A DNA stretch of 64,000 nucleotides from Acetobacteraceae bacterium AT-5844 (GTDB lineage Bacteria > Pseudomonadota > Alphaproteobacteria > Acetobacterales > Acetobacteraceae), in assembly GCA_000245075.1 (NCBI GenBank), contig JH599974.1, forward strand, positions 48,000-111,999, given 5' to 3'. Below, piece after piece: positions 1 to 64,000 of the stretch. The notes beneath the pieces were generated by a model. That model was not told the origin of the DNA, did not search any database, and saw only the letters and a list, made by a program, of their open reading frames with translations. Numbering within the stretch: position 1 is the stretch's first letter; the number at the start of each line of letters is the position of its first letter. The position numbers and the translations under genes are program-made.

Positions 1-242
1 TGCCCCTCCAGCGCCTGCCGGGCGAGGGCGATCAGGGTCAGAATATCGGCCGGGTCGATGGCGTCGTTGATCGCGTTCGCAGCAGCGTCAGCCTTCTCCA
101 CCAGCCCTTCATAGGCCGGGCTCCAGTGAGGACGGGCCACAATGGCGTTGCTCGCGGCATGCAGCGCCTCGTCCGCGTCACGCTGCTGCACGAACAGAGC
201 CTCAATCTCCGCGATCCGCTCCAGCGTCAGTGGCGTGCTCAT
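1..242 (-). CDS. Phage early protein, 3' end cut by window edge
   Basis: An open leftward frame starts with ATG at 242 and runs off the left edge, giving at least 80 residues beginning MSTPLTLERIAEIEALF. Its start codon overlaps the stop of the next gene upstream by ATGA, the packing seen throughout this operon, so it is very likely translated. The sequence is rich in Ala, Glu and Asp with long predicted helices. I do not recognise a family. It is the most distal visible gene of the leftward early operon; genes beyond the edge probably include the integrase and any exonuclease partner of Bet. Confidence 0.6.
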   Translation of the reverse strand, partial: MSTPLTLERIAEIEALFVQQRDADEALHAASNAIVARPHWSPAYEGLVEKADAAANAINDAIDPADILTLIALARQALEG

Positions 243-565
243 GCGCTCTTCTCCATGGCAAGGCGGGCGCGGAGGGCCTGGGAGAGGATCACGATGCGAA
301 CCGGCCCGTGGCGGAAGTCACCTTCAATGGTGCCGTCCAGCGCGGCCCGCTCCGCAACGCTTAGGTTGCGCCACTTGGCGATGCTGAAATCACCCAGGAG
401 TAGTCCAGTCGGGGCCCCGCGCTGCATTGACCCCAATGATACGCCGCGTTCTCGGCACCAGCGCCTCGCCTTATCGTACGCCTCGAATGCAGCCTCGCCG
501 TCGAAGTGAATGACTTCGTTGCAAGCCAGCACCTCCACCCGCTCGATGATCTCGCTGAGGGTCAT
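239..565 (-). CDS. Hypothetical phage early protein (108 aa)
   Basis: The frame starts ATG at 565 and overlaps its neighbours by four bases (ATGA) at both ends, which supports translation in the leftward operon. The protein starts MTLSEIIERVEV and has no signal peptide, membrane segment or motif I recognise. Position downstream of bet suggests an accessory early function, but this is context only. Confidence 0.6.
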   Translation of the reverse strand: MTLSEIIERVEVLACNEVIHFDGEAAFEAYDKARRWCRERGVSLGSMQRGAPTGLLLGDFSIAKWRNLSVAERAALDGTIEGDFRHGPVRIVILSQALRARLAMEKSA

Positions 566-969
566 GCGGGCTCTCCGGGGGTGGTGGTGGGCGCCTTACC
601 GGTGCCGTCGCAACGGCGGCAGGGCTTCATCTGCGTCCCCGTCTCACGATCCCAGCTTTTGAATACTTCACCCTTCCCGTTGCACTCGTGGCAGAGACCA
701 GTCTTCTGCTCCCACTCCAGCAGCCACTTCTGATGAGCCGCCTTCGGAATGGAGACCGTCATCTGAGTGCTCCGGTCTCGCTTCTTCCAGTTTTTCTCTC
801 CTTTGCGAGGGCCCGACTTGAACACCTCGGTGACCACAGCGCCGGTCAGGGCGATGGCTTGAGGTTTCCCCGGCTTGCCTAAGGCTTCCCAGATGCAGAC
901 CATCCAGTCGTCTGGCAGCCCATACATCTCACGGGCGTGGGTCTCGTAGTCGGGGCTTCCGCCGCTCAT
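562..969 (-). CDS. Small protein with DnaJ-like CxxCxGxG zinc motifs (135 aa)
   Basis: I place the start at the ATG at 969 (MSGGSPDYETHAREMYG) because it overlaps the upstream stop as ATGA; a longer frame exists but would run deep into the next gene. The C-terminal half carries CHECNGKGEV and CRRCDGTGK about 25 residues apart, a pair of CxxCxGxG repeats like those of the DnaJ central zinc domain. This suggests one structural zinc site. No J-domain is present. Function in the phage early operon is unknown. Confidence 0.6.
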   Translation of the reverse strand: MSGGSPDYETHAREMYGLPDDWMVCIWEALGKPGKPQAIALTGAVVTEVFKSGPRKGEKNWKKRDRSTQMTVSIPKAAHQKWLLEWEQKTGLCHECNGKGEVFKSWDRETGTQMKPCRRCDGTGKAPTTTPGEPA

Positions 970-1163
970 TCCCCAGCACTCCCCTTCGCGTCGGGCTTCA
1001 CCCAGCCGCACGGGTAAATGCCCTGGCGCGGGTGGCACCGATGGCACATGTCCGACGAAGCTTCGGAAGCGCCTACCGGACGCGGCCCGAAGTCATGGAC
1101 CGCGCGCTCCAGGGTGATCGTGCGGCTGTTCCCGCAGGACAGGCAGAAGTGGCGGATGGTCAT
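966..1163 (-). CDS. Small zinc-ribbon protein (65 aa)
   Basis: The protein has CLSCG near residue 8 and CHRCH near residue 40, two CxxC knuckles that could bind one zinc ion. It overlaps the genes on both sides by four bases. It is one of several short CxxC proteins in this prophage (also at 562, 21504, 41059, 41293 and 41639). Binding of nucleic acid or protein is possible but nothing in the sequence decides it. Confidence 0.6.
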   Translation of the reverse strand: MTIRHFCLSCGNSRTITLERAVHDFGPRPVGASEASSDMCHRCHPRQGIYPCGWVKPDAKGSAGE

Positions 1164-2050
1164 TCCCCGCTCCCCTCATAAGCAGCGGCAAGGTCCTCCA
1201 TGCGTTCCTCGGCGGCGTTGCGCACAGCCTCCACGGCCTCGGCATCGCGCGACTGGAGCGCGTCGAGGTGCTGCTCCATGGCGTTGCGCCAGGTCACGAC
1301 GGCCTCGGGGTTCTCCAGCTTGGAGATGGCGGCCCGGCACCACTGCACCCACTGGCGGCTGTCCTTGGCCGGGCGCTCTGTCCCGGACGGGTCCAGCATG
1401 GGCCAGGGCTCGGGCGTGGGCGTGATGTCGATCTGTGGGCCGCGGGCGGGGGGCACGTCAGGGGCTAGGTTCTTCCCCTCCATCTCGTCCGAAGTCACAT
1501 CCCCGGCCAGTTCGGGGAAGGCCATTCTTAGGGCCTGAGCTTCAGAGACCTTGGCGAGTTGCCCGTATGGGCGCTTCGCCCACATAGCATTCGGCGCGGC
1601 ACTCTCGCGCTTCTTGGTCGCGTAGTTCTCCTTCCAAAACTCCATGGCGGTGAACTCGCAGATCTGACCGCCGGCCACCCGCTTCACCGTGACCTTGCAC
1701 CACTTGGGGTAGGTCACGCGGACGCCATCAAGGTTCTCGGTCACGTCTGGTCCGTACTCGGGCTCGCTCTTGCCGGCATAGGTGCCGCTGCGCGATGCCT
1801 GCGTCCGGTATAGGTTGATGCCGGGGAGAACGACATCGATCATCATCTTCAGCTTGTCGTTCCACATCGGGACGATGTGAACCGGCTTCAGCATGGGATC
1901 GAGGCCACGGGCGGCGCAGTAGGAGACAACCATCCCTACGCTCTCGTCGGAGGCGCCGGGGTAGAGGCTGTTCTTGAGCGTGGTCCACGCGTCGGCGGTG
2001 ACCGTAGAGAGCTGGGAAGAGGCGTTTGGCGCCTTGATGATCGCGTTCAT
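1160..2050 (-). CDS. bet: Phage recombination protein Bet (RecT-family annealase)
   Basis: The 296-residue protein matches the Bet/RecT single-strand annealing family in length and in its core, including GLDPMLKPVHIVPMW near residue 51 and VLPGINLYRTQASRSG near residue 74. Bet anneals complementary single strands during phage recombination and replication, acting with a 5'-3' exonuclease in the cytoplasm. No exonuclease gene is visible, so its partner probably lies past the left edge. The gene sits in the leftward early operon, 4 bp after the Gp157-like gene, as in other temperate phages. The C-terminal third is variable in the family. Confidence 0.88.
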   Translation of the reverse strand: MNAIIKAPNASSQLSTVTADAWTTLKNSLYPGASDESVGMVVSYCAARGLDPMLKPVHIVPMWNDKLKMMIDVVLPGINLYRTQASRSGTYAGKSEPEYGPDVTENLDGVRVTYPKWCKVTVKRVAGGQICEFTAMEFWKENYATKKRESAAPNAMWAKRPYGQLAKVSEAQALRMAFPELAGDVTSDEMEGKNLAPDVPPARGPQIDITPTPEPWPMLDPSGTERPAKDSRQWVQWCRAAISKLENPEAVVTWRNAMEQHLDALQSRDAEAVEAVRNAAEERMEDLAAAYEGSGE

Positions 2051-2054
2051 CGGA

Positions 2055-2525
2055 TCAAGCCTTCTTCGCGGCGATCCGCAGGTGGGGCTGCGGGTTGTTG
2101 AGGGTCACGCCAGGGACAGATTGCCCGGCGCTGATCAGGTTCTTGATGGCGGCCATGTCCGGCTCAGGATCGCGCTGGCGCATCAGGCTCGGAGGGATGG
2201 CCGTCTGGTCGGTGACGATCGGGCGAGGGCGGTTCTCCACGGCCGTCACGACGTGATGCTCGGTGCGGAGCTGGTACGCTCCGCTCTCCACCAGGGCGTC
2301 GGTCAGCGCCGCCTCGGCGCGCTCCAGGGCGGCGTGTGAGGCCTGCTTGGCGTCGCGCAGAGCCAGGACCGTCTTCGTCATGGCATGCAGTGCGCCCATG
2401 AGATCGGGAGACCGCGCTACGTCGTCGGCGCCGAACTGGACTGCGACCGGAAGCATCTCGTTAGCTCGAAGGTCCTCCGCGACGGCGCGCAGGGCGTCAC
2501 GGATCGGGATCGAGTGGTCAGGCAT
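2055..2525 (-). CDS. Gp157-like / hypothetical early protein (156 aa)
   Basis: The C-terminal region (AIKNLISAGQSVPGVTL followed by an LRI motif) resembles the end of siphovirus Gp157-family proteins, which are often next to recT/bet or ssb genes. The middle is a probable helical coiled region rich in Ala and Leu. Gp157 has been linked to phage resistance in Streptococcus, but its molecular role is not settled. The frame ends 4 bp before bet and starts at the stop codon of the gene upstream. Family assignment is tentative. Confidence 0.6.
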   Translation of the reverse strand: MPDHSIPIRDALRAVAEDLRANEMLPVAVQFGADDVARSPDLMGALHAMTKTVLALRDAKQASHAALERAEAALTDALVESGAYQLRTEHHVVTAVENRPRPIVTDQTAIPPSLMRQRDPEPDMAAIKNLISAGQSVPGVTLNNPQPHLRIAAKKA

Positions 2526-3013
2526 TATCCCACCCTCCGCCCAACATTCGGGTCAGGCACGCGGGCAAAGATAGACACGAAGGGAACTTGAACCTTTGGG
2601 GGAGGCGGCGGAGGAAGAGATGGAGCCGACATTGCCTTGATCGCCCAGGACGGCATCTCCACGGCGAGATGGTCCCCCTCCACGAGGAACGACACAGGCT
2701 TTGCCGGCTGCGTATCTACCTTCGTCAGCGGCACCACGAAGATGGTAGAGGTCCCGCCTGTTCCCTCCATCCGGGCGGTGAACTGCTCGCCCGCCTTGCA
2801 TGGCCGGATCAACGCGTGGCCAGCGTGCTCGCCGTTCCCCAGCGCAAACCGGAAGTGCCGCAGACCATCCCAGCCAAGGCGCTGTGAAAGGCACCTCGTG
2901 ATGTTGATGGCCACGCGCATCTTGTCGCCGCGCTGCCTGAACGACATCGTTACATGCTCTTCAGTCAGGGAGGTGACGGACCCGGACTTGCGTTCAATGA
3001 ACTCCCAGCCCAT
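2525..3013 (-). CDS. Hypothetical phage protein with proline-rich segment (162 aa)
   Basis: The start is taken at ATG 3013 (MGWEFIERKSGSV), which has a strong upstream GAGGGGGAAG ribosome site and overlaps the preceding stop as TGATG. The first 120 residues look like a compact mixed fold; a run of prolines (PSLPPPPPPK) near residue 135 separates it from a short tail. No known family is recognised. It belongs to the leftward early operon. Confidence 0.55.
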   Translation of the reverse strand: MGWEFIERKSGSVTSLTEEHVTMSFRQRGDKMRVAINITRCLSQRLGWDGLRHFRFALGNGEHAGHALIRPCKAGEQFTARMEGTGGTSTIFVVPLTKVDTQPAKPVSFLVEGDHLAVEMPSWAIKAMSAPSLPPPPPPKVQVPFVSIFARVPDPNVGRRVG

Positions 3014-3159
3014 CACTTCCCCCTCTCGATGATCATCATCGCGGTCTCGATTTCGCGCATGGCGGCGTGGCACTTGTCCGACACGCGCTCGTCGTTGCTC
3101 AGCGCAAAGGCGTCGCGGATCGTCTGCCAAGCGCGCTGGAGGATCGGATAGACGTGCAT
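3013..3159 (-). CDS. Small hypothetical protein (48 aa)
   Basis: A short frame from ATG 3159 to TGA at 3013-3015 encodes MHVYPILQRAWQTIRDAF and onward, a largely helical peptide with SNDERVSDKCHAAMREIETA in its middle. Both ends overlap neighbours (TGATG type), and the neighbour starting at 3013 shares its ribosome site with this gene's last codons. That packing makes translation likely despite the length. Confidence 0.5.
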   Translation of the reverse strand: MHVYPILQRAWQTIRDAFALSNDERVSDKCHAAMREIETAMMIIERGK

Positions 3160-3377
3160 CACTGTTCCCCCTTCGTGGCGTTCTGGATGAGGGCGAGGGT
3201 GGAGCGCAGCGCGATTACCTCGCGGAGGTGCGGGGCGTCGTCGCCATCGGCCGGCTGCTCACGGAACAGGGCTGCGACCGCCTGCATGGAGGCTTCGGCC
3301 TTGGCCAGCATGTCGGCCATGGCATCCGGCTGGCATGCCCCCATGATCTCCCGCGCGCGGTGCTCGATGGGCCGCAT
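3159..3377 (-). CDS. Hypothetical phage early protein (72 aa)
   Basis: Starts at ATG 3377 in a TGATG overlap with the upstream gene; a GTG one codon earlier is also possible. The protein is Ala/Glu/Met-rich and probably helical. No family recognised. Confidence 0.5.
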   Translation of the reverse strand: MRPIEHRAREIMGACQPDAMADMLAKAEASMQAVAALFREQPADGDDAPHLREVIALRSTLALIQNATKGEQ

Positions 3378-3706
3378 CACGCGGTCCTCCCGGTGGCTTT
3401 GGCAACATACCGCTCCAGTTTCTGAAGCATCCCAGGCGGATATACGAATGATCCGCCGGAGCGGGCGAGATCCAGCAACTCCTTGGCAATCTCAAGACCG
3501 TATGGTGCCGAAGCCATCAGGCGGGCGTTTGCCTTCGCCTCGTCGTACTGCTCGCCGTCCTCGGGGTAGAGAGAGAAATCCATCTCGATTAGATGATGCG
3601 TCTCACAGTTGTGTGGCCGCTTCAGTGCGGTGCCCATGGTGATCAGGAAGCCGCCTTCGATCTCCGACATTCGCCATTCACCCGGCGTATGCGTCGCGTC
3701 GCTCAT
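3377..3706 (-). CDS. Hypothetical phage protein of the HTPGEW...ANARLMASAP type (109 aa)
   Basis: Residues near the start (ATHTPGEWRM) and middle (EAKANARLMASAPYGLEIA) are the two hallmarks of a very common small early protein in temperate phages of Proteobacteria, usually annotated only as hypothetical. The start at 3706 overlaps the upstream stop as TGATG and is preferred to the longer MEGV start at 3718. Function is unknown. Confidence 0.65.
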   Translation of the reverse strand: MSDATHTPGEWRMSEIEGGFLITMGTALKRPHNCETHHLIEMDFSLYPEDGEQYDEAKANARLMASAPYGLEIAKELLDLARSGGSFVYPPGMLQKLERYVAKATGRTA

Positions 3707-3882
3707 CACGCCCTCCACAGCTTCAGGACACGCGCCATCAGGCCGGTCTTCAGGTTCTTCGGGACGGGCGCTCCAACCTTGGGATAAGCAGCCCGTGCTT
3801 CGTCTTTGGTCACCACGATCACCGGAACCTGAGACGCCCGGTGAATGCGGCGATCCGCCTCAATGGCTGTCAGGGTGCGCAT
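3706..3882 (-). CDS. Small basic hypothetical protein (58 aa)
   Basis: Frame MRTLTAIEADRRIHRASQVP to KLWRA, with TAATG overlap at its start and TGATG overlap at its end. It is basic (many Arg and Lys) and has a short hydrophobic strand PVIVV. No family recognised; translation is supported mainly by the coupled start and stop. Confidence 0.5.
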   Translation of the reverse strand: MRTLTAIEADRRIHRASQVPVIVVTKDEARAAYPKVGAPVPKNLKTGLMARVLKLWRA

Positions 3883-4205
3883 TAGAACGGCATCTCCGGC
3901 TCAGGAGGCGACAGCTTCGGTGTGTGACCGATGGCCAGCGGCTCCGGCTTCGACGGCGCTGCGGGATCTACAAATGGCTCATCTGTTTCCGCTTGGCGCT
4001 GCTTCACCGCGCCCAAACGAAGCTGTTCAACGAAGCTATTCTCGCCCTCGTCGTCCTTCGCCTCGACCGGAATGTACGGGCCGCGATAGTTGTCTTGCTT
4101 GACCTCCAGCGAGCGGCTTGCGATGGCGAGAAGTGCGGTCGCATCCTCGAAGCTCACCGCGTAGTCACGGTACCCAATGCGGGCGATCATGAATTTGGTG
4201 CTCAC
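3882..4205 (-). CDS. Hypothetical phage early protein (107 aa)
   Basis: I choose the GTG at 4205 (read as MSTKFMIARIGYRDY) because GGAGGTG lies just upstream and the start overlaps the preceding stop; the longer frame to 4397 would cover two coupled small genes. The protein begins with an IGYRDYAVSFEDATALL segment and ends in a Pro-rich tail. Not recognised. Confidence 0.55.
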   Translation of the reverse strand: MSTKFMIARIGYRDYAVSFEDATALLAIASRSLEVKQDNYRGPYIPVEAKDDEGENSFVEQLRLGAVKQRQAETDEPFVDPAAPSKPEPLAIGHTPKLSPPEPEMPF

Positions 4206-4327
4206 TTGCACACCTCCGCGATGACGTACGGCGCAAGCTCGAACGTCTGGTGAATGACGATCCACAGGCACGCCGCGATGCAGCCAACCGGCGGCCATGC
4301 GATGTGATGGGGAAGACGGTCGGGCAT
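4202..4327 (-). CDS. Very small membrane peptide (41 aa)
   Basis: Frame from ATG 4327 encodes MPDRLPHHIAWPPVGCIAA and continues with a single hydrophobic segment (GCIAACLWIVIHQTF), consistent with one membrane span. The start overlaps the previous stop (TGATG) and the stop overlaps the next GTG start. Small phage membrane peptides can act in superinfection exclusion or lysis inhibition, but no evidence selects a role. Confidence 0.4.
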   Translation of the reverse strand: MPDRLPHHIAWPPVGCIAACLWIVIHQTFELAPYVIAEVCK

Positions 4328-4428
4328 CACAGGAGACCCCGCACCGCAACCGCGACCCACGCCCAGAACGTCGCGCTGAGCAGCACACCAAGCCCAATGC
4401 CGCGGGCAGGGGAGAGGGCGTCGTTCAT
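4327..4428 (-). CDS. Very small membrane peptide (33 aa)
   Basis: Frame from ATG 4428 encodes a peptide with one long hydrophobic stretch (GIGLGVLLSATFWAWVAVAV). It overlaps the upstream stop as ATGA and the downstream start as TGATG, so two consecutive membrane peptides are coupled in this operon. Function unknown. Confidence 0.4.
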   Translation of the reverse strand: MNDALSPARGIGLGVLLSATFWAWVAVAVRGLL

Positions 4429-4715
4429 GACGCCACCTGCGGAGCGCTGGGGTTCTGAAGGATGCGGGCCAGGAATTCGAGGCGCCGGTTCATACCAGCG
4501 GCGCTCTGAATGTCCTGCGGCTCGGTGCGGCCGTTATGCTGGATCTCGTCCAGCTCCTGGAGCTTGTCGCTGAGCAGGTTCAGCTCAGTCGTCACGACAT
4601 CCAGGAGGGTGTCGTTCTTATCGACAATGACCTTGAGGTCAGCGTCCATCCCGTCGCCGTACGACACATAGGTGTCGGCGTCATCGAGAGGGGGAATTCC
4701 GTTGTAGGCGTTCAT
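4425..4715 (-). CDS. First gene of leftward early operon, hypothetical (96 aa)
   Basis: ATG at 4715 has GGAGG five bases upstream and is chosen over in-frame ATGs at 4727 and 4817, the latter lying beyond the operators. The protein MNAYNGIPPLDDADTYVS is acidic, with a helical central region (NLLSDKLQELDEIQ) that could form a coiled coil. As promoter-proximal gene, it is the first product when the repressor leaves the operators at 4755 and 4785. Not recognised. Confidence 0.6.
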   Translation of the reverse strand: MNAYNGIPPLDDADTYVSYGDGMDADLKVIVDKNDTLLDVVTTELNLLSDKLQELDEIQHNGRTEPQDIQSAAGMNRRLEFLARILQNPSAPQVAS

Positions 4716-4745
4716 GGGTGCCTCCATCGCCGCTCTGGGCGTGGG

Positions 4746-4777
4746 GCTATATTTGTGCACCACAGGTGCACTGTCCA
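4746..4777 (-). promoter_or_regulatory. Leftward early promoter (PL-like)
   Basis: On the minus strand TGGACA (4772-4777) is a good -35. It is followed by exactly 17 bases, which are the whole palindromic operator at 4755-4771, then by AAATATAG as a weak -10. An operator filling the spacer would block polymerase when occupied. The promoter reads into the leftward operon starting at 4715. Confidence 0.5.
4755..4771. promoter_or_regulatory. Operator OL1, palindrome GTGCACC-ACA-GGTGCAC
   Basis: A perfect 7-3-7 inverted repeat. A second copy lies 30 bp away (centre to centre), and a near-perfect copy and a degenerate one lie between the divergent repressor and Cro-like genes. This makes it a probable shared binding site for the switch repressors. 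Confidence 0.65.
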
Positions 4778-4784
4778 GAGAAAA

Positions 4785-4801
4785 GTGCACCGGGGGTGCA
4801 C
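4785..4801. promoter_or_regulatory. Operator OL2, palindrome GTGCACC-GGG-GGTGCAC
   Basis: Perfect 7-3-7 inverted repeat with the same half sites as 4755-4771, upstream of the -35 of the leftward promoter. Thirty base pairs separate the two centres, close to three helical turns, so two repressor dimers would lie on the same face. Confidence 0.65.
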
Positions 4802-4935
4802 ATTCTGTGGAGGGCATGCGTTCCTGCCGCGCGACGCCACGATGCGCCGCATTATAGGACGTGCAGCCTATAATCTGTCTTACATTCGCGCGCTAACCCG
4901 CTGCAATTCCTATGAGAAAGAAAAATAGCGCCGTT

Positions 4936-4957
4936 CGCAAGGAATTTGGTCCTTGCG
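4936..4957 (-). terminator. Hairpin downstream of repressor, possible terminator
   Basis: CGCAAGGA-ATTTGG-TCCTTGCG is a perfect 8-bp stem with a 6-base loop. On the minus strand it follows the repressor stop by 60 bases, and a T-rich run (TATTTTTCTTTC) begins about 10 bases after it. That is looser than a classical intrinsic terminator. Confidence 0.35.
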
Positions 4958-5017
4958 TTCTAAGTTTGTTCTAGTTTTTATCGTTGGGAAAGGAGGTGGC
5001 TATGCCTGTTCGCGTTC

Positions 5018-5347
5018 TTAGTTTTCGTCCTGCTGGTGATCCAGCTCCGAAAGACCCGCTTGTGCCAGTTCGGCTTTCTCCACCGCGTCCCCAATCCACT
5101 TCGGAAGACCGGAGTAGTCCCCCAGATAAATGTAGTCGGTGTTAACCCCATGGGACCGGCAGAACTTATATATGGCATAGGGGTTTGGGTAGGCGTCTCC
5201 GCGTAGCCAGTTTCCCAAGTGGTTCCTGGTCACGCCCATGGCCTCGGCCGCGTCCACCTGCTTTAGGCGGCACGCTTTGATGAGGCGGCGGAGCCGGTGG
5301 CCCACCGCGATCCGGTAATCGCTGTCTGACAGAATAAGGACCTGCAT
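5018..5347 (-). CDS. CI-like phage repressor, XRE-type HTH (109 aa)
   Basis: The start is set at ATG 5347 (MQVLILSDSDYRIAVGHRLR); the longer frame would extend through the operators and the Cro gene. A helix-turn-helix is clear at about residues 25-60 (LIKACRLKQVDAAEAMGVTR then NHLGNWLRG). The protein has no C-terminal peptidase domain, so unlike lambda CI it lacks a RecA-stimulated self-cleavage region, and induction must use another route. It is divergent from the Cro-like gene at 5435, with operators between them. By position and family it is the lysogeny repressor; this role is inferred. Confidence 0.75.
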   Translation of the reverse strand: MQVLILSDSDYRIAVGHRLRRLIKACRLKQVDAAEAMGVTRNHLGNWLRGDAYPNPYAIYKFCRSHGVNTDYIYLGDYSGLPKWIGDAVEKAELAQAGLSELDHQQDEN

Positions 5348-5358
5348 AGCGCCGGATG

Positions 5359-5375
5359 GTGCACCAACGGTGTTC
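5359..5375. promoter_or_regulatory. Operator OR (degenerate) next to repressor start
   Basis: GTGCACC-AAC-GGTGTTC matches the 7-3-7 operator with two changes in the right half. It lies 12 bp upstream of the repressor start codon, well placed for autoregulation. A further isolated half site GGTGCAC is at 5383-5389. Confidence 0.5.
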
Positions 5376-5407
5376 TTAAGTCGGTGCACAAAACCTCTTG
5401 CCAAAAT

Positions 5408-5424
5408 GTGCACGGTGGGTGCAC
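5408..5424. promoter_or_regulatory. Operator OR, GTGCACG-GTG-GGTGCAC, before Cro-like gene
   Basis: A 7-3-7 palindrome with one mismatch, ending 10 bases before the Cro-like start codon. TTGCCA at 5398-5403 is a fair -35 for rightward transcription, but no good -10 is visible. No Shine-Dalgarno precedes the ATG at 5435, so the transcript may be leaderless or nearly so. Confidence 0.55.
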
Positions 5425-5434
5425 AAATACCCCC

Positions 5435-5644
5435 ATGGACGCGATCGACCGAGCTATTCGCGAAGCGGGCAATGCGACCAAGCTTGCGAAGGCTCTTGGC
5501 ATCAGTAAGAGCGCTATTGGCAACTGGCGTCGGCGCGGAAGCGTCCCGCCTGGGAAGGCTATCCTTATCGAGGAGCGCTTTGGCATCCCTGTCCGGGAGC
5601 TTTGTCATTCGCTCCCGTCCATAGAGTTGGAGGCCCGCACCTGA
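5435..5644 (+). CDS. Cro-like regulator, YdaS-type HTH (69 aa)
   Basis: The start at ATG 5435 gives MDAIDRAIREAGNATKLAKA, followed by a helix-turn-helix (LGISKSAIGNWRRRGSVPPG) and a short tail (ERFGIPVREL). This is the usual pattern of YdaS/Cro-like proteins in lambdoid phages. It would repress the lysogenic repressor and early promoters through the palindromes on either side. It is divergent from the CI-like gene and its stop overlaps an ATG at 5644. Confidence 0.75.
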   Translation: MDAIDRAIREAGNATKLAKALGISKSAIGNWRRRGSVPPGKAILIEERFGIPVRELCHSLPSIELEART

Positions 5645-5937
5645 TGCGGGCCCAACACATCCCGCTCGGCTGCCTCCACCGGGCCCGGCTCACGCCGGAG
5701 GCCGTCGCTGGTGTTCTCCCCGACAGTGACGGCCGGGAGCGGGAAGACCTCGATACCCATGCGCCGGGAAAGCTCTTCAACGAGCACCTGCGCCATCAAT
5801 TCGTCTGCGGCGTCCGCGCCGTAGCCACCCAATTCATGCCCTCTGACGACGAAAGCGGGGGATGCCAGTCCCCCGCTCTCCGTAATGTCGTCGATGATGA
5901 TCAGGTAGTTAGCAGCATTCCTCATGAGCTGAACCAT
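5605..5937 (-). CDS. Uncertain leftward ORF, convergent with cro (110 aa)
   Basis: The frame starts ATG 5937 (or 5925) and includes NYLIIIDDITESGGLASPAF and an amphipathic helix ELMAQVLVEELSRRMG, which look protein-like. GC at its third codon positions is slightly higher than in the opposing frame. It would be divergent from the gene at 6005 with paired palindromes between. Against it, there is no ribosome site and the 3' end overlaps cro. It is mutually exclusive with the frame at 5644-6003. Not recognised. Confidence 0.35.
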   Translation of the reverse strand: MVQLMRNAANYLIIIDDITESGGLASPAFVVRGHELGGYGADAADELMAQVLVEELSRRMGIEVFPLPAVTVGENTSDGLRREPGPVEAAERDVLGPHQVRASNSMDGSE

Positions 5938-6003
5938 AGCGATGGGGGTTTGCGAGATGTCGCAAAAGTCTTGCGCGAGCGCGCAAAAGTCTTGCGAGGA
6001 TAA
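5644..6003 (+). CDS. Uncertain rightward ORF following cro (119 aa)
   Basis: The start overlaps the cro stop (TGATG) and the stop TAA is one base before the ATG at 6005, the spacing expected of an operon gene. The product (MRAQHIPLGCLHRARLTPEA onward) is rich in His and Arg and has no recognised domain. Its last residues repeat (AKVLRE and AKVLRG) because they run through the tandem palindromes at 5961-5996. Either this or the opposite frame at 5605-5937 may be real; I cannot decide from sequence alone. Confidence 0.3.
   Translation: MRAQHIPLGCLHRARLTPEAVAGVLPDSDGREREDLDTHAPGKLFNEHLRHQFVCGVRAVATQFMPSDDESGGCQSPALRNVVDDDQVVSSIPHELNHSDGGLRDVAKVLRERAKVLRG
5949..5996. promoter_or_regulatory. Tandem palindromes CGCAA-AAGTC-TTGCG, second operator set
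   Basis: Two identical 15-bp sites (5961-5975 and 5982-5996) are spaced 21 bp, two helical turns. A third overlapping perfect repeat TTTGCGA-GATG-TCGCAAA covers 5949-5966. They differ from the GTGCAC operators and sit directly before the gene at 6005, so they suggest a second DNA-binding regulator, possibly that gene's own product. Confidence 0.45.
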
Positions 6004-6004
6004 A

Positions 6005-6376
6005 ATGAGCGGTAACGTCGAAAGCATGCAGCGCGTGATGCGTGAGTTGGCGGAGGCCGAGAAGGCTTCGACCTCTCAGCGCACCATTGAGCGACTGGCT
6101 CGGCTGATCGGCTTCACGTACCGCCGCGCCTACGGATTTTTCTATGGCACTGCCCGCACGGTCACTGCCGAGGAATGGATCGCCGCCCAGAACGCCGTGA
6201 TGGCATCGCGTCGCGCCCGCGCCGCTCGCCTCCGTGCCGAACTGGCGGCCTTGGAAACCATCACGGACAACAGCAATGCAGAGAATATGGATGCTTGGAG
6301 CTCACGTCCTGGGATGGATGGGGGATCTTTGCTGGGACGGTGCGGAGTGGTGCAAGACGCGCGCCGCTGCCCTTAA
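6005..6376 (+). CDS. Small DNA-binding-like early protein (123 aa)
   Basis: ATG 6005 with GAGGA upstream is preferred to the ATG at 5942, which would translate the palindromes. The segment TIERLARLIGFTYRRAYGFF followed by a EEWIAAQNA helix resembles small HTH-like proteins common in alphaproteobacterial prophages, where a lone helix-turn-helix is followed by an Arg-rich helix. The last 30 residues overlap another small frame and may not be conserved. A regulatory role is inferred from the operators just upstream. Confidence 0.55.
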   Translation: MSGNVESMQRVMRELAEAEKASTSQRTIERLARLIGFTYRRAYGFFYGTARTVTAEEWIAAQNAVMASRRARAARLRAELAALETITDNSNAENMDAWSSRPGMDGGSLLGRCGVVQDARRCP

Positions 6377-6398
6377 GCGTAAGGCCGGTGCCCAGTAA
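6291..6398 (+). CDS. Possible tiny protein coupled to rusA (35 aa)
   Basis: A frame starting at ATG 6291 encodes MLGAHVLGWMGDLCWDGAEW and a basic end (KTRAAALKRKAG). Its stop TAA overlaps the rusA ATG (TAATG). It overlaps the end of the preceding gene out of frame, so one of the two annotations may be wrong. Included because the coupling matches the rest of the operon. Confidence 0.3.
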   Translation: MLGAHVLGWMGDLCWDGAEWCKTRAAALKRKAGAQ

Positions 6399-6871
6399 TG
6401 CTCGTCGATCAGACACAGACCGTCACGGCGGAACTGAGCATGATCGGCGCCAGCATGGCAGCCGAGGAACTGGTCATTCCGGTTCCTGGCATCATGCGCG
6501 GCAAGCAGCGCCCCCGGTTCAGCCGGAAGAACGGCCGCACTTATACGCCCGATCAGACCGTCAACCTGGAAGCGCACGTCAAGCAGTGTGCCATTCAGGC
6601 CGTGGGGCAGCCCTGCCTCTCGGGCCCGCTGTACATGTCCATCGACGTCGGCGTGTCGATCCCCAAGACCTGGCCCAAGCGCAAGCAGACGGAAGCCGCC
6701 AACGGCACGCTGCGGCCAACCGGTAAGCCGGACCTCGACAACATCATTAAGCTGGTCGCAGACGCCCTCAACGGCATCGTTTGGGGAGATGACGCGCAGA
6801 TCGTTGCCCAGGTTGCGACCAAGCATTACGCCGTGTTCCCCGGGACCGTGATCCGGGTGAGGGCGATATGA
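6398..6871 (+). CDS. rusA: RusA-family Holliday junction resolvase
   Basis: The 157-residue protein has the family signature KPDLDNIIKLVADALNG at about residues 110-126, with the catalytic Asp residues at 112 and 114 and GDD at 130-132. RusA dimers cut four-way DNA junctions. In phages they resolve recombination and replication intermediates before packaging. Start at 6398 is chosen for the TAATG overlap, although ATG codons at residues 15 and 20 are possible, since RusA is usually about 120-140 residues. It partners functionally with the Bet annealase of the left operon. Confidence 0.88.
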   Translation: MLVDQTQTVTAELSMIGASMAAEELVIPVPGIMRGKQRPRFSRKNGRTYTPDQTVNLEAHVKQCAIQAVGQPCLSGPLYMSIDVGVSIPKTWPKRKQTEAANGTLRPTGKPDLDNIIKLVADALNGIVWGDDAQIVAQVATKHYAVFPGTVIRVRAI

Positions 6872-7086
6872 GCGACGTCATCACCAAGGCTCAGATGTAC
6901 GCCAAGCTTCTCGACCGGATCGCCAAGCACGGTGAGCAGGTAAAGCTGGCGCATGAGGCCGGCGTCTCTCCTGCATTCATAAACCGAGTGGTTAATTCTC
7001 ACGCGGAGATCAGTCCGGCGCTTGCTGAAGCGCTGGGTTATCGCAGGGTCACGATGTTTGCCCCGATCAAGGCGCGAAGCCCGTGA
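6868..7086 (+). CDS. Small HTH-like protein (72 aa)
   Basis: Starts in an ATGA overlap with rusA. The segment LAHEAGVSPAFINRVVNSHA resembles the two helices of an XRE-like DNA-binding motif, followed by SPALAEALGYRRVTMF, which is typical of small phage Cro-like proteins. A regulatory role is inferred. Confidence 0.55.
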   Translation: MSDVITKAQMYAKLLDRIAKHGEQVKLAHEAGVSPAFINRVVNSHAEISPALAEALGYRRVTMFAPIKARSP

Positions 7087-7517
7087 ACCAATCTCACCTC
7101 CACCCCACTGCCAGGATATCGAACCGGGTGTTGGCCGCTGCTGCCAGCACCTTTTCGCGCATGGTGGCTCAGGGAATTCTGGAGCGTGAGGACGCGGTCA
7201 ACACGCTGATGGAGGCCGCCATCATGGACGGCTACCGGCAGCGCCGAATGGACCTGAGCATCCGCCTGCACAACCTCATCAGCCAGGAAGTGCTGTGGTG
7301 GGAAATGCGGCGCAACCAAGCGCCCTGGAAGATCAGGAAGGCGATCCAGCCCTCTATCCAGGCGTGGTGTGAGGCGCAAACGATCTTGAGCGAAGCATCC
7401 GACGTCAACGACCAGATGGGACAGCCTCTGCTGTGGCATGAGTTGCGCTCCCTTGTGGCCGAGGAACTGACATGGGCTCTCAAGCGGCAACGCCGCACTG
7501 CGAGGCGTCGTGTCTGA
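7083..7517 (+). CDS. Hypothetical early protein (144 aa)
   Basis: GTG start at 7083 overlaps the previous stop (GTGA). The protein has helical segments such as GILEREDAVNTLMEAAIMDG and a basic C-terminus (KRQRRTARRRV). No family recognised. It directly precedes the helicase gene, overlapping it by 8 bp, so a replication role is possible. Confidence 0.55.
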   Translation: MNQSHLHPTARISNRVLAAAASTFSRMVAQGILEREDAVNTLMEAAIMDGYRQRRMDLSIRLHNLISQEVLWWEMRRNQAPWKIRKAIQPSIQAWCEAQTILSEASDVNDQMGQPLLWHELRSLVAEELTWALKRQRRTARRRV

Positions 7518-8742
7518 CGCCTTCGCCCTCTTCGACAGCGCTCGCCAGCGCACCATGGGCCTCCATGTCATCCAGAGCAGCGACAAGCCGCTCAACATCC
7601 GCCCAGCGTCGCTGCGCGACCCTCGCTCCATCCCGCCGCGCCGCTGGCTCTATGGCACGGTCGTGGTCCGCGGCTACGTCACGGTCGTCGTCGCTCCGGG
7701 CGGCGTCGGCAAGACGTCCTGGAGCATGGCCGTCGCCGCATCGGTAGCCCAGGGCAAGGGCATCATCGGGGATCACGTGCACACCCAGGCCAACGTCCTG
7801 GTGTGCAACCTGGAAGACCCTGAAGACGAATTCGACCGCCGCTTGGCGGCCTGCATGATCCACCACAACCTCGACAATGAAGACATTGGCGGCCGCCTGT
7901 TCGTGCTGAACGGGCGCGAGCGCCGTCTCGTCATGGCCTCCCTCGACATCGACGGGATGACCATCGTCTATCCTGACAAAGACGCCATGATGGCCAAGAT
8001 CCGCGCCGAGAACATTGGCCTGGTGGTGGTGGACCCGTTCGTCAACAGCCACGAGCTGGAAGAGAACAGCAACCCCCACATCAACGCTGCGGCCAGGACG
8101 TGGGCGGAGATCGCCGATGCGACCGGATGCGGCATCATCCTCGTCCACCACACCCGCAAGAACGCTACAGCCGGCGACATCGACAGCGCTCGCGGCGCCT
8201 CCGCCCTGATCGGCGCTTCCCGAGTGGCCCTCACCATCACTGCCATGGCGCCCGAAGAGGCGGCTGAGTTCGGCATCCCCGAGAAGGATCGCCGCCTCCA
8301 CATCCGTGTCGATGACGGCAAGGCGAACCTGTCGCCGCCGGCAGATAAGGCTCGCTGGATGCGGCTGGTCAGCATCAACCTCGGCAACGGCACCCCCGAA
8401 TACCCCAAGGGCGACAACGTTCAGGCCATCGAACAGTGGGAGCCTCCCTCGGTCTGGAAGTCGCTCTCCAACGAGGACTGCAACGCCGCGTTGGACGCCA
8501 TCCAGGACGGCCCCACGCCCGGATCCAAGTACACCTCCAGCCGCGCTGGCAGGGGCGCCCAGACCCGTTGGGCGGGCCGTGTGCTGATGAACATGTTCGA
8601 CCTCAATGACGCTCAGGCCACCAAGGTCATCGCGACTTGGCTGCGCACAGGCCTCATCGAGGAAGTCGATTATTTCGACCAGGACCAGCGCAAGGATCGC
8701 AAGGGACTGGCCGTCAACAATGCGAAGAGGCCTTCCGTATGA
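7510..8742 (+). CDS. RepA-like replicative helicase, RecA-fold ATPase (AAA_25)
   Basis: The 410-residue protein has Walker A APGGVGKT at residues 62-69, a Walker B strand IGLVVVDPF near residue 172 and the LVHHTRK motif near residue 214. This is the pattern of RSF1010 RepA-like hexameric helicases (AAA_25). Such proteins unwind DNA at the replication start. The C-terminal 120 residues look like a winged-helix region. It uses a GTG start at 7510. Downstream lies the iteron-like array (8750-8962) and ssb, so this is a compact replication module. No separate initiator protein is obvious, which makes the small protein at 8739 or this one the candidate iteron binder. Confidence 0.82.
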   Translation: MSDAFALFDSARQRTMGLHVIQSSDKPLNIRPASLRDPRSIPPRRWLYGTVVVRGYVTVVVAPGGVGKTSWSMAVAASVAQGKGIIGDHVHTQANVLVCNLEDPEDEFDRRLAACMIHHNLDNEDIGGRLFVLNGRERRLVMASLDIDGMTIVYPDKDAMMAKIRAENIGLVVVDPFVNSHELEENSNPHINAAARTWAEIADATGCGIILVHHTRKNATAGDIDSARGASALIGASRVALTITAMAPEEAAEFGIPEKDRRLHIRVDDGKANLSPPADKARWMRLVSINLGNGTPEYPKGDNVQAIEQWEPPSVWKSLSNEDCNAALDAIQDGPTPGSKYTSSRAGRGAQTRWAGRVLMNMFDLNDAQATKVIATWLRTGLIEEVDYFDQDQRKDRKGLAVNNAKRPSV

Positions 8743-8978
8743 TCATTCGAATGGCGCGCGAATGGCGCAAGAATGGCGCAAATCCTCGGCGGCTCTCGGG
8801 GCGGTCAGGGGTTGTGCGCCATTCCCCCCCTTCAGGGGGGGGAATGGCGCACAAACCAGCCCCTAGAGGCCGCCTCGGCGCCTGGATTAGCACGGTTCTG
8901 CGCCAAAACTGCGCCAATCCGCAAGGGATGGAATGGCGCAAGAATGGCGCAGCAATGGCGCAGATGGAGGCCCGCTAA
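8739..8978 (+). CDS. Small ORF spanning the iteron array (79 aa)
   Basis: Starts ATGA-coupled to the helicase gene and ends TAATG-coupled to ssb. The peptide is basic and contains repeated EWRKNGA blocks because the iterons AATGGCGCA are read in frame. Lambda likewise carries its iterons inside the O gene, but this peptide lacks any recognisable DNA-binding domain. It may be real or may exist only to keep ribosomes moving from the helicase to ssb. Confidence 0.4.
   Translation: MIIRMAREWRKNGANPRRLSGRSGVVRHSPPSGGGMAHKPAPRGRLGAWISTVLRQNCANPQGMEWRKNGAAMAQMEAR
8750..8962. repeat. Iteron-like array, probable phage replication origin
   Basis: Ten copies of AATGGCGCA or its complement (some one base short) occur in 213 bp. 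Three direct copies start at 8750, 8761 and 8772, and three at 8932, 8943 and 8954. Two inverted copies start at 8899 and 8910; each of these sets has exactly 11-bp spacing. One inverted and one direct copy form the arms of a hairpin at 8812-8854. Regular one-turn spacing between a helicase and ssb is the classic layout of an iteron origin. The role is inferred. Confidence 0.65.
8812..8854. repeat. Perfect 19-bp hairpin inside the origin region
   Basis: TTGTGCGCCATTCCCCCCC (8812-8830) pairs perfectly with 8836-8854, leaving a TTCAG loop. The stem contains two oppositely oriented iterons and a 7-bp C/G run. It could extrude as a cruciform or act as a single-strand priming signal. Confidence 0.6.
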
Positions 8979-9460
8979 TGGCATCCGTCAACAAGGTCAC
9001 CCTCATCGGAAACCTGGGCCGCGATCCTGAGGTCAGGAGCTTCCAGAACGGCGGGCGCGTGGTGAACCTGCGCATAGCCACCACCGAGACCTACAAGGAC
9101 CGCGAAGGAAACCGGCAGGAGAAGACCGAGTGGCACTCCGTCGCCATCTTCAATGAGAAGCTGGGAGAGATCGCTGAGAAGTGCCTCCGCAAGGGTTCCA
9201 AGGTATACCTGGAAGGGAAGCTGGAGACCCGGAAGTGGACTGATCAGCAGGGTCAGGAGCGGTACTCCACCGAGATCGTCCTGCGCCCGTTCGGGAGTGA
9301 ACTCGTCCTGCTGGACGGCAAGGGGCAGGGTGGGGCCGACGATCAGTCCGGGCGCCCTTCTGGCCAGACGCGCACCCGCGCCCCTGGTGAGTACCCGCAG
9401 CCGCAGAAGCCCAACCGCGGCGCTCGCCGTGACTACGAAGACGACCAGATCCCGTTCTGA
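8978..9460 (+). CDS. ssb: Single-stranded DNA-binding protein
   Basis: The 160-residue protein has the OB-fold start NKVTLIGNLGRDPEVR, the core EWHSVAIFNEKLGEIAEK and the conserved acidic tip DDQIPF at residues 155-160. SSB coats exposed single strands during replication and recombination and recruits partners through the tip. The true start is ATG 8978, coupled to the preceding ORF. It completes the replication module. Confidence 0.95.
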   Translation: MASVNKVTLIGNLGRDPEVRSFQNGGRVVNLRIATTETYKDREGNRQEKTEWHSVAIFNEKLGEIAEKCLRKGSKVYLEGKLETRKWTDQQGQERYSTEIVLRPFGSELVLLDGKGQGGADDQSGRPSGQTRTRAPGEYPQPQKPNRGARRDYEDDQIPF

Positions 9461-9471
9461 TGGAGGGAGCG

Positions 9472-9717
9472 ATGACCGAAACACCCTTCGCCTTCGGGCA
9501 GCGCACCGTGGCCGAACAGGAGGCCGCCCGCTTCCGTCTTTTCGGCGAGCGTCAGAAGGCTGCGCTCACCGGCCTGACCGGGGAGGAGCGGGAGTTCGCT
9601 GAGGGGCGTCTGAAGAAGTTCCGCGACCTCTACGCCGAGGCCGTGAAAGGAACCGGCCACGCTCAAAGCAGCGGCCCTGAGCGCGAACCCAATCCCGGTA
9701 CGCGGGGGAGGGGGTGA
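9472..9717 (+). CDS. Hypothetical early protein (81 aa)
   Basis: ATG 9472 has GGAGGGAG immediately upstream and is preferred to the ATG at 9460 overlapping ssb. The protein MTETPFAFGQRTVAEQEAAR is charged and helical, with FAEGRLKKFRDLYAEAVKG. Not recognised. Confidence 0.5.
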   Translation: MTETPFAFGQRTVAEQEAARFRLFGERQKAALTGLTGEEREFAEGRLKKFRDLYAEAVKGTGHAQSSGPEREPNPGTRGRG

Positions 9718-9980
9718 TGCTGACCGAAGCAGAGATTGCCCGTCTCAAGAAAGCTCGCGCTGTGTCTCGGACCAAGGCGCTCGCAGAGGCAGCCCAGATC
9801 GTAGAGGCGCTGATCCGTGTGGTGGAGCGCGACAATCCGGGGAGGTCACGTGGGGCAGTGTCTCAGCGGGGTCAGGCGATGACAACCGCTCTGAAGATTG
9901 CAGCTGACGGGATCATGCGTCGCCGGGACGAGGCCACCCACTGGATGCCGCTCCCCGAGCCGCCGAAGGAGGGGGCGTGA
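9717..9980 (+). CDS. Hypothetical early protein (87 aa)
   Basis: The ATG at 9717 overlaps the previous stop (TGATG). The protein is helical and basic (EIARLKKARAVSRTKALAEA) and ends THWMPLPEPPKEG, a WMPLPEPP ending often seen in phage early proteins. Function unknown. Confidence 0.5.
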   Translation: MLTEAEIARLKKARAVSRTKALAEAAQIVEALIRVVERDNPGRSRGAVSQRGQAMTTALKIAADGIMRRRDEATHWMPLPEPPKEGA

Positions 9981-10351
9981 TGCGCTTTATCGTGTGTGGT
10001 GGCCGCGATTATCGGGACCGTAAGGCGGTCTTTGCGGCACTCGACCTGTTGAACGAGAGGAAGGGCATCGACTTCCTGATCCAGGGGGGAGCGACCGGCG
10101 CCGACATGTTCGCCTGGGAATGGGCGGATGAGCGCGGCGTCCGTTGCGGCAGCTATCCAGCCGACTGGGAGGCTCACGGCAAGAAGGCTGGTCCCATCCG
10201 CAACCAGAAGATGCTCGATGAAGGCAGGGCCGATGGCTTGATCGCATTCCCTGGCGGGCGCGGCACAGCCGACATGGTGGCGCGTGCTGAGAAAGCGGGC
10301 CTGAAGGTATGGCACCCAGTGAAGGAGCCCACCCCCAATGACCGAGGCTGA
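9980..10351 (+). CDS. SLOG-fold protein, YspA/DUF2493-like (123 aa)
   Basis: The protein starts MRFIVCGGRDYRDR and contains LIQGGATGADMFAWEWA and LIAFPGGRGTADMV. These are the phosphate-binding GGRDY, GGATGAD and PGGRGT loops of the SLOG (LOG/DprA-related) family known as YspA or DUF2493. Such Rossmann-like proteins bind nucleotides or nucleotide-derived ligands; several SLOG members serve in anti-phage signalling or DNA handling. They are common in phage genomes without an assigned role. It overlaps its neighbours at both ends. Confidence 0.78.
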   Translation: MRFIVCGGRDYRDRKAVFAALDLLNERKGIDFLIQGGATGADMFAWEWADERGVRCGSYPADWEAHGKKAGPIRNQKMLDEGRADGLIAFPGGRGTADMVARAEKAGLKVWHPVKEPTPNDRG

Positions 10352-10544
10352 GCGGGTGAGGGAGCCGGGGTTCTATTGGCTGTGGGACGAAGACCTGGGT
10401 TGGGTCGTGGGGCAATGGTCGCACGGCACAGCGATTGGGGCGTGGCTGCTCACAGGCAACGAGGATCGCTGGACTGACCACCACTTCGACACCATCGGCC
10501 CTCGCGTCGAACCCCCGCAGGAGACCCCCACCCATGAGCGGTGA
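10338..10544 (+). CDS. Hypothetical protein (68 aa)
   Basis: Starts MTEAERVREPGFYWLWDEDL and is rich in Trp and Gly. It overlaps the SLOG gene by 14 bp and the next gene by 11 bp. It resembles short phage proteins that pair a GFYW segment with a W-rich core. Not recognised. Confidence 0.5.
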   Translation: MTEAERVREPGFYWLWDEDLGWVVGQWSHGTAIGAWLLTGNEDRWTDHHFDTIGPRVEPPQETPTHER

Positions 10545-10860
10545 GATGGAGATGGAAGACGGCTGGTGGGTGCCCGTGACCCACTTCTGGCGCCAGGAAG
10601 TTCTGCCGCACACAGGCTCAGTGCAGATGGTAGGAGACGTGAAGGGTCGCATCCACCGTGCATTGATCCTGTCCGGCCATGAAGGGTGGCGGGATGGGAA
10701 TTACAACGTCATCCCGAATGTCACGGACTGGTTCAAGCCGAGCAGGTTCTTCAGCAGCCGTGACGACATGCATGGCGATGCAGAGGCCGTGAGGAAGGTT
10801 CGCGATGAAGCATCTGGACGTCTCAGCCCTTTGCGGAGCGCCACCCATGACCGCCCCTGA
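10534..10860 (+). CDS. Hypothetical protein (108 aa)
   Basis: Start at ATG 10534 overlaps the previous gene. The protein starts MSGEMEMEDGWWVPVTHFWR and has NVTDWFKPSRFFSSRDDM near residue 70. No family recognised. It may be related in style to its W-rich neighbour at 10338. Confidence 0.5.
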   Translation: MSGEMEMEDGWWVPVTHFWRQEVLPHTGSVQMVGDVKGRIHRALILSGHEGWRDGNYNVIPNVTDWFKPSRFFSSRDDMHGDAEAVRKVRDEASGRLSPLRSATHDRP

Positions 10861-11062
10861 AATCGCGCGTCGGCTGAGCAGGGCGCAGCGGGAGGCTGTG
10901 ACGAGGGGCCGTCATGAGCCGACGAAGGCGTTTACCTCCAACTGGGGCACTGCGAAGTGCTTAGAGCGCAAGGGGTTGACCGAGTACCCAGGCTACGTGG
11001 CTGACCTCACCCCCCTCGGCCTCGCCGTGCGCTCCATCATCGAACAGGAGGGCGGGAAGTGA
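10847..11062 (+). CDS. Hypothetical protein with winged-helix-like look (71 aa)
   Basis: ATG 10847 (MTAPEIARRLSRAQREAVTR) lies inside the end of the previous gene and is preferred to the ATG at 10805. The pattern of two helices followed by GLTEYPGYVADLTPLGLAVR resembles small winged-helix phage proteins of the 'LTPLG..vr' type. DNA binding is a guess. Confidence 0.5.
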   Translation: MTAPEIARRLSRAQREAVTRGRHEPTKAFTSNWGTAKCLERKGLTEYPGYVADLTPLGLAVRSIIEQEGGK

Positions 11063-11385
11063 GTGCGCACAGCTTCAACCCGAAAAACTACGACACACCA
11101 GCCGACTTCGAGGCCGACCGCATCCTTCGCCACAAGGCCGCCCGCAAGCTGCATCAGGCGGAGTGGGCTAAGGAGGATGATGATATCGACGATGCCATCC
11201 TGGAGATCCGGCGCGCCTCCGCGCTGGTGATGAAGATGCACTTCCCCGTGGCGGCTGCCGTGGCGCTCATGGCGGAGGGCATCGATGCCATCCATGGCTA
11301 CAGCTACGACAGCGAGGCCCTGCGGGCAGCCAACGCGCTGATCGCGCCGGGAGAGGAGTTTCGCGATGCGCGCAGCCCGTTCTGA
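11059..11385 (+). CDS. Hypothetical protein (108 aa)
   Basis: GTG start overlaps the preceding stop (GTGA). The protein is mainly helical with a DDDIDDAILEIRRASALVMK segment and no cysteine or membrane motif. Not recognised. Confidence 0.5.
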   Translation: MSAHSFNPKNYDTPADFEADRILRHKAARKLHQAEWAKEDDDIDDAILEIRRASALVMKMHFPVAAAVALMAEGIDAIHGYSYDSEALRAANALIAPGEEFRDARSPF

Positions 11386-12043
11386 CGACCCCGGCCGCTC
11401 CCGCACGCTGGCGGAGGCGGGGCCTGATTTGGAGGATCGTGACCACGTCCCTCCCATGACCGAGGAAATCGGCCAAGAACGGCGGTTTTCTGCGGGTCTG
11501 CGCGGAGAAATGGCCTCACAGGAAATCACCGACCTGAAGGCGGCGCTGGAGGGGTTGCGGGAGGCGTGGCCTGAGTGCTGGGCGCTTCGGAACAATGGCG
11601 CTCCGATGGACCCCGAAGTTAGGGCTGTTGCCGACACGCTGTTGATCGGAGAGCGCGCCGGCCTGCTGACCAAGGACAAGCCGGTGGCCGGCTTGGTTCC
11701 TCTGGCCGAATGCTCGCCGGGCCTGTTCCTCTTTGGCGACTGCCTCGGTTTCCTGAGCGAATACGGCGACCCTTACGTGGTCAGCACTGGAGAGGCGTTC
11801 TGGGGCGGTACGTCCACAAAGGAGGCGCGTGCCAGTCTGATGGTGAAGCCTCATACGGCCGCGAACAAGCCGGGAGATGCAATGGAAAAGCTAATCTCGG
11901 AAATCGACGGAGATTTCGCCATAGCGCGATCCTGCTACGACTTCGTGCCGAACTCAACGAACAACGCCATTAGCGATGCGCTTGGGATCATGCAAAAGCG
12001 TGTCCGCTCGGCACTTCAGCGGGCGAAGGGAGGGGGAGCGTGA
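11366..12043 (+). CDS. Hypothetical protein (225 aa)
   Basis: The largest unassigned early protein. Residues 95-150 include a compact domain (PLAECSPGLFLFGDCLGFLS then EYGDPYVVSTGEAFWGGTST). The first 45 residues are Arg-rich and may not belong, since ATG codons at 11456 or 11510 could be the true start. Overlaps neighbours at both ends. Function unknown. Confidence 0.5.
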   Translation: MRAARSDDPGRSRTLAEAGPDLEDRDHVPPMTEEIGQERRFSAGLRGEMASQEITDLKAALEGLREAWPECWALRNNGAPMDPEVRAVADTLLIGERAGLLTKDKPVAGLVPLAECSPGLFLFGDCLGFLSEYGDPYVVSTGEAFWGGTSTKEARASLMVKPHTAANKPGDAMEKLISEIDGDFAIARSCYDFVPNSTNNAISDALGIMQKRVRSALQRAKGGGA

Positions 12044-12267
12044 CCGTCGAGGAACGCTTGGCTGCCCTTGAGCGTCGCATGGCCGACATCGAGCGCAGGA
12101 TGGGGCCTGAGATGCCCACGCAACTTCCGGCCATCCCCTACATCGATCACTACAGGCGCCCTGCTGCGGCGTGTGGCTGCCCGCCTGGGACGATCTGCGC
12201 CAATGCCGCGTGCCCCATGCTGCCGAAGTTCACGAGCGGCTTCCTGAACGAGAGGGAAAACCCATGA
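12040..12267 (+). CDS. Small coiled-coil protein (75 aa)
   Basis: The N-terminus (VEERLAALERRMADIERRMG) has heptad spacing typical of a short coiled coil. It is followed by a Cys-containing segment (CGCPPGTICANAACP) that could bind metal or form a knot. GTG start in an overlap. Role unknown. Confidence 0.5.
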   Translation: MTVEERLAALERRMADIERRMGPEMPTQLPAIPYIDHYRRPAAACGCPPGTICANAACPMLPKFTSGFLNERENP

Positions 12268-12443
12268 CCGACGCCGACGCACTCGATCTGGTCGAACTCC
12301 ATAAGTGGTCCGTTCTGCCGACGCCTGGAGGCAGGTGGGTAGTGCTGACGGACTTCGGCGCAACCGAACCCTTCGACACCGTGCGTGAGGCCATCAGGGC
12401 CGCGCTGTCGAAGCATGTCCGAGGAGGGCTACCTCGTGGCTGA
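12264..12443 (+). CDS. Hypothetical protein (59 aa)
   Basis: Starts at ATG 12264 in an ATGA-type overlap. The core LHKWSVLPTPGGRWVVLTDF, followed by AREAIRAAL-like helices, suggests a small sheet-helix fold frequent among phage 'DUF' proteins. Not recognised. Confidence 0.45.
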   Translation: MTDADALDLVELHKWSVLPTPGGRWVVLTDFGATEPFDTVREAIRAALSKHVRGGLPRG

Positions 12444-12711
12444 CATGACCCGCGACGCGCTGTTGGAGGCCGTGGCGCGGGCGATTGTCTCAGTGGGGCC
12501 GCGTTTTTCCGCCCAACAGGCACGCGCCGCCCTCACCGCCATCGAGGCCGAGGGGTTCGTCGTGGTCCCGAGGGAGCCAAGCCGAGCGATGCTTGATGCT
12601 GCGAGCTCTGACCTTGCTCGCACAGGCGTATGCGGCATCGGGCAATGGAACGCCATGCTCGCCGCCCGCCCCGGGGCCGGGGGAAAGCAGGACGGGGAGC
12701 CGGGATGGTGA
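12436..12711 (+). CDS. Hypothetical protein (91 aa)
   Basis: The GTG at 12436 is chosen because GAGGAGGG lies about 8 bases upstream; ATG codons at 12415 and 12445 are alternatives. The protein includes ALLEAVARAIVSVGPRFSAQ and EAEGFVVVPREPSRAMLDAA, a pattern of small phage proteins with 'fvvvPreps..ml.Aa' (unknown function). Confidence 0.5.
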   Translation: MADMTRDALLEAVARAIVSVGPRFSAQQARAALTAIEAEGFVVVPREPSRAMLDAASSDLARTGVCGIGQWNAMLAARPGAGGKQDGEPGW

Positions 12712-12893
12712 TGTGGATCCTACTCTCTGCCCTGACTGGCGGCCTGATCGTTCGGCTCTGGTACGAGCACTTCGTTGTTCCGGCAATTGTCTGGGGAGCA
12801 ATGACCAACCCGGACAAGATCAACCCACCACCCAAATCCCGTCGCCGCGCTGAACGTATTGGCCGTCTGCTCTCCCGGAGGAACCGCCCATGA
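12711..12893 (+). CDS. Small single-span membrane protein (60 aa)
   Basis: The N-terminal 30 residues (MWILLSALTGGLIVRLWYEH then FVVPAIVWG) are hydrophobic, and the C-terminus is strongly basic (KSRRRAERIGRLLSRRN). This suggests a membrane anchor with a positive cytoplasmic tail. ATG 12711 overlaps the prior stop (TGATG); ATG 12705 is possible. Role unknown. Confidence 0.5.
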   Translation: MWILLSALTGGLIVRLWYEHFVVPAIVWGAMTNPDKINPPPKSRRRAERIGRLLSRRNRP

Positions 12894-13171
12894 ACACGAT
12901 CTGGAAGTTCGTCATCCCGTCCACTCGTTGCGAGGTCGAGATGCCCTATGACAGCGATATCCTGTCGGCTCAGGTTCAGGACGAGCAGGTTGTAGTTTGG
13001 GCCAGGACCACGACCCAGACGCGCCCCACCAAGCGCCGGTTCAGTATCCTCATGACGGGCGAGGATTTCCCCTACAGGGACTTTCTGCGCTCCGACTTCA
13101 TTGGCACGGTCCAACTGCGGGGTGGCGCAGTAGTCGGTCACGTCTTCGTCGAGAAGAGGGAGTTCGCATGA
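12890..13171 (+). CDS. Small beta-rich protein, DUF7352-like (93 aa)
   Basis: Starts MNTIWKFVIPSTRCEVEMP and ends FIGTVQLRGGAVVGHVF. This resembles small phage proteins with an IWK...P start, an ILSAQVQDEQVVVWA strand pair and a terminal GHVFV strand. I recall a DUF covering such proteins, but the function is unknown. Overlaps both neighbours by four bases. Confidence 0.5.
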   Translation: MNTIWKFVIPSTRCEVEMPYDSDILSAQVQDEQVVVWARTTTQTRPTKRRFSILMTGEDFPYRDFLRSDFIGTVQLRGGAVVGHVFVEKREFA

Positions 13172-13692
13172 ACGCCATCACCCAACGCGCCCTGCGGAAC
13201 GGTATGCGCCGGCAGGTGGATGTCCCGGACTACGGGCCGAACATCCGCCTAAACCGCGGCGAGGTCGAGAAGACCGAGGGGCCGGATCCTGACGACATCA
13301 AGCGCACAGTCAAGCGGGCCAAGCGCGTCGTGGCGTACGAGGTGCTCCACCGGGCAGGTGTGCTGACCGACGAGCAGCGGGAAGCCTGTGATCGCTATCT
13401 GGTCGAGGCGGAGCGTGCAGTAGGGCGGAGCGGTCGGGCGGACGTGATTGGCCTGGGCGGCGCTGATCCCTGGCGCGCGTTCGGTCCATCGGATCAGCAG
13501 CTTCGGGCCCTGGTTTCGATGCGGAACGTGCGGGCGGCCATTGGCTGCCAGTACCGGGCTCTAGTGGACATGCTGATCCTGGAGAACATGTCGGTCCGGG
13601 ATATCACGAAGCGTCTACGGACAGGGCGGGACGCAGTTAAGACCTCACTTCAAGAAGCCACGACAGCGCTATGCAATCATTGGCGAATTTAG
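13168..13692 (+). CDS. HTH protein before terminase, possible late regulator (174 aa)
   Basis: The true start is ATG 13168. The C-terminal part has IGCQYRALVDMLILENMSVR, then DITKRLRTGRDAVKTSLQEA, which reads as a sigma-70-region-4-like helix-turn-helix. Proteins of this kind directly upstream of small terminase genes often act as late-gene activators or antiterminators (Q/RinA-like position). The hairpin terminator at 13746 between this gene and terS fits an antitermination model. No direct evidence separates activator from antiterminator. Confidence 0.55.
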   Translation: MNAITQRALRNGMRRQVDVPDYGPNIRLNRGEVEKTEGPDPDDIKRTVKRAKRVVAYEVLHRAGVLTDEQREACDRYLVEAERAVGRSGRADVIGLGGADPWRAFGPSDQQLRALVSMRNVRAAIGCQYRALVDMLILENMSVRDITKRLRTGRDAVKTSLQEATTALCNHWRI

Positions 13693-13745
13693 CCCTTGCA
13701 AGCCAGGGCCAACTAGGGCACTATTTATCTAGATTTGAAGAATTG

Positions 13746-13773
13746 CGCCTCGGCCTCACCGCCGAGGCGTTTT
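13746..13773 (+). terminator. Intrinsic terminator between early and late genes
   Basis: CGCCTCGGC-CTCACC-GCCGAGGCG forms a perfect 9-bp stem followed by TTTTG. It lies between the last early gene and the small terminase, so late transcription must read through it or start after it. Confidence 0.7.
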
Positions 13774-13789
13774 GCGTTGGGGGTCTGAG

Positions 13790-14107
13790 ATGGCCGATGG
13801 TCGTTTCAAGCCCGGCAATCCCACGGCCTTCAAGAAGGGCCAGAGCGGCAACCCGGGCGGCCGTCTGAAGGCGGTCAAAGAGGTTGAGGAGCTCGCCCGG
13901 AGCCATACCGAGCTGGCGATCAATGCTCTGGTTGGCGTGCTCAAAAACAAGGAAGCGCCTCCCGCCGCCCAGGTCCGCGCCGCCGAGGTCATCCTAGAAC
14001 GAGGCTGGGGCAAGCCGAGGCAGAGCGTCGAACTGAGCGGGCCTGATGGGGCCGGACTGCCGCTGTCCCTCGAGGTGAGGTTCGTATCCCCGGATGGCGG
14101 CGGTTGA
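13790..14107 (+). CDS. terS: DUF5681-type protein, probable small terminase subunit
   Basis: The N-terminus GRFKPGNPTAFKKGQSGNPG is the DUF5681 signature found in genes directly before large terminase genes. The small subunit recognises phage DNA and controls packaging start. At 105 residues it is short for TerS, but the overlap with terL (ATG inside its last codons) and the position support the call. DNA recognition is inferred. Confidence 0.7.
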   Translation: MADGRFKPGNPTAFKKGQSGNPGGRLKAVKEVEELARSHTELAINALVGVLKNKEAPPAAQVRAAEVILERGWGKPRQSVELSGPDGAGLPLSLEVRFVSPDGGG

Positions 14108-15350
14108 GTTCCCTGAGAAGCTCCAGTGCCTGTTCCAGCCGAAGCGGTACAAGGTCCTCTATGGCGGACGCGGGTCCGGTAAATCATGGGGCGTAGCGCG
14201 CGCGCTGCTGCTGTTAGGGGCCTCCCGGAAGCTCCGGATACTCTGCGCCCGTGAGTTCCAGAACTCGATCAAGGAGAGCGTCCACAAGCTGCTGGACGAC
14301 CAGATCGACGCGCTGGGGCTGCGGGCATACTACCAGGTTCTCGACACCGAGATCCGTGGCCGAAACGGTACGGAGATCATCTTCGAGGGTCTTCGTCGCA
14401 ATTCGACTAAGATTAAGTCGATGGAAGGCATCGACATCTGTTGGGTGGAAGAGGCCCAGACGGTGTCCAAGGCCTCGTGGGATCTGCTGATCCCCACCAT
14501 TCGGGCTAACGGCTCCGAAATTTGGGTCACGTTCAACCCGGACCTGGAAGAAGACGACACTTATCAGCGGTTCGTCGTTTCGCCGCCGTCCAACTCCATC
14601 GTGAAGATGGTGAACTGGAACGACAACCCTTGGTTCCCCGAGGAACTGAGGGTGGAGAAGGACGATCTTCAAGCCCGAGACCTGGACGAATACGACAACG
14701 TCTGGGGTGGGGCCACGAAGAAGAAGGTGGTTGGGGCCCTCTGGTCAAAGGATATGATCGGGCAGTATCGGTTGCCGCGCTGGGCCACGGAGGAAGAGCG
14801 ACAAACCCTCCGCGGCACGCTGCGGCGGATCGTGGTCTCGGTCGATCCCTCTGGTTGCTCAGGCCCTGACGATCAGCGCTCGGACGAGATCGGCATGACC
14901 GTCCAGGGCGTCGATGATGCTGGGAACGGACTGCTGCTCGAAGACCTATCCGGCCGCTTCTCGCCGGAGCAATGGGGCGCCAGGGCCGTGGATGCCATGG
15001 ACCGCTGGCGGGCTGACCGGATCATTGCCGAGAAGAACTTCGGCGGCGCCATGGTCGAGAGCACCATCCGTGTTGCCCGGAAGTCGGCGCCGGTGAAACT
15101 GATTGTGGCCTCTCGCGGCAAACAGCAGCGAGCCGAGCCGGTAGCCGCCCTCTACGAGAAGGGGCGGGTGAAGCATATGGGTCACTTCCCGGAGCTGGAG
15201 CGGCAGATGACGATGTTCTCGACTGCCGGGTTCCAGGGGAAGCGAAGCCCGGACCGCGCCGATGCGATGGTGTGGGGGTTCACTGATCTGATGCTTGGTG
15301 ACAACGATCTTGACGTGATCTCCCGGTTCCGGGCCATGAGCCATGGGTGA
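14094..15350 (+). CDS. terL: Terminase large subunit, PBSX/Terminase_3 family
   Basis: A 418-residue packaging motor. Walker A GGRGSGKS is at residues 24-31 and Walker B ICWVEEA at 115-121, with the VTFNPD coupling motif near residue 145. The nuclease domain shows VVSVDPSG, IIAEKNFGG and DRADAMVWG, which supply acidic metal ligands. It pumps DNA into the prohead and cuts concatemers. It overlaps terS by 14 bp and the portal gene by 8 bp. Confidence 0.93.
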   Translation: MAAVEFPEKLQCLFQPKRYKVLYGGRGSGKSWGVARALLLLGASRKLRILCAREFQNSIKESVHKLLDDQIDALGLRAYYQVLDTEIRGRNGTEIIFEGLRRNSTKIKSMEGIDICWVEEAQTVSKASWDLLIPTIRANGSEIWVTFNPDLEEDDTYQRFVVSPPSNSIVKMVNWNDNPWFPEELRVEKDDLQARDLDEYDNVWGGATKKKVVGALWSKDMIGQYRLPRWATEEERQTLRGTLRRIVVSVDPSGCSGPDDQRSDEIGMTVQGVDDAGNGLLLEDLSGRFSPEQWGARAVDAMDRWRADRIIAEKNFGGAMVESTIRVARKSAPVKLIVASRGKQQRAEPVAALYEKGRVKHMGHFPELERQMTMFSTAGFQGKRSPDRADAMVWGFTDLMLGDNDLDVISRFRAMSHG

Positions 15351-16650
15351 GCTTCGGCACGACTACTACGCCGAGGTCATCGCGGGGCTGATGAACATCC
15401 AGCGCGGCTCGGCGGACTACAGCCAGTCGCTCGATGAGCTCTACGCGGCGGACGGCATCGCTGGCGTCATCGTTGATCGGCCGGCGGAAGATGCTCTCTC
15501 GCGCGGCTTCACTGTCGAGGGCGATCAGGACCGCACCATCCTGTCCGAGGTGGACCGGCTCGACGCGATCCAGCACTTCACGGACGCGGTTCGCTGGTCT
15601 CGGCTCAATGGTGGCGGCGCGATCCTGATCCTGACGGATGACGGGGCCTCCCTCTCGCAGCCGTTGAACCCAGAGCGCATCGGCCTGATCCGTGACCTGA
15701 AGGCTTACCCGATTACGGCCTTGAACCCGACGGCACCTCGGTATCAGGACACCCGGCAGGCCAACTACGGCCAGCCGATCTTCTATGACATCACGCCTGA
15801 GTACGGCGACAACTTCAACGTTCACGAGAGCCGCCTCCTGAAGGTCTCCGGCGCGCCGCTGACCTACGCCGCCGCTCGTGGCCGCACGATCCCCTGGCAG
15901 GGCCGCTCTGCCCTTGAGGCCTGCCGCGACGACCTGTGGCGCTATCGTGAAGCTCTGCGGCTGACGCGCGAGATCATGCGCCGCAAGCAGCAGGCTGTGT
16001 ACAAGATGAAGGAGATGGCCAAGGCGATCGGCCAGACACTGACCAATCCTGACGGCTCCATTGCCTTCGACGGTAAGCGGGTGGTGATGGACCGCCTCGC
16101 GCTGGCCGATATGGTGCGCGGCGTAATGACGACCGTAGCCGTGGACGGCGAAGATGACTTCACGGTTCTGGATACCAACCTGAGCGGCATTTCGGACGTC
16201 CTAGGGGGCTTCAAGACCGCGCTGTCGGCGTCCTCCCGCATGCCTGTTCCGATCCTCTACGGAGACGGCCTGAGCGGGTTAGGAAACAGCGGGCAGGGCG
16301 AGCAGGGCATCTATCACGGCCTGCTTAAGACGACCCAGGAGCGGGACATCCGCCCCGCTCTGGAGCGGTTCGTGTCGCTACTGTGGAAGCAGAAAGAGGT
16401 CCGCGTCCCAGAGCCAGAGCGCTGGCGCGTAGTGTTCAACCCGCTGTGGTCTCCGACTGAGAAGGAGGCTGCCGACGCCGAGCTGGTTCGGGCGAATGCT
16501 CGGAAGACTGAGGCCGAGGCGCTTGTGGTGTTGGCGGACGGGCAACTCATCAGCCAGGAGGCGGGCATGGCCTACGCTGCAAAGCGCTGGCCGGAGCTGG
16601 AAATCGCGACCGAGCAAAGGGCGGTGATGCCGGATGATGACGCCCCGTAA
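15343..16650 (+). CDS. Phage portal protein, DUF1073-like
   Basis: The 435-residue protein follows terL and begins MGELRHDYYAEVIAGLMNIQ. It has the portal-like ADGIAGVIVDRPAEDALSRG segment and FNPLWSPTEKEAADAE near the end, characteristic of DUF1073 portal proteins. Twelve copies form the ring through which DNA enters and leaves the head. The DUF1073 family has been partly renamed after Acb1 because of a fused domain in some members; no such nuclease domain is present here. Confidence 0.85.
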   Translation: MGELRHDYYAEVIAGLMNIQRGSADYSQSLDELYAADGIAGVIVDRPAEDALSRGFTVEGDQDRTILSEVDRLDAIQHFTDAVRWSRLNGGGAILILTDDGASLSQPLNPERIGLIRDLKAYPITALNPTAPRYQDTRQANYGQPIFYDITPEYGDNFNVHESRLLKVSGAPLTYAAARGRTIPWQGRSALEACRDDLWRYREALRLTREIMRRKQQAVYKMKEMAKAIGQTLTNPDGSIAFDGKRVVMDRLALADMVRGVMTTVAVDGEDDFTVLDTNLSGISDVLGGFKTALSASSRMPVPILYGDGLSGLGNSGQGEQGIYHGLLKTTQERDIRPALERFVSLLWKQKEVRVPEPERWRVVFNPLWSPTEKEAADAELVRANARKTEAEALVVLADGQLISQEAGMAYAAKRWPELEIATEQRAVMPDDDAP

Positions 16651-17455
16651 GCGTCGTCGCCAGATGCGCTACCCACTCAGCGCAGAGGTTTCTTACCGCG
16701 CGGCGCTGCGCCGGCTGGTGAATGACCTGGGCGCGCTGCTGAGGGATGAGATGGACGCCCACGGGCAGGCTATCGTGGATCAGGCTGCGGCCCGGTCCGA
16801 CGACGACGGACCGGTACCCCGCCCCCGGGGCTGGGTGCAAATCCTGATCCAGCTTCTGGAGCGCGTGGCGGCCGGCATCATTACGAGCCAGCGCCAGGCC
16901 GAGGCGGTAATGACCAGCATCGCCGGCCGGACTGCGGACATCAATCAGCGCGAGTGGCGCGAACTGGTCCGCTCTGCCTATGGCGTGGACATCCTCCGCG
17001 GCGAGCCATGGTTGGCGGATCAGCTATCGGCCTGGGAGCAGGTGAACCTTGGGTTGATCCGGTCCCTGCCGCAGACAGCGATCGACCAGATCCGGACGCA
17101 GGTGACGCAGGCGGTCACGCAGGGCCAGAGCCTTCGCGAGATCAAGGCCATCATCCGGGACCGCCTGGAGGTGGCTGATAGCCGGGCTGAGCTGATTGCC
17201 CGGGACCAGATCGCGAAGCTGAACGCGGACCTGACGGAACGCCGGCAGAGGGCGATCGGCGTCACGAGCTATGTGTGGCGCACAATGGGCGATGAGAGGG
17301 TCAGGCCCTCTCATGCCGCGCACAACGGCAAGGTTTTCCAGTGGGCCAAGCCGCCGGCTGGCACTGGACACCCCGGGAATGATGTCCGTTGCCGATGCTA
17401 CGCGGACCCTGTGCTGCCAGAGATGACTGAGACCGAGGTGCAAGCCCTCGGCTAG
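16634..17455 (+). CDS. Phage head morphogenesis / minor capsid protein (Mu gpF-like)
   Basis: The C-terminal part has the family's Cys/His-containing signature (DERVRPSHAAHNGKVF, then HPGNDVRCRCYADP), typical of Mu gpF/SPP1 gp7-like proteins. These bind the portal and help head assembly or DNA ejection. The N-terminal half is helical. It overlaps the portal gene by 17 bp, as is usual. Confidence 0.85.
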   Translation: MMTPRKRRRQMRYPLSAEVSYRAALRRLVNDLGALLRDEMDAHGQAIVDQAAARSDDDGPVPRPRGWVQILIQLLERVAAGIITSQRQAEAVMTSIAGRTADINQREWRELVRSAYGVDILRGEPWLADQLSAWEQVNLGLIRSLPQTAIDQIRTQVTQAVTQGQSLREIKAIIRDRLEVADSRAELIARDQIAKLNADLTERRQRAIGVTSYVWRTMGDERVRPSHAAHNGKVFQWAKPPAGTGHPGNDVRCRCYADPVLPEMTETEVQALG

Positions 17456-17472
17456 ATTGACAAGGAGGCCCG

Positions 17473-18549
17473 ATGGAAGCGACCCGCTATGATGCGGTGC
17501 CGTTCAAGGCCACCATTTCGCCCGAGGGCTATCTCACTGACAGCCCGATCCTGGCCCGTGTTGGGGTTCAGACCTACCGCGATAGGAACGGCCGTGAGTG
17601 GCGCGAGTACCGGCCTCCTGAGGCTGTCTTCGCGCCGGAGCACCTGGCCGCGATCCGTGGTCGTCCAATCATCGACGGCCATATCGCCCGCGTGGATGCG
17701 GCTAACGCTCGCGCCCATACGATCGGCACGATCTTGAGCGAGGGCCGCCAGGACGGCGATCACCTCCGGGCCGACATCATCATCCACGATCCCACGCCCG
17801 TTCTGAAGGGCGGCAAGCGCGAGCTGAGCCTGGGCTACCGGGTCAAGGTGCGTGACGAGCCTGGCACCACGCCGAACGGCGAGAGGTACGACCGGATCGT
17901 GGAGCAAATCGCGATGGTGGATCACCTCGCCATCGTGCCGAAGGGACGGGCCGGCGTCGCTCGTCTCAACCTCGATGCAGACGACGCCGTATCCTTCACA
18001 GACGATGAGGAGGCCGATTTGGCCGATAAACTCGCCACGGTCCGCCTCGACGGTGGGCTGACCTATGAGGCGCCGCCGGAAGTCGCTCAGGCTCTCGAGG
18101 CTGCCCGCGCTGCACTCACCGCCGCCAATGAGCGTGCTGACCGCGCCGAGGCTGCCCGCGACGGCTTGCAGGCCAAGGTGGATGGCTTCGAGGCCGAGAA
18201 GACGAAGATCCGCGCCGATGCTGCCGCCGAAGCGCGCGCCCGCTTGGCGCTGGAAGCCGAGGCGGCCAAGCATGGCATTGAAGTCCGTGGCGACATGGCC
18301 GACCGCGCCATCCGCGAGGCGGTGATCGTCAAGGTGCGCGGTGCGACTGAATTCGCCAACCGTTCCGACGACTATGTCTCGGCCGCCTTCGACATGGCTG
18401 TGCAGGACGCCAAGGCTCGCAACGACGCGGCCAGCCAGCAGCGCTCTCAAAGCAATGGCGGCGCCCCGCGTCAGGACGCTGATCTACCCAAGGCCATCCG
18501 CTCCGCTGCTGCGGCGCGTGACGCCATGATCCGCAGCAACCGCATCTAA
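17473..18549 (+). CDS. DUF2213 protein, probable prohead protease/scaffold
   Basis: The first 180 residues (EATRYDAVPFKATISPEGYL onward, with GRPIIDGHI, GKRELSLGY and MVDHLAIVPKGR) match DUF2213. This replaces the separate protease gene in this type of head operon. Residues 200-290 form a long Ala/Glu-rich coiled coil (EAARAALTAANERADRAEAA) that looks like an internal scaffold. Fusion of protease and scaffold in one chain is known in tailed phages. The catalytic role is inferred. Confidence 0.78.
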   Translation: MEATRYDAVPFKATISPEGYLTDSPILARVGVQTYRDRNGREWREYRPPEAVFAPEHLAAIRGRPIIDGHIARVDAANARAHTIGTILSEGRQDGDHLRADIIIHDPTPVLKGGKRELSLGYRVKVRDEPGTTPNGERYDRIVEQIAMVDHLAIVPKGRAGVARLNLDADDAVSFTDDEEADLADKLATVRLDGGLTYEAPPEVAQALEAARAALTAANERADRAEAARDGLQAKVDGFEAEKTKIRADAAAEARARLALEAEAAKHGIEVRGDMADRAIREAVIVKVRGATEFANRSDDYVSAAFDMAVQDAKARNDAASQQRSQSNGGAPRQDADLPKAIRSAAAARDAMIRSNRI

Positions 18550-18560
18550 GGAGACCCGCG

Positions 18561-19046
18561 ATGCTGACCTCCGATTTCGTGGTGCGGGACGGCGTTGCGC
18601 CGGGCCTGCCCGGGCTTCTCTATGACAGCGGCTTCACCGACAAGGTGACGGTCCCATGCGGCGCCACGGCGCAGCCGTTCGGCACCTTGGTGGCCTATGT
18701 GTCCGCGACCGGCATCTCCGTGCTCCCCATCGGCACGAACCCCATCGTCGGCGTGGCCCTCAAGGATGACGCTATCGCGAGCGATGGCTATGTCCAGTAC
18801 GACGCCATGACCGTGGTTCGCCGCGGCCGTGTATGGGCTCTGGCGTCAGGCACGTGCACCAAGGATGCGGTGGCCAAGTATGCCCCCGCTACTGGCGTAT
18901 TTGCAGATGCCGGCACCGCGACGCTGGCGAATGCCAAGTTCCTGAGCGGCAACATCACTGTCCCGGCTTTCGGCCCGGGCGGCACCTCGGTCCAGATCGT
19001 CCTGGTCGAGCTGCATGACCCCTCCGTTGATGCCACTGGCGCCTGA
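18561..19046 (+). CDS. Capsid cement/decoration protein (Gp24-like)
   Basis: A 161-residue beta-rich protein (ISVLPIGTNPIVGVALKDDA, MTVVRRGRVWALASGTC) located between the protease/scaffold and major capsid genes. Length, location and these strands match structural cement proteins of the Gp24/DUF2190-like type that stabilise the expanded head. Assignment is by resemblance and context. Confidence 0.68.
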   Translation: MLTSDFVVRDGVAPGLPGLLYDSGFTDKVTVPCGATAQPFGTLVAYVSATGISVLPIGTNPIVGVALKDDAIASDGYVQYDAMTVVRRGRVWALASGTCTKDAVAKYAPATGVFADAGTATLANAKFLSGNITVPAFGPGGTSVQIVLVELHDPSVDATGA

Positions 19047-19060
19047 GAGGACCTGAACAC

Positions 19061-20068
19061 ATGAGCACCGCTAATCAGGTCCCCCAGATGGACCTGCCCG
19101 CTCGCTTCGACGCGAAGGAGTGGACTTCCTACGACGAGGCCGACCGCATCGCCATCGAACTGGCCGTGCCGGAGCTGCGTAACGACGAGGCCAGCATCAT
19201 CGCGGCCCGCCAGCTCGACTACGTGAAGGCGCGCGTCTACACCCGCAAGCTCCCGGAAATGACAGGCGACCTGCTCATTCCGACCGAGACGGATGTGCCG
19301 GAGGGCGCGAACAGCGTCATCTACCGCCTCTATGACGTGGTGGGCGTTGCCAAGATCATCGGCAACTACGCCGACGACTTGCCGCGTGTGGACGTCCGCG
19401 GCCGTGAGATGTCGGCCCGCGTCCGCTCCATCGGTGATAGCTACGGCTATAGCCAGCAGGACCTTCGGGCGTCTGCGCTGTCCGGTACCAACCTTCCGGC
19501 GCGGAAGGGCGACATGGCTCGCTTGGCCGTGGCGCGGAAGGAGAATGCCATCAAGTTCGTGGGCGATACCGCCTACGGCATGTACGGCCTGCTGAACCAC
19601 CCGAACGTTCCGACCGTGACGGTCCTGAACGGCGACTGGGAGAACCCGGCGACTACCGGCCAGGAGATTGTGGACGACGTGATCGCGCTGCTGAATGGCA
19701 TCGTGACGCAGTCGTCCGGCACCCACCGCGCGACAGTCATTGGCATGGACAACCTGCGCCTGTCCTATCTGAACACGCGCCGGATGGGCACCACAACCGA
19801 GCAGACCGCGGGCCAGTTCCTCCGCTCCATTTACCCCAACCTGACCTGGGCCGAAGTGCCCGAGTTCCAGGGCGCGGGCGCGGGCGGCACCAACGTTATG
19901 TGGGCGGCTGAGCGTGACCCGGCGAACTACCACTACGAGGCCGTCATGCCCTTCCGCCAGTACGCCCCCCAGGCCCGTAACCTCGAACTGGTCATCCCGT
20001 GCGAGGCGCGTTCCGGCGGCGTGATCATCGAGCAGTCGCTCAGCATGGCCAAGATGGAGGGCATCTGA
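19061..20068 (+). CDS. Major capsid protein, DUF2184 family
   Basis: The 335-residue protein has AYGMYGLLNHPNVPTVTV-like (residues 167-184) and DDVIALLNGIVTQSSGTHRA (residues 207-226) segments, diagnostic of DUF2184 major capsid proteins with the HK97 fold. It builds the icosahedral shell. Its gene follows cement and precedes small neck genes, the normal order. No N-terminal delta domain is apparent, in line with scaffolding by the DUF2213 protein. Confidence 0.9.
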   Translation: MSTANQVPQMDLPARFDAKEWTSYDEADRIAIELAVPELRNDEASIIAARQLDYVKARVYTRKLPEMTGDLLIPTETDVPEGANSVIYRLYDVVGVAKIIGNYADDLPRVDVRGREMSARVRSIGDSYGYSQQDLRASALSGTNLPARKGDMARLAVARKENAIKFVGDTAYGMYGLLNHPNVPTVTVLNGDWENPATTGQEIVDDVIALLNGIVTQSSGTHRATVIGMDNLRLSYLNTRRMGTTTEQTAGQFLRSIYPNLTWAEVPEFQGAGAGGTNVMWAAERDPANYHYEAVMPFRQYAPQARNLELVIPCEARSGGVIIEQSLSMAKMEGI

Positions 20069-20070
20069 TC

Positions 20071-20277
20071 ATGGCGAAGTACGTGAACAAGGGCGAAGGA
20101 GGCTTCGCCCGCGTCATCCATGTCGGCGGCGTCATGCTGGTGCCTGGCGTCGAGACCGAGATACCGGACAACGTTGCCGGCCGGGTTAAGGGCTTCAAGG
20201 CGCTTCTGGATAGCGGCGTGGTGGAGCCCGTGAAGGGTGACGCCAAGACGGCCGCGGCGGACGCCAAGAGGTCCTGA
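20071..20277 (+). CDS. Small structural protein after capsid gene (68 aa)
   Basis: ATG 20071 is two bases after the capsid stop. The protein MAKYVNKGEGGFARVIHVGG has a beta-rich core (VMLVPGVETEIPDNV) and a Lys/Ala tail. Proteins of this size here are often head-tail joining or minor head components; this one is not identified further. Confidence 0.6.
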   Translation: MAKYVNKGEGGFARVIHVGGVMLVPGVETEIPDNVAGRVKGFKALLDSGVVEPVKGDAKTAAADAKRS

Positions 20278-20648
20278 TGACCCCGGCCGAGCACCTCGCG
20301 ATGGCCTACCCGGGCATCACCACGGGGCTGCCGGCTGGCGTCGCTGACTGGGCAATGGGGCTGGCGCGGTACCGCAGCCCCGCTTGCCTTCCCGAGGACC
20401 TCCAGAACCTCGCCCAAGCGCATTTCGCGGCCTACCTGCTGATGGTGCGCAAGGCATCCGAGGCCGGCGTAACCGACCCGTCTGCTCCGACCAGCTCGAT
20501 CATCGAGGAGCGGGAAGGGGATGTCACGGTGCGCTACGCTGATCCCGGCGCTTTCTCTGGACCGGGCGCCGGTCCTTACGCCGCCTGGAAGGCCCTCAAC
20601 GACATCTGCGGCACTGGATACGGCGCGATCCTGACCCGCTTCGGCTGA
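20277..20648 (+). CDS. DUF4054 head-tail adaptor-like protein
   Basis: The protein has AHFAAYLLMVRKASEAGVTD and ends YGAILTRFG, typical of the DUF4054 family found just after major capsid genes. By position it is the adaptor ring that docks below the portal. It shares a one-base overlap (TGATG) with the gene before. Confidence 0.75.
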   Translation: MTPAEHLAMAYPGITTGLPAGVADWAMGLARYRSPACLPEDLQNLAQAHFAAYLLMVRKASEAGVTDPSAPTSSIIEEREGDVTVRYADPGAFSGPGAGPYAAWKALNDICGTGYGAILTRFG

Positions 20649-20659
20649 GGAGGCCCGCC

Positions 20660-21118
20660 ATGCCTCGTGATGGTGTCGTGGTCATCGACCGCGGATGGAA
20701 CCGTGCGATCCAGGCGTCCCGCATGATCAACCGGCGGGCTGTGAAGGTGGGGCTCCGTGCGGGCCCAGCGAATGACGGTGTGCAGGTGGTGGATTACGCC
20801 ATCTTCAACGAGTTCGGCACTGCACATATCCCGGCGCGCCCTTTCATGCGGCACACGGCCGACACGCAGGAGAGGCCCCTCCAGGCCTACACGCGTCGGC
20901 TCATCGGTCCCATGCTGGACGGGCGAATGGGCGTGGATACGGTCCTGTCCTCAGTCGGGCAGTGGTATCAGGCGGCGATGCGGCGGACGATCCGCCAGTC
21001 ACGTTCCTGGGCTGACCCGAATGCTCCGTCAACGATTGCCCTGAAGGGTAGCAGCACGCCCCTGATCGACCAGGGCGTGCTTGTCTCCAGCATCGACTTC
21101 GAAATCACCCCACGCTGA
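20660..21118 (+). CDS. Neck/tail-completion protein (HK97 gp10-like)
   Basis: Contains VDYAIFNEFGTAHIPARPFM at about residues 45-64. The 'a.fnEfGt..iPaRPFmr' motif is the hallmark of virion morphogenesis/HK97 gp10-like proteins. These make the connector between head and tail. Size (152 residues) and position fit. Confidence 0.82.
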   Translation: MPRDGVVVIDRGWNRAIQASRMINRRAVKVGLRAGPANDGVQVVDYAIFNEFGTAHIPARPFMRHTADTQERPLQAYTRRLIGPMLDGRMGVDTVLSSVGQWYQAAMRRTIRQSRSWADPNAPSTIALKGSSTPLIDQGVLVSSIDFEITPR

Positions 21119-21501
21119 TGCGCCGCTTCCGTCAGCCCCTGCCGGTGATCCGACGCCGGCCGGGCGAGTATGTCCGCGGCATCTGGCAACCGGAATTTGA
21201 GCCGCAACCCGTCACTGTCGAACTCGGCATCCAGCCGGCAACGGCTAGCGATTACGAGAAGGTCCAGTCTGAACCCGGAGGTCGCCGCATATCGGCTCTC
21301 CTCCGCGCCTACGGACCTCTTGAGCCGGTCCTATCCGTGGCTGGAGACGGCAATTCCAACGGAGACCTAGTCCAATACGATGGCCGCTACTGGCTCGTCA
21401 TCGGCAAGCACGTCCGGCATCACCTGAGCGCCCGGGTGCGGCACATCCGCTACTTGCTGGCGCAGGAGGTGGAGCATTCGGACGGGGAGGTGGTGTCATA
21501 G
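21118..21501 (+). CDS. Head-tail joining protein (127 aa)
   Basis: The N-terminal RRFRQPLPVIRRRPGEYVRG and the GRYWLVIGKHVRHHLSARVR segment recall small head-closure/stopper proteins. It starts at the stop codon of the previous gene. Assignment rests mainly on position between tail-completion and neck-terminator genes. Confidence 0.6.
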   Translation: MRRFRQPLPVIRRRPGEYVRGIWQPEFEPQPVTVELGIQPATASDYEKVQSEPGGRRISALLRAYGPLEPVLSVAGDGNSNGDLVQYDGRYWLVIGKHVRHHLSARVRHIRYLLAQEVEHSDGEVVS

Positions 21502-21503
21502 CT

Positions 21504-21695
21504 ATGACGACCTACGCCCTGTGCGTCCACTTTTGCAAAGTCTGCCACTGGACTGGCCGACTGCCCACGGAAAGGCCCAGGGACTACGACTGGGAGACGG
21601 CCTGGCGATACCGGGACCAACCACATCTTTCCGCGCGAGTTTGCGGGGCATGTGACGGGCGAGGCTTCAACACCTCTATGGAGCCAAGGTCGTGA
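21504..21695 (+). CDS. Small CxxC zinc protein within neck gene block (63 aa)
   Basis: CVHFCKVCHWTGR near the start and CGACDGRGF near the end make two knuckles for one zinc. It lies between structural genes and overlaps the next GTG start by four bases. A zinc-ribbon protein in a neck operon is unusual. It may be non-structural. Confidence 0.5.
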   Translation: MTTYALCVHFCKVCHWTGRLPTERPRDYDWETAWRYRDQPHLSARVCGACDGRGFNTSMEPRS

Positions 21696-22207
21696 AGGCG
21701 CTCCTGGACCTCCTGATCCCCCTGGCGATGCCGCGGCCTCTTATCCTGGCGGATCAGAACGGCCCCCGTCCTGAGAAGCCGTACTACTCGCTGAAGGTGA
21801 GCCTGATCGGAAGCGCGCCGCTCATTGAGACGAAACCGAACAAGCAGGGCGCTGCGATCTACCACGAGCACGGCACGCTCCAGTGCGAGGTTCAGTGCTT
21901 TGGCAAGGATGCGGCGGCGCTACTCCGGCAGCTCGGCATCAAGCTCCGCATGCCGCTCACGGCCATCAAGGCTGAGCAGGCAGGCGTCTCTATCGCCAGC
22001 GTAGATCAGGCCCGGGACCTGACCGCGCTGCTCCAGGCGAGCCAGTACGAAGAGCGCGCCATCCTGGAATTTCGGGCGCATGCCATCGCCTCTGTGACCG
22101 ACGACGTGAGCCTCATTGAGCACGTCATCCTGAATTGCCCGGCCGAAGACGGCCACCAGCACGTCATTTCCTCTCCTGATGCGGCAACCGCGCCGCCCAA
22201 TTCCTGA
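21692..22207 (+). CDS. Phage neck terminator protein (gp12/LIC_12616-like)
   Basis: The 171-residue protein has PRPEKPYYSLKVSLIGSA near residue 26, matching the 'rP..pY.tlkv' motif of the neck terminator family that caps contractile or long tails. It is followed by a helical middle and an acidic C-terminus. GTG start. It directly precedes the sheath gene, which fits. Confidence 0.75.
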   Translation: MKALLDLLIPLAMPRPLILADQNGPRPEKPYYSLKVSLIGSAPLIETKPNKQGAAIYHEHGTLQCEVQCFGKDAAALLRQLGIKLRMPLTAIKAEQAGVSIASVDQARDLTALLQASQYEERAILEFRAHAIASVTDDVSLIEHVILNCPAEDGHQHVISSPDAATAPPNS

Positions 22208-22218
22208 CGGAGGGCCTC

Positions 22219-23298
22219 GTGGCCAACATCGACCGCATCGTCGACGTTCAGATCAGCCTCGCCACGACTGGCGTGCGCGAGCAGTCCTTCTCTGGGCTGC
22301 TGCTGGTCGGCGTACACACCGGCACTAACCGGCTGGACATCATCACCTCTGCTGATGACCTGCTGGAAGCGCCGTTCGCCGGCATCACCACGGCATCGCC
22401 CCTCTATCGGGCCGCCCAGGTGGCATTCAGCCAGATCCCCGGACCGCGTCAGGTCTACATCGGCCGCCGTGGCTCTTCGGAAGCGCCTGCCGTCGCCCTT
22501 GCGGCCATCCGGGCCGAGAATGACGACTGGTACGGCTTCGCTGACGTGGCGCACGCGGAGGCTGATCTCACGGCCGCAGCTGCTTGGGCAGAGGCCAACG
22601 AGAAGCTCTTCCTCGCCGTCGTGACCGACAGTGATGCCCCGACCAGCGCTACCGATGACGCGGGCAGCGCACTCAAGACGGGGAACTATTACCGAACCGC
22701 GTGGTGGTATCACCCCACGGTCACGGAGTTCCCTGAGGTGGCTGCTGCTGCCCGGTGCTTCACGGTTCTACCCGGAGGCGAGACCTGGGCGAACAAGCGC
22801 CTCTCCGCCGTCCCAGCTCCCGCTCTGACCGAGACCGCTGCGAACTTCATCTTCGGCAAAAACGGCAACACCTTCGAGCCGTTTACCGGCACCAACGCTA
22901 TCACCCAGAATGGCAAGGTCGCCGGCGGCGAGTGGATCGACATTATCCGCTTCCGAGACTGGTTGTGCCAGGAGATCCGGAACCGCGTCTTCCTTGCGAT
23001 CGTGAATGCGGACAAGATCCCGTACACGGATGGCGGCATCGCAATCATCCGCCAAGCCATGATCGCCGCCCTGGACCTCGGTGTCCGTCGCGGCGGCATC
23101 GCAGAGCCGTCCGTCGACGTGGACAACAACAACCGGATCATCCCGTCCTACACGACGTCTGTTCCGGCCCGCTCTCAGGTGTCGGCCAACGACGTTGCCA
23201 ACCGCATCCTGCGGGATGTGACGTTCACCGCTCGTCTGGCCGGCGCCATCCACGCGGTCGAAATCCGCGGCACGCTCACCTATGACAACATTGGCTGA
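22219..23298 (+). CDS. Tail sheath-like protein, DUF3383
   Basis: The 359-residue protein (start GTG 22219, ANIDRIVDVQISLATTGVRE) includes SFSGLLLVGVHTGTNR and a C-terminal ANRILRDVTFTARLAGAIHA. These are typical of DUF3383 sheath proteins of small myoviruses. The sheath contracts on infection and drives the tube into the cell. Its presence makes this a contractile-tailed prophage. At this length it lacks extra decoration domains. Confidence 0.87.
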   Translation: MANIDRIVDVQISLATTGVREQSFSGLLLVGVHTGTNRLDIITSADDLLEAPFAGITTASPLYRAAQVAFSQIPGPRQVYIGRRGSSEAPAVALAAIRAENDDWYGFADVAHAEADLTAAAAWAEANEKLFLAVVTDSDAPTSATDDAGSALKTGNYYRTAWWYHPTVTEFPEVAAAARCFTVLPGGETWANKRLSAVPAPALTETAANFIFGKNGNTFEPFTGTNAITQNGKVAGGEWIDIIRFRDWLCQEIRNRVFLAIVNADKIPYTDGGIAIIRQAMIAALDLGVRRGGIAEPSVDVDNNNRIIPSYTTSVPARSQVSANDVANRILRDVTFTARLAGAIHAVEIRGTLTYDNIG

Positions 23299-23308
23299 GG
23301 GCTGACCC

Positions 23309-23746
23309 ATGCTGAGCAACGAAGTCCGCACCTACGCCTCAAGCCAGGTGTTGATTATCTTCGGTGGTGTGCCTCTAACAGGCTTGGCGCCGGATACCTT
23401 CGTCTCATTCGCGCCGGCCGTTGCCCGCGTTACTTCCGCAGTCGGGGCAGATGGCGAGATCGCTCGCTCGGTCAGTTCCAACCGGATGTGGGCGGGGACG
23501 GTCAACCTTCAGCAGACCAGCCCGAGCAACGATGTGCTGTCTGGCTTCGCCGCAGCCGACGAGCTCACTGGCGGCGCTGTTCTGCCGCTGCTGATCCAGG
23601 ACCTGTCCGGACGGACGCTCCTGGGCTTCTCGCAGGCATGGATTTCCGCCCTGCCAACCATCGAATACGGCTCCGAAGCCGGAACCCGCGAGTGGGGCTT
23701 CGAGACCGGTGCGCCAAACGTCGTTTTCATCGGGGGTAACCTGTGA
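23309..23746 (+). CDS. Tail tube protein, DUF3277
   Basis: The protein has a beta-barrel pattern and the segment NVLSGFAAADELTGGAVLPL-like (residues 72-91) with ALPTIEYGSEAGTREWGFET, characteristic of DUF3277 proteins that follow DUF3383 sheath genes. It forms the inner tube. Stop overlaps the next GTG. Confidence 0.85.
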   Translation: MLSNEVRTYASSQVLIIFGGVPLTGLAPDTFVSFAPAVARVTSAVGADGEIARSVSSNRMWAGTVNLQQTSPSNDVLSGFAAADELTGGAVLPLLIQDLSGRTLLGFSQAWISALPTIEYGSEAGTREWGFETGAPNVVFIGGNL

Positions 23747-24252
23747 AGCGTCACGAGTTCGAGGTACGCAACCACAAGTTCTTCTTCCGCCGATTTGACC
23801 CCTTCACAGCGGTGAAGGTTCTTGGTGACCTCCAGAAGGAATTCGGCGGCCCTGTCCTGTCCAGTCTCAAGGGGGGCGAGGGCAAGGAGCGGGCCAAGGG
23901 ATCAGACGCCCTCTTCGGTGCTCTGGCGGAACTGTCGGAAAAGCTGGATGGCGACAAGCTCCAGAAGTGGGCGGAGCGCCTTCTCAACCCCGAGCTGGTG
24001 GCTGTCTCTACGGACGGCGCCGAGGCCCGGAAGCTGGATAAGGTAGCTGCCGTTCAGTGTGAACTGACGGCCGACGAAATCATCCAACTGTGCGTGGAAG
24101 CCGTGAAGTTCAACTTCGAGGATTTCAGCACGCGCTGGAGAGGCCTCATTTCGTCGGGCGTCTCCCGCCTCCTGGAAAGCCAGTTGGCCGGTTCAGCGCA
24201 GAACTCCAAGACGAACTCTTCATCTGGCGCCCCATCTGGGCCGGCAAAGTAA
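23743..24252 (+). CDS. Tail assembly chaperone (upstream frame)
   Basis: The 169-residue protein starts at GTG 23743 (MKRHEFEVRNHKFFFRRFDP) and follows the tube gene, the position of tail assembly chaperones. These bind the tape measure during tube growth and are not in the virion. Its last 20 residues are Ser/Gly-rich and low in complexity, while another frame over the same bases encodes a conserved-looking segment. This suggests that a fraction of ribosomes shifts frame to make a longer product. Confidence 0.78.
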   Translation: MKRHEFEVRNHKFFFRRFDPFTAVKVLGDLQKEFGGPVLSSLKGGEGKERAKGSDALFGALAELSEKLDGDKLQKWAERLLNPELVAVSTDGAEARKLDKVAAVQCELTADEIIQLCVEAVKFNFEDFSTRWRGLISSGVSRLLESQLAGSAQNSKTNSSSGAPSGPAK

Positions 24253-24365
24253 CGCTAGCTGAAGTGAAGGATGGTGTCGCTGATCTGGTCGACATCATGA
24301 AGCTCAACGCCATGCTCGACCACCAGGCGGCAGTGGCGTTTGAGGATGAGAAGAAGCGCCGCTAG
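24090..24365 (+). CDS. Tail chaperone C-terminal extension, probable -1 frameshift product
   Basis: The frame -1 to the chaperone gene encodes ELFIWRPIWAGKVTLAEVKD and then VDIMKLNAMLDHQAAVAFED. This matches the style of the second chaperone domain in contractile phages. No ATG, GTG or TTG lies between 24093 and the conserved segment; only a GTG at 24090 exists, so frameshifting is more likely than a separate start. I see no classical XXXYYYZ heptamer in the overlap. The translated part of this frame probably begins between about 24150 and 24220. Confidence 0.6.
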   Translation: MRGSREVQLRGFQHALERPHFVGRLPPPGKPVGRFSAELQDELFIWRPIWAGKVTLAEVKDGVADLVDIMKLNAMLDHQAAVAFEDEKKRR

Positions 24366-24376
24366 GAGGCTCCGTC

Positions 24377-26158
24377 TTGATTGTTCGTGAGCTTCAAACG
24401 CTCCTGTCCTTCAAGACGGACGGGCGTGGCGCCGACGAATTCGATCAGCGCATTGACCGCCTGAGGGCTGCCGCTACTGCTGCGGCGGCGGCTATTGCTG
24501 CGGCGTTCGGCTTTGACCGGATAGAGCGGGCGAGTGACAATCTCACGACCTCGATGAACCGGCTCGGCGCCTCGACTGACAACGTTGAGCAGGCGGCCGA
24601 GGCTTACGAGCTTCTGTACACCTCCGCCCGCGAGACCGGCATCGCTGTGGTGGAGAGCACGAAGGGGTTCATGCGGTTCGCACCGGCCATGCGCCGCGCA
24701 GGCTTTACGATGCAGGACACCGTTGACCTTCTCGACGGCTTGCAGAAGGGCCTTCTCGCGGCCGGTGCCGGCACTGCCGAGACTGCTTCGGTCTTCACTC
24801 AGCTTGGTCAGGCGGTCAACTCGGGGGTGTTCCAGGGCGAAGAGCTCAACGCGTTCCTAGAGAACGCCAGCCCGACCTTGGTGCAGGCTTTCGCAGACGC
24901 CCTCGGCATAGCCCGCGAGGAGCTGAAGAAGCTGGCCTCCGAAGGCAAGCTGACCAACAAGAATGTGCTTCCAGCGCTGATAGCATCTGCGAGAGCGGGA
25001 CGAGACGAGTTTGGGCGGATGATCCCGACCAACGAGTTGCGCAAGGCTAGGACCGCGGTTGCGATAGAGCGCTGGGTCGCAGAACTAGACAAGGCATTCC
25101 AGGCCACGCGGAGATGGGGTCTGGCAATCACCCGTGTCGGTGACAGTTTCGACCGCTGGCGATCCCGGATACCGATGATCCGGGACTTCATCAATCAGCT
25201 AGGTGGCCTTGAGCAGATACTGTCCTCCGTCGCCATCGGTGTCGTTTACCTCACCACGGTGCAGGCAGCTCTGAACGGCGCCCTGTCGGCGACGATTGCG
25301 CGAGTAGCTCTTCTGACTGCTGGATTTGCCGCGGCAGTTGCCGCGGGGCTACTGCTTCATGACCTCTTCACTTGGATGTCTGGGTCAGACACCCAGACCC
25401 TCTTCGGAAAGATGTTCGGCCCGTTCGATAAGGCGATCGGGGGGATTTCGCCCGGTCTGCTGGAGTTGAAGAGCCAGCTCGAGAACCTCCGGACGCTGTT
25501 TCTTGGGACGCCTGACGAGGCGATGAAGGCTTGGCAGAAGCTGAAAGACTTCATCTCGAACCTTCTGGACGAAGCCACTGCTAACTGGCCGGAAATCGCG
25601 AGGAATGCTCTAGGTATCCGCAGGTCGGGTGACAGGGCTTCTGCTGTTTCTGCGCCTCCGGGGGTTGAGCCGCCGTCGACTGGATTGCCGGGGTTGGTAT
25701 CGCTGCCCATGGGTCCCAACCTTCCAGGTTATGGTTCGCGTCTTAGTTCAGCCTACCTACGGTCCGCCCGGGAAGAGACCTGGGCGCCCTTTCTCGATGT
25801 GCTCAAGCAAGGTCTGAGGGATTTCACCGGCTGGCTGGGCTTCCGCCAGAGGGTGGATCAACCGGATGGTTCCACGCGCCTCCTGGCACCGGGCGAGAAC
25901 ATGAACCAAGCTATCCTTGGCTCAATGGGCTCCCGGCAGAACAACGTCCAGGTATCGGCCCCGGCGTCAATCACGGTTCCGGTGACGGTTCACGCCACTG
26001 GCGTCTCTGGCCCGGAAGTAGCAGCCGGAGCTGCATCGGGCGTCCGTCAAGGCGTGGAGCAGGCGCTTCAAGCGCGTGACGGCGCTCTGGCTCGCCAGAT
26101 CAGGAACGGCATCCCTGACACGGAAGGGTGGGGTGGCCCCTCTGTGGTGACGCCATGA
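24377..26158 (+). CDS. Tape measure protein (593 aa)
   Basis: TTG start at 24377. The N-terminal 250 residues match the tape-measure domain (FMRFAPAMRRAGFTMQDTVD, GELNAFLENASP-like, then LIASARAGRDEF). Residues 270-330 hold hydrophobic segments that can cross the host membrane at DNA entry. Length sets tail length: about 590 residues predicts a short tail near 85-90 nm, using the general 0.15 nm per residue rule. The C-terminus ends with Gly/Ala-rich repeats. Confidence 0.88.
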   Translation: MIVRELQTLLSFKTDGRGADEFDQRIDRLRAAATAAAAAIAAAFGFDRIERASDNLTTSMNRLGASTDNVEQAAEAYELLYTSARETGIAVVESTKGFMRFAPAMRRAGFTMQDTVDLLDGLQKGLLAAGAGTAETASVFTQLGQAVNSGVFQGEELNAFLENASPTLVQAFADALGIAREELKKLASEGKLTNKNVLPALIASARAGRDEFGRMIPTNELRKARTAVAIERWVAELDKAFQATRRWGLAITRVGDSFDRWRSRIPMIRDFINQLGGLEQILSSVAIGVVYLTTVQAALNGALSATIARVALLTAGFAAAVAAGLLLHDLFTWMSGSDTQTLFGKMFGPFDKAIGGISPGLLELKSQLENLRTLFLGTPDEAMKAWQKLKDFISNLLDEATANWPEIARNALGIRRSGDRASAVSAPPGVEPPSTGLPGLVSLPMGPNLPGYGSRLSSAYLRSAREETWAPFLDVLKQGLRDFTGWLGFRQRVDQPDGSTRLLAPGENMNQAILGSMGSRQNNVQVSAPASITVPVTVHATGVSGPEVAAGAASGVRQGVEQALQARDGALARQIRNGIPDTEGWGGPSVVTP

Positions 26159-26805
26159 TATCGGTTCTTTCCTTCGCTGATCGGGCGCACACGCAACTCG
26201 GCATGCTGATGCTCGACGTGCTGGTGAGTGAAGAGGTCGATCTCGCGGCCGAGGTCACGCGTTACCCGGTCGAAGACGGAACAGTGATCAGTGATCACGT
26301 GACCCAAGGTGTGGAGACGATCCGCATCTCGGGCATGGTCAGCACGGCCAGCGTTGCGGCTTTCAGCTTCTCGTCTGGCACAGGCTCCATGAAGCTGGTG
26401 GATGCCGTGGAGAAGCTGCGGGCCATGCATAAGGCTCGCGCTCTGGTCACGGTTTCTACCGGCCAGATGGTCTATGAGGACTTTGCCTTCACCAACCTGA
26501 ACGCCATCCGGAGCAATGGTGAGAAGGGCGGGAACTGGCTTCAGGTTCGCGCTGAGCTGGTAAAGGTTCGTAAGGTAACTCTCAAGACTGCGGAGGTCCC
26601 TGAGGCTCCTGCCCGCCCCCCTGCACGGGGAAGGGCGGGGCAAACCAACACTCCAGCAGGCCGTAGCGGATCGACCAGCACGCCCAACGGAAGCGGCTCA
26701 ACCGAAAGTGGCCCGGCTAACCGGACCCCTGCATTGTCGCTGTATGAGAATGCTGCTCCTAGGGTTAACCAGTTCCTGAATAACTTCGGGGCGATCCTCC
26801 AATGA
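26155..26805 (+). CDS. Baseplate protein after tape measure (Dit-like position, 216 aa)
   Basis: Starts ATG 26155 in an ATGA overlap. The N-terminal 140 residues include DVLVSEEVDLAAEVTRYPVE and VETIRISGMVSTASVA, a pattern of the beta-rich proteins that begin baseplate operons in small myoviruses. The C-terminal 70 residues are Pro/Gly/Ser-rich and disordered. It likely forms the ring attaching the tube to the hub. Confidence 0.62.
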   Translation: MISVLSFADRAHTQLGMLMLDVLVSEEVDLAAEVTRYPVEDGTVISDHVTQGVETIRISGMVSTASVAAFSFSSGTGSMKLVDAVEKLRAMHKARALVTVSTGQMVYEDFAFTNLNAIRSNGEKGGNWLQVRAELVKVRKVTLKTAEVPEAPARPPARGRAGQTNTPAGRSGSTSTPNGSGSTESGPANRTPALSLYENAAPRVNQFLNNFGAILQ

Positions 26806-27131
26806 TGCCGATCGCCTTGATTGACGCAAATGACCAGGTGGTTGAGGCCGATCTGGACGACGCAACATACCACCTCACGCTCTCATGGAACGAGGAAGGG
26901 CAGCTCTGGACTATGGACGTGCGAAACCTCGACGGCGAGACCTTGGCGTCCGGGATGGCCGTCAATGCGTTCTCTCCGGTCCTGAGTTTCGTCCGCCGGC
27001 CCACGCTTCCTCCTGGGGAGTTCGTCGTCGTGGCAGCGCCCGGATACACCCTGACGCGTTCATCATTCGTCAGCGGTGAAGCCGCCCTCTGGTACATTTC
27101 CCGAGAAGAAATCGCCAATGGCGCGGTTTGA
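26802..27131 (+). CDS. Baseplate plug protein, Pam3 gp18-like
   Basis: The 109-residue protein has YHLTLSWNEEGQLWTMDVRN and a closing region PGEFVVVAAPG. This matches the small plug domain described for cyanophage Pam3 gp18 and related phages, which fills the tube-hub junction. Position between ring and hub genes supports this. Confidence 0.75.
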   Translation: MMPIALIDANDQVVEADLDDATYHLTLSWNEEGQLWTMDVRNLDGETLASGMAVNAFSPVLSFVRRPTLPPGEFVVVAAPGYTLTRSSFVSGEAALWYISREEIANGAV

Positions 27132-28083
27132 CCGAGCCTACTCTCTCCTGGTTGGGCCTGGCGGCGGAACTGGCGTCGAGATCACCGACCTTCGGATAAC
27201 CTTCAGCATCTCGAAGGACGACAAGAAGACCCCGAACCGCTCGACCATCACCGTCTACAACCTGGCGCCATCAACCCGCGCCGCCATGGAGAAGCCGAAC
27301 ACTCGGTGCGTTCTTCGGGCGGGATATTGGGAGGAAGGCGGTCCCCTTGAGGTCTTCCAGGGCGATGTGACGTTCGCCTGGACCTCCTACGAGGGCGCCG
27401 AGGTGATGACGACCTTGGAACTCGGGGACGGGGCGCGCGCGTACCGCGACACCGTGTTGTCTCTCAGCTATCCGGCCGGAGCATCCTCCACGACGGCGCT
27501 GAAGGATGTGGCTAGCCGCATGGGGCTGTCCCTCTCTATGCCAAGTGACGCACCAAGCCGAACTTGGGCGGGTGGCCTGTCCTTCCATGGCGCAGCACGA
27601 ACTGCTTTGGACCGCATCACCGCTGGCACTGGCCTCTCATGGTCGATCCAGGGCGGGACGCTACAGGTGGTGCGCCGCGGCGGCACAACGAACCGAACGG
27701 TGATTGAACTGGATGCCACGAGTGGCTTGATCGGCAGCCCTGAGAGGCAGCGCCGGGGCCCGCAGGAGGCCATCCAGGTCACCGACGAGGCAACACAGCG
27801 GCGACGCCGCGCTGCCGCAGCGACGGAAGCGTATGACGGCTGGCGGGTTCGTTCCCTCCTGCTGCCGACCATCGCGCCTGCTGACCGCGTGAAGCTGTCT
27901 GCGCGCGCAGCAGAGGGTGTGTTGACCGCCAAGGAAGTCCGTCACATCGGCGATAGCCATGGCGGGGACTGGATCACTGAACTGCTCCTCGTGGATCCGA
28001 CTGCCGCCGCTACAGACAGCCGCGGCCAGCGTCCCGAAGGTCGAACACAGGTCAGGCAAAGCAATGCCGGGGGCACACGATGA
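27118..28083 (+). CDS. Baseplate hub protein (gp27/Mu gp44-like)
   Basis: ATG 27118 gives MARFDRAYSLLVGPGGGTGV and then the family-typical ITDLRITFSISKDDKKTPNR and STITVYNLAPSTRAAME. These are seen in hub proteins of short-tailed myoviruses. The C-terminus is basic and probably disordered. Three copies would form the hub to which the spike attaches. Confidence 0.82.
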   Translation: MARFDRAYSLLVGPGGGTGVEITDLRITFSISKDDKKTPNRSTITVYNLAPSTRAAMEKPNTRCVLRAGYWEEGGPLEVFQGDVTFAWTSYEGAEVMTTLELGDGARAYRDTVLSLSYPAGASSTTALKDVASRMGLSLSMPSDAPSRTWAGGLSFHGAARTALDRITAGTGLSWSIQGGTLQVVRRGGTTNRTVIELDATSGLIGSPERQRRGPQEAIQVTDEATQRRRRAAAATEAYDGWRVRSLLLPTIAPADRVKLSARAAEGVLTAKEVRHIGDSHGGDWITELLLVDPTAAATDSRGQRPEGRTQVRQSNAGGTR

Positions 28084-28655
28084 GTGATGACTTCACCGGC
28101 GCCATCGAGGCTGCGGTTGGTTCGATCCTTTCGGACATCAACACGTCGATGCCTGGGGTGATTGTCTCCTATGACGCCGGCCGAAACCGCGCTGTAGTCC
28201 GCCCAACGCTCCCGAAGCGGTTGGCGGATGGCACGACCCTAGAGGCGCCCACCATCGCAGAGGTGCCCGTCCTTTGGCCTACCGGAGGTGGTGGCTCGTT
28301 CACCTTCCCCATCCGCCCCGGAGATCAGGTGTGGCTGGAATTCAGCCAGCGTTCGTTGGATGGCTGGCTTGGGGGCAACGATACCGCCCCAGATGACCCA
28401 CGCCGCTTCGATCTGTCTGACTGCGTGGCCCGGCCTGGCGGCGGTCGAGACGTGTCCGGGGTGGATGCTGACGCTGTGGCGCTCAACTTTGGTGGGGCAT
28501 CGGTCCGACTGGAGCCAGACGGCACCGTCAGGATCATCGGCAATCTTGTAGTCGAGGGGGCCTCTGTGACCCACAATGGCGTCAATATCGGAGCGACGCA
28601 CGCCCACCAAGAAGTGGAGCGCGGCGGCGAGATTAGTGGCCCGCCTGTCCCATGA
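28080..28655 (+). CDS. Membrane-puncturing spike, Gp138 family
   Basis: The 191-residue protein opens with an OB-like domain (NTSMPGVIVSYDAGRNRAVV) and a PIRPGDQVWLEFSQRSLDGW motif, the Gp138 N-terminal signature. It ends in a beta-helical stretch with a GATHAHQEV-type His-containing tip that usually binds iron. Trimers form the needle at the tail tip. Confidence 0.85.
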   Translation: MSDDFTGAIEAAVGSILSDINTSMPGVIVSYDAGRNRAVVRPTLPKRLADGTTLEAPTIAEVPVLWPTGGGGSFTFPIRPGDQVWLEFSQRSLDGWLGGNDTAPDDPRRFDLSDCVARPGGGRDVSGVDADAVALNFGGASVRLEPDGTVRIIGNLVVEGASVTHNGVNIGATHAHQEVERGGEISGPPVP

Positions 28656-29023
28656 TCGACTTCAAGTTAGACCCGACCAGCCGGGATATGGTGTTCCCCT
28701 CCGGCCCTAACGGCGCGTCGCTGTCCTTCCTGGATGGTGCCGAGCGCGTCACCCAGTCAGTTGCTATCCGCCTCAGGACTTGGCTTGGAGAGTGGTTCCT
28801 CGACACCGAGCATGGCGTTCCCTACGTGGATGACATCCTGGGGAAGGGACGCCGGCCGGAACTGATCGAGGCCATTCTGCGAGCCCAAATCCTCTCTGTG
28901 GCTGGGGTCAGGAGCATTGAGAGCTTCGAGCTCACCACCGACCCGCACACGCGGAAGATGACGGTGACGTTTAGTGCGACGTCCGACGAAGGCTTGGTTA
29001 GCGCGACGGTGGGGATAGGTTAG
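28652..29023 (+). CDS. Baseplate wedge protein, gp25-like
   Basis: The protein has VTQSVAIRLRTWLGEWFLDT near residue 32, followed by HGVPYVDDILGK. This is the 'i...l.t..Ge.fld...Gvpy' motif of gp25/gpW-type baseplate proteins. It nucleates sheath assembly. The tail operon is then interrupted by the cassette 29020-31662 before gpJ. Confidence 0.82.
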   Translation: MIDFKLDPTSRDMVFPSGPNGASLSFLDGAERVTQSVAIRLRTWLGEWFLDTEHGVPYVDDILGKGRRPELIEAILRAQILSVAGVRSIESFELTTDPHTRKMTVTFSATSDEGLVSATVGIG

Positions 29024-29610
29024 CGAGGCGTTTGCCGTTGTAGGTCTCGAAGCTGATTGTCGAGCCGTCCCCGGATGCTATCCCGGACACATTCTTCGAA
29101 GACCGAATAGACTTGCCTGGGAACGGCGAACGTGAGAGGCGCGGCGTTCCCGGCCTTTACCGAGAAGCCCGCTGAATTCTGTAAAGCGCTACGCAGGTGG
29201 GCCTGAGCTGTGCGTGGCACCAAACTCTCTGCATAACTCCGCTTAATCTGCCTGATATTGTAGACCTGCCTAGTTCCTTCTACTTCGATGGATACTTGAG
29301 TGCTGGCTCCAACCCTTGCCGTTGAGATAGGAGATGCCTCCCGATCGTCCCCCAAGGCGACAACGTTCCTGCCGCTTCCGTTCATGCCAATGATCGCTAT
29401 CGCTTTCGATACCGGCTCGCCAATCATCACCATGCAGAGGTCTCCAGTGGCCTCTGGCGCCGACGCGACAATGGCTGGTACCCCGTCGCGCTCGAACAAG
29501 ATGGTCATGTTGTCTTGAACACTTGCGGGGCTCTGAGCCCACGTTACGGATGCCGGAGCAGAGAGGGAAACGACGACCGCAAGCACCAGATGTGGCTTCG
29601 TGGTTTGCAT
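29020..29610 (-). CDS. Exported protein of unknown function in accessory cassette
   Basis: The leftward 196-residue protein begins with a Sec signal peptide (VLAVVVSLSAPASVTWA), probably cut after AWA/AQ near residue 25. The mature part is a mixed fold with two Cys, LCMVMIGEPVSKAIAIIGMN and a basic C-terminal helix. It is convergent with the baseplate gene and opposite to the late genes, the pattern of a moron expressed from the prophage. A periplasmic role such as superinfection exclusion or host fitness is a guess. Not recognised. Confidence 0.6.
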   Translation of the reverse strand: MQTTKPHLVLAVVVSLSAPASVTWAQSPASVQDNMTILFERDGVPAIVASAPEATGDLCMVMIGEPVSKAIAIIGMNGSGRNVVALGDDREASPISTARVGASTQVSIEVEGTRQVYNIRQIKRSYAESLVPRTAQAHLRSALQNSAGFSVKAGNAAPLTFAVPRQVYSVFEECVRDSIRGRLDNQLRDLQRQTPR

Positions 29611-29668
29611 CGAGGGTCAATCCATTAACGAGAGCGCAACGATATCAGCCGGCGGGCGAGTGGGGTAG

Positions 29669-30127
29669 TTAGAAGGGAATATCGTCGTCGAGGTCGGAGT
29701 TGGCCTTAGTCGCGGCTTTTGGTCGGCGCACCATGAATGGGAATACTATCTCCCAGTTCCGGACCCACCCTTCATCGTTTCCTTCGCCTCTTTCTAAAGT
29801 TCCGTCTTTATGAATTTTACCCCAATCGTGGTCCCGCACGCGGAAGATAAGCTCGCTGTCACGGATTTTGATTTCATGGACAAGTATATGTCCTGCTAAT
29901 ACCTCCGCCGCCAGGACGCGTAGATCCTTTTCCTCTTTCCACCTAGAGTGAAGCTTGTTCAGAACATCTTCTATACTGTCCTTCATCTGAAGTGCTGTAT
30001 CTAGAAGACGTCTGACTGCTTCAACCTCTGAGGTTATCGAATTGGATGCTTGATAAGCTCTGATACGCTCTACGAGTTCGGCCGGAAGCACATAAACCCG
30101 GCGCTCAGTCTCTTCCTTCTCGGCCAT
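29669..30127 (-). CDS. Cassette protein with SSB-like C-terminal tip DDDIPF (152 aa)
   Basis: Leftward gene starting ATG 30127. Residues 10-50 (RRVYVLPAELVERIRAYQAS, EVEAVRRLLDTA) resemble a ribbon-helix-helix DNA-binding domain. A middle domain follows (LAGHILVHEIKIRDSELIFR). The last residues are SDLDDDIPF, identical in the final six to the tip of bacterial SSB that docks RecO, RecQ, PriA, ExoI and others. No OB-fold is seen. Codon use is more AT-rich than in the flanking structural genes. A role in binding SSB partners is inferred from the tail alone. Confidence 0.6.
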   Translation of the reverse strand: MAEKEETERRVYVLPAELVERIRAYQASNSITSEVEAVRRLLDTALQMKDSIEDVLNKLHSRWKEEKDLRVLAAEVLAGHILVHEIKIRDSELIFRVRDHDWGKIHKDGTLERGEGNDEGWVRNWEIVFPFMVRRPKAATKANSDLDDDIPF

Positions 30128-30184
30128 GCGCCCATTCTCCTGTCAGTGAGACGGCACCGGTATCACGGCTTGCCAGAAAATCCA

Positions 30185-30214
30185 TTGACAGTGTGATTGT
30201 CAGTGGGCTTTCAT
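30185..30214 (+). promoter_or_regulatory. Cassette promoter with overlapping palindrome
   Basis: TTGACA (30185-30190) is a perfect -35, followed 18 bases later by TTTCAT. The palindrome TGACA-GTGTGAT-TGTCA (30186-30202) overlaps it. It lies between the divergent genes at 30127 and 30241, both with ribbon-helix-helix-like segments, so autoregulation is likely. Confidence 0.5.
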
Positions 30215-30240
30215 CGATGCCAGGAAAGGAGGTCGAAATA

Positions 30241-30456
30241 ATGTCAAGCGCTCGTAACTTGGGTTACAGGGGGGCAGCCGCAGCGCCGCTTGCTCGGGTG
30301 GTCATTTTGATCCCGACAGAGGAGTTGGAAGCGCTCGACGCATGGGGCGTCCCCGCAGGCATGAAAAGCCGAACGGCAGCCGTCAGGGCCTTGATCAAGA
30401 AGGGCTTGGAGGCAGTCGGCGGTGGGCAGACGACGGGCGAAGTCTTGGCGGGCTGA
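30241..30456 (+). CDS. Small ribbon-helix-helix-like protein (71 aa)
   Basis: ATG 30241 has a strong AGGAAAGGAGGTC ribosome site and is preferred to the GTG at 30193. The core ARVVILIPTEELEALDAWGV followed by KSRTAAVRALIKKGLEA fits a strand plus two helices of the ribbon-helix-helix fold. It would bind DNA as a dimer, probably at the palindrome just upstream. Divergent from the SSB-tail gene. Confidence 0.6.
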   Translation: MSSARNLGYRGAAAAPLARVVILIPTEELEALDAWGVPAGMKSRTAAVRALIKKGLEAVGGGQTTGEVLAG

Positions 30457-30545
30457 ACCCGTCGTCTGCTGATCCACAAATTCCGTGTCCGAGGGAAGTT
30501 ACGAGCGACCCAAGGGCACTAACCACCAACCTGGAGAAACAGGTA

Positions 30546-31334
30546 GTGTCTGAACATCATATAAGCGTTCCGGACGTCCGCGGCCAAGAGAAGAGTGCGT
30601 CACAAGTTCCTGTCGTGATCGTCACCAATGGGGTGACGCGTGCCGACAGCCGGGATGTCGCTGCCTTCTTCCGGAAGAGGCATGACGATGTCATTAAGGC
30701 GATCAAGCGCCTTCGTTGCTCTGCCGAATTCCGCCTCCGCAATTTTGCGGAGTTTAAAAACAAAGACTTAACGGGGGAACACACCTCTCACTTCATGATG
30801 ACGAAGGATGGCTTCACCTTCCTGGTCATGGGGTTCACAGGCGCGGACGCTGCCGCCTTCAAGGAAGCCTACATCGCCCAGTTCAACGCGATGGAGGATG
30901 AGTTACGGAGCCGGTCGGACGTTGATCCGATGAAGGCTTTGGGCGATCCGGTTGTACTGCGGGCCCTTTTACTCGGCTACGACGAGAAGGTCATCGCTTT
31001 GGAGGCCAAGGTGGCCTCAGACGCGCCAAAGACGGTCTTCTATGACAAGTTCATCAACGCCGATGGCTTGTACGGGCTCCAGAGCGCTGGTCGAGCTCTG
31101 GGGCAGGGGCCAAACAAGTTTGTCGCGAGGCTGAAGCAGGGATACCTCTTCTACCAGGGGGGTAACCTGATCGCTAAGCAGGTCTACATCCAGCAGGGCC
31201 TCTTCGAAATGAAGTCGAGCCTGGATGAACAGGGGAAAACCCGCTTCCAGGCGTTCATCACGCCTAAGGGACTTCAGTACTTCGCTAAGAAGTTTGGCCT
31301 GACGGTCATTCCTCCGGCGGAGGAGATGCACTAG
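30546..31334 (+). CDS. Rha-family regulator with KilA-C/ANT-type C-terminus
   Basis: The GTG at 30546 is chosen (GGAG upstream; the longer frame has no known content). Residues 20-115 match phage Rha proteins (SRDVAAFFRKRHDDVIKAIK, then FAEFKNKDLTGEHTSHFMMT, then GFTGADAAAFKEAYIAQFNA). Residues 140-255 match the phage antirepressor KilAC domain (NADGLYGLQSAGRALGQGPN, FQAFITPKGLQYFAKKFG). Such proteins modulate lysogeny or block superinfecting phage. Location inside the tail operon, with its own promoter region, marks it as an accessory gene. Confidence 0.82.
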   Translation: MSEHHISVPDVRGQEKSASQVPVVIVTNGVTRADSRDVAAFFRKRHDDVIKAIKRLRCSAEFRLRNFAEFKNKDLTGEHTSHFMMTKDGFTFLVMGFTGADAAAFKEAYIAQFNAMEDELRSRSDVDPMKALGDPVVLRALLLGYDEKVIALEAKVASDAPKTVFYDKFINADGLYGLQSAGRALGQGPNKFVARLKQGYLFYQGGNLIAKQVYIQQGLFEMKSSLDEQGKTRFQAFITPKGLQYFAKKFGLTVIPPAEEMH

Positions 31335-31627
31335 TGCCCCGTCTCTCGCGGCGGGTGGCATTCAGCTTCCCCGCTGCGGTTCTGGCTCTTGGCGGAAGAC
31401 TGCCGGAGCCTGAGCCCAACGACGATGAGTTAATCCGTCTGTGTGCTGAGATTGAAGCTTCGGACGCGGCGGGCGGTGAGGTCCCTGACTGGATCGAAAT
31501 TGGTCGGACTGTCGGAAGGACCAGAACGTACACAGTCGAGGGCGCCATCGCTAAAGGGCGCGTTCTGGATCGCTTCGGCGAGCCAGGGCCTAAGAGAATG
31601 CTGATACCGCTTACGGCGGTTAGCTGA
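31334..31627 (+). CDS. Hypothetical cassette protein (97 aa)
   Basis: GTG start overlaps the Rha stop (TAGTG), so the two are co-translated. The protein has an N-terminal hydrophobic stretch (VAFSFPAAVLALGG) and an acidic region (PEPEPNDDELIRLCAEIEAS). Not recognised. It is the last gene before the cassette terminator. Confidence 0.5.
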   Translation: MPRLSRRVAFSFPAAVLALGGRLPEPEPNDDELIRLCAEIEASDAAGGEVPDWIEIGRTVGRTRTYTVEGAIAKGRVLDRFGEPGPKRMLIPLTAVS

Positions 31628-31638
31628 ACAACCAAAGC

Positions 31639-31662
31639 AGGGCGCCCTAGGGCGCCCTTTCT
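31639..31662 (+). terminator. Terminator closing the accessory cassette
   Basis: AGGGCGCCCT is repeated back to back to make a strong self-complementary hairpin (31639-31658), followed by TTCTATTT. It would separate cassette transcription from gpJ downstream. Confidence 0.65.
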
Positions 31663-31677
31663 ATTTGGAGCCCCCAA

Positions 31678-33132
31678 TTGTCCGAAACTTTGACCTACGG
31701 CCTCGGGCCCGGCGGGCTCGTCCGCATGCGCCTGCCGGAGATCCGGCGCTCCATCTTCGACGAGCTTCGGGCCCGTATCGGGCAGCCCTTCGATGAGACC
31801 CCGGACAGCCTCAGCGGCCAGTTCGTGTCGATCTTCTCGGAGCGAGAGGCGGCGCTGTGGGAGCTGGTCCAGGCTGTCTGGCTGGCTGCATATCCCGCAA
31901 CCGCTACCGGCCTGAGCCTGGATTACGCCGTGAGCTATGCTGGCGTGACCCGCATCCAGCCCTCGCGGTCGTCCGCCAGGGTGATCTTGATCGGGGCGCA
32001 GGGGACGACTGTTCCTATCGGCTCAATCATCGAAAGCACCTACCTTCCGGCGGGGCAGGCGGTGCCGGCGCGGTTCTCAACCACGGCTGACACGGTGATC
32101 ACCCGGGACGACGTGGCCTATCTGGCATTGCGGGCGCTGAATGCGCCTCCGACCGGCACCACCTACACCGTGACCTACAATGGATCGACGGTCAGCTACA
32201 CGACGGTCAGTGGCGATACCGGTACGCATGTCACGCTAGCCCTAAAAGCCGATATCGAGACACTTGGCGGCACGGCGATCTCGAACGGTCAGAACCTCGT
32301 TATCACCAGCCAGACGACGTTCCAGGCGGACTGGAGCGCGACATGGACACTGACCGCACTGGGCAGCCCCGCCACTGCCGAGGCTCTGAATACCGGCCCC
32401 ATCGAGGCTCCGGCCGAGAGCCTGACCCGAATTATCAGTGTAACCCCGGGCTGGTCTGCGGTTCGGCAGCCATCCGCCGCCACCCTCGGCACCAACCTTG
32501 AGACGGACGAGGAACTCCGGGCCCGCTATGCCACAGGCGTCTACCGCCTGGGCGCCGGAACCGTGCCGTCCATCCGGGCCAATCTGGAGCAGGACATCGC
32601 CGGGCTGGCGAGCCTCGCGGTCTACGAGAACACGACCAATGTGACGGATGCGGACGGACGGCCGCCTCACTCAGTGGAGGTCGTCATAGAGGGCGGGGAC
32701 GACGAAGCCATCTCTGCGGCGCTGTATCGCCTGAAGCCGGCCGGCATTCGCGCCTATGGCAACACACTGGTTCCCTATACGGACGACACCGGGTTCCAGC
32801 ACCAGATCGCCATCTCTCGCCCTGAGGATCAAATCGTGTGGCTCCGCGCCACGCTGACGACCACGAGCGAAGAGACAGTACCGGGCGACGTGGCTGCCAG
32901 GGCTCGGCGGGCACTCGTAGAAGCCGGCAGCGCCTTGGGGGTGGGGGAGGATGTCTTCCTCCAGCGCATCGCGTCGGCTGTCTTTGACGCGACGACAGGT
33001 GTCGCGGCGGTCGAACTCGAGGCGGTGGTCAGCGCCACGACGCCCGCGCCCGGGGACTACACGTCGAACGACATCGCCATCGGTCCGCGGCAGCGCGCCC
33101 GCTTCGCTCTTGATCGAACGACGGTGCTCTGA
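31678..33132 (+). CDS. Baseplate J protein (gpJ/gp47-like)
   Basis: TTG start at 31678. The 484-residue protein has the J-protein pattern: an N-terminal helix with QPFDETPDSLSGQFVSIFSE, a DYAVSYAGVTRIQPSRSSAR joint, a central beta insert, and EELRARYATGVYRLGAGTVP in the core. It forms the outer wedge of the baseplate. Translation must restart after the cassette terminator, so late expression here depends on readthrough or a local promoter. Confidence 0.88.
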   Translation: MSETLTYGLGPGGLVRMRLPEIRRSIFDELRARIGQPFDETPDSLSGQFVSIFSEREAALWELVQAVWLAAYPATATGLSLDYAVSYAGVTRIQPSRSSARVILIGAQGTTVPIGSIIESTYLPAGQAVPARFSTTADTVITRDDVAYLALRALNAPPTGTTYTVTYNGSTVSYTTVSGDTGTHVTLALKADIETLGGTAISNGQNLVITSQTTFQADWSATWTLTALGSPATAEALNTGPIEAPAESLTRIISVTPGWSAVRQPSAATLGTNLETDEELRARYATGVYRLGAGTVPSIRANLEQDIAGLASLAVYENTTNVTDADGRPPHSVEVVIEGGDDEAISAALYRLKPAGIRAYGNTLVPYTDDTGFQHQIAISRPEDQIVWLRATLTTTSEETVPGDVAARARRALVEAGSALGVGEDVFLQRIASAVFDATTGVAAVELEAVVSATTPAPGDYTSNDIAIGPRQRARFALDRTTVL

Positions 33133-33809
33133 TGGCGCGCGAACCGCAGGATGAAATCGCCTGGGGCAACGTCCTCCGGCAGCATGTAGGGCGCCCGAAA
33201 ACAGAGGGCTTTTTCCGGGCATTCTATCCGCCTATGACGGCGCTGGCCGCCACTCTCGACCAGATGCGAGACCAGCGTTCCCTAGACGAATTGGAAGGGG
33301 AGCGGCTCGACCTCGTCGGGTCGATCGTTGGCATCACCCGCGACGTCCCGAACGGCATCTACATGGCCTATTTCGGATACGCCGAGCAGCCCGCAGGCCG
33401 CGCTTATGGGCAGGCACGGTACCGCGCAGATGGCGAGCCCGCAGCAACCAGCTACACGGCGCCTGACGAGGAATACCGTTCTCTCATCCGGGCGAAGATC
33501 GCGCTGAACAATGGGCACGGGACGGCGCCCGAGATCGCAGCGGCGGTGCGGCACGTCTACCAGATCGAAGATGTCTCGGTCCGGGATGGTACGCCCGGGG
33601 TCATCGAACTCTGGATCGGCACGATCCCGTCACCGGATGATCAGCGCGAATTCCTGATCGAACCGCTGCTGCCCCGTGCCGCGGGCGTGCGCGTGAACAT
33701 CAATTTCTACAGCCCAGAATACTTTGGCTACGCCGAGCAGCCAGGGGCCATGGGCTACGGCCTCGCGCCCTATGCTCGCGAAGCCTCCAACAACATCAAC
33801 CCGCTCTAG
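33132..33809 (+). CDS. Baseplate/tail protein DUF2612 (gpI-like)
   Basis: The 225-residue protein has LDELEGERLDLVGSIVGITR near residue 48 and a GYAEQPAGRAYGQARY motif, characteristic of DUF2612. The YFGYAEQPG element recurs near the C-terminus. It follows gpJ directly (TGATG overlap) and likely links wedges to fibres. Confidence 0.85.
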   Translation: MAREPQDEIAWGNVLRQHVGRPKTEGFFRAFYPPMTALAATLDQMRDQRSLDELEGERLDLVGSIVGITRDVPNGIYMAYFGYAEQPAGRAYGQARYRADGEPAATSYTAPDEEYRSLIRAKIALNNGHGTAPEIAAAVRHVYQIEDVSVRDGTPGVIELWIGTIPSPDDQREFLIEPLLPRAAGVRVNINFYSPEYFGYAEQPGAMGYGLAPYAREASNNINPL

Positions 33810-33820
33810 AAGGGGTCACC

Positions 33821-34435
33821 ATGACCGTAGAGACGGCCTTCGAGCGCTTCGGCGAGCGGTTCGCTGCTGGCGGAACGGCTACGGAACCGACCGATACTCA
33901 GGCTAATGCCGGCCTGGCGTTCCTTGGCGCCAACCCACCGACCTTTGGCCTACACAACGCTCTCTTCCAGTGGCTGGACGACAAGGACAACTGGCTCTAC
34001 GGCCAGATGGCCTCCGTCATGGCTGATGCTGGCGTTACGCCGACAGCATCCAATATGGGGCTTTTGCTTGCCTCGCTGAACGGCTCCTATGCCCGGCGGT
34101 CAGACTTCGCAAATTCCCTGAACCAGAATGGGTACATCAAAACCCCAGGCGGCGTGATCATCCAGTGGGGCAGGGGCACTACGCCTCCCTCTGGGCAAAC
34201 CACTGCTGGAGCCACAGTCGTTTTCCCGATCGCGTTCCCGACTGCGACCTTGTGCGTTGTGGCGAACTCGAACGGGCCAGCGAACAGCACGGTTGGTTAC
34301 ATCCCAGTCGTCAACACCTCTTACACGACAAATGCCGGCTGCTCGATCGTCATGGACACTCTGAGCGCCAACCAGACGCCGAAGGTTAACTTCGACCTCA
34401 GCGTTCCTTTTTCCTACATCGCCATCGGGTGCTGA
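33821..34435 (+). CDS. Tail fibre with gp53-like C-terminal domain
   Basis: Residues 100-204 match the gp53-like C-terminal tail-fibre domain: NQNGYIKTPGGVIIQWGRGT, ATVVFPIAFPTATLCVVANS and a closing SYIAIGC. The N-terminal 90 residues presumably attach to the baseplate. Such domains bind host surface sugars. At 204 residues it is a short fibre. Confidence 0.78.
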   Translation: MTVETAFERFGERFAAGGTATEPTDTQANAGLAFLGANPPTFGLHNALFQWLDDKDNWLYGQMASVMADAGVTPTASNMGLLLASLNGSYARRSDFANSLNQNGYIKTPGGVIIQWGRGTTPPSGQTTAGATVVFPIAFPTATLCVVANSNGPANSTVGYIPVVNTSYTTNAGCSIVMDTLSANQTPKVNFDLSVPFSYIAIGC

Positions 34436-34438
34436 ACC

Positions 34439-34873
34439 ATGATCTACGCGACGGTTGACGCAGACGGTCGGGCGACCGGCTTCTACAACAGCGAGATCAA
34501 CACGATCCCAGAGGGCGCGTTCGAGATCTCTGCCGAGACTTATCGGGCATGGGTCGATAACACGCAGGCGCAGTGCTGGAACGGATCGGGTCTTGTGCCT
34601 TGTGAACCGCTTCCTTGGCAGGGGCAAGAGCCTGGCCCGATGTACGCCAGGACCTACAAGTCGGACATCTGGCGCCGCGCGACTGACGAGGAAGTGGTGA
34701 CGATCGACGCTGGTCTGACGGAAGCGCCCGCGAGGCTCCGTCGCCTGTGGGACGACAGCCAGGTCCTGATGCACGAGGCGGACGAATTCCCAATGATCCG
34801 CGACGTGATGGTAGACGCCTTTGGTGAAGAGCGGGCGAACGAACTTCTGGCAGCATCATACTGGGAGCCTTGA
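34439..34873 (+). CDS. Tail fibre assembly-like protein (144 aa)
   Basis: Starts MIYATVDADGRATGFYNSEI, the usual opening of phage tail-fibre assembly and associated proteins ('y..vd..G...gfy.......p'). It is placed right after a fibre gene. It may be a chaperone or a virion component. No enzymatic motif is present. Confidence 0.6.
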   Translation: MIYATVDADGRATGFYNSEINTIPEGAFEISAETYRAWVDNTQAQCWNGSGLVPCEPLPWQGQEPGPMYARTYKSDIWRRATDEEVVTIDAGLTEAPARLRRLWDDSQVLMHEADEFPMIRDVMVDAFGEERANELLAASYWEP

Positions 34874-34874
34874 C

Positions 34875-34988
34875 GTGGCGATGGTTCCTCGGATCCTGAA
34901 AGTCGTCGTGCCGGCCCCGTCCCCGGTCAGCGAGCCATTCGAGACTGCACCTAGCGCCGAGCTCACCATTGTCGTGACTGGCCGATAA
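34875..34988 (+). CDS. Tiny protein in fibre region (37 aa)
   Basis: GTG at 34875 (or ATG 34881) starts one base after the preceding stop and encodes MVPRILKVVVPAPSPVSEPF and a short acidic end. Spacing supports a real gene, but there is no recognised family and no strong ribosome site. Confidence 0.35.
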   Translation: MAMVPRILKVVVPAPSPVSEPFETAPSAELTIVVTGR

Positions 34989-35022
34989 CCGGCCACGCGT
35001 CCCCAAAATCTGGAGACACCGC

Positions 35023-35379
35023 ATGTCGGGAACCATTCCCCGGGCAGTGATCTTGCGCGCGCGCATCGGGCCTTACCGGGATGCGCGCATGAAAGAGCGG
35101 GCGCTCGGGTCCACGGTCTCCGTGTTCTTCGATGCCTGCGATGAGATCACAGACGCCCTTGTGCCGGAGGCTTCGGGCTTCGCCGCGATCTACTGGCGCC
35201 CTGAACTGTCTGATTACGACAGTCAGGTAGCGACGGCTCCTTGGGTTCAGACGGCGCCCGGTCAATGGCGAGCCGACGTCCCGATGGAGATGCCCGGCCC
35301 CTACACGATCTGGGGCTCGCTCCAGTCTCCAGCGGCCGAGGCCGCTCCCATCAGAGTTCTGTCCGTGGGGTCCGTATGA
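35023..35379 (+). CDS. Hypothetical structural-type protein (118 aa)
   Basis: A beta-rich protein (VILRARIGPYRDARMKERAL; YTIWGSLQSPAAEAAP) without catalytic motifs. It is translationally coupled to the large fibre gene (ATGA), so it may be an adaptor or an assembly partner. Not recognised. Confidence 0.55.
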   Translation: MSGTIPRAVILRARIGPYRDARMKERALGSTVSVFFDACDEITDALVPEASGFAAIYWRPELSDYDSQVATAPWVQTAPGQWRADVPMEMPGPYTIWGSLQSPAAEAAPIRVLSVGSV

Positions 35380-37484
35380 GCGAAACTGTTCCTCCGGGTG
35401 ATGTCCCCGGCACCACCACTCCGTGGCGTCAGGTCCACCAGGTTGGCGCGGCTGCTGGCGCGAGTGCCGGCGCGGGTGAGGGCGGGACTGCTGGTGCAGC
35501 CGCCGGTGCTGTTGCCGGTGCGGAGGCGGCCCTTGTCGCCATTGCGCCTGACGTCGCGACTGTGCAGGCGGCGCGGGAGGACGTCACGACCAAGGCGGGT
35601 CAGGTTGAGCAGGACCGTAACGCCACTGAGGCGGCTGCTGGTGACGCTCGCCTTTCCCGCGACCAAAGCCAAGCGGCCAAGGATGCGGCTGAGGCCGCCG
35701 CCCAGCTGACCAGTTCCGTTGTTGTCAACAATCCGATCACGGTTTTGACACGAGCGGAGCTGGAAGCTCTCACGAGCATTCCCGGCACAGAACCGCCGCA
35801 GCCGTTGAGGCCTCGCCTGCTAGCCACTGTACTGCACGAGGGACAGCTATATGTCCGCTCCGAGGACAACATGCGCTGGGACTGGTACGCCGCAGCGCCT
35901 CCCGAGCTGCAACGCCGACTGTCCGCACTCGGTATCTCGCCGGTCGTCAACATCCCTGGTGTCGGTCTGGCAATCACTGACCGGGGCGGCCGGGCAGTGC
36001 TGCTCACCTCGGCGGATGGGCTGGACATTAAAGCCGGCGTCATGCACGGGCGGCGCCTTCCAGACGGTGCGGTCCGCGTGGGCAGCTCGCTTTCGAATGT
36101 CGGGATCGATCATCTCCGGGATGGTTCGCTCCGGCTCGATCGTGTGGCGGGCGCACCGGATGGCCTCAGCGTGGTTGCCGATGCCAGCGGTGCCGTGGGT
36201 GTCATCGAGCGCCGCGACGGCAGTATCGATAGCTGGCGGGTCGATGTTTCCAACCGCGCCAAGCCGGGCCTGATCCGGTCCAGGCGCCCGTTGAACCGTG
36301 GCCTCACCGCGATATCGGCCAATCAGACGGTCCACACGACGTGGTGCCTGGAAGATGATTTTGACCTCGTGCGGCTGGTGTTTGAGAACGACACGGCCAC
36401 ACCGTACACCGTGACGAAGGCCCTCGTCGCACCGAGCGCGTCTCCTAATGAGGCCGGAGGCCACCAGCCCATAGACGCAGCGGGATCGGCGGTGTCGTGG
36501 GTGCCGGTGACGTTTGATGGCTTGGGCGCCGATCTCGGCCCACGGCCTACGCCGGGCTCGGTACTCACGGTCACCGTGCCGGGCATTGGGGCCAATCAGG
36601 TCAAATCCTACGCGTGCTCCGACTGGATACGGATTTCGTCCCTCCTGCCTGCACCGGCGAACCCGTCTCAGCAACTGCGCTATGCAATGACCCGCAGTTT
36701 CTATTCTGGTGCGGCCCGCGGGCAGCGCTGGGCGGGCCTGGATACGGCAGTATCCTCGCCCTACAGCTTGGGCAGGATTGGGCGGGGCTTACTGGGTGCG
36801 GGCGATGCCACGTCGGGCGCATTCCCAACCGCTATCAGCACTGGGTGGTCAGTGCCCGCGATCCTCCAATACTATTCCAGAAGCCGTGGCGCCACGATTG
36901 TGAACCTCGGCGACAGCATCAGCCAGGGCACTGGCAGTGTCGGCGACGCGGTGGGATGGGCTCATCTGGCGTGTGGGCAGCTGAGCAAAGCTGGCCGGCC
37001 CGTTTCGCTGTGCAATGCCGGTTGGGGTGGTCAGAGTTCGCTAAACTTCTACCTGCGCGGGCGGCAGGAGGTGGACATCTCCCGGCCGAGCGTCATGCCG
37101 ATTGCGGTGTTCTCTCCCAATGATGGGACCCCGACGCAGGCGAGCGTCAATGCGTCGTTCAGCCGAGCCATTGACCTCGCGGACTATGCCATTTCCCTCG
37201 GCGTCGTGCCGATCTTCCTGACGCCCATTCCTTGGGTGTCGCTCACGGCGGAGACTGACGCACTACGTCTCCAGCTCGTGACACGACTGCGGGCCATGGC
37301 GAGCAGCGGTAGCATCCTGGTGCTCGACATGGATGCCATCGTCAGCGACGGCGCCACTCCGGCCCGCATCCAACCCGAGTACGACGCAGATGGAACGCAT
37401 CTGAGCGACGCCGGACAGCGCGCCGTGGCACGCGAAGCGGTTCAGCTCTTCTCACGCATTCTGGGATATGGAGGGGCTCGATGA
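35376..37484 (+). CDS. Tail fibre/spike with C-terminal SGNH (GDSL-like) hydrolase domain
   Basis: ATG 35376 gives 702 residues. The first 120 are an Ala/Gly-rich and coiled-coil attachment region (AREDVTTKAGQVEQDRNATE); residues 120-480 are beta-rich. Residues 500-700 form an SGNH hydrolase: block I NLGDSIS (catalytic Ser near residue 514), AGWGGQSS, FSPNDG, and block V DGTHLS supplying Asp and His near residue 675. Such domains on phage fibres remove acetyl or other ester groups from capsule or lipopolysaccharide. The substrate is unknown. Confidence 0.82.
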   Translation: MSETVPPGDVPGTTTPWRQVHQVGAAAGASAGAGEGGTAGAAAGAVAGAEAALVAIAPDVATVQAAREDVTTKAGQVEQDRNATEAAAGDARLSRDQSQAAKDAAEAAAQLTSSVVVNNPITVLTRAELEALTSIPGTEPPQPLRPRLLATVLHEGQLYVRSEDNMRWDWYAAAPPELQRRLSALGISPVVNIPGVGLAITDRGGRAVLLTSADGLDIKAGVMHGRRLPDGAVRVGSSLSNVGIDHLRDGSLRLDRVAGAPDGLSVVADASGAVGVIERRDGSIDSWRVDVSNRAKPGLIRSRRPLNRGLTAISANQTVHTTWCLEDDFDLVRLVFENDTATPYTVTKALVAPSASPNEAGGHQPIDAAGSAVSWVPVTFDGLGADLGPRPTPGSVLTVTVPGIGANQVKSYACSDWIRISSLLPAPANPSQQLRYAMTRSFYSGAARGQRWAGLDTAVSSPYSLGRIGRGLLGAGDATSGAFPTAISTGWSVPAILQYYSRSRGATIVNLGDSISQGTGSVGDAVGWAHLACGQLSKAGRPVSLCNAGWGGQSSLNFYLRGRQEVDISRPSVMPIAVFSPNDGTPTQASVNASFSRAIDLADYAISLGVVPIFLTPIPWVSLTAETDALRLQLVTRLRAMASSGSILVLDMDAIVSDGATPARIQPEYDADGTHLSDAGQRAVAREAVQLFSRILGYGGAR

Positions 37485-38245
37485 GCGCCACGGTTTATCG
37501 TGTCGGGGGCGACTACAGCGCCCTCAACCTCGGCACCATCCTGCCGGTGACGGACGGATTGGTCGGCGCGTATTTCCCTGGCTACGACGCCGCACGAACG
37601 GGCAAGAACCACGCCCCCGGGGGCGTCGATGGCGTTGTGGTCGGGACGCCGACGTATTTCGAGGGTTATGCGCGGTTCACAGGGCAGCAGCATTTCGTCG
37701 AACTGGACCTGCCCGAGACTGACGCCATCACCTACCTGATTGTCTGGAGGTCGGTGACTTCGGGAACTCCCAGCTATCGCTTCCCCATCGGCAACCTGGG
37801 GGCTTCCACGGCCTACCCGTCCGCCGTCTACGGAGCCGGCATCCGTGGCGCGCCGTCAGCGTCGTCGCTGGGTATGGGTGTTACAGGCGGAGCAGCAACC
37901 TCCACTCCAGGGGTTAGCTATGCCGCCATTAATGGTGGTTTGGATAACACGCAGTGGGCGTTTGCTGGCGGCACCACCCCTGCGGATGGGGCAGGGCGCG
38001 AGGTCTTCGACCTGACGCGCGGTATTCGTCAAGCCACTGCTCCGGCTCTCAGTGGTGGCCGCCTGATCAATACCGAGAAGAAGATCAGGCTGGGCTCCAG
38101 CCATTGGTCTGGGGACAATGGGGCGCAGGTGGACGTCGCGGCTGCGTTTGTCTTCACGCGAGTTACTAGCCAGGAAGAGCAGCAGGCGTTGTACGAACTC
38201 TGCCAGTTCCGTCTGGCGGGCCTGTCTTCGCCGATTGTGATCTGA
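37481..38245 (+). CDS. Tail-associated lectin-like beta protein (254 aa)
   Basis: A beta-rich protein coupled to the esterase fibre gene (ATGA). Repeats of Gly and aromatic residues (GLVGAYFPGYDAARTGKNHA; GARFTGQQHFVELD-like) and a final helix (SQEEQQALYELCQFRLAGL) suggest a LamG/concanavalin-like sugar-binding fold. Host-surface binding is inferred. Confidence 0.55.
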   Translation: MSATVYRVGGDYSALNLGTILPVTDGLVGAYFPGYDAARTGKNHAPGGVDGVVVGTPTYFEGYARFTGQQHFVELDLPETDAITYLIVWRSVTSGTPSYRFPIGNLGASTAYPSAVYGAGIRGAPSASSLGMGVTGGAATSTPGVSYAAINGGLDNTQWAFAGGTTPADGAGREVFDLTRGIRQATAPALSGGRLINTEKKIRLGSSHWSGDNGAQVDVAAAFVFTRVTSQEEQQALYELCQFRLAGLSSPIVI

Positions 38246-38249
38246 CGAC

Positions 38250-38747
38250 ATGCCCCTGAACCAGCCGGAGACCCAAGATGAGATCCACAAATTGCGCTCC
38301 CGCGTCCATGAACTGAGCAACCAGCTCATGGCGCAGGGGCGGGCGCCTACCAAGCAGCCACCCAGCAGCGCCGCCATTATCGGCCTCGCCGCCTCCGCTG
38401 TTGCTGTCGTCGTCGGTAGCATCACCATCGGCTCTCTCCTATTCAATATGGGCGGCACCGTTCGGGAGATGCAGATTACGCAGAACGGCTTCACTGCCGC
38501 GCTCGCTCGCATGGAGGCATCGGTTAACACCGGGCGGGACCAGCGGGAGAGGGACGTGAACCGCCTGGAGACCTTGATCAAGGCACTGGATGCCGAGCAA
38601 CGGGCCATGGGGTCTCGCCTTACTCGACAGGAAGTCTTGCAGGGTGTGCAGCGCCCAACTCCTCAATCTGATAGTGGCCCCATGGTGGCCGGTGTCGATC
38701 TTCTGCCCGTCACCATCAAAGCCGTCTGGCGCGACCTGACGCACTGA
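38250..38747 (+). CDS. Membrane protein with coiled coils, lysis region (165 aa)
   Basis: Short N-terminal coiled coil (DEIHKLRSRVHELSNQLMAQ), one clear transmembrane span (AAIIGLAASAVAVVVGSITI) at about residues 47-70, then a second coiled coil (RERDVNRLETLIKALDAEQR). This layout fits a spanin-like or holin-modulating protein, but no lipobox is present. It precedes the holin. Confidence 0.55.
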   Translation: MPLNQPETQDEIHKLRSRVHELSNQLMAQGRAPTKQPPSSAAIIGLAASAVAVVVGSITIGSLLFNMGGTVREMQITQNGFTAALARMEASVNTGRDQRERDVNRLETLIKALDAEQRAMGSRLTRQEVLQGVQRPTPQSDSGPMVAGVDLLPVTIKAVWRDLTH

Positions 38748-38790
38748 CCTGCCGGCTAGCCCGGCACCCCCACAATTCGGAGTTTACCCC

Positions 38791-39417
38791 ATGGGGCCAT
38801 TGATCCCCGTGGCGCTGAGCCTGTTGCCATCGCTCGCCAAATGGATTGGCGGCGACGGAGCGGGCGAAGTGGCCACGCGCGCGGCTGATGTCGTGCGAAC
38901 CGTGACGGGCGCGGACAACCCCGCAGATGCCGCCCTGGCCGTCTCCGACCCCGCCAAGGCCGCGGAACTGCGGGTGGCCCTGGCGAAGATCGAGCGAGAG
39001 GCCGAGGCGGCAGAGCGTGCGGCCTTTCTGGCTGACCTCGCCTCGGCGCGGCAACAGACCGTCGCGCTGGCGCAGGCCGGCAGCGGCATCGCCTGGGCGC
39101 CCGCCATCATCTCCACCGTGATCGTGGTGGGCTTCTTCGTCTGCACCCTGGTCATGCTCTTTGTCGAGCGGACCTGGGACGAACGAACGGCCGGCCTGCT
39201 GAACACCCTGTATGGGGCGCTGATCCTCGGCTTCGGCCAGGTCAGCAACTACTGGCTCGGCAGCAGTTCCGGCAGCAAGCGCAGTGGCGACGCCGTGCGG
39301 GAGATCGCGACGGCCCGGCCGGCCGCCGCGCCCGTCGTGATCTCGACATCCGGCCCCGTCACCACCGACAGCCTTAACGATGCATCGCTGGCTGCGGCCA
39401 GGGGAGGGCGCCAATGA
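38791..39417 (+). CDS. Holin, 3-TM GTA-holin-like family
   Basis: The 208-residue protein starts MGPLIPVALSLLPSLAKWIG and has a helical Ala/Glu stretch, then spans IAWAPAIISTVIVVGFFVCT and LNTLYGALILGFGQVSNYWL with the YWLGSSSGSKR end. This pattern is characteristic of the three-TM holin family shared with gene transfer agents. It permeabilises the inner membrane so that the endolysin can reach peptidoglycan. It overlaps the endolysin gene by four bases. Confidence 0.82.
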   Translation: MGPLIPVALSLLPSLAKWIGGDGAGEVATRAADVVRTVTGADNPADAALAVSDPAKAAELRVALAKIEREAEAAERAAFLADLASARQQTVALAQAGSGIAWAPAIISTVIVVGFFVCTLVMLFVERTWDERTAGLLNTLYGALILGFGQVSNYWLGSSSGSKRSGDAVREIATARPAAAPVVISTSGPVTTDSLNDASLAAARGGRQ

Positions 39418-40097
39418 CCCGCGCCTTCATCACCCCTGATCTCCTGCGGGCAGTCGGCGCCAGCGCGAAGAACGCCACGACCTACGCCCCGCTGCTGGAC
39501 AAGGCCGTCATCGTCCAGCGCGACGCTTTCAACAGCATCACCAGCCGGACCGGCGTGGCGATGCTGGTCGCTCAGCTCGCCCACGAGAGCGGCGGCTTCT
39601 CCGCCATCAGCGAGAACCTGAACTATCGGGCCGAGGCGCTGGTCCCGGTGTTCGGGGCGCACCGTATCAGCCCGCAGGTCGCCACCATCATCGGCAGGAC
39701 TGACAGCCACCCCGCCGACCAGGAAGCCATTGCCAACACGGTCTACGGCGGCGCCTGGGGCGTGGAGAACCTGGGCAACACCCAGCCCGGCGATGGCTGG
39801 CGGTTCCGGGGCGGCGGCCTGATCCAGCTCACCGGCCGGGAGAACTATGCCGCCTTCGCAACCGCCCACGGCATCGCGCTCCAGGTGGCTGCGGACTACG
39901 TGCGGGCGCCGGAAGGGGCGGTTGCCTCGGCGCTGTGGTTCTGGCGCACGCGAGGGCTCATCAATCCCGCCTATCGGGGCGACGTCTCGACTTGCACGCG
40001 GATCATCAACGGCGGGACGAACGGGCTGGCGGATCGGTTAGCGCGGTACCGCAACGCCTTGGATTTCCTTGAGATGAAGGCGGCTGAGAGAGTATAA
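39414..40097 (+). CDS. Endolysin, glycoside hydrolase family 19
   Basis: The 227-residue protein carries LVAQLAHESGGFSAISENLN (catalytic Glu in HESGGF) and YGGAWGVENLGNTQPGDGWR followed by FRGGGLIQLTGRENY. These are the signatures of GH19 chitinase-like phage lysins that cut glycan strands. There is no signal peptide, so release depends on the holin immediately upstream. Confidence 0.92.
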   Translation: MTRAFITPDLLRAVGASAKNATTYAPLLDKAVIVQRDAFNSITSRTGVAMLVAQLAHESGGFSAISENLNYRAEALVPVFGAHRISPQVATIIGRTDSHPADQEAIANTVYGGAWGVENLGNTQPGDGWRFRGGGLIQLTGRENYAAFATAHGIALQVAADYVRAPEGAVASALWFWRTRGLINPAYRGDVSTCTRIINGGTNGLADRLARYRNALDFLEMKAAERV

Positions 40098-40279
40098 TCG
40101 CGAAGCTGCGGCAGCACGGAAGGACGTGCAGTATGGAGCGTCATCGTTAAGCAGTGGGCGGCTACCCTTGCTGTGCGATCGCTCTGCGTAGCCAGCCGGT
40201 TTCGAGCCCGGCCCGCAGCGATACTCATTCACTGTTGTAACGTTTTCGTCAACCATGTTACCTTACGTTCGGAGGAAAC

Positions 40280-40462
40280 ATGGAAGACGATTTCAAGCTG
40301 ATTGCGGCTCTGTTCGCGATAGTGCTGCGTGACCTTGATCTGAGGCAAATTGAAGACGCCCTAAAGACCGTGAGCGGTGCAAACAGCAGCGCGGCTCCTG
40401 TTTTTCGAGCAGCAATCGAGAGGGTGTTGCGCGAAAGGGCTTCTGGCAAACTTTCGGTTTGA
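40280..40462 (+). CDS. Small hypothetical protein with strong ribosome site (60 aa)
   Basis: ATG 40280 follows CGGAGGAAAC. The protein DDFKLIAALFAIVLRDLDLR is helical, moderately hydrophobic, and ends in a basic RVLRERASGKL. It stands alone after lysis genes, preceded by a 182-bp gap with no other gene and followed by a strong terminator, so it probably has its own promoter and may be expressed in the lysogen. Confidence 0.55.
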   Translation: MEDDFKLIAALFAIVLRDLDLRQIEDALKTVSGANSSAAPVFRAAIERVLRERASGKLSV

Positions 40463-40512
40463 TCCGCCGCGTCGCGCGCCAGACTATTCATCGAACAGGC
40501 CCGCAGCAGAAG

Positions 40513-40544
40513 CGCCCGCTGGGGAAACCCGGCGGGCGTTTTTT
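40513..40544 (+). terminator. Strong intrinsic terminator after lysis region
   Basis: CGCCCGCTGGG-GAAA-CCCGGCGGGCG makes an 11-bp stem (one T-G pair) with a GAAA tetraloop, followed by six T residues. It marks the end of rightward late transcription. Confidence 0.88.
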
Positions 40545-40576
40545 GCGTGTTAAGGCGAGCGTGGTACCTCCCGGCC

Positions 40577-41053
40577 ATGCTTATGCTCCGCCGCGCCTTC
40601 CTCGCCTCCCTCCTGCTCATCGCCGCTATCCCAGCCTGGGCGGAGGAACTGCGGGGGAGGGTGGTGGCCATCGCGGACGGCGACACCCTCACGCTCTTGA
40701 CCGCGGAGCGGCGCCAGATGCGCATCCGGCTCCATGGTATCGACGCGCCGGAGCGTCGGCAGCCCTTCGGCACGCGGGCGCGAGAGGCGCTGTCCGAGCT
40801 GGCCTTCCGGAAAGAGGTCCGGGTGGTGGTGATGGACGTGGACCGCTATGGACGGACGGTGGGGCGGATCTACGCCGGGTCCGTGGACGTCAACGCCGAG
40901 ATGGTCCGGCAGGGCATGGCCTGGGTGTACACGCGCTACAACCGTGACCCTGAACTGCCGCGCCTGGAAGCGGAAGCGAAGGCCGCCCGGCGCGGGCTGT
41001 GGCGTGATGCCAAGCCGGTGCCGCCGTGGGAGTGGCGGCGCAATCGTCGCTAA
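40577..41053 (+). CDS. Secreted thermonuclease-like protein (SNase domain)
   Basis: The 158-residue protein has a Sec signal peptide (AFLASLLLIAAIPAWA) and the staphylococcal nuclease fold: VVAIADGDTLTLL, RIRLHGIDAPERRQPFG (with the conserved D-A-P-E) and VDRYGRTVGRIY. Catalytic Arg, Asp and Glu positions appear intact. It would degrade DNA/RNA outside the cytoplasm. It lies after the prophage terminator and before leftward genes, so it is an end-of-prophage accessory gene or host gene. Confidence 0.85.
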   Translation: MLMLRRAFLASLLLIAAIPAWAEELRGRVVAIADGDTLTLLTAERRQMRIRLHGIDAPERRQPFGTRAREALSELAFRKEVRVVVMDVDRYGRTVGRIYAGSVDVNAEMVRQGMAWVYTRYNRDPELPRLEAEAKAARRGLWRDAKPVPPWEWRRNRR

Positions 41054-41058
41054 CCTGC

Positions 41059-41286
41059 CTACCGCTCCTTGATTTCTGAGTTGGGCCCGCGCCGTCCGCA
41101 TCCACCGCAGCGCAGCCGTTCTGTAGCCTGCCAGATGCTGAGCCGGCTATCGAGCCGATGCTGAAGGGCCCATTCCTCCACCGTCTTGGTCGCTGTCCGG
41201 CCGCACTCTCGACAGGTCACGGTGAGCCGGCATTCCAGGCGCTGCCAGATGGGATCAGCCTGACGTGGTTCGGGTGTGTCAGGCAT
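41059..41286 (-). CDS. Zinc-ribbon protein 1 of a tandem trio (75 aa)
   Basis: Contains LTVTCRECGRTATKTVEEWA and ERLRCGGCGRRG, two CxxC knuckles about 35 residues apart. The pattern 'C..CgR...l.....a....L.rLrC.gCg.r' is common in small Acetobacteraceae proteins of unknown function. It is the last of three leftward related genes at the prophage edge. Confidence 0.6.
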   Translation of the reverse strand: MPDTPEPRQADPIWQRLECRLTVTCRECGRTATKTVEEWALQHRLDSRLSIWQATERLRCGGCGRRGPNSEIKER

Positions 41287-41292
41287 GGTGGA

Positions 41293-41661
41293 TCACCGGT
41301 TCAACGAATGCTCGCGCCACCACATCGGCGCCGTCCTGGGCGTCTCGGCCCCGCCGCCATACCCGGCAGCGCCAACCCCATGACCGACGAGGGGCGCCCA
41401 CTCTTCCTGACCATTGACCAACCGCATCAGGGCGACGTCCTTCGCTGGCGTCCCGCACACCCGGCAACGCATCTTGAGGGTCAGCGCGCGGAGCGTCTCG
41501 GGTGGGTTGGGTAGCGCCAAAACCTCATCCACCAAGCGGGGCGGCCGGGACAGGTGACCGGCGCCCTGGCAGCGCGCATAGATCGCCCAGCCCTGCCAGA
41601 TGTGCAGCGGCGATGACAGAAGGCGGCGCTGCTGCTTCTCAGGGCTGACCGTGTGCGCCAT
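41293..41661 (-). CDS. Zinc-ribbon protein 2 of a tandem trio (122 aa)
   Basis: One evident knuckle is LTLKMRCRVCGTPAKDVALM near residues 60-79; another candidate (YARCQGAGHL) is incomplete. The surrounding layout resembles that of the flanking zinc-ribbon genes, which suggests duplication and divergence. It starts 7 bp before the stop-to-start gap with gene 1 and overlaps gene 3 by 23 bp. Confidence 0.5.
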   Translation of the reverse strand: MAHTVSPEKQQRRLLSSPLHIWQGWAIYARCQGAGHLSRPPRLVDEVLALPNPPETLRALTLKMRCRVCGTPAKDVALMRLVNGQEEWAPLVGHGVGAAGYGGGAETPRTAPMWWREHSLNR

Positions 41662-41977
41662 CGACCCCTGGCCTCAGGAGAGGATGCTCGTTCCTTCCCC
41701 ACATGCCTTCTGGGCAGGTGGGGAAGGGCGGCTGGGCGCTATCCACCAGAACCACGGAGACCGGCCGCTTTCGGCACGTCTTTATGCAGCATCGAAGTTT
41801 GGGCACGAAGTCCACGACCAGCCGGTCGCCGAAGCCCTCCATGCAGAGCATCTTCCCTGGAAGCTGGACCATCCTTCCGCAATGGCAGCGGGTCTCAAAC
41901 CACCACTCTAGCCAGTCCCGGATGAACGGCTTGTCGGGCGGCATGGGGCTGACGTGGTTGGGGGTTGGGTCTGGCAT
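41639..41977 (-). CDS. Zinc-ribbon protein 3 of a tandem trio (112 aa)
   Basis: Contains ETRCHCGRMVQLPGKMLCME and PKLRCCIKTCRKRPVSVVLV, the same two-knuckle pattern as gene 1 (RCxCGR ... LRC..C). It is the upstream gene of the trio and the closest to the right prophage edge. No promoter was clearly seen. Function unknown. Confidence 0.55.
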   Translation of the reverse strand: MPDPTPNHVSPMPPDKPFIRDWLEWWFETRCHCGRMVQLPGKMLCMEGFGDRLVVDFVPKLRCCIKTCRKRPVSVVLVDSAQPPFPTCPEGMWGRNEHPLLRPGVDGAHGQP

Positions 41978-42148
41978 GGCCGGACCCTAGCACCGTGAAC
42001 GAAAAGGGAACAAGACCTTAGATTGTGTGCCAGAAACGTGCCAACTTGTCCTCACGGTTCATGGCTCGTTCTAGTTCACAGGCTGCCCAAACACATTCAT
42101 CCTACCTTGTGTTTGACCGATAAGGTATTGATTTAAAATGGTAAGATC

Positions 42149-43498
42149 GTGAAAAAGCAGATCAAGCTGAATGCCTTCGATATGGCGTGTGTTGGGCATA
42201 TCCAGCAGGGCATGTGGCGCCATCCGCGAGATCAGGCGACGCAGTACAACACGCTGGATTATTGGATCCGTCTGGCTCGCACCCTCGAACGGGGCCTGTT
42301 CGACGGGCTTTTCCTGGCCGATGTGCTCGGCGTGTACGATGTCTATGGCGGAAGCCCGGATGCCGCTATCCGGGAAGCCGCGCAGGTCCCGTTGCTGGAC
42401 CCGATGCTGCTCGTGCCCGCCATGGCGGCTGCGACGGAGCATCTGGGGTTCGGCATTACCTGCAACCTTGCCTATGAGGCGCCATATCTGTTCGCCCGCC
42501 GCATGTCGACGCTCGATCACCTGACCAAGGGCCGCGCCGGGTGGAACATCGTGACCGGCTATCTGGATAGCGCGGCACGGGCCATGGGTCTGTCGGCACA
42601 GATGGCGCATGACGACCGCTACGATCTGGCCGATGAATACATGGAATTGGTCTATCGGCTGTGGGAAGGCAGCTGGGGAGCGGATGCCCGTTCGGCGGGA
42701 GCGGCCATGGGCGCCTATGCTGATCCTTCTCGTATCAGGCGGGTGCGTCACGATGGCGCGCAATACAAGCTGGATGCCATTCATCTGGTAGAGCCCTCGC
42801 CACAGCGTACGCCCGTGCTGTTTCAGGCGGGGGCGTCGGATCGGGGCCGCCGTTTCGCCGCCCGCCATGCGGAATGCGTCTTCGTCAATGGAGGGCCCAA
42901 GCCAGGCGTGGCGCAGCTGGTGGCGGATTTGCGCGCACGCGCCGGAGCGCGGCCGCTTTGCGTGATGGTAGGCGCCACACTGATCGTTGGCCGGACGGAG
43001 GCCGAAGCGCGCAACAAGCTGGAGGATTACCGCCGGCACGCCAGCGTGGAGGGCGCGCTGGCGCACGCCTCGGCTTCCCTGGGCATCGACTTCGCACGCT
43101 ATGGCATGGATGAACCCGTGCAAAGCGGCCCGACCCAAGCCATCCAGTCCAATGTCGAGGCCATGGCACGCGCGGCCGGCCCGGCCTGGACCAAGCGGAA
43201 ACTCATCGACCAGTTCGTCCTGGGCAGCCGCCAGCCTCCCGTCGTCGGTTCGGCCGAGCAGGTGGCGGACGCGCTGATGCAATGGATGGACGAGGCCGAT
43301 GTAGATGGCTTCAACCTTTCCCGCACGGTGATGCCGGAATGCCTTGAGGATGTGGTGGAACTGATTGTCCCGATCCTTCAGGAACGGGGCGTATTCAAGC
43401 GGGCCTATGCGCCCGGCACCTACCGCGACAAGCTGTTCGGTGCCGGGGCTTTGCTGCAGCCTCCCCACCCCGCGGCGCATTCCCGGTTCGAGGGCTGA
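42149..43498 (+). CDS. NtaA/SnaA/DszA-type FMNH2-dependent monooxygenase
   Basis: The 449-residue protein begins with the family's typical NAFDMACVGHIQQGMWRHPR and has GLFDGLFLADVLGVYDVYGG near residue 50 and HLTKGRAGWNIVTGYLDSAA near residue 127. These enzymes use reduced flavin from a partner reductase to oxidise compounds such as nitrilotriacetate or sulfur compounds. The substrate cannot be read from sequence. GTG start at 42149; weak -35/-10-like elements (TTGACC, TAAAAT) lie at 42113-42139. It appears to be the first chromosomal gene after the prophage, with no flavin reductase next to it. Confidence 0.85.
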   Translation: MKKQIKLNAFDMACVGHIQQGMWRHPRDQATQYNTLDYWIRLARTLERGLFDGLFLADVLGVYDVYGGSPDAAIREAAQVPLLDPMLLVPAMAAATEHLGFGITCNLAYEAPYLFARRMSTLDHLTKGRAGWNIVTGYLDSAARAMGLSAQMAHDDRYDLADEYMELVYRLWEGSWGADARSAGAAMGAYADPSRIRRVRHDGAQYKLDAIHLVEPSPQRTPVLFQAGASDRGRRFAARHAECVFVNGGPKPGVAQLVADLRARAGARPLCVMVGATLIVGRTEAEARNKLEDYRRHASVEGALAHASASLGIDFARYGMDEPVQSGPTQAIQSNVEAMARAAGPAWTKRKLIDQFVLGSRQPPVVGSAEQVADALMQWMDEADVDGFNLSRTVMPECLEDVVELIVPILQERGVFKRAYAPGTYRDKLFGAGALLQPPHPAAHSRFEG

Positions 43499-43594
43499 GG
43501 AGGGGATAGCTTGACATCGCAGCCATGAGGGCTAGCCAGTGTTGAGATGGCACGGGCTGGCCCATGGACGCCGGCCACCAGGACAGGAGGACGC

Positions 43595-44527
43595 GTGTTT
43601 TCACGTCTCATCGGCGACATTGGCGGCACCCATGCCCGCTTTGCGTTGTGCGAGCCCGGCGGGGTGCCGGAGGATGTGCAGAAGCTCAAGGTGCAGGATT
43701 ACCCTGGCCTCGCTGAAGCCGCCGAGGCGTATCTGGCAGGCCGAAGGGTAAGCGAGGCTGTTTTTGCCGTCGCCTGCCCGGTGGTGGGCGACATGGTTGC
43801 CTTCACAAACAGTCCCTGGGCCTTCAGCATACGAGAGGTGCAGGCCCGCCTCGGCTTGAAACATCTGGCTGTGATAAACGACTTCGCCGCGCAGGCGCAG
43901 GCGGTGCCGTATCTGGAAACCACCGAGCTCCGGCCCTTGAAGCCGGGCGCCATGCCGGGCAGGGAGCCTGCCGTCGTGCTGGGGCCCGGGACTGGCCTCG
44001 GCGTGGCCTTCCTTGTGCCCGGGGATCGGCGCTTCAAAGTTTGGCCGAGCGAGGCGGGGCATTGCTCCTTCGCGCCGCAGGATCCTTTGCAAGTGGAGGT
44101 CCTGCACTTGCTGCGGCGGGAATACGGCCATGTTTCCTATGAGCGCATCGTATCCGGGCCGGGCCTGCAAAATCTGGCGAATGCGCTGGCCGAGATTCGC
44201 GGCGACGCTGCCCGTTTCGCGGCGCCGAAAGAGGTTTCGGAGCGTGCTGGCCAGGGCTGCGCCATCAGTCTGGAGGCGCTGCGCGTCTTTGCTTTTTCAC
44301 TCGGGGCTATGGCCGGCAACCTCGCGCTTGCGCTGCTGACCAGGGGAGGTGTCTTTGTGGCCGGCGGCCTTTGCCGCAATCTCGGTCCATTGCTGGACGT
44401 TCAGGCGGTGACCGAGGGCTTCACCGCCAAGGGCCGCTTCGCCAGCTATCTCGGCGAAGTCCCAATCACGCAGGTGATGCGGCCCCATGCGGGGCTGCTC
44501 GGAGCGGCGCATTTCACGCACGGCTGA
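43595..44527 (+). CDS. glk: Glucokinase (Glk family, non-ROK)
   Basis: The GTG at 43595 follows AGGAGGACGC and begins the 310-residue protein with the phosphate-binding GDIGGTHARFALC. VINDFAAQAQAVP and VLGPGTGLGVAFLVPGD are the other conserved blocks, with a SEAGHCSFAP sugar-binding segment. It phosphorylates glucose with ATP in the cytoplasm, feeding the Entner-Doudoroff pathway usual in this group. Confidence 0.9.
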   Translation: MFSRLIGDIGGTHARFALCEPGGVPEDVQKLKVQDYPGLAEAAEAYLAGRRVSEAVFAVACPVVGDMVAFTNSPWAFSIREVQARLGLKHLAVINDFAAQAQAVPYLETTELRPLKPGAMPGREPAVVLGPGTGLGVAFLVPGDRRFKVWPSEAGHCSFAPQDPLQVEVLHLLRREYGHVSYERIVSGPGLQNLANALAEIRGDAARFAAPKEVSERAGQGCAISLEALRVFAFSLGAMAGNLALALLTRGGVFVAGGLCRNLGPLLDVQAVTEGFTAKGRFASYLGEVPITQVMRPHAGLLGAAHFTHG

Positions 44528-44637
44528 GGCTGGACAGGCCCACCGGCCGCGAAGGCTGCCTTCAGGCGATCTCGTTTTGCGACGCCCGATGGTCATTTGA
44601 GGGCCGACGCCAAACATGCTCTAACATTGAGCGTATC

Positions 44638-46113
44638 ATGTGCAGTGATACGCCCACCCGCTTCTGCGCCACGCCCGAACAGGCCGTGGACCATCTGGAA
44701 ACCCTCTACGAAGCAGCGGTCGCCGCCGAACGGGAGGCGCTGGACCGCTTCGTCGCCGGCGGTGCGCCGCCCACGGCGGAGGAGCGGGCCTCTTTCCGTT
44801 ACCCGGAGCTGCGGCTGCGCTGGGTACCTGAAGGCCCGCCGCCCCGAACACGGCGCGCCTGGGCTAAGCTACAGGTCGCTGGCGACTATGCGACGACCGT
44901 GACGCAGCCAGCGGCATTCCGCGCCTATCTCCTGCAACAGCTTCGCCCATTGATGGGCGAATACAGTGCGACGCTGGAGGTACGCCCCAGCACGCAGGAG
45001 ATTCCCTACCCCTATGTCCTGGAGGGGGGCGACGAACTGGCGCGTGGCGGTGTCTCGGCCGCGGCGCTGGCGCGGCACTTCCCAGTGCCCATGCTCTCGG
45101 CGGTCGGCGATGAGGTCGCGGATGGCCTGTGGCGCTTCCGGGACAACGTTCCCCGCCCGCTCGCGCTGTTCGACGCTGCACGCACGGACTATTCCCTGCG
45201 CCGCTTACAGCATTACACAGGCACCGATTGGCGGGGCGTTCAGCCCTGGATCCTGCTGACGAACTATCAACGTTACATCGGCCAGTTCGTCGAGTGGGCG
45301 CTGGCGGAACTGGCGCGTCCGGAGGGCCCTTTCGTCGAGCTGCTGCTTCCCGGCGGCATGAGCATCACGCGTGAGCATGCGGCGGACGAGGCCGCCCGGC
45401 TGATCGCCGACGCGCCATGGCAGCGCTTCCAGATGCCCGCCTACCACCTCCTGCGGCGCGACGGCCAGGACGGCGTGACCATCGTCAATATCGGTGTAGG
45501 GCCCTCCAACGCGAAGACGATCACCGATCACCTCGCGGTACTGCGCCCACATTGCTGGCTGATGATCGGCCACTGCGGCGGGCTCCGGTCCAGCCAGGAA
45601 ATCGGGGATTATGTCCTGGCGCATGGCTACCTGCGCCGTGACCGTATTCTGGATGACCTGCTGCCGCCCGAGATCCCGGTACCGGCCCTGGCCGAAGTTC
45701 AGCTCGCCCTTCAGGACGCGGCGGCAGTCGTGACGGGAGAGAGCGGGGAGGCGCTGAAGCGCCGCCTGCGTACGGGCACCGTCGTTTCATATGATGACCG
45801 AAATTGGGAGCTGCGCTGGTCTCAGGAACGACTGCGCATCAATTTGTCCCGTGCCATCGCCGTGGACATGGAAAGCGGGACGCTGGCAGCACAAGGTTAT
45901 CGCCTGCGTGTTCCTTATGGTACCTTGCTTTGCGTGTCGGATAAGCCCTTGCATGGCGAGATCAAGTTGCCTGGAGCAGCCAGCGCCTTCTACCAGCGCG
46001 CTGTCAGGGAACATCTGGCGATTGGCCTAGCGACTTTCGACATCCTGCGCGGGCAGCTGACAGCACTGCATTCCCGCAAGCTGCGCGCGTTTGACGAGCC
46101 TCCTTTTCGCTGA
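44638..46113 (+). CDS. amn: AMP nucleosidase
   Basis: ATG 44638 gives a 491-residue protein, the normal length. The C-terminal nucleoside-phosphorylase-like domain has TIVNIGVGPSNAKTITDHLA, WLMIGHCGGLRSSQEIGDYV and AIAVDMESGTLAAQGYRLRV, all typical of Amn. It splits AMP into adenine and ribose 5-phosphate and helps control adenylate pools. The N-terminal half is the regulatory AMP nucleosidase domain (STQEIPYPYVLEGGDELARG). It stands alone downstream of glk. Confidence 0.93.
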   Translation: MCSDTPTRFCATPEQAVDHLETLYEAAVAAEREALDRFVAGGAPPTAEERASFRYPELRLRWVPEGPPPRTRRAWAKLQVAGDYATTVTQPAAFRAYLLQQLRPLMGEYSATLEVRPSTQEIPYPYVLEGGDELARGGVSAAALARHFPVPMLSAVGDEVADGLWRFRDNVPRPLALFDAARTDYSLRRLQHYTGTDWRGVQPWILLTNYQRYIGQFVEWALAELARPEGPFVELLLPGGMSITREHAADEAARLIADAPWQRFQMPAYHLLRRDGQDGVTIVNIGVGPSNAKTITDHLAVLRPHCWLMIGHCGGLRSSQEIGDYVLAHGYLRRDRILDDLLPPEIPVPALAEVQLALQDAAAVVTGESGEALKRRLRTGTVVSYDDRNWELRWSQERLRINLSRAIAVDMESGTLAAQGYRLRVPYGTLLCVSDKPLHGEIKLPGAASAFYQRAVREHLAIGLATFDILRGQLTALHSRKLRAFDEPPFR

Positions 46114-46132
46114 CCTGGTGCCACTTCGATGT

Positions 46133-46167
46133 ATGTTGCAGAATAGGCAGCAACATCATATGTTGAT
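46133..46167. promoter_or_regulatory. Repeated ATGTTG elements, candidate FadR-type operator
   Basis: ATGTTGC (46133-46139) and GCAACAT (46150-46156) form an inverted repeat, and a third ATGTTGAT follows at 46160. They lie in the 74 bp before the regulator at 46188, so an autoregulatory site is plausible. Confidence 0.4.
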
Positions 46168-46187
46168 ACCAAACGACGGAGGATTCG

Positions 46188-46961
46188 GTGCGCCAGCTGA
46201 AGAATCTGTATGGCCAGGTCGTCGAAACATTGGGCCGACAGATCGCGTCGGGGCAGTGGCCGCCTGGACCTGCCCCGAATGAGTCCCAACTCGCTGAGAA
46301 TTTGGGTGTCAGCCGAGTCGTCATACGGGAGGCGATAAAGGCTCTGGCCGCGAAGGGCATGGTCTCGGTCGGCCCGAGCATCGGGACCCGTGTTCTGCCG
46401 CGCGAAAGCTGGAACCTGCTGGACCCCCAGGTCCTGGAATGGCACACCGCCGCCGACATCGGCCGCGAAATGGTGGCGGATCTCATCGAACTGCGCCGTA
46501 TCATCGAACCAGAGGCCGCGCGTCTGGCCGCGGTGCGAGCAACCACCGAAGATCTTGCCGTTATTCGCGCCGCTTATCAGCGCATGACGAGCACGGCGGC
46601 CCAGGCCCCCGAGGAGTACGTCAAGGCTGACGCCGCCTTTCATACTGCTGTTCTCGCGGCGTCCCATAACCAGCTTCTGTGCCAACTTCGCGGGGCGTTA
46701 TCGCAGTTGCTGCGGCTGGGGTTCTCTCTGTCCTCGCAACATCCTGACGCCGCTTTGTCGACATTGCCGCACCACGAGGCATTGCTCTTGTGCCTGGAGC
46801 GGCGGGACGGGGCGGCGGCTGCCGAGGCGGTGCACCGGTTGATCGACCGCAATCAGCGTCATTTCAGCAGCGTGCTCGGCGTTCGCGAAGAGAGCCCGGG
46901 TGCTGCAGCCCCGGCACCTCCGGATCTACGGCAAAGGAAAACGTCCAGCCATGCTCCATGA
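46188..46961 (+). CDS. FadR/GntR-family regulator (FCD domain)
   Basis: GTG start. The N-terminal winged helix is clear (ESQLAENLGVSRVVIREAIK, then KGMVSVGPSIGTRVL), followed by an all-helical FCD ligand domain with DLIELRRIIEPEAARLAAVR and metal-type His residues (DAAFHTAVLAASHN). Regulators of this type respond to sugar acids or other carboxylates. It overlaps the DapA-like lyase by 11 bp, so it most likely controls that gene and perhaps the facing Bug receptor. Confidence 0.87.
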   Translation: MRQLKNLYGQVVETLGRQIASGQWPPGPAPNESQLAENLGVSRVVIREAIKALAAKGMVSVGPSIGTRVLPRESWNLLDPQVLEWHTAADIGREMVADLIELRRIIEPEAARLAAVRATTEDLAVIRAAYQRMTSTAAQAPEEYVKADAAFHTAVLAASHNQLLCQLRGALSQLLRLGFSLSSQHPDAALSTLPHHEALLLCLERRDGAAAAEAVHRLIDRNQRHFSSVLGVREESPGAAAPAPPDLRQRKTSSHAP

Positions 46962-47856
46962 TATTCAAGGCAGCTTCATCATCGCGCAGACACCCTTCGA
47001 TGATGCGGGCGCCATCGATCTGGCCAGTATAGACAGCCTCACCGATTTCTATCTTGGCCATGGCGCCAACGGGTTTGTCGTGCTGGGCGTCAGTGGAGAG
47101 GGCGGAAAACTGACGCCGGAGGAGGCGCAGCAGGTCAGTCGTCGTTTCATCGCTCGAGCGGGTGGCAAGCCGGTGATCGTGGGTGTCAGCAACCCCAGTA
47201 CCGCGCAATTGCAGTTGCTGACGGCCCAGGCCATGGATCAGGGCGCCTCCGGTGTCATGATCGCGCCGCCCGGTGGACTGCGCACAGAAGAAGAGCTGTT
47301 TGGCTACTTCTCCACGGTCTTCCGCATGATTGGGGATGTACCCGTGGTGTTGCAGGATTTTCCAGGCTCCACCGGTGTATGGATGTCGGTTCCTTCGATC
47401 CTGCGGCTGATCGAAGCATTTCCGCAAATCCAGGTGGTGAAGGAAGAGGACCTGCCGAGCCTCGAGAAGATCACCCGGCTGCGCGAAGGCGGCGGGCGGC
47501 GCGTCGCGATCCTCACCGGCAATAACGGCCTTTATCTGCCGCAGGAGCTCGGGCGCGGCATCGATGGTCCAATGGCCGGCTTTTCGCACCCTGAGATGTT
47601 GTCTGGTGTCTGGCGCCTCTATACCCAGGGCAAGGTCGAAGAGGCGCATGACCTGTTCGACCGTTACCTGCCGCTGCTGAATTATGAGGCCCAAGGCTTC
47701 TGGGGTGTGGCCGCGAGGAAGGAAGTGATGCGCCGGCGAGGGGCCATCCGCCACGCTACCATGCGGATGCCCGGCCCGAAGCTGAGCGCCACGCATATGC
47801 AGGAAATCGACCTGCTGATGCGGCGCGTGGCGCGGCGTGTCGCCGAGCTGGCCTGA
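46951..47856 (+). CDS. DapA/NAL-superfamily lyase, not lysine-biosynthetic
   Basis: ATG 46951 gives 301 residues of the class I aldolase barrel. GVSGEGGKLTPEEAQQVSRR and the Schiff-base Lys in VVKEED (residue 164) are present. The position of the catalytic Tyr of true dihydrodipicolinate synthase (usually YNYP-like) reads LQDFPGSTG, with Phe instead, so synthesis of dihydrodipicolinate is unlikely. Together with the FadR-type regulator and the Bug-type receptor this suggests breakdown of a keto-sugar acid or related compound. Confidence 0.82.
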   Translation: MLHDIQGSFIIAQTPFDDAGAIDLASIDSLTDFYLGHGANGFVVLGVSGEGGKLTPEEAQQVSRRFIARAGGKPVIVGVSNPSTAQLQLLTAQAMDQGASGVMIAPPGGLRTEEELFGYFSTVFRMIGDVPVVLQDFPGSTGVWMSVPSILRLIEAFPQIQVVKEEDLPSLEKITRLREGGGRRVAILTGNNGLYLPQELGRGIDGPMAGFSHPEMLSGVWRLYTQGKVEEAHDLFDRYLPLLNYEAQGFWGVAARKEVMRRRGAIRHATMRMPGPKLSATHMQEIDLLMRRVARRVAELA

Positions 47857-47868
47857 CGGTATACCACT

Positions 47869-47899
47869 GCGCGCCGGGCCAGGCAGGCGCCCGGCGCGC
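47869..47899. terminator. Bidirectional hairpin between convergent genes
   Basis: GCGCGCCGGGC (47869-47879) pairs with GCCCGGCGCGC (47889-47899) around a 9-base loop, between the convergent lyase and Bug genes. No T-run is present, but the position suits transcription termination on both strands. Confidence 0.55.
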
Positions 47900-47908
47900 G
47901 TTACGCTG

Positions 47909-48898
47909 CTATTCTACCTTGATATTCGCCTTGGCGATGACGTTGCGCCATTTCTCAATCTCGGCAGCAACGAAGGCCTCGAATTGCTCGGGCGTGTCGC
48001 TCACCGTCTGCGCGCCCTGCTCCGCCATCTTGGCCTGGAAGGCGGGATCTTTGGCGATGCTGTCCATGGCCTGGGCCAGCTTATCGACAATCGGACGGGG
48101 CGTGCGCTTCGGCACCTGTACTCCCCACCAGGCCATGGCCTGCACGGTGGGGAAGCCCTGCTCGGCGGCGGTCGGTACATCAGGCAGGCCGGGCGCGCGG
48201 GTGGCGCTGGTAACGGCGATGGCGCGCACCTGACCGTCGCGGATCTGCTGCAGCGAGGAGGGGACGTTGTCGATCCCCATATCGATGCGGCCGGCGATCA
48301 GTTCCGGCAGCATCTGGGATGCGCCGCGGAACGGCACATGCGTCAGCCGGATGCCCGCCTCCACGCCCAGCAGTTCGCCGCACAGGTGCAGGCTGGTGCC
48401 GACGCCGGAATGCCCGTAGGTGATCTCGCCCGGCTTCTGCTTCGCCAGTGCGACCAGCTCCTGCAAGTTCTTCGCCGGCAGGTCACGGTTGACCATGATG
48501 ACGTTCGTGACCTCGCAGATGCGCGAGACGGAGGCGATGTCCGAGGCCTTGAAGGGCAGGCTGGGGTAGAGGGAATAGTTGATGGCCCCCGTTCCCACCG
48601 TCGACATCTGTAGCGTGTAGCCATCCGGGTTGGACTGGGCGACCAAGGTTGCGCCGATGCTGCCGCCCGCACCGGAGCGGTTGTCAACCACAACTGGCTG
48701 CCCCAGCACCGAGGAGAGACGCTCGGCAAGAAGCCGGGCCACGATATCGGTGGTGCCGCCCGCCGGGAAGCCGACAATCATCTGCACGGGGCGGCTGGGC
48801 CACTGGTTCTGCGAACGCGCGGCGGTAGGGAGGAGGGAGGTGGGGCCAGCAATGGCGGCCGCCGCCAGAAATTGGCGGCGGGTGGACGCGCAGTTCAT
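47909..48898 (-). CDS. Bug-family (TctC) solute-binding protein
   Basis: A 329-residue periplasmic receptor with a twin-Arg-like start (RRQFLAAAAIAGPTSLLP) and the Bug pattern: WPSRPVQMIVGFPAGGTTDI, VVVDNRSGAGGSIGA and GHSGVGTSLHLCGELLG. These proteins feed tripartite tricarboxylate transporters or act as orphan sensors for carboxylates. No TctA/TctB membrane genes are nearby, so it may be an orphan. It converges on the regulator-lyase pair. Confidence 0.9.
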   Translation of the reverse strand: MNCASTRRQFLAAAAIAGPTSLLPTAARSQNQWPSRPVQMIVGFPAGGTTDIVARLLAERLSSVLGQPVVVDNRSGAGGSIGATLVAQSNPDGYTLQMSTVGTGAINYSLYPSLPFKASDIASVSRICEVTNVIMVNRDLPAKNLQELVALAKQKPGEITYGHSGVGTSLHLCGELLGVEAGIRLTHVPFRGASQMLPELIAGRIDMGIDNVPSSLQQIRDGQVRAIAVTSATRAPGLPDVPTAAEQGFPTVQAMAWWGVQVPKRTPRPIVDKLAQAMDSIAKDPAFQAKMAEQGAQTVSDTPEQFEAFVAAEIEKWRNVIAKANIKVE

Positions 48899-49716
48899 AG
48901 AACGGTTTCCTCTTCCGGTTACGGCACATTGTCCGGCCTATGACCGGCATGCTCGCTACGCCTTATGTAGTGTGACCATAACACGGCGGGCTCAACGCGT
49001 GACAAGGGCCGGAGGCGCGGCACTCGGCACTCACATCTACGGGTGGCGGGCACGGCCATTGTGACGCTGCTTACATGCCAGGCACGAGAAGCTCGCTTGG
49101 GTTGCGTGAAGCGCGCCCCCCCTTTTGACTGCGGCGCACCGCCATTGCATTTCTGGGGACACCCGAGACCGGGAACAGGCCTGGCGGCGGGCTGCCTCTG
49201 AATTTGCTTCCCGTTGGTCGAAGGGCGCAGCCGTCCACGGCTGCGGACTTCCTTGAGTACCATGGGGAGCAAGGACTGCTCCACTTTGGCGAGCAGGGCC
49301 GAAGCGGAGTCCCCGCGGATGTCACAGATAGCTGTGCCGGGCGCGGGGCTGGGCGTGCCGTCCCGCACGACGATTAGCTCGCGGTCTGCCCGAAGGGAAG
49401 CAGGGTGTACTGGTGCCAGGGGCCAAGGAGCTATCGAACTCAGGGACAGGCGCCACAGATACTGCCGGTTGCAAGAGGCTGCTCGCCGGAGGTCCTTCTT
49501 CATCCATGTGGTTTGCCCAAAAGGGAGAGCGCGCCTCGCCGCCTATGACGGCAAGGATTGTGATGTTTGGCTCAAGAATGAGATTCTCTGTTCTCCAGGC
49601 GCGTATGCGCGAGCCAAAGCCATCTTCTCTGGATTCACTTCGTTAAGAACTCGTAGTGGTTGGGAACCGCCCTGAACGGATCAGGGCGGATCACGTATCG
49701 CAAATGGAATCCAACC
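48899..49716. other. Long intergenic region without a convincing gene
   Basis: Several frames up to 194 codons exist on both strands, but none resembles a known protein, and they overlap one another. Part of the left end must hold the promoter of the Bug gene and part of the right end the rpfF leader. The composition and scattered small frames look like decayed or non-coding DNA. Confidence 0.45.
49667..49689 (+). promoter_or_regulatory. Perfect hairpin in the rpfF leader
   Basis: CCGCCCTGA-ACGGA-TCAGGGCGG forms a 9-bp perfect stem with a 5-base loop, ending 27 bases before the rpfF start. It could be a protein-binding palindrome or an RNA hairpin near the ribosome site. Confidence 0.4.
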
Positions 49717-50694
49717 ATGACTCATCTGACATCCGCATCATCACAGGCGGCCAGCCAGTTGCTGCGGCATTCCTTCATCTCCGGGCCGGCCGGCGCGACC
49801 CTCGCCGAGCCTGGAGAAGGTGCGGGAGAATCTCTGCTCGCGGGAAACTTCACCGATATCAGCGTCCATCTCGACAGCAGCCGACGCACCTTCTGGTGCA
49901 GGATCCAACCCCAGGGCCGCCCTTGCGTCTCACCAAAGGTGCTGCATGACCTCACCGTGATGCAGGCGGGTGTAAAGAACTGGCTATCTTTCCAAGGAGA
50001 CGCCCGGCCTTTCGACTATTTCGTCGTGGCATCGGGCGTTCCCGGCGTCTTCAATCTTGGCGGCGACCTGCGTCTTTTTGCGGACTCGGTACGAAACGGC
50101 CAGCGACTCCTCCTGCAGCAATACGCGTATCGCTGTGTGGAGGTCGTGTATAATAATCTCACCAGCTATCATCAGCCGATCGTTACTATCGCGCTGGTTC
50201 AGGGTGATGCCCTTGGCGGCGGCTTCGAAACGGCACTCTCTTGCAACCTGATCGCAGCCGAGCGCGGCACGAAGTTCGGCCTGCCGGAAGTGCTGTTCAA
50301 TCTGTTTCCGGGAATGGGTGCCTACAGCCTGATAGCACGACGCATCGGGGCGGTTCAGGCGGAGCGGATGATCCTGAGCGGCCGCATCTACACAGCCGAG
50401 GAACTTCACGAAATCGGCCTTATCGACATCCTGCTGACGGCGGGGCGTGGCGAGGAGGAGCTCGTGAGCTACATCGGCCAACAGGGGCGGCGGCATAATG
50501 CGCTGCAGGCTGTCTACAAGGCCCGCCATATCGTTGCGCCCGTGACCTTGCAGGAACTGCGCGATGTCACCGATGTCTGGGTAGAGGCCGCGCTGCAACT
50601 CGGCCCGTCGGATTTGAGGAAGATGGAGCGGCTGGCAGCGGCGCAGGACCGCCGGCGCAGCAGGGATAGCGGCGCCATGGCTGCCGCGGAGTGA
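49717..50694 (+). CDS. rpfF: RpfF, diffusible signal factor synthase (crotonase fold)
   Basis: ATG 49717 gives 325 residues. The crotonase core contains GVFNLGGDLRLFADSVRNG and then GDALGGGFETALSCNLIAAE and GLPEVLFNLFPGMGAYSL. Glu171 and Glu191 are 20 apart, the same spacing as the two catalytic Glu of Xanthomonas RpfF (141 and 161). The enzyme makes cis-2-unsaturated fatty acid signals from acyl-ACP. It is convergent with the RpfC-like sensor, so synthase and receptor are neighbours. Confidence 0.92.
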   Translation: MTHLTSASSQAASQLLRHSFISGPAGATLAEPGEGAGESLLAGNFTDISVHLDSSRRTFWCRIQPQGRPCVSPKVLHDLTVMQAGVKNWLSFQGDARPFDYFVVASGVPGVFNLGGDLRLFADSVRNGQRLLLQQYAYRCVEVVYNNLTSYHQPIVTIALVQGDALGGGFETALSCNLIAAERGTKFGLPEVLFNLFPGMGAYSLIARRIGAVQAERMILSGRIYTAEELHEIGLIDILLTAGRGEEELVSYIGQQGRRHNALQAVYKARHIVAPVTLQELRDVTDVWVEAALQLGPSDLRKMERLAAAQDRRRSRDSGAMAAAE

Positions 50695-50806
50695 GGCGCC
50701 GCTCCATCCAGGGCAGGCCGGAGGCGAGGGGAAGCCGTGGCGCAGCTTCCTTCCTCCACCCGCCAGCGCTGCCAGGTTGGCACGGGGGCGGGAGGGCGTC
50801 GGCTCG

Positions 50807-53299
50807 TCACTGCGGGCGGACGAGCGTGGGCGGCAGCGACTGCCAGCGCAGTAGCGCCGCCCGTGTCCGTTCGATGTCCTCCGCCAGCTGGTCCATCATT
50901 CGGGCACCGTTCTGGCGCAGCCCCTCCTGGTCCAGGTTGCGCCAGTCCTTGCAGCGGGCTGGCAGGAGCAGGGAGCCGACATTGACAGCGCTGCTGTGCA
51001 GGGCATGCAGCCGGTCCCGGAATTGCGGTACATCCTGCGTCGCCACCGCCTTGCGCAGGTCGGCAAGGTGCTGCTGCGCATCCGGGATGAAGGTGGTGAT
51101 AACGGAGGTGACAAACTCCGTGCCGCCAAGCAGGGTCAAATCACGCAGCATGGCTTCATCCAACAGCGGCGGCGTTGCGGTGTCGGCCTGTTCCGGTGCT
51201 GGACTCGCTGGCTGGGGCACCAGGCGGGGCCGACTCTGCTTACCCTCCAACAGGTGGTCGATCAGGTTCAGCAGGGCGGCCGCGTCCACCGGCTTCGTGA
51301 TGCAGGCGTCCATGCCCGCTTCCAACGCCCGGGTCCGCGCATATTCCGTGGCGTCGGCAGTCAGGGCGATGATGGGTAAGTGCGGCAGGTCCAGCGACGC
51401 CATTCGGTACAACTTGGTCGCCTCGATGCCGTCCATCACCGGCATATTGAGGTCCATGGCGACGAGGTCGAATTCAGCCTCGTCAAGGCGCTCCAGCGCT
51501 TCTTCACCATGATCCGCCAGCGTCACATGGTGCCCGCCGGCCTGCAGAATGCGTGAGATCACCATCTGGTTTACCCGGTTGTCATCGACAACCAGGATGC
51601 GGCGGCCATTCTCGCGGCGCCGGATGGGCTGGGGCATGTCGTCATTGGCTGGCTCACGCACCGCGTCCAGGGCCGAGAGCAGCAGCGGCAGCTCTTGTCC
51701 GAACCGCTCCGGCGCCGTCACGGCAAAGACGCGGCTGGCGACAGCCATCGGGGGCAGGCTGGGCTGCGGCAGCTGCTTTAGCAGAAAAATAGGGGTACCG
51801 GACGGCAGGTCATCCACCAGGGCACTGACGGGTTCCGTCTCCGGCGGTTCTTGCAGCACCAGCACCCGGTCGTGGAGCCCGCCAGGAAGCGGCGTGCTGA
51901 GAATACGGCGAGCTTCCATCATGCTTCTTGCTTCCACATAGTCGATCCCGGTTTGTTCCAGCGCCCGCAAGGCGGGGAGTCGGATGTCGGTGTCCCGCGT
52001 GAGGATGACGACCTGCCGCGGCGTATACACCGGGGCCCCGGGCGGGCCATCCGGCAGGTTAACGGGCAAGGTAAACCAGAAAGTGCTGCCCTTGCCGACT
52101 TCGCTATCCAACCCGATCTCACCGCCCTGCAGGCTGACGAGGCGCTGGGAGATGGCAAGGCCGAGCCCGGTTCCGCCGAAATCATTGCTGATGGTTTCGT
52201 CGGCCTGTGCGAAGGTTTCGAAAATGCGGCTGTGGGCCGAGGCAGCGATGCCAATGCCGGTATCCTGGACGACAACACGCAGCGCCGGCCTGCCGTCTGG
52301 CATCGGCTCGGCGTGAAGAGCGAGTGTCACGCCGCCCTGCCGCGTAAACTTGACGGCGTTGGACAGCAGATTCAGCGTGATCTCACCCAGGCGGCGCCGG
52401 TCGGCCTCAATGAGGCGTGGGACCGCGGGCGTGACATGCATGTGCAGGCGAAGGCCTTTCTCCGCGGCCTGGGGGCCGACGACACGCAACATGTCCCGCA
52501 GCGTCGCGACCGGATCGAAAGAGACCGATTCAAAGACCACCTGGCCACTGTCGATTCGTGAGACATTGAGCAGATCGTCGATCAGCGAGACGAGCCGGTT
52601 CGCGGAATCACGAATTGTTCCGATCATCCCGGTCTGGTCGGACGACAGGGTAGTGGTGCGCAGCACGTCGCTCATGCCGATGACGGCGTTCAACGGCGTC
52701 CGCAGTTCATGGCTTACGCTGGCCAGAAAGAGACTCTTGGCCTGATTGGCCTTTTCTGCCTGGTCTCGCGCCAGGGAGAGCTTGCGCACCAGGGTGGCAG
52801 CATAGAGCGGCAGGACGATGAGCCCCGCCAGGAGCCCGAGCGCGAGCGGATAATTGGCCTGCCAATACTCGGAGATGTGAATGATGGTGGCAAAGCAGGT
52901 GACTGAGATGCCTGTGGCGGTGAAGAGATACTTCAACCCGTAGCGGAAGCCGTAGCCGAAGATGACCCAGAGGTAGAATGGATACAGCGCAGAGATGACA
53001 GGGCTCGCGACGTAGAGACCGGCGGTCAAGATGCCCAGGTCGAGCAGCATGCCCGTGAAGCGCCGCGCCACGGAGACGCCTGGCCTGCCCACCAGATGCG
53101 CGAACAGTGCGACGGCGCCCAGGCTGAAGGCTGTGCAAAGAATCTGAGCGAGGCGGAGTGACGGGTCGGGCGGAAGGATGACAAACAGGTAGATCATCAC
53201 GATCAGCGCGATGGCCAACCGGTTCAGGGTGATCTCATGCTCCTTGTCTGGCCGTGCCCGGAGCCGGGCCCAGAGTCTGCGCCCGAGCGATTTCAACAT
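50807..53299 (-). CDS. rpfC: RpfC-like hybrid histidine kinase, DSF sensor
   Basis: The 830-residue protein has a multi-span membrane input domain (residues 25-175), then HisKA with SVSHELRTPLNAVIG (His197), HATPase with NLLSNAVKF (310-318), DTGIG (346-350) and GGTGLGL (375-381). A receiver domain follows (VDDN 571-574, phospho-Asp616 in AMDLNMP), then a C-terminal Hpt domain with HALHSSAVNVG (His765). This is the domain order of RpfC. It also has a degenerate receiver-like segment near 425-545. It should sense the signal made by RpfF and pass phosphate to the response regulator downstream. Confidence 0.9.
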   Translation of the reverse strand: MLKSLGRRLWARLRARPDKEHEITLNRLAIALIVMIYLFVILPPDPSLRLAQILCTAFSLGAVALFAHLVGRPGVSVARRFTGMLLDLGILTAGLYVASPVISALYPFYLWVIFGYGFRYGLKYLFTATGISVTCFATIIHISEYWQANYPLALGLLAGLIVLPLYAATLVRKLSLARDQAEKANQAKSLFLASVSHELRTPLNAVIGMSDVLRTTTLSSDQTGMIGTIRDSANRLVSLIDDLLNVSRIDSGQVVFESVSFDPVATLRDMLRVVGPQAAEKGLRLHMHVTPAVPRLIEADRRRLGEITLNLLSNAVKFTRQGGVTLALHAEPMPDGRPALRVVVQDTGIGIAASAHSRIFETFAQADETISNDFGGTGLGLAISQRLVSLQGGEIGLDSEVGKGSTFWFTLPVNLPDGPPGAPVYTPRQVVILTRDTDIRLPALRALEQTGIDYVEARSMMEARRILSTPLPGGLHDRVLVLQEPPETEPVSALVDDLPSGTPIFLLKQLPQPSLPPMAVASRVFAVTAPERFGQELPLLLSALDAVREPANDDMPQPIRRRENGRRILVVDDNRVNQMVISRILQAGGHHVTLADHGEEALERLDEAEFDLVAMDLNMPVMDGIEATKLYRMASLDLPHLPIIALTADATEYARTRALEAGMDACITKPVDAAALLNLIDHLLEGKQSRPRLVPQPASPAPEQADTATPPLLDEAMLRDLTLLGGTEFVTSVITTFIPDAQQHLADLRKAVATQDVPQFRDRLHALHSSAVNVGSLLLPARCKDWRNLDQEGLRQNGARMMDQLAEDIERTRAALLRWQSLPPTLVRPQ

Positions 53300-53380
53300 C
53301 TTACTACCATGCGAAGCGCATGAATTTAGCCGCTGGCGGGGTGGTGCCGGAAGCCCGAATTGGTCGGAGCAGGGGTGGGG

Positions 53381-55483
53381 TCAGCCCGCCGTCTGGCGGG
53401 AGGCGTGGATCAGGGCTGCACATTCCTCCGGCGGGCAAGGCCGGCCGAGAAGGTAGCCCTGGACCTCATCGCAGCCATGTGCCCGGAGAAATTCGAGCAT
53501 TTCCTCCGTCTCCACGCCCTCCGCGACGGCAATCAGCCCCAGCCCGTGGGCGAGGCCAATAATGGTGCGCACGATGGTCGCGTCATCCGCATTGCCGGGC
53601 AGACCCTGGACGAAGGACTGGTCGATCTTGATGCGGTTGACACGGAAGCGGCGGAGATAGCTGAGGCTGGAGAAGCCGGTGCCGAAATCGTCGAGCGCGA
53701 GGCTTACACCATCCCGGCGCAAGGCTTGAAGCATGTCCAGAGTAGAGGCGGAGCGGTCCATCAGTACGCCCTCCGTCAGCTCCAGTTCCAGCGCGCCAAG
53801 GGCGATACCGGCTTCCTTGGCGCAGCGGACCACGAGCTGGTGCACATCTTGCCGGCGGAACAAGGTGGGAGAGATATTGACCGCCACCCGCTGCGGGGCA
53901 ATGCCGGCCTGCTGCCAGCGGCGCATCTGCGTGCATGCTTCCCGCAGGACCCATTCGGTGAGTTGGACGATCAGGCCGCTGTCTTCCGCCGCCCGCAGGA
54001 AGCGGCCGGGCGGTACGAGCCCATAGCCGGGGCGCTGCCACCGCACCAACGCTTCCACGCTGGCCACTTCACCGCTCCGGAGATGGAGTTGCGGCTGATA
54101 GTGGAGCCTGAATTCATTGTTCTGCAGCGCTTCCCGCAGGCCAGTGTGCAGAAAACGCGCCTGTTCGACGCTCTGGAGCTGGTCGGAGGAAAAGAAGCGA
54201 TATGCCTGGCGCCCCTCGCTCTTGGCGCGATACATGGCGAGATCGGCATTCTTCAGCAATTCTCCTGTGTCCGAGGTGTCCCTGGGAAACAGCGTGATGC
54301 CGATGCTGCAGCTGATGCTGATATTATGCCCACGGATATCTATGGGCTGACTCAAGGCCTCGCCGACCCTTTGCGCCAGCGCCGCCGCATCCGCCTCATC
54401 GCGGATGCCAATCTGCAGGATCGCGAATTCATCACCGCCCAGCCGGGCGACAGTGTCCCTCGGGGAAACGCAGCGTCGTAACACCCGCGCGATTTCTACC
54501 AGAAGTTGATCCCCGAAGACGTGACCAAGAGAGTCGTTCAGCGTCTTGAAATGATCGAGATCGATAAAGTGCAGTGCGCCGGCTTCCGGAGCCCGGCTGG
54601 AGAAGCCCACCTTCTCCTCAATGCGGCGTATGAGCAACGAACGGTTCGGCAATCCGGTCAGGGCATCATGGCCGGCCAGATGTTCCAGATGGCGCTGAGC
54701 ACTCTTCTGATTAGTGATATCGATCGAGGTCGTGAGGATACCCGTTACGGCGCCGGCTGCGTCATGCAGGGGTGACTTGGTCGTCAGGAAAGTCCGGGAG
54801 ATGCCATCGGCGCCAGTTCGCGTTTCCTCGTAACTTGGCAGTTGCTCCCGCCGCTCGAGCACCAGCCGGTCCAGCGTCGCCCCGCGCCCCTCGGTGTCAT
54901 GCCCGTCCAGATTCTTGGCGTGCTGGCCGGTACATTCCTCGCGCTTCAGTCCGAGATGCCGCGCATAGGCAATATTGGCGAAGCGGCAAACCCCCTGGGG
55001 GTCCGTGACGGAGATCAGCGCGGGAACAGTGTCAATGACTTCCGTCATTCGCTCGGGCGTCAGCAGGGATGACGCCTCACTGCGCTGAACCGAGCCGCTG
55101 GCCTTGCTGCCGGCGTTCTCCAACGCCGTACGGATACAGGTCTGAAACTCCAGATGCCGGATCGGCATCTGGACGAAATCCGTCGCACCGGCCTCCAGCG
55201 CACGGAGGCGGAAATTCGGGTCGTCATAGGCCGTGATGACAATCACCGGTATGCCGGTGCAGTGCGGAAGAGAGCGGATGGCGCGAGTGAGCTCGGCACC
55301 ATCCATCTCCGGCATCCGATAATCCGTGACGATTAGATCAACCGAATGTGAAGCGATCCAGTCAATGGCTTCGGCGGGCTCGGCGAAGGATTCAACGGTG
55401 ACATCCAGCCCGAGAGAGCGGACCAACATGCCATAGATTTGCCGGTTCGTGTTCTGATCGTCGACGATCGCAATGATCGGCAC
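53381..55483 (-). CDS. REC-PAS-GGDEF-EAL response regulator (c-di-GMP)
   Basis: A 700-residue protein. The receiver (residues 1-125) has phospho-Asp54 in VTDYRMPEMDG, PAS covers about 145-255, GGDEF is intact at 349-353 (VARLGGDEFAIL) and EAL intact at 477-479 (SVEALVRW) with DDFGTGFSSLSYL. The RxxD inhibition site before GGDEF is absent. It lies 80 bp upstream of the RpfC-like gene on the same strand, where Xanthomonas has RpfG, a REC-HD-GYP phosphodiesterase. Here the DSF signal probably controls c-di-GMP through an EAL domain instead, with GGDEF either active or regulatory. Confidence 0.9.
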   Translation of the reverse strand: MPIIAIVDDQNTNRQIYGMLVRSLGLDVTVESFAEPAEAIDWIASHSVDLIVTDYRMPEMDGAELTRAIRSLPHCTGIPVIVITAYDDPNFRLRALEAGATDFVQMPIRHLEFQTCIRTALENAGSKASGSVQRSEASSLLTPERMTEVIDTVPALISVTDPQGVCRFANIAYARHLGLKREECTGQHAKNLDGHDTEGRGATLDRLVLERREQLPSYEETRTGADGISRTFLTTKSPLHDAAGAVTGILTTSIDITNQKSAQRHLEHLAGHDALTGLPNRSLLIRRIEEKVGFSSRAPEAGALHFIDLDHFKTLNDSLGHVFGDQLLVEIARVLRRCVSPRDTVARLGGDEFAILQIGIRDEADAAALAQRVGEALSQPIDIRGHNISISCSIGITLFPRDTSDTGELLKNADLAMYRAKSEGRQAYRFFSSDQLQSVEQARFLHTGLREALQNNEFRLHYQPQLHLRSGEVASVEALVRWQRPGYGLVPPGRFLRAAEDSGLIVQLTEWVLREACTQMRRWQQAGIAPQRVAVNISPTLFRRQDVHQLVVRCAKEAGIALGALELELTEGVLMDRSASTLDMLQALRRDGVSLALDDFGTGFSSLSYLRRFRVNRIKIDQSFVQGLPGNADDATIVRTIIGLAHGLGLIAVAEGVETEEMLEFLRAHGCDEVQGYLLGRPCPPEECAALIHASRQTAG

Positions 55484-55644
55484 CTTCCACCTCGCCCCCG
55501 GGTCTGTCCGTATTCAGCAGGAAGGGTGCCTGTGAAGCCGGCTGGCGGCGGGTGCCTCCCGCACCTCCGCCGCTCTGTATTACGTGTCAACATTCATCGT
55601 TAAAGGCAACATTTATAAACCCGAGGCGGGGCGTCCGACGGCTC

Positions 55645-55686
55645 TTGACCATCGGGCGGATACAGTTTAAATGAGAATCATTCTTA
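55645..55686 (+). promoter_or_regulatory. Rightward promoter with Fur-box-like palindrome
   Basis: TTGACC (55645-55650), a 16-base spacer and TTAAAT (55667-55672) form a promoter. TGAGAAT-C-ATTCTTA (55672-55686) covers the expected start site and matches the 7-1-7 Fur consensus TGATAAT-N-ATTATCA at 11 of 14 positions. Fur-type repression is inferred; Mur or Irr could use similar DNA. Confidence 0.45.
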
Positions 55687-55868
55687 GTTGCAGAATGAGG
55701 GCGCGGCCTAGAAGGCGCACCGTCCCCGCCGCGATCCGATCCCGCATTCTCCTCCGGATCTGGCCGCGCCCCTCAGTTCTGCGACAGGAAACCGGCCGGG
55801 CCTGCAGGGGAGGCACCGGACCGGAGCGAGCAGCAAGCCGGGTGAACACACCCGGTTTCCTTCCGCGG
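55680..55868 (+). ncRNA. Candidate structured small RNA next to nikR
   Basis: About 180 bases downstream of the Fur-like promoter fold into three strong elements. A long stem pairs 55691-55708 with 55762-55781 (18 pairs, two single-base bulges). A 12-pair stem joins 55792-55803 to 55811-55824 (two bulged A). A final hairpin (55835-55844 with 55849-55858, AACA loop) is followed by CCTTCC. An inner hairpin GATCCG/CGGATC sits within the first. I know no RNA family that fits. The direction is inferred from the promoter. Confidence 0.4.
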
Positions 55869-55971
55869 CAGCCTTAAGGGGGGCGCGCGGGCGGGGCCGT
55901 CGCACGCGGGCAGGGCGTGCGTCTCCGGCTCGCAACCCCTCTTTTTCTCTCATCCTTGTCGCCGTCAGATA

Positions 55972-56430
55972 TTAGTCCTCAGCCACATTCTCGTCGTGAT
56001 TGTTATGGAGATGGTCATGCGTGTGTGGCTCGGCATCCGGTGCTGTCGGCGCTATGAGAAGAAGCCCGCCATGGCGCACCCCCCGTTCAGCAATGACCGC
56101 ATCGGCGAAGCGTTGAATACGGGCCCCATCGCCTTTCAGGACGGCGAGCTCGAGGCAGCTATGATGGTCCAGATGCACATGCAGCGTGGCGACGGAAAGT
56201 TCGTGGTGGTCATGGAAGGCGTCTGTCAGGCGGTTGGGCAGATCTCGCCGCGTGTGGTCGTAGACATAGGCCAGGGCTGCCGCAGCCGCGCCGCTGACAG
56301 CGCGACTGCGCGCGGCCTGCCGCAAGCCGGTACGCGCCAGATCGCGAAGGGCTTCGGAGCGGTTGCCATAGCCGAGGGCATCGATTTCCCGTACCAGCTC
56401 GTCATCCAAGGTGATGGTGATGCGCTGCAA
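55972..56430 (-). CDS. nikR: NikR, nickel-responsive ribbon-helix-helix repressor
   Basis: The 152-residue protein begins at a TTG with AGGAGAA upstream. Residues 1-40 are the ribbon-helix-helix (QRITITLDDELVREIDALGY, RSEALRDLARTGL). The ACT-like domain keeps the nickel ligands of E. coli NikR (His76, His87, His89, Cys95) as His73, His84, His86 and Cys92 in LSVATLHVHLDHHSCLE. A His-rich tail (THDHLHNNHDEN) may bind extra metal. It represses nickel uptake when nickel is plentiful; its likely target nikABCDE lies 3 kb away. Confidence 0.94.
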   Translation of the reverse strand: MQRITITLDDELVREIDALGYGNRSEALRDLARTGLRQAARSRAVSGAAAAALAYVYDHTRRDLPNRLTDAFHDHHELSVATLHVHLDHHSCLELAVLKGDGARIQRFADAVIAERGVRHGGLLLIAPTAPDAEPHTHDHLHNNHDENVAED

Positions 56431-56460
56431 GCCGGTTCTCCTGATCTGGCTTCCCCATTT

Positions 56461-56494
56461 GCCAGACTAGCATAGCTTGCGGCCACTGTCTGGC
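56461..56494. promoter_or_regulatory. Palindrome GCCAGAC-N20-GTCTGGC upstream of nikR
   Basis: A perfect 7-bp inverted repeat with 20-base spacing, 30 bp before the nikR start. The wide spacing suits a NikR tetramer, but the half sites differ from GTATGA. It may serve another regulator. Confidence 0.35.
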
Positions 56495-56547
56495 TAAGTG
56501 GTTGAACTTACGGGCAGCACTGGGCTGCCAATGTCAGGGGCGCGGTG

Positions 56548-57144
56548 TCAAAGCGAAGGCTCACCGAGGGAAAGCATCAACCGGTTGGCCCAGTTGAAGA
56601 ACGCAGCACCATGGATGACGTCGGAAATCTCCAGATCACTCAATCCATGAGCCCGCAGGCGCGCGATTTCAGCATCTCCGAAACTCGCCGGTGTTTTCGT
56701 CAGGGCGACGGAGGCAGCAATGATGGTGTTCCAGCGCGGATCAATATCCGCTGTCACGCCTTCATCGAGCAGGCGCTGAACATCGGCTTCGCGTTTCGAG
56801 AATTGCGAGGCAAATCGCGCATGGACTGAGGCGCAGTAAATGCATCCATTGAAGCGCGAGGCGGCAGCAGCAGCCAGTTCCCGCTCAGGGCGCGGCAGGC
56901 CGTCCTTGGTGTTGTAAAAGATGTCCTTGTCAGTCTTGGTACGCGCCCCAAGGATATCGGGATCCCGTGCCAGCAGCATGAAGTAAGGCGATTTTGCCCG
57001 GGCCTTGTCCACCAGGCCGTTCCAATGGCGCTCGGTGAGCGCCTCCTCCTGCATGGGTTCCAGCCAGGGCAGCCAGTCCAGTTGCGCCTGGGTGAAGACG
57101 GTGGGAATGGCTTGCACGTCCTGCTCGACGATCTGATCGGTCAT
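56548..57144 (-). CDS. Alkylhydroperoxidase/CMD-domain protein (198 aa)
   Basis: The protein has FNGCIYCASVHARFASQFSK at about residues 96-115, with the redox CxxC and the following His of the AhpD/carboxymuconolactone-decarboxylase fold. It also has a long helical C-terminus (GAAFFNWANRLMLSLGEPSL). It fits a family usually found with the next two genes (annotated after Agrobacterium vitis Avi_7169). The role is probably peroxide or substrate-peroxide reduction. Last gene of a leftward trio. Confidence 0.82.
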   Translation of the reverse strand: MTDQIVEQDVQAIPTVFTQAQLDWLPWLEPMQEEALTERHWNGLVDKARAKSPYFMLLARDPDILGARTKTDKDIFYNTKDGLPRPERELAAAAASRFNGCIYCASVHARFASQFSKREADVQRLLDEGVTADIDPRWNTIIAASVALTKTPASFGDAEIARLRAHGLSDLEISDVIHGAAFFNWANRLMLSLGEPSL

Positions 57145-57176
57145 GGGGTGTCTCCGTCTCTTTTCGGCGAGCGTGT

Positions 57177-57773
57177 TCAGGCAGCCAGGTTGCGCGAGAG
57201 GGCACGCAGACCGTGGATGACGCGAAGTTGGAAGGCGAGGAAGGACACAAGCTGCGAGAGAGTCACGATACCGGTGGTGGACCAGCCTGCGTCGAGCAGA
57301 GCCTTCAGAGCCGCCGCATCGGCATCGCGAGGGCGGATGACCAGCATGTGGGCATGTTCCAATGCGGCGGCGAGGCGGGCGCCCAGCTTGTCTCTGGCTC
57401 CAGCGGCGTAGGTGGCGCCGACGGTATTCTCCACGCTTAGCGGGCCGTCAGGGTAGTGGCCGGCCGGGCCGTGCGCGCGTCCTAGCGCCACCTCGGCGGC
57501 GATGACGGCGGGCAGCCCAGGAGCCATGGCTTCAAGTTTGCTTGCGTAGAAAGCCAGCTCCTTGTCCTGGCCATGCAGGCCGGCCACGAAACATGCCACG
57601 GCAAAGCGCTCGACGAGGGAGACATTCTCGGTTTCCGTCGTCTCGAACAAGGCGAGGTAGCTGGCCTGCGCATTGTCCCGGGCCTGTTGGCGGGCGGCAC
57701 GGATGGCATCAAGCGGCGAGCCGGGGATGATGCCGACGAGATGGTCGATGATGTCGGGCGTGGAAGACGTCAT
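57177..57773 (-). CDS. CMD-domain protein without redox Cys pair (198 aa)
   Basis: A helical protein of the same fold as its neighbour, with SLVERFAVACFVAGLHGQDK at about residues 52-71 and a QLVSFLAFQLRVIHGLRALS end. The CxxC is not present (a single Cys remains), so it may be a structural or substrate-binding partner. It resembles the family annotated after Avi_7170. It lies between the peroxidase-like gene and the monooxygenase, in the same direction. Confidence 0.78.
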   Translation of the reverse strand: MTSSTPDIIDHLVGIIPGSPLDAIRAARQQARDNAQASYLALFETTETENVSLVERFAVACFVAGLHGQDKELAFYASKLEAMAPGLPAVIAAEVALGRAHGPAGHYPDGPLSVENTVGATYAAGARDKLGARLAAALEHAHMLVIRPRDADAAALKALLDAGWSTTGIVTLSQLVSFLAFQLRVIHGLRALSRNLAA

Positions 57774-57815
57774 GCTGCAACCTGCGTGCTAGAGGTTGGA
57801 AGGACAGGGCGATCA

Positions 57816-58844
57816 TCAGCCCGCGGCAGCGGCGGTCTCCCACGGCCTGGCGGGGATGCGGGGCACCCACCCCAGAGCGGGCGCGACCTGTGTCGCCAGC
57901 AATTCGATCGACCGGAGAATGCAGGGATGCGGCGGGTCGACGGAATGTACCTGGAAGACGATGTCCGTGGCGCGTGCCAGCGCGGTATCGGCGGAGAGGC
58001 TTTCGATAACGTCCTGCACCGTTCCGACATGGGTATCCGTGGCGGCGATCACCTCCGCCAGCGTGCCGGCGGGGAAGGGCGTGCCACTCTGTCCGATGCG
58101 GCCGGCTGCCCGGGAGAGCCCTGCCTCGGCCAGCCGCAGCGCTTCCCGCCGGTCATCGGCGACATACAAGGTACGGGAGCCAAGGATTTTGGGGGCGGCA
58201 CCCGCTGGCAACTCCTGCAGATAAGCATCGATGATCGGATTCTGCACATCCCAGAGCGTGGCACCCTCCGGCTTCGGCTGAGTGCGGGAAAGCATCAGCC
58301 CGTGGCCCGCTTTTCCAGCCCGCACCCCGCCAGCCACCGAGAAGGTCGCCTGCCACAGCCTTTGCAGAAGTTGCGGCGCGGCGGGGTAGAGCTGGGCACC
58401 TCCTTCAAGCGGCTCTCCACGCCAGGCGCTTAGCAATTGGGCCAGGTTCTCGCCATACAGCGCGCCGCGCGCATCGCTCTCCAGGCCGAATGCCGTGAAA
58501 GCAGCGGCGGAGCCGCCCGAGCCAAGTCCGATCTCAAGCCGGCCATCTAACAGCAGGTCGAGCACGGCCGTATCCTCAGCCACACGCAGCACGTTCTCGA
58601 GCGCGAGGGTAATGATGCCAGTGCCAAGGCGGATGGTGCTGGTACGCGCCGCGAGCGACGCCAGGAAGACCAGCGGGGAGGGCAGGCCACCTTCTTCCGC
58701 GTCAAAGTGATGCTGGGCAATCCAGGCGGAATCGAAACCCATCCGCTCCGCATGCTGAATCTGTTCTGCAAGCAGGCGATATCGCTCGGCAGGACAGACA
58801 TCATCCAGGACACGGGAAAAGAAACCGAGACGCTTCGCCATCAT
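57816..58844 (-). CDS. Luciferase-like FMN-dependent monooxygenase (342 aa)
   Basis: ATG 58844 (MMAKRLGFFSRVLDDVCPAE) has GGGAG upstream; the longer frame is not credible. Flavin barrel features include MGFDSAWIAQHHFDAEEGGL, IRLGTGIITLALENVLRVAE and DGRLEIGLGSGG. It matches the LLM group that travels with two CMD proteins and peptide/nickel-type ABC transporters (KPN_01858-like). As first gene of the leftward trio, it probably oxidises a compound taken up by a linked transporter. No flavin reductase is adjacent. Confidence 0.85.
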   Translation of the reverse strand: MMAKRLGFFSRVLDDVCPAERYRLLAEQIQHAERMGFDSAWIAQHHFDAEEGGLPSPLVFLASLAARTSTIRLGTGIITLALENVLRVAEDTAVLDLLLDGRLEIGLGSGGSAAAFTAFGLESDARGALYGENLAQLLSAWRGEPLEGGAQLYPAAPQLLQRLWQATFSVAGGVRAGKAGHGLMLSRTQPKPEGATLWDVQNPIIDAYLQELPAGAAPKILGSRTLYVADDRREALRLAEAGLSRAAGRIGQSGTPFPAGTLAEVIAATDTHVGTVQDVIESLSADTALARATDIVFQVHSVDPPHPCILRSIELLATQVAPALGWVPRIPARPWETAAAAG

Positions 58845-59386
58845 GCCGTCGCTCCCATGGCCATCGGAGAGGTGGGTCCGTCCTGGCGCAGGCGCTGCAC
58901 CGGGACGGCATGGATTCTCGTATATCTGCTGCCGGGGGGATGGAAGATCCGCCCTCGCGCCGATGCTTTTCAGTTTCCGTGGCATGGCACGGAAACGGAA
59001 GCCGGAATCTGCAGCGTCACGGCCAGGCCGTAAGGGCGGACTGGTAGGCCGGCCGAGATCGCCGGCACCTGCGAAGTGACCTTCAAGGCGGACAGGGCTC
59101 CATCCAGCACGATCACTGCCAGTTCTAGTACCGCAGCGCGCGGGGTGGCAACGGACCGCCACTACCCGTCAGCTGGGCATCTGCAAGAGGTCAAGCATGG
59201 CCTTATCCGGCCCCTCTTCTCGGGAAGCGTGGCTCGAAGCTCAGCAGTGGCTCTTCGTCCGAGACAGAACAGGCTTTGCGGTGGGAAGCAGCGTCCGGCC
59301 AGGATTGGACAGGCCGGAACCTCACATGATATGCAGTTTCCGTTGATTCGTCATACAGTGGCATCTTCCCCGTGGCGAGGTCCATT
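58845..59386. other. Divergent promoter region of LLM trio and nik operon
   Basis: No credible gene in these 542 bases. It contains the NikR operator at 59329-59356 and the presumed promoters of both operons. The part from about 58900 to 59300 shows no other signal I can support. Confidence 0.5.
59329..59356. promoter_or_regulatory. NikR operator before nikA
   Basis: ATATGC-N16-TCATAC matches the E. coli NikR operator GTATGA-N16-TCATAC at 10 of 12 positions with exact spacing. It ends 30 bases before the nikA start codon, where repressor would cover the promoter. Confidence 0.75.
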
Positions 59387-60973
59387 ATGCTGCGACGTTC
59401 ATTGCTGCGCGCTGCCACGGCCATGCCAGGGGCGGTGGTAGGGGCTGCGTTGCCCGGGCTGCCCTCGCCCGCGGCGGCCGCAAGGGCGGGAAGGCTGACC
59501 TTTTCCTGGGCCACGAATGCAGGGCCGCTGCACCCGCACCTCTATTCCCCAAATCAGATGTTCGCCCAGGCCATGGTGTATGAACCCCTGGTGCGTTACG
59601 CCGAGGGTGGCGAGATCGTCCCCGCCCTTGCCACGTCATGGAAGGTGGAGCAGGGCGGGCGCGCCTATGTTTTCTCGCTGCGGCCAAATGTACGCTTCAC
59701 CGACGGCACGGTGTTCGACGCGGCGGCTGTGGTGGCCAATGTTAATGCTGTGCTGGCGGGCGGGGCGCGCCATAACTGGCTGGCCATGGTCGCGCAGATC
59801 GAGGGGGCGGACATCCTGGATGCCGGCACGGTGCGGCTGCGCCTCCGTGGTTCCTATTATCCAACCCTGCTGGAACTGGCGTTGATCCGGCCTCTCCGCT
59901 TCGCATCGCCTGCCGTACTGCAAACAGACGGCACCATCTCGGCGCCAGTCGGCACCGGCCCGTGGTGCCTCGCCGAAACCTTGCCAGGTCAGCACGACCT
60001 ATTCCGGCGCCACGATGGCTACTGGGGCGATAAGCCCGCCTTGGACGAAATTCTGGTGAAAGTGGTCGGCGACAGCAACACCCGCGCCCTGGCGCTCGAG
60101 ACCGGCGAGATCGATCTCGCCTACGGCACCGACCAGCTGGATGGAGACACATTCCGCCGCTTCGCGGGGGACCGCCGCTTCACCACCGCGATCTCCCCGC
60201 CGCTGGCGACACGTTTGTTGGCGCTGAACTCGGCGCGGTTCCCTACGGATGATCTGGCGGTTCGCCAGGCCATCGCACAGGCTGTGGACCGGGCTGCCCT
60301 CGTGCGGCATGTGCTGCTGGACACGGAACCAGCAGCGGAGACCCTCTTCGCGGGCAACTTCCCCTATACGGATCTGGGCTTGCGTGCGCCGGCATTCGAC
60401 CGCGCGGCGGCTACCGCGGTGTTGGAAGCGGCGGGCTGGGTGCTGCCGGCGGGGGCGCGCGTAAGGGCCAGGGCAGGAAGGGAATTAAGGCTGGATCTGT
60501 GCTTCGTCGGGACAGATGCGCTGCAAAAGGCATTGGCGGAAGCGGTCCAGGGTGATCTGGCCCGCATCGGCATCGCCGTGCGGCTGGTGGGCGAGGATCA
60601 CGGTACATTCCTGGGCCGGCAGAAATCGGGCGAATTCGGCATGATCTTTGGCGACAGCTGGGGCGCGCCTTACGATCCGCACGCCTTCCTTGGCTCGATG
60701 CGCCAACCCGCCCATGCGGATTATCAGGCACAGCGCGGGCTGCCCATGAAGGCGGATATCGACCGCCGCATCGGCGCGGTTCTGGCCAGTACCGATGAGG
60801 CCAGCCGCGCTGCCGAGTATCGCTGGATCCTCACAACCCTGCACGAGCAGGCAGTCTATTTCCCTGTCTCCTTCCTGACCAACAAGATGGTGCACCGCAC
60901 CTCGCTCGGGCGTGTACCATTCGGGGATACGCGCTACGAAATTCCGTTCGACCGCATCCTGCCGCGAAGCTGA
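59387..60973 (+). CDS. nikA: NikA, periplasmic nickel-binding protein of ABC transporter
   Basis: ATG 59387 with GAGG upstream is preferred to GTG 59372. The 528-residue protein has a twin-Arg-like signal (LRRSLLRAATAMPGA). It closely follows E. coli NikA in blocks such as GPLHPHLYSPNQMFAQAMVY, YWGDKPALDE, FVGTDALQKALAEA and FGDSWGAPYDPHAFLGSMRQ. It captures nickel, probably as a chelate, and hands it to NikBC. NikR control is indicated by the operator just upstream. Confidence 0.93.
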   Translation: MLRRSLLRAATAMPGAVVGAALPGLPSPAAAARAGRLTFSWATNAGPLHPHLYSPNQMFAQAMVYEPLVRYAEGGEIVPALATSWKVEQGGRAYVFSLRPNVRFTDGTVFDAAAVVANVNAVLAGGARHNWLAMVAQIEGADILDAGTVRLRLRGSYYPTLLELALIRPLRFASPAVLQTDGTISAPVGTGPWCLAETLPGQHDLFRRHDGYWGDKPALDEILVKVVGDSNTRALALETGEIDLAYGTDQLDGDTFRRFAGDRRFTTAISPPLATRLLALNSARFPTDDLAVRQAIAQAVDRAALVRHVLLDTEPAAETLFAGNFPYTDLGLRAPAFDRAAATAVLEAAGWVLPAGARVRARAGRELRLDLCFVGTDALQKALAEAVQGDLARIGIAVRLVGEDHGTFLGRQKSGEFGMIFGDSWGAPYDPHAFLGSMRQPAHADYQAQRGLPMKADIDRRIGAVLASTDEASRAAEYRWILTTLHEQAVYFPVSFLTNKMVHRTSLGRVPFGDTRYEIPFDRILPRS

Positions 60974-60980
60974 GTTTTCC

Positions 60981-61919
60981 GTGCTGGCCTTCATCCTTCG
61001 GCGGCTGGCGTCGCTGTTTCCCTTACTGCTGGTTGTTTCCTTCGCCTTTTTCGCCATGCTGCGCCTGGGGCGGGGCGACCCGGCGATGGACTATCTTCGT
61101 CTTGCCCAGATTCCTCCCACCGATGCCGCCCTGGTGGCAGCAAGGACGGAGCTGGGGCTCGATCGGCCCCTGCTCGTGCAGTATTTCTCCTGGTTGGCGG
61201 ACGCATTGCGCTTCGACCTCGGCACCTCCTGGTTCACGCGTCGCCCTGTTGCCGAGGAGATCCTCCTGTTTCTGCCGGCCACCTTGCAGCTGGCGGGCAC
61301 AGCCATGCTGTTGACCCTGGCCATCGGCATTCCGCTCGGCGTGTGGGCAGCACTGCGGCGGGATCGCTGGCCGGATCATCTGACGCGCGTCGTCGCCTTT
61401 GTTGGTGTCTCGGTTCCGAATTTCTGGCTGGGCTTTCTTCTGGTGCTGCTCTTTGCCGTCACGCTGGGCTGGCTGCCGGCGATGGGGCGAGAGGGACCGG
61501 CCAGCGTGTTGCTTCCGGCACTCGCTACGGCAGCCATGTCCGCCTGCGTCATGCTACGGCTGGTGCGCGCCTCCGTGCTCGGGGCATTGGGCGAGCCGCA
61601 TTTGCGCTTTGCCCGCGCTCGTGGCCTGCCCGGTCGCACCCTTCTCGGCCGCCACATCCTGCTTAACGCAATGGTGCCGCCGCTGACCGCCATAGGGCTG
61701 CATCTCGGAGAGCTGATGGGCGGGGCGATGGTGGTGGAGACGGTGTTCGGCTGGCCGGGCCTGGGGCGATGGGCGTTGCTGGCCATCGGCAACCGCGACT
61801 ACCCGGTTCTCCAGGGCTTCATCATTGTCATGACGACGGTCTTCGTGCTCTGCAACCTGCTCGTCGATATCGCCTATGCGTGGCTCGATCCGCGCATCCG
61901 GTTGAGGCAGGCAGCATGA
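60981..61919 (+). CDS. nikB: NikB, nickel ABC transporter permease
   Basis: GTG 60981 starts a 312-residue permease (E. coli NikB has 314). It has a long periplasmic loop after the first span (DAALVAARTELGLDRPLLVQ), the DppB-type core, and the EAA-like LRFARARGLPGRTLLGRHIL loop that contacts the ATPases. It ends with ELMGGAMVVETVFGWPGLGR. It forms a heterodimer with NikC. Confidence 0.93.
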   Translation: MLAFILRRLASLFPLLLVVSFAFFAMLRLGRGDPAMDYLRLAQIPPTDAALVAARTELGLDRPLLVQYFSWLADALRFDLGTSWFTRRPVAEEILLFLPATLQLAGTAMLLTLAIGIPLGVWAALRRDRWPDHLTRVVAFVGVSVPNFWLGFLLVLLFAVTLGWLPAMGREGPASVLLPALATAAMSACVMLRLVRASVLGALGEPHLRFARARGLPGRTLLGRHILLNAMVPPLTAIGLHLGELMGGAMVVETVFGWPGLGRWALLAIGNRDYPVLQGFIIVMTTVFVLCNLLVDIAYAWLDPRIRLRQAA

Positions 61920-62731
61920 AGCGCCTGCTGCTCCCCTTGGCTTGCGTGATTGTGGTGTCGCTGCTGTTGGGAGCCCTGCTGGCACCATGGCTGGCGCCGC
62001 ACGATCCCACCGTGACGGATCTTTCCAACCGCCTGCTGCCGCCTTCAGCCGGGCACTGGCTCGGTACCGATCATCTGGGGCGGGATGTCTTGTCGCGCCT
62101 GCTGTGGGGCGCGCGTGCCTCCTTCGGTGCCGTGGCGGCCATTCTGGCGCTGGTGCTGGCGCTGGGTTGCCTCGTTGGTACGGCGGCCGGCATGGCGGGC
62201 GGGATGATGGACGCGGTGCTGATGCGTATCTGCGATGCCTTCATGACAGTGCCGACGCTGGTGCTCGCCCTGTTCATGATCGGCGCGCTCGGAACGGGCC
62301 TGACCAATGTCGTCATTGCCATCGCGCTCTCGCATTGGGCCTGGTATGCCCGGCTTGTGCGTGGGCTGACCTTGTCCCTCCGGCATCGCGATCATCTCGC
62401 CGCGGCACGTATCGCCGGGCTATCGCGCTTCGCCATCATCCGGCGGCATGTATTGCCGGTGATCGCTGGCCAGCTCGCGGTGTTGGCGAGCCTCGATCTC
62501 GGCCATTGGATGCTGCATGTGGCGGGGCTCTCCTTCCTGGGCCTCGGGCTCGCCGCGCCCGCGCCGGAATGGGGCATCATGATCAACGACGCGCGGCCAT
62601 TCTTCAGGACGGCGCCCATGCTGGTGGTGCTGCCCGGCGCCGCCATCCTGTTAACAGTGCTGGCCTTTAACCTGCTGGGCGATGCGCTGCGGGACCGGCT
62701 GGACCCCTCTCTGCACAGCCAGGCACATTGA
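61916..62731 (+). CDS. nikC: NikC, nickel ABC transporter permease
   Basis: ATG 61916 overlaps the nikB stop (ATGA). The 271-residue protein has the DppC-type N-terminal segment (WLGTDHLGRDVLSRLLWGAR), five or six spans, and the EAA loop DHLAAARIAGLSRFAIIRRH. It ends LGDALRDRLDPSL. Partner of NikB. Confidence 0.93.
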   Translation: MKRLLLPLACVIVVSLLLGALLAPWLAPHDPTVTDLSNRLLPPSAGHWLGTDHLGRDVLSRLLWGARASFGAVAAILALVLALGCLVGTAAGMAGGMMDAVLMRICDAFMTVPTLVLALFMIGALGTGLTNVVIAIALSHWAWYARLVRGLTLSLRHRDHLAAARIAGLSRFAIIRRHVLPVIAGQLAVLASLDLGHWMLHVAGLSFLGLGLAAPAPEWGIMINDARPFFRTAPMLVVLPGAAILLTVLAFNLLGDALRDRLDPSLHSQAH

Positions 62732-63522
62732 TGGCGGAGCCCATGCGCGGCCTTTCAGTCACCGGCCTGTGCCTGAGGGCAGGGACGAAGTCCCTGGTGC
62801 GGGATGTGAGCTTTACCGTGGCACCGGGACAAGTGCTGGGCCTGGTGGGAACAAGCGGCAGTGGCAAGAGCCTGACAGTGATGTCACTGCTGGGCCTGTT
62901 GCCTGCCGATGTACAGCAGACAGGGGGCGAGGTGCGGCTTGACGGGCGCAGGCTCGACCCTGCCAACCTGTCCGCCATCAGGGGCCGGGCGCTCGGTTTC
63001 GTGCAACAGGCGCCACGGGGCGGGTTCAATCCTCTTGTGACTATCGGCCGCCACTTCCGCGAAACTCTGGCATGCGACGGGGTGCGCGGGGCGGCGGCCG
63101 AGGCCCGCATGCTGAGCCTGTTGGCGGAGGTCGGCTTCGCGGCCCCGGAGCGCCTGCCGGATCTCTACCCGTCGCAGCTGAGTGGCGGCATGCTGCAGCG
63201 GGCCATGCTGGCCCTGGCCCTGTCCAGGGAGCCGGATTTCCTGTTGGCGGATGAGCCTACCACGGATCTGGACCTGGTCGTGCAGCAGCAGATCCTGGAT
63301 CTTTTGGAGAGGCTGGTCGCGCGGCGTCGCCTCGGGCTGTTGCTGGTGACGCATGATCTTTCCGTCATCGCCCGGCTGGCCGACCATGTGGCCGTGATGG
63401 ATGGGGGCAGCATCGTCGAGGAGCAGCCCGTGGCCGGGCTTTTCGCAGAGCCCAGGCATTCGCGTACCCAGGCGCTGCTGCGCGCCCATTTCGCGTTGTA
63501 TGGCGAGGCCCAGCTGCCATGA
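62731..63522 (+). CDS. nikD: NikD, ATPase of nickel ABC transporter
   Basis: ATG 62731 overlaps the nikC stop (TGATG). Walker A GTSGSGKS, Q-loop FVQQAPRGGFNPL, signature LSGGMLQR and Walker B FLLADEPTTDLD are all intact, followed by the switch His in VTHDLS. At 263 residues it is the shorter of the two ATPases, as in E. coli. Confidence 0.92.
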   Translation: MAEPMRGLSVTGLCLRAGTKSLVRDVSFTVAPGQVLGLVGTSGSGKSLTVMSLLGLLPADVQQTGGEVRLDGRRLDPANLSAIRGRALGFVQQAPRGGFNPLVTIGRHFRETLACDGVRGAAAEARMLSLLAEVGFAAPERLPDLYPSQLSGGMLQRAMLALALSREPDFLLADEPTTDLDLVVQQQILDLLERLVARRRLGLLLVTHDLSVIARLADHVAVMDGGSIVEEQPVAGLFAEPRHSRTQALLRAHFALYGEAQLP

Positions 63523-64000
63523 ACCTGCTGGAGCTGCGCGGCGTCTCGCATGCCTACCGGCAGGGCGGCCTGTTCGGGCGGCGCAGGCAGGTGCCGGTGC
63601 TGGAAGATGCCTCCTTGCGGATCGGTGCCGGCGAGTGCGTGGCGCTGCTCGGCCCTACCGGTTCCGGCAAGAGCACGCTCGGCCGCATCCTGCTAGGGTT
63701 GGAGGCTCCGGATCGCGGAGAAGTTCTCTATCGCGGCGCGCTGCTCAGGGACGGGCGCGGGCGCATGGCACCGGAGAGCCGGCGAGCGATCCAGGCGGTG
63801 TTCCAGGACCCGTATGGCGCGACGAGCGCGCGGTTCTCCGTGTTGGATGTCGTGGCGGAGACGCTGTGGCCGTTGCGGCTGCCGGCGGCAGCGTTGCGGG
63901 AGCGGGTGGCGGGATTATTGGACGATGTGGGGCTGGAGCCACCCATGATGGACCGGCTCGCGCATCGGCTCAGCGGAGGGCAGTTGCAGCGGGTGTGCAT
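63519..64000 (+). CDS. nikE: NikE, second ATPase of nickel ABC transporter, cut by window edge
   Basis: ATG 63519 overlaps the nikD stop (ATGA). The visible 160 residues hold Walker A GPTGSGKST, the Q-loop VFQDPYGATSA and the signature LSGGQLQR; the sequence ends just before Walker B. Similarity in order and motifs to E. coli NikE is clear. The remaining third lies past the right edge. Confidence 0.9.
   Translation, partial: MNLLELRGVSHAYRQGGLFGRRRQVPVLEDASLRIGAGECVALLGPTGSGKSTLGRILLGLEAPDRGEVLYRGALLRDGRGRMAPESRRAIQAVFQDPYGATSARFSVLDVVAETLWPLRLPAAALRERVAGLLDDVGLEPPMMDRLAHRLSGGQLQRVC

Follow-up and report, generated by a model that had tools for sequence, protein, structure and literature searches.

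What does a dense cluster of short repeats do directly behind a helicase gene, in a reading frame coupled to the genes on both sides, and which protein would read it? We analyzed this locus within a 64-kb stretch of DNA, referred to here as the window. The window contains a prophage, and an identical helicase is encoded in the 41-kb IMG/VR contig IMGVR_UViG_2513237288_000009. A sequence-only reading had described ten repeat copies in 213 bp. We consider it likely that the prophage uses this array as its replication origin, with the helicase of the directly preceding gene serving as initiator.

The word AATGGCGCA occurs within the 213 bp as seven exact copies, two copies with one mismatch and one copy with two mismatches, so the count of ten is valid with up to two mismatches allowed. 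Exact copies lie on the (+) strand at 8761, 8772, 8843, 8932, 8943 and 8954 and on the (-) strand at 8815. Copies with one mismatch are found at 8750 (+) and 8910 (-), and the copy with two mismatches is found at 8899 (-). By these coordinates, the 11-bp steps previously read in three sets of copies are correct (Table 1), as are the 79-codon ORF (8739-8978), its ATGA overlap with the helicase stop and its TAATG overlap with ssb. The proposed hairpin pair was also confirmed, with arms (8809-8830 and 8836-8857) that are 95% complementary and a 19-bp perfect stem closed by the loop TTCAG. When folded as single-stranded DNA, 8739-8978 reaches an energy of -80.5 kcal/mol (z -8.7).

Within the 450 bp 3' of the helicase gene we counted 9 non-overlapping copies of AATGGCGCA with at most one mismatch; in 60 shuffles the best word averaged 3.2 copies and never exceeded 5. 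One other exact copy exists in the 64-kb window, at 47944, and the GC content of the array (63%) equals that of the window. A mobile repeat or MITE was rejected, as the iteron pair (up to two mismatches) is confined to this array in its own genome, with four matches. A terminator was likewise rejected: the scan gave one terminator-like site, at 9112-9129 (-), and not the central hairpin.

Table 1. Features of the helicase-array locus (window coordinates)
Feature	Position	Strand	Evidence or remark
144-aa protein directly upstream of helicase	7083..7517	+	no family match in Pfam and PHROG searches
AAA_25 / RSF1010-RepA-like helicase, 410 aa, GTG start; proposed self-initiator	7510..8742	+	Pfam PF13481 E 5e-40; phrog_25693 E 5e-67
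C-terminal winged-helix domain (predicted), residues 315-402; proposed iteron reader	8452..8715	+	AlphaFold; weak fold matches; partial Mantel
Whole array, also 79-codon ORF	8739..8978	+	ATGA-coupled to helicase, TAATG-coupled to ssb
Left direct iteron triplet, 11-bp steps 8750/8761/8772	8750..8780	+	first copy with one mismatch
Central hairpin	8809..8857	.	arms hold inverted iteron 8815-8823 (-) and direct iteron 8843-8851 (+)
Inverted iteron pair, 11-bp step	8899..8918	-	two mismatches (8899), one mismatch (8910)
Right direct iteron triplet, 11-bp steps 8932/8943/8954	8932..8962	+	all three exact
ssb, next gene	8978..9460	+	PF00436 E 1e-35

The AlphaFold model of the helicase returned RSF1010 RepA structures as its top Foldseek matches (1nlf, 1olo and 1g8y, E 1e-14 to 1e-15), and together with the PF13481 match this indicates a RepA-type RecA-like ATPase core. 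Pfam gave AAA_25 alone; a DUF927 or D5/Primase_Cterm-type core is absent. The solved RSF1010 RepA chains are 242-254 residues long and are not known to carry a winged helix. Residues 315-402 of the window helicase are predicted to form one, both in the full-length model and when the domain was modeled alone (mean pLDDT 87.5 and 84.5). No Pfam family matched the C-terminal part above its cut-off. Fold searches with this domain gave weak scores, mostly to common winged helices, among them MarR-like proteins and the RQC domain of BLM, and found no relative closer than these. The locus had been described as being without a recognisable initiator, and indeed none of the window proteins scanned (part of the ORFs) matches an initiator family. 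However, we regard an initiator as probably present, in the form of the winged helix predicted at the C-terminus of the helicase.

We collected 117 loci (given L numbers below), 108 of which carry the helicase, and kept 92 after dropping identical C-termini. As two of these lacked enough downstream DNA, 90 loci entered a word-free repeat test of the 450 bp behind the helicase, which a locus passed by beating all 60 of its shuffles. The test was passed by 57 of the 90 stretches behind AAA_25 helicases versus 2/91 inside the gene and 3/87 at 600-1050 bp downstream. Among the 33 loci that failed, L007 and L079 have visible arrays that are plain and imitable by GC-rich shuffles, the repeat cluster of L040 is 1.8 kb away, and L046 and L087 have no array nearby. 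The 57 arrays contain 160 same-strand steps of up to 16 bp, and 120 of these measure 11 or 12 bp. This repeat search, a check proposed along with the original description, bears out the phasing in relatives, and the repeats are no peculiarity of one ORF. Wider searches yielded 21 viral loci, three genome contigs (two from Roseomonas), plasmids and phages. At E 1e-40, the helicase was found in 47/299 genomes of the same family and 8/385 genomes of the class, with the window's own genome counted in both.

Six viral contigs with helicases 59-67% identical (L006-L011) display, by eye, the array layout directly behind the stop codon. The words differ by contig: AATGGCGCA in L006, AATTGGCGCA in L007 and, more worn, in L010, and AACGGCGCA in L008, L009 and L011. 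L008 and L009 each hold two AATGGCGCA copies besides AACGGCGCA. Across phages the array words vary (AATGGCGCA, AACGGCGCA, AATTGGCGCA, TTGTGGCGCA, AAGGTGACGCA and others), mostly in concert within one array, with mixed words in L008/L009, L041, L043 and L050. A start of ssb behind the array was seen by eye in none of L006-L011, in which the next genes differ from ssb. Therefore, of the origin-like array in a coupled frame between a RepA-type helicase and ssb that had been reported for the window, the array, the helicase and the coupling hold, but ssb is no fixed part of the unit.

We also ran the comparison in reverse, and a search of viral contigs for paired occurrences of four words gave 53 loci. 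At least four exact close copies were present at 14 of these, and 12 of the 14 lie directly behind a helicase (11 under the script rule, and L018 judged from its coordinates). L146 and L158, the remaining dense loci, consist of in-frame repeats within ORFs that match no Pfam family. Among the 39 sparse loci three have a helicase (L013, L026 and L155). This set is only partly independent of the first, because several of its contigs had been collected before; the new contigs are L169, L171, L177 and L181.

The genes upstream of the helicase vary among elements. The partner is a fused Prim-Pol in L013 and L028, a separate Prim-Pol in L107 and a separate Toprim with DUF7146 in L083 and L109. L086 has a RepB-primase match below its cut-off, and other loci, like the window, have proteins of unknown function at this place. 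Thus, helicase and array are the constant pair and the upstream partner varies. Four circular plasmids also carry the helicase with repeats behind it: pVL1_6, pR24_3, Rhodoplanes serenus plasmid 1 and a Microvirga lotononidis plasmid, the last of which also carries repABC. pVL1_6 (31.5 kb) has a phage tape-measure gene and encodes a Toprim primase, the helicase and an array of 9 copies versus a shuffle maximum of 6. Rhodoplanes serenus plasmid 1, a phage-plasmid of 53.8 kb with terminase and portal genes, has AAGGTGACGCA iterons. Both pass the repeat test, and the two Microvirga plasmids (pR24_3 and that of M. lotononidis) fail; in pR24_3 (39.7 kb) the array consists of three copies of AGGTGGGGCA.

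In Pfam and NCBIfam scans, none of the 39 proteins annotated on pVL1_6 matched a plasmid initiator family besides the helicase and primase, and the same was found for 49 annotated proteins of pR24_3 (the full Pfam list, and the 25 of 49 NCBIfam families listed). Pfam scans of the annotated proteins of both plasmids gave no RepC-like family. These scans cover annotated proteins from incomplete gene tables; one open stretch of pVL1_6, 151 codons long, is unannotated and outside their scope.

If the tail of the helicase reads the word, the two should change together. We compared distances in 49 loci that have a GGCGC-anchored word with a score above 300; because of this anchor, words with another core, such as AAGGTGACGCA, lie outside the set. 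The loci are related, and the near-identical pairs L008/L009 and L061/L064 were kept. With the ATPase controlled, residues 340-385 (HTH) correlate with word distance at a partial Mantel value of 0.287 (p 0.001), and the whole C-terminal domain at 0.210 (p 0.002). The ATPase with the HTH controlled gave -0.113 (p 0.98), and the two ATPase halves, each controlled for the other, gave 0.025 and 0.042 (p 0.35 and 0.28). Residues 315-345 and 383-402 alone reached p 0.23 and 0.11, four C-terminal ranges having been tried. Because one part of the ATPase (250-294) scored similarly in sliding windows, at 0.204, this modest correlation supports the helicase tail as the iteron reader and is not proof of it.

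Origin signatures in base composition were mixed. We detected no AT-rich unwinding element in the window between 8500 and 9100, where the most AT-rich 25 bases are 60% AT. Just 16 of 57 arrays contain an AT peak that ranks in the top fifth of their locus; L086 is the exception, at 92% AT. A check by GC skew, as originally suggested, placed the detrended minimum of the window at 8658, and the raw minimum came as near the array in 48/2000 block shuffles. However, the relatives disagree. The detrended minimum falls within 2.5 kb of the array in 4/9 phage records (L043 being outside this set), the maximum is near in 2/9 and neither is near in 3/9, and the raw minimum is near the array in none of the four plasmids. 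The two near-maximum records, L038 and L045, have the helicase on the minus strand; they are counted as such because the minimum is the right extreme whichever strand holds the helicase. Since window genes left of ~5.6 kb mostly run in the opposite direction and the relatives disagree, GC skew was dropped as proof of an origin.

Could the array instead act as RNA or protein? Using DNA parameters, folding of the 220 bp that follow the helicase gives z below -3 in 39/57 arrays and 11/33 loci failing the repeat test, compared to 2/56 and 3/55 control stretches of the array loci; such energies cannot separate DNA from RNA. Judged by hairpin length alone, only 16/57 arrays exceed their 30 shuffles. 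Together with the position of the array, coupled and directly behind the helicase stop, this strong folding would suit an mRNA spacer that shields the helicase message or adjusts expression of the next gene, with repeats kept equal for pairing. We find such an RNA element improbable: most copies are direct, and one or two inverted ones are too few to pair with all of them, the 11-12 bp spacing suits a turn of DNA, and Rfam gave no family at gathering score. A functional 79-residue protein, its repeats being coding repeats, was also weighed. At 36/57 array loci the helicase stop shares bases with a start codon (ATGA or GTGA), and in the 50 of 57 loci where a coupled frame is definable it is open across the array in 35, versus 32/100 other forward and 68/171 reverse frames (Fisher p 1e-5 and 2e-4). 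Changes summed over all 21 ORF pairs are highest at codon position 3 (220, 208, 286). However, this excess stems from L070/L082 and L080/L081, with ORFs over 220 codons, and L095/L096, with a 93-codon ORF mostly ahead of the repeats. The 13 other short-ORF pairs (up to 101 codons) gave 116, 115 and 87, and 132, 123 and 122 with L095/L096 added; the pairs left out of the second sum were picked after the table was seen, and pairs share sequences. Additionally, 60 of 76 gaps over the 21 pairs are not multiples of 3, 11-bp steps place the word in all frames, and neither Pfam nor PHROG gave a family for the product. Given the codon-position counts and the frame-shifting gaps, we rejected the peptide as a functional product. 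What relatives tend to preserve is an open coupled frame, not the peptide. No relative was seen to keep the peptide and lose the repeats, the case named at the outset as evidence against an origin; the reverse, repeats kept and the peptide not, was seen. The product is thus unlikely to matter as a protein, and a coding role for the repeats is the least probable of the readings considered.

The other two alternatives concern who reads the array and for what. RSF1010 separates initiator, helicase and primase (PMC4234260), and the word-HTH correlation is modest. The array could be an origin whose iterons are bound by a different protein, of the element or of the host, which then delivers the helicase, as RepC does in RSF1010. 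A possible separate reader exists in pR24_3, a 100-aa winged-helix protein (HTH_91, E 1.8e-35) encoded two genes before the helicase and just before Toprim. In the window a small HTH protein (6868-7086, family match below the cut-off) and the 144-aa protein lie upstream. However, upstream genes differ among relatives while helicase and array stay paired, and the annotated proteins of pVL1_6 include no other recognised initiator; a separate reader therefore seems unlikely to us, if less so than the other alternatives. An operator, partition site or recombination site for a phage regulator or recombinase is a shade less probable even than the RNA element. Pairs of the same word do sit at integrase gene ends in unrelated contigs (sparse loci L015, L025 and L027), but these are isolated, whereas dense arrays accompany the helicase, and the annotated ParA gene of pVL1_6 is ~12 kb from its array.

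We thus favor an array that is an origin read by the helicase itself. The C-terminal winged helix of the RepA-like helicase would recognise a word of 9-11 bp, and copies about one helical turn apart may align several protomers on one face of the DNA, flanking the GC-rich palindrome. Protomers so aligned could promote assembly and loading of the ring helicase, and the central fold-back might offer a hairpin or single-stranded start to a primase. That primase would differ by element, being a fused Prim-Pol, the product of a separate Toprim or Prim-Pol gene, or perhaps the host primase. We propose that, with the origin placed within an operon, the stretch is mostly kept clear of stop codons and coupled to its neighbours at both ends; ribosomes would then pass through the origin, and the peptide would be a by-product. 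A broader claim has, in our estimate, about an even chance of being right: winged-helix RepA-fold helicases would define a widespread kind of self-initiating replicon among phages and phage-plasmids, in which tail and word co-diversify into mutually blind origin types, the primase is exchanged freely, and the origin sits in a translated frame whose peptide has no function.

Parts of this arrangement are known from other systems. SaPI Rep and SCCmec Cch2 each use a C-terminal domain to bind iterons that directly follow their own genes, and these systems resemble the helicase-array unit in having a helicase, iterons directly 3' and a primase fused or adjacent (PMC7581432). Their DNA-binding C-terminal domain would correspond to the predicted winged helix here. 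The Cch2 origin is putative. SaPI Rep and Cch2 are helicases of the DUF927 or D5/Primase_Cterm type, whereas the core here is RecA-like and closest to RSF1010 RepA, and here the iterons surround a GC hairpin within an open coupled frame. As proposed, the helicase works like SaPI Rep, yet it is no member of the SaPI Rep family, because Pfam gives AAA_25 only and the fold is RepA-like.

In RSF1010 and IncQ plasmids, oriV contains iterons and the hairpin elements ssiA and ssiB, and a separate protein, RepC, binds the iterons (PMC4234260). The likeness to the window extends to the helicase core, for which RSF1010 RepA is the best PDB match, and to the combination of iterons with hairpin elements. 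In contrast to the separate RepC, helicase and predicted winged helix are here one protein, with the array behind its gene. The pRN1 protein ORF904 combines Prim-Pol, helicase and winged helix, and a stem-loop of ~100 nt behind its gene is required for replication; its authors extend the stem-loop arrangement to some phages and describe the pRN1 origin as without iteron structure (PMC4234260). pRN1 has an SF3 helicase and a stem-loop without iterons, whereas iterons and stem-loop occur together here. The lambda origin lies inside the initiator gene O (PMC6022878), and the window shares with it a proposed origin within a reading frame, but here the array follows the helicase gene, and the frame around it encodes a peptide that is not conserved. 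The unit described here combines SaPI Rep/Cch2, pRN1 and RSF1010 features on a RepA-type core. Our literature search found no paper with iterons behind an AAA_25 or RepA-like phage helicase; most subscription papers lay outside its coverage, and novelty is unproven.

If the favored reading is true, it would supply a replication site and a candidate initiator for temperate Acetobacteraceae phages and for other alphaproteobacterial phages and phage-plasmids. The paired protein and DNA sequences would become a testable recognition code, and the array could mark origins in unannotated contigs, as suggested by the dense arrays of the reverse scan (12/14 behind a helicase). It would also represent a way to place an origin inside an operon without stopping ribosomes. 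Lastly, ORFs similar in size to the 144-aa window protein precede the helicases of many relatives and are poorly conserved, with 12-38% identity to it by alignment.

In the Rhodoplanes phage-plasmid L086, AT content reaches 92% over 25 bp amid the iterons (about 5230-5290), a feature shared with classical iteron origins, which likewise carry an AT-rich stretch at their iterons. The window array lacks a stretch of this kind.

Repeats were also found within a reading frame. At the compared loci L158 and L166, words such as AACGGCGCACC lie inside one ORF, which matched no Pfam family; perhaps these repeats represent an origin within an initiator gene. On plasmid pR24_3, the HTH_91 winged-helix gene is followed by the Toprim primase and helicase genes, all in the same direction, and its product might serve this replicon as a second DNA-binding protein.

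Features identified in the window and at the compared loci
Feature	Location	Strand	Remark
Pair AATGGCGCA-(TA/TG)-AATGGCGCA	L015 1627-1646	-	overlaps integrase gene end (PF00589)
Same pair	L025 14761-14780	+	overlaps integrase gene end (PF00589)
Same pair	L027 193-212	-	overlaps integrase gene end (PF00589)
In-frame repeats such as AACGGCGCACC	L158 8664-8786; L166 10521-10541	-	inside one ORF
Winged-helix protein HTH_91, 100 aa	L119 (pR24_3) 9044-9343	-	
Small protein, DnaJ zinc-finger-like match (PF00684) below cut-off	window 565-1047	-	near RecT gene

The AATGGCGCA pairs at the integrase gene ends of three prophage loci may be integrase arm sites using the same word. These prophages are unrelated, and each pair adjoins a tRNA-like 3' end.

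The L040 phage has no array in the usual place behind the helicase gene. Five copies of AGCGTAGCA are clustered approximately 1.8 kb behind the helicase, apart from it. Additionally, in Microcystis phage Mae-Yong1326-1 (L088 6316-9110), genes annotated CobS and CobT are found close to the helicase and its GACTGGCGCA repeats.
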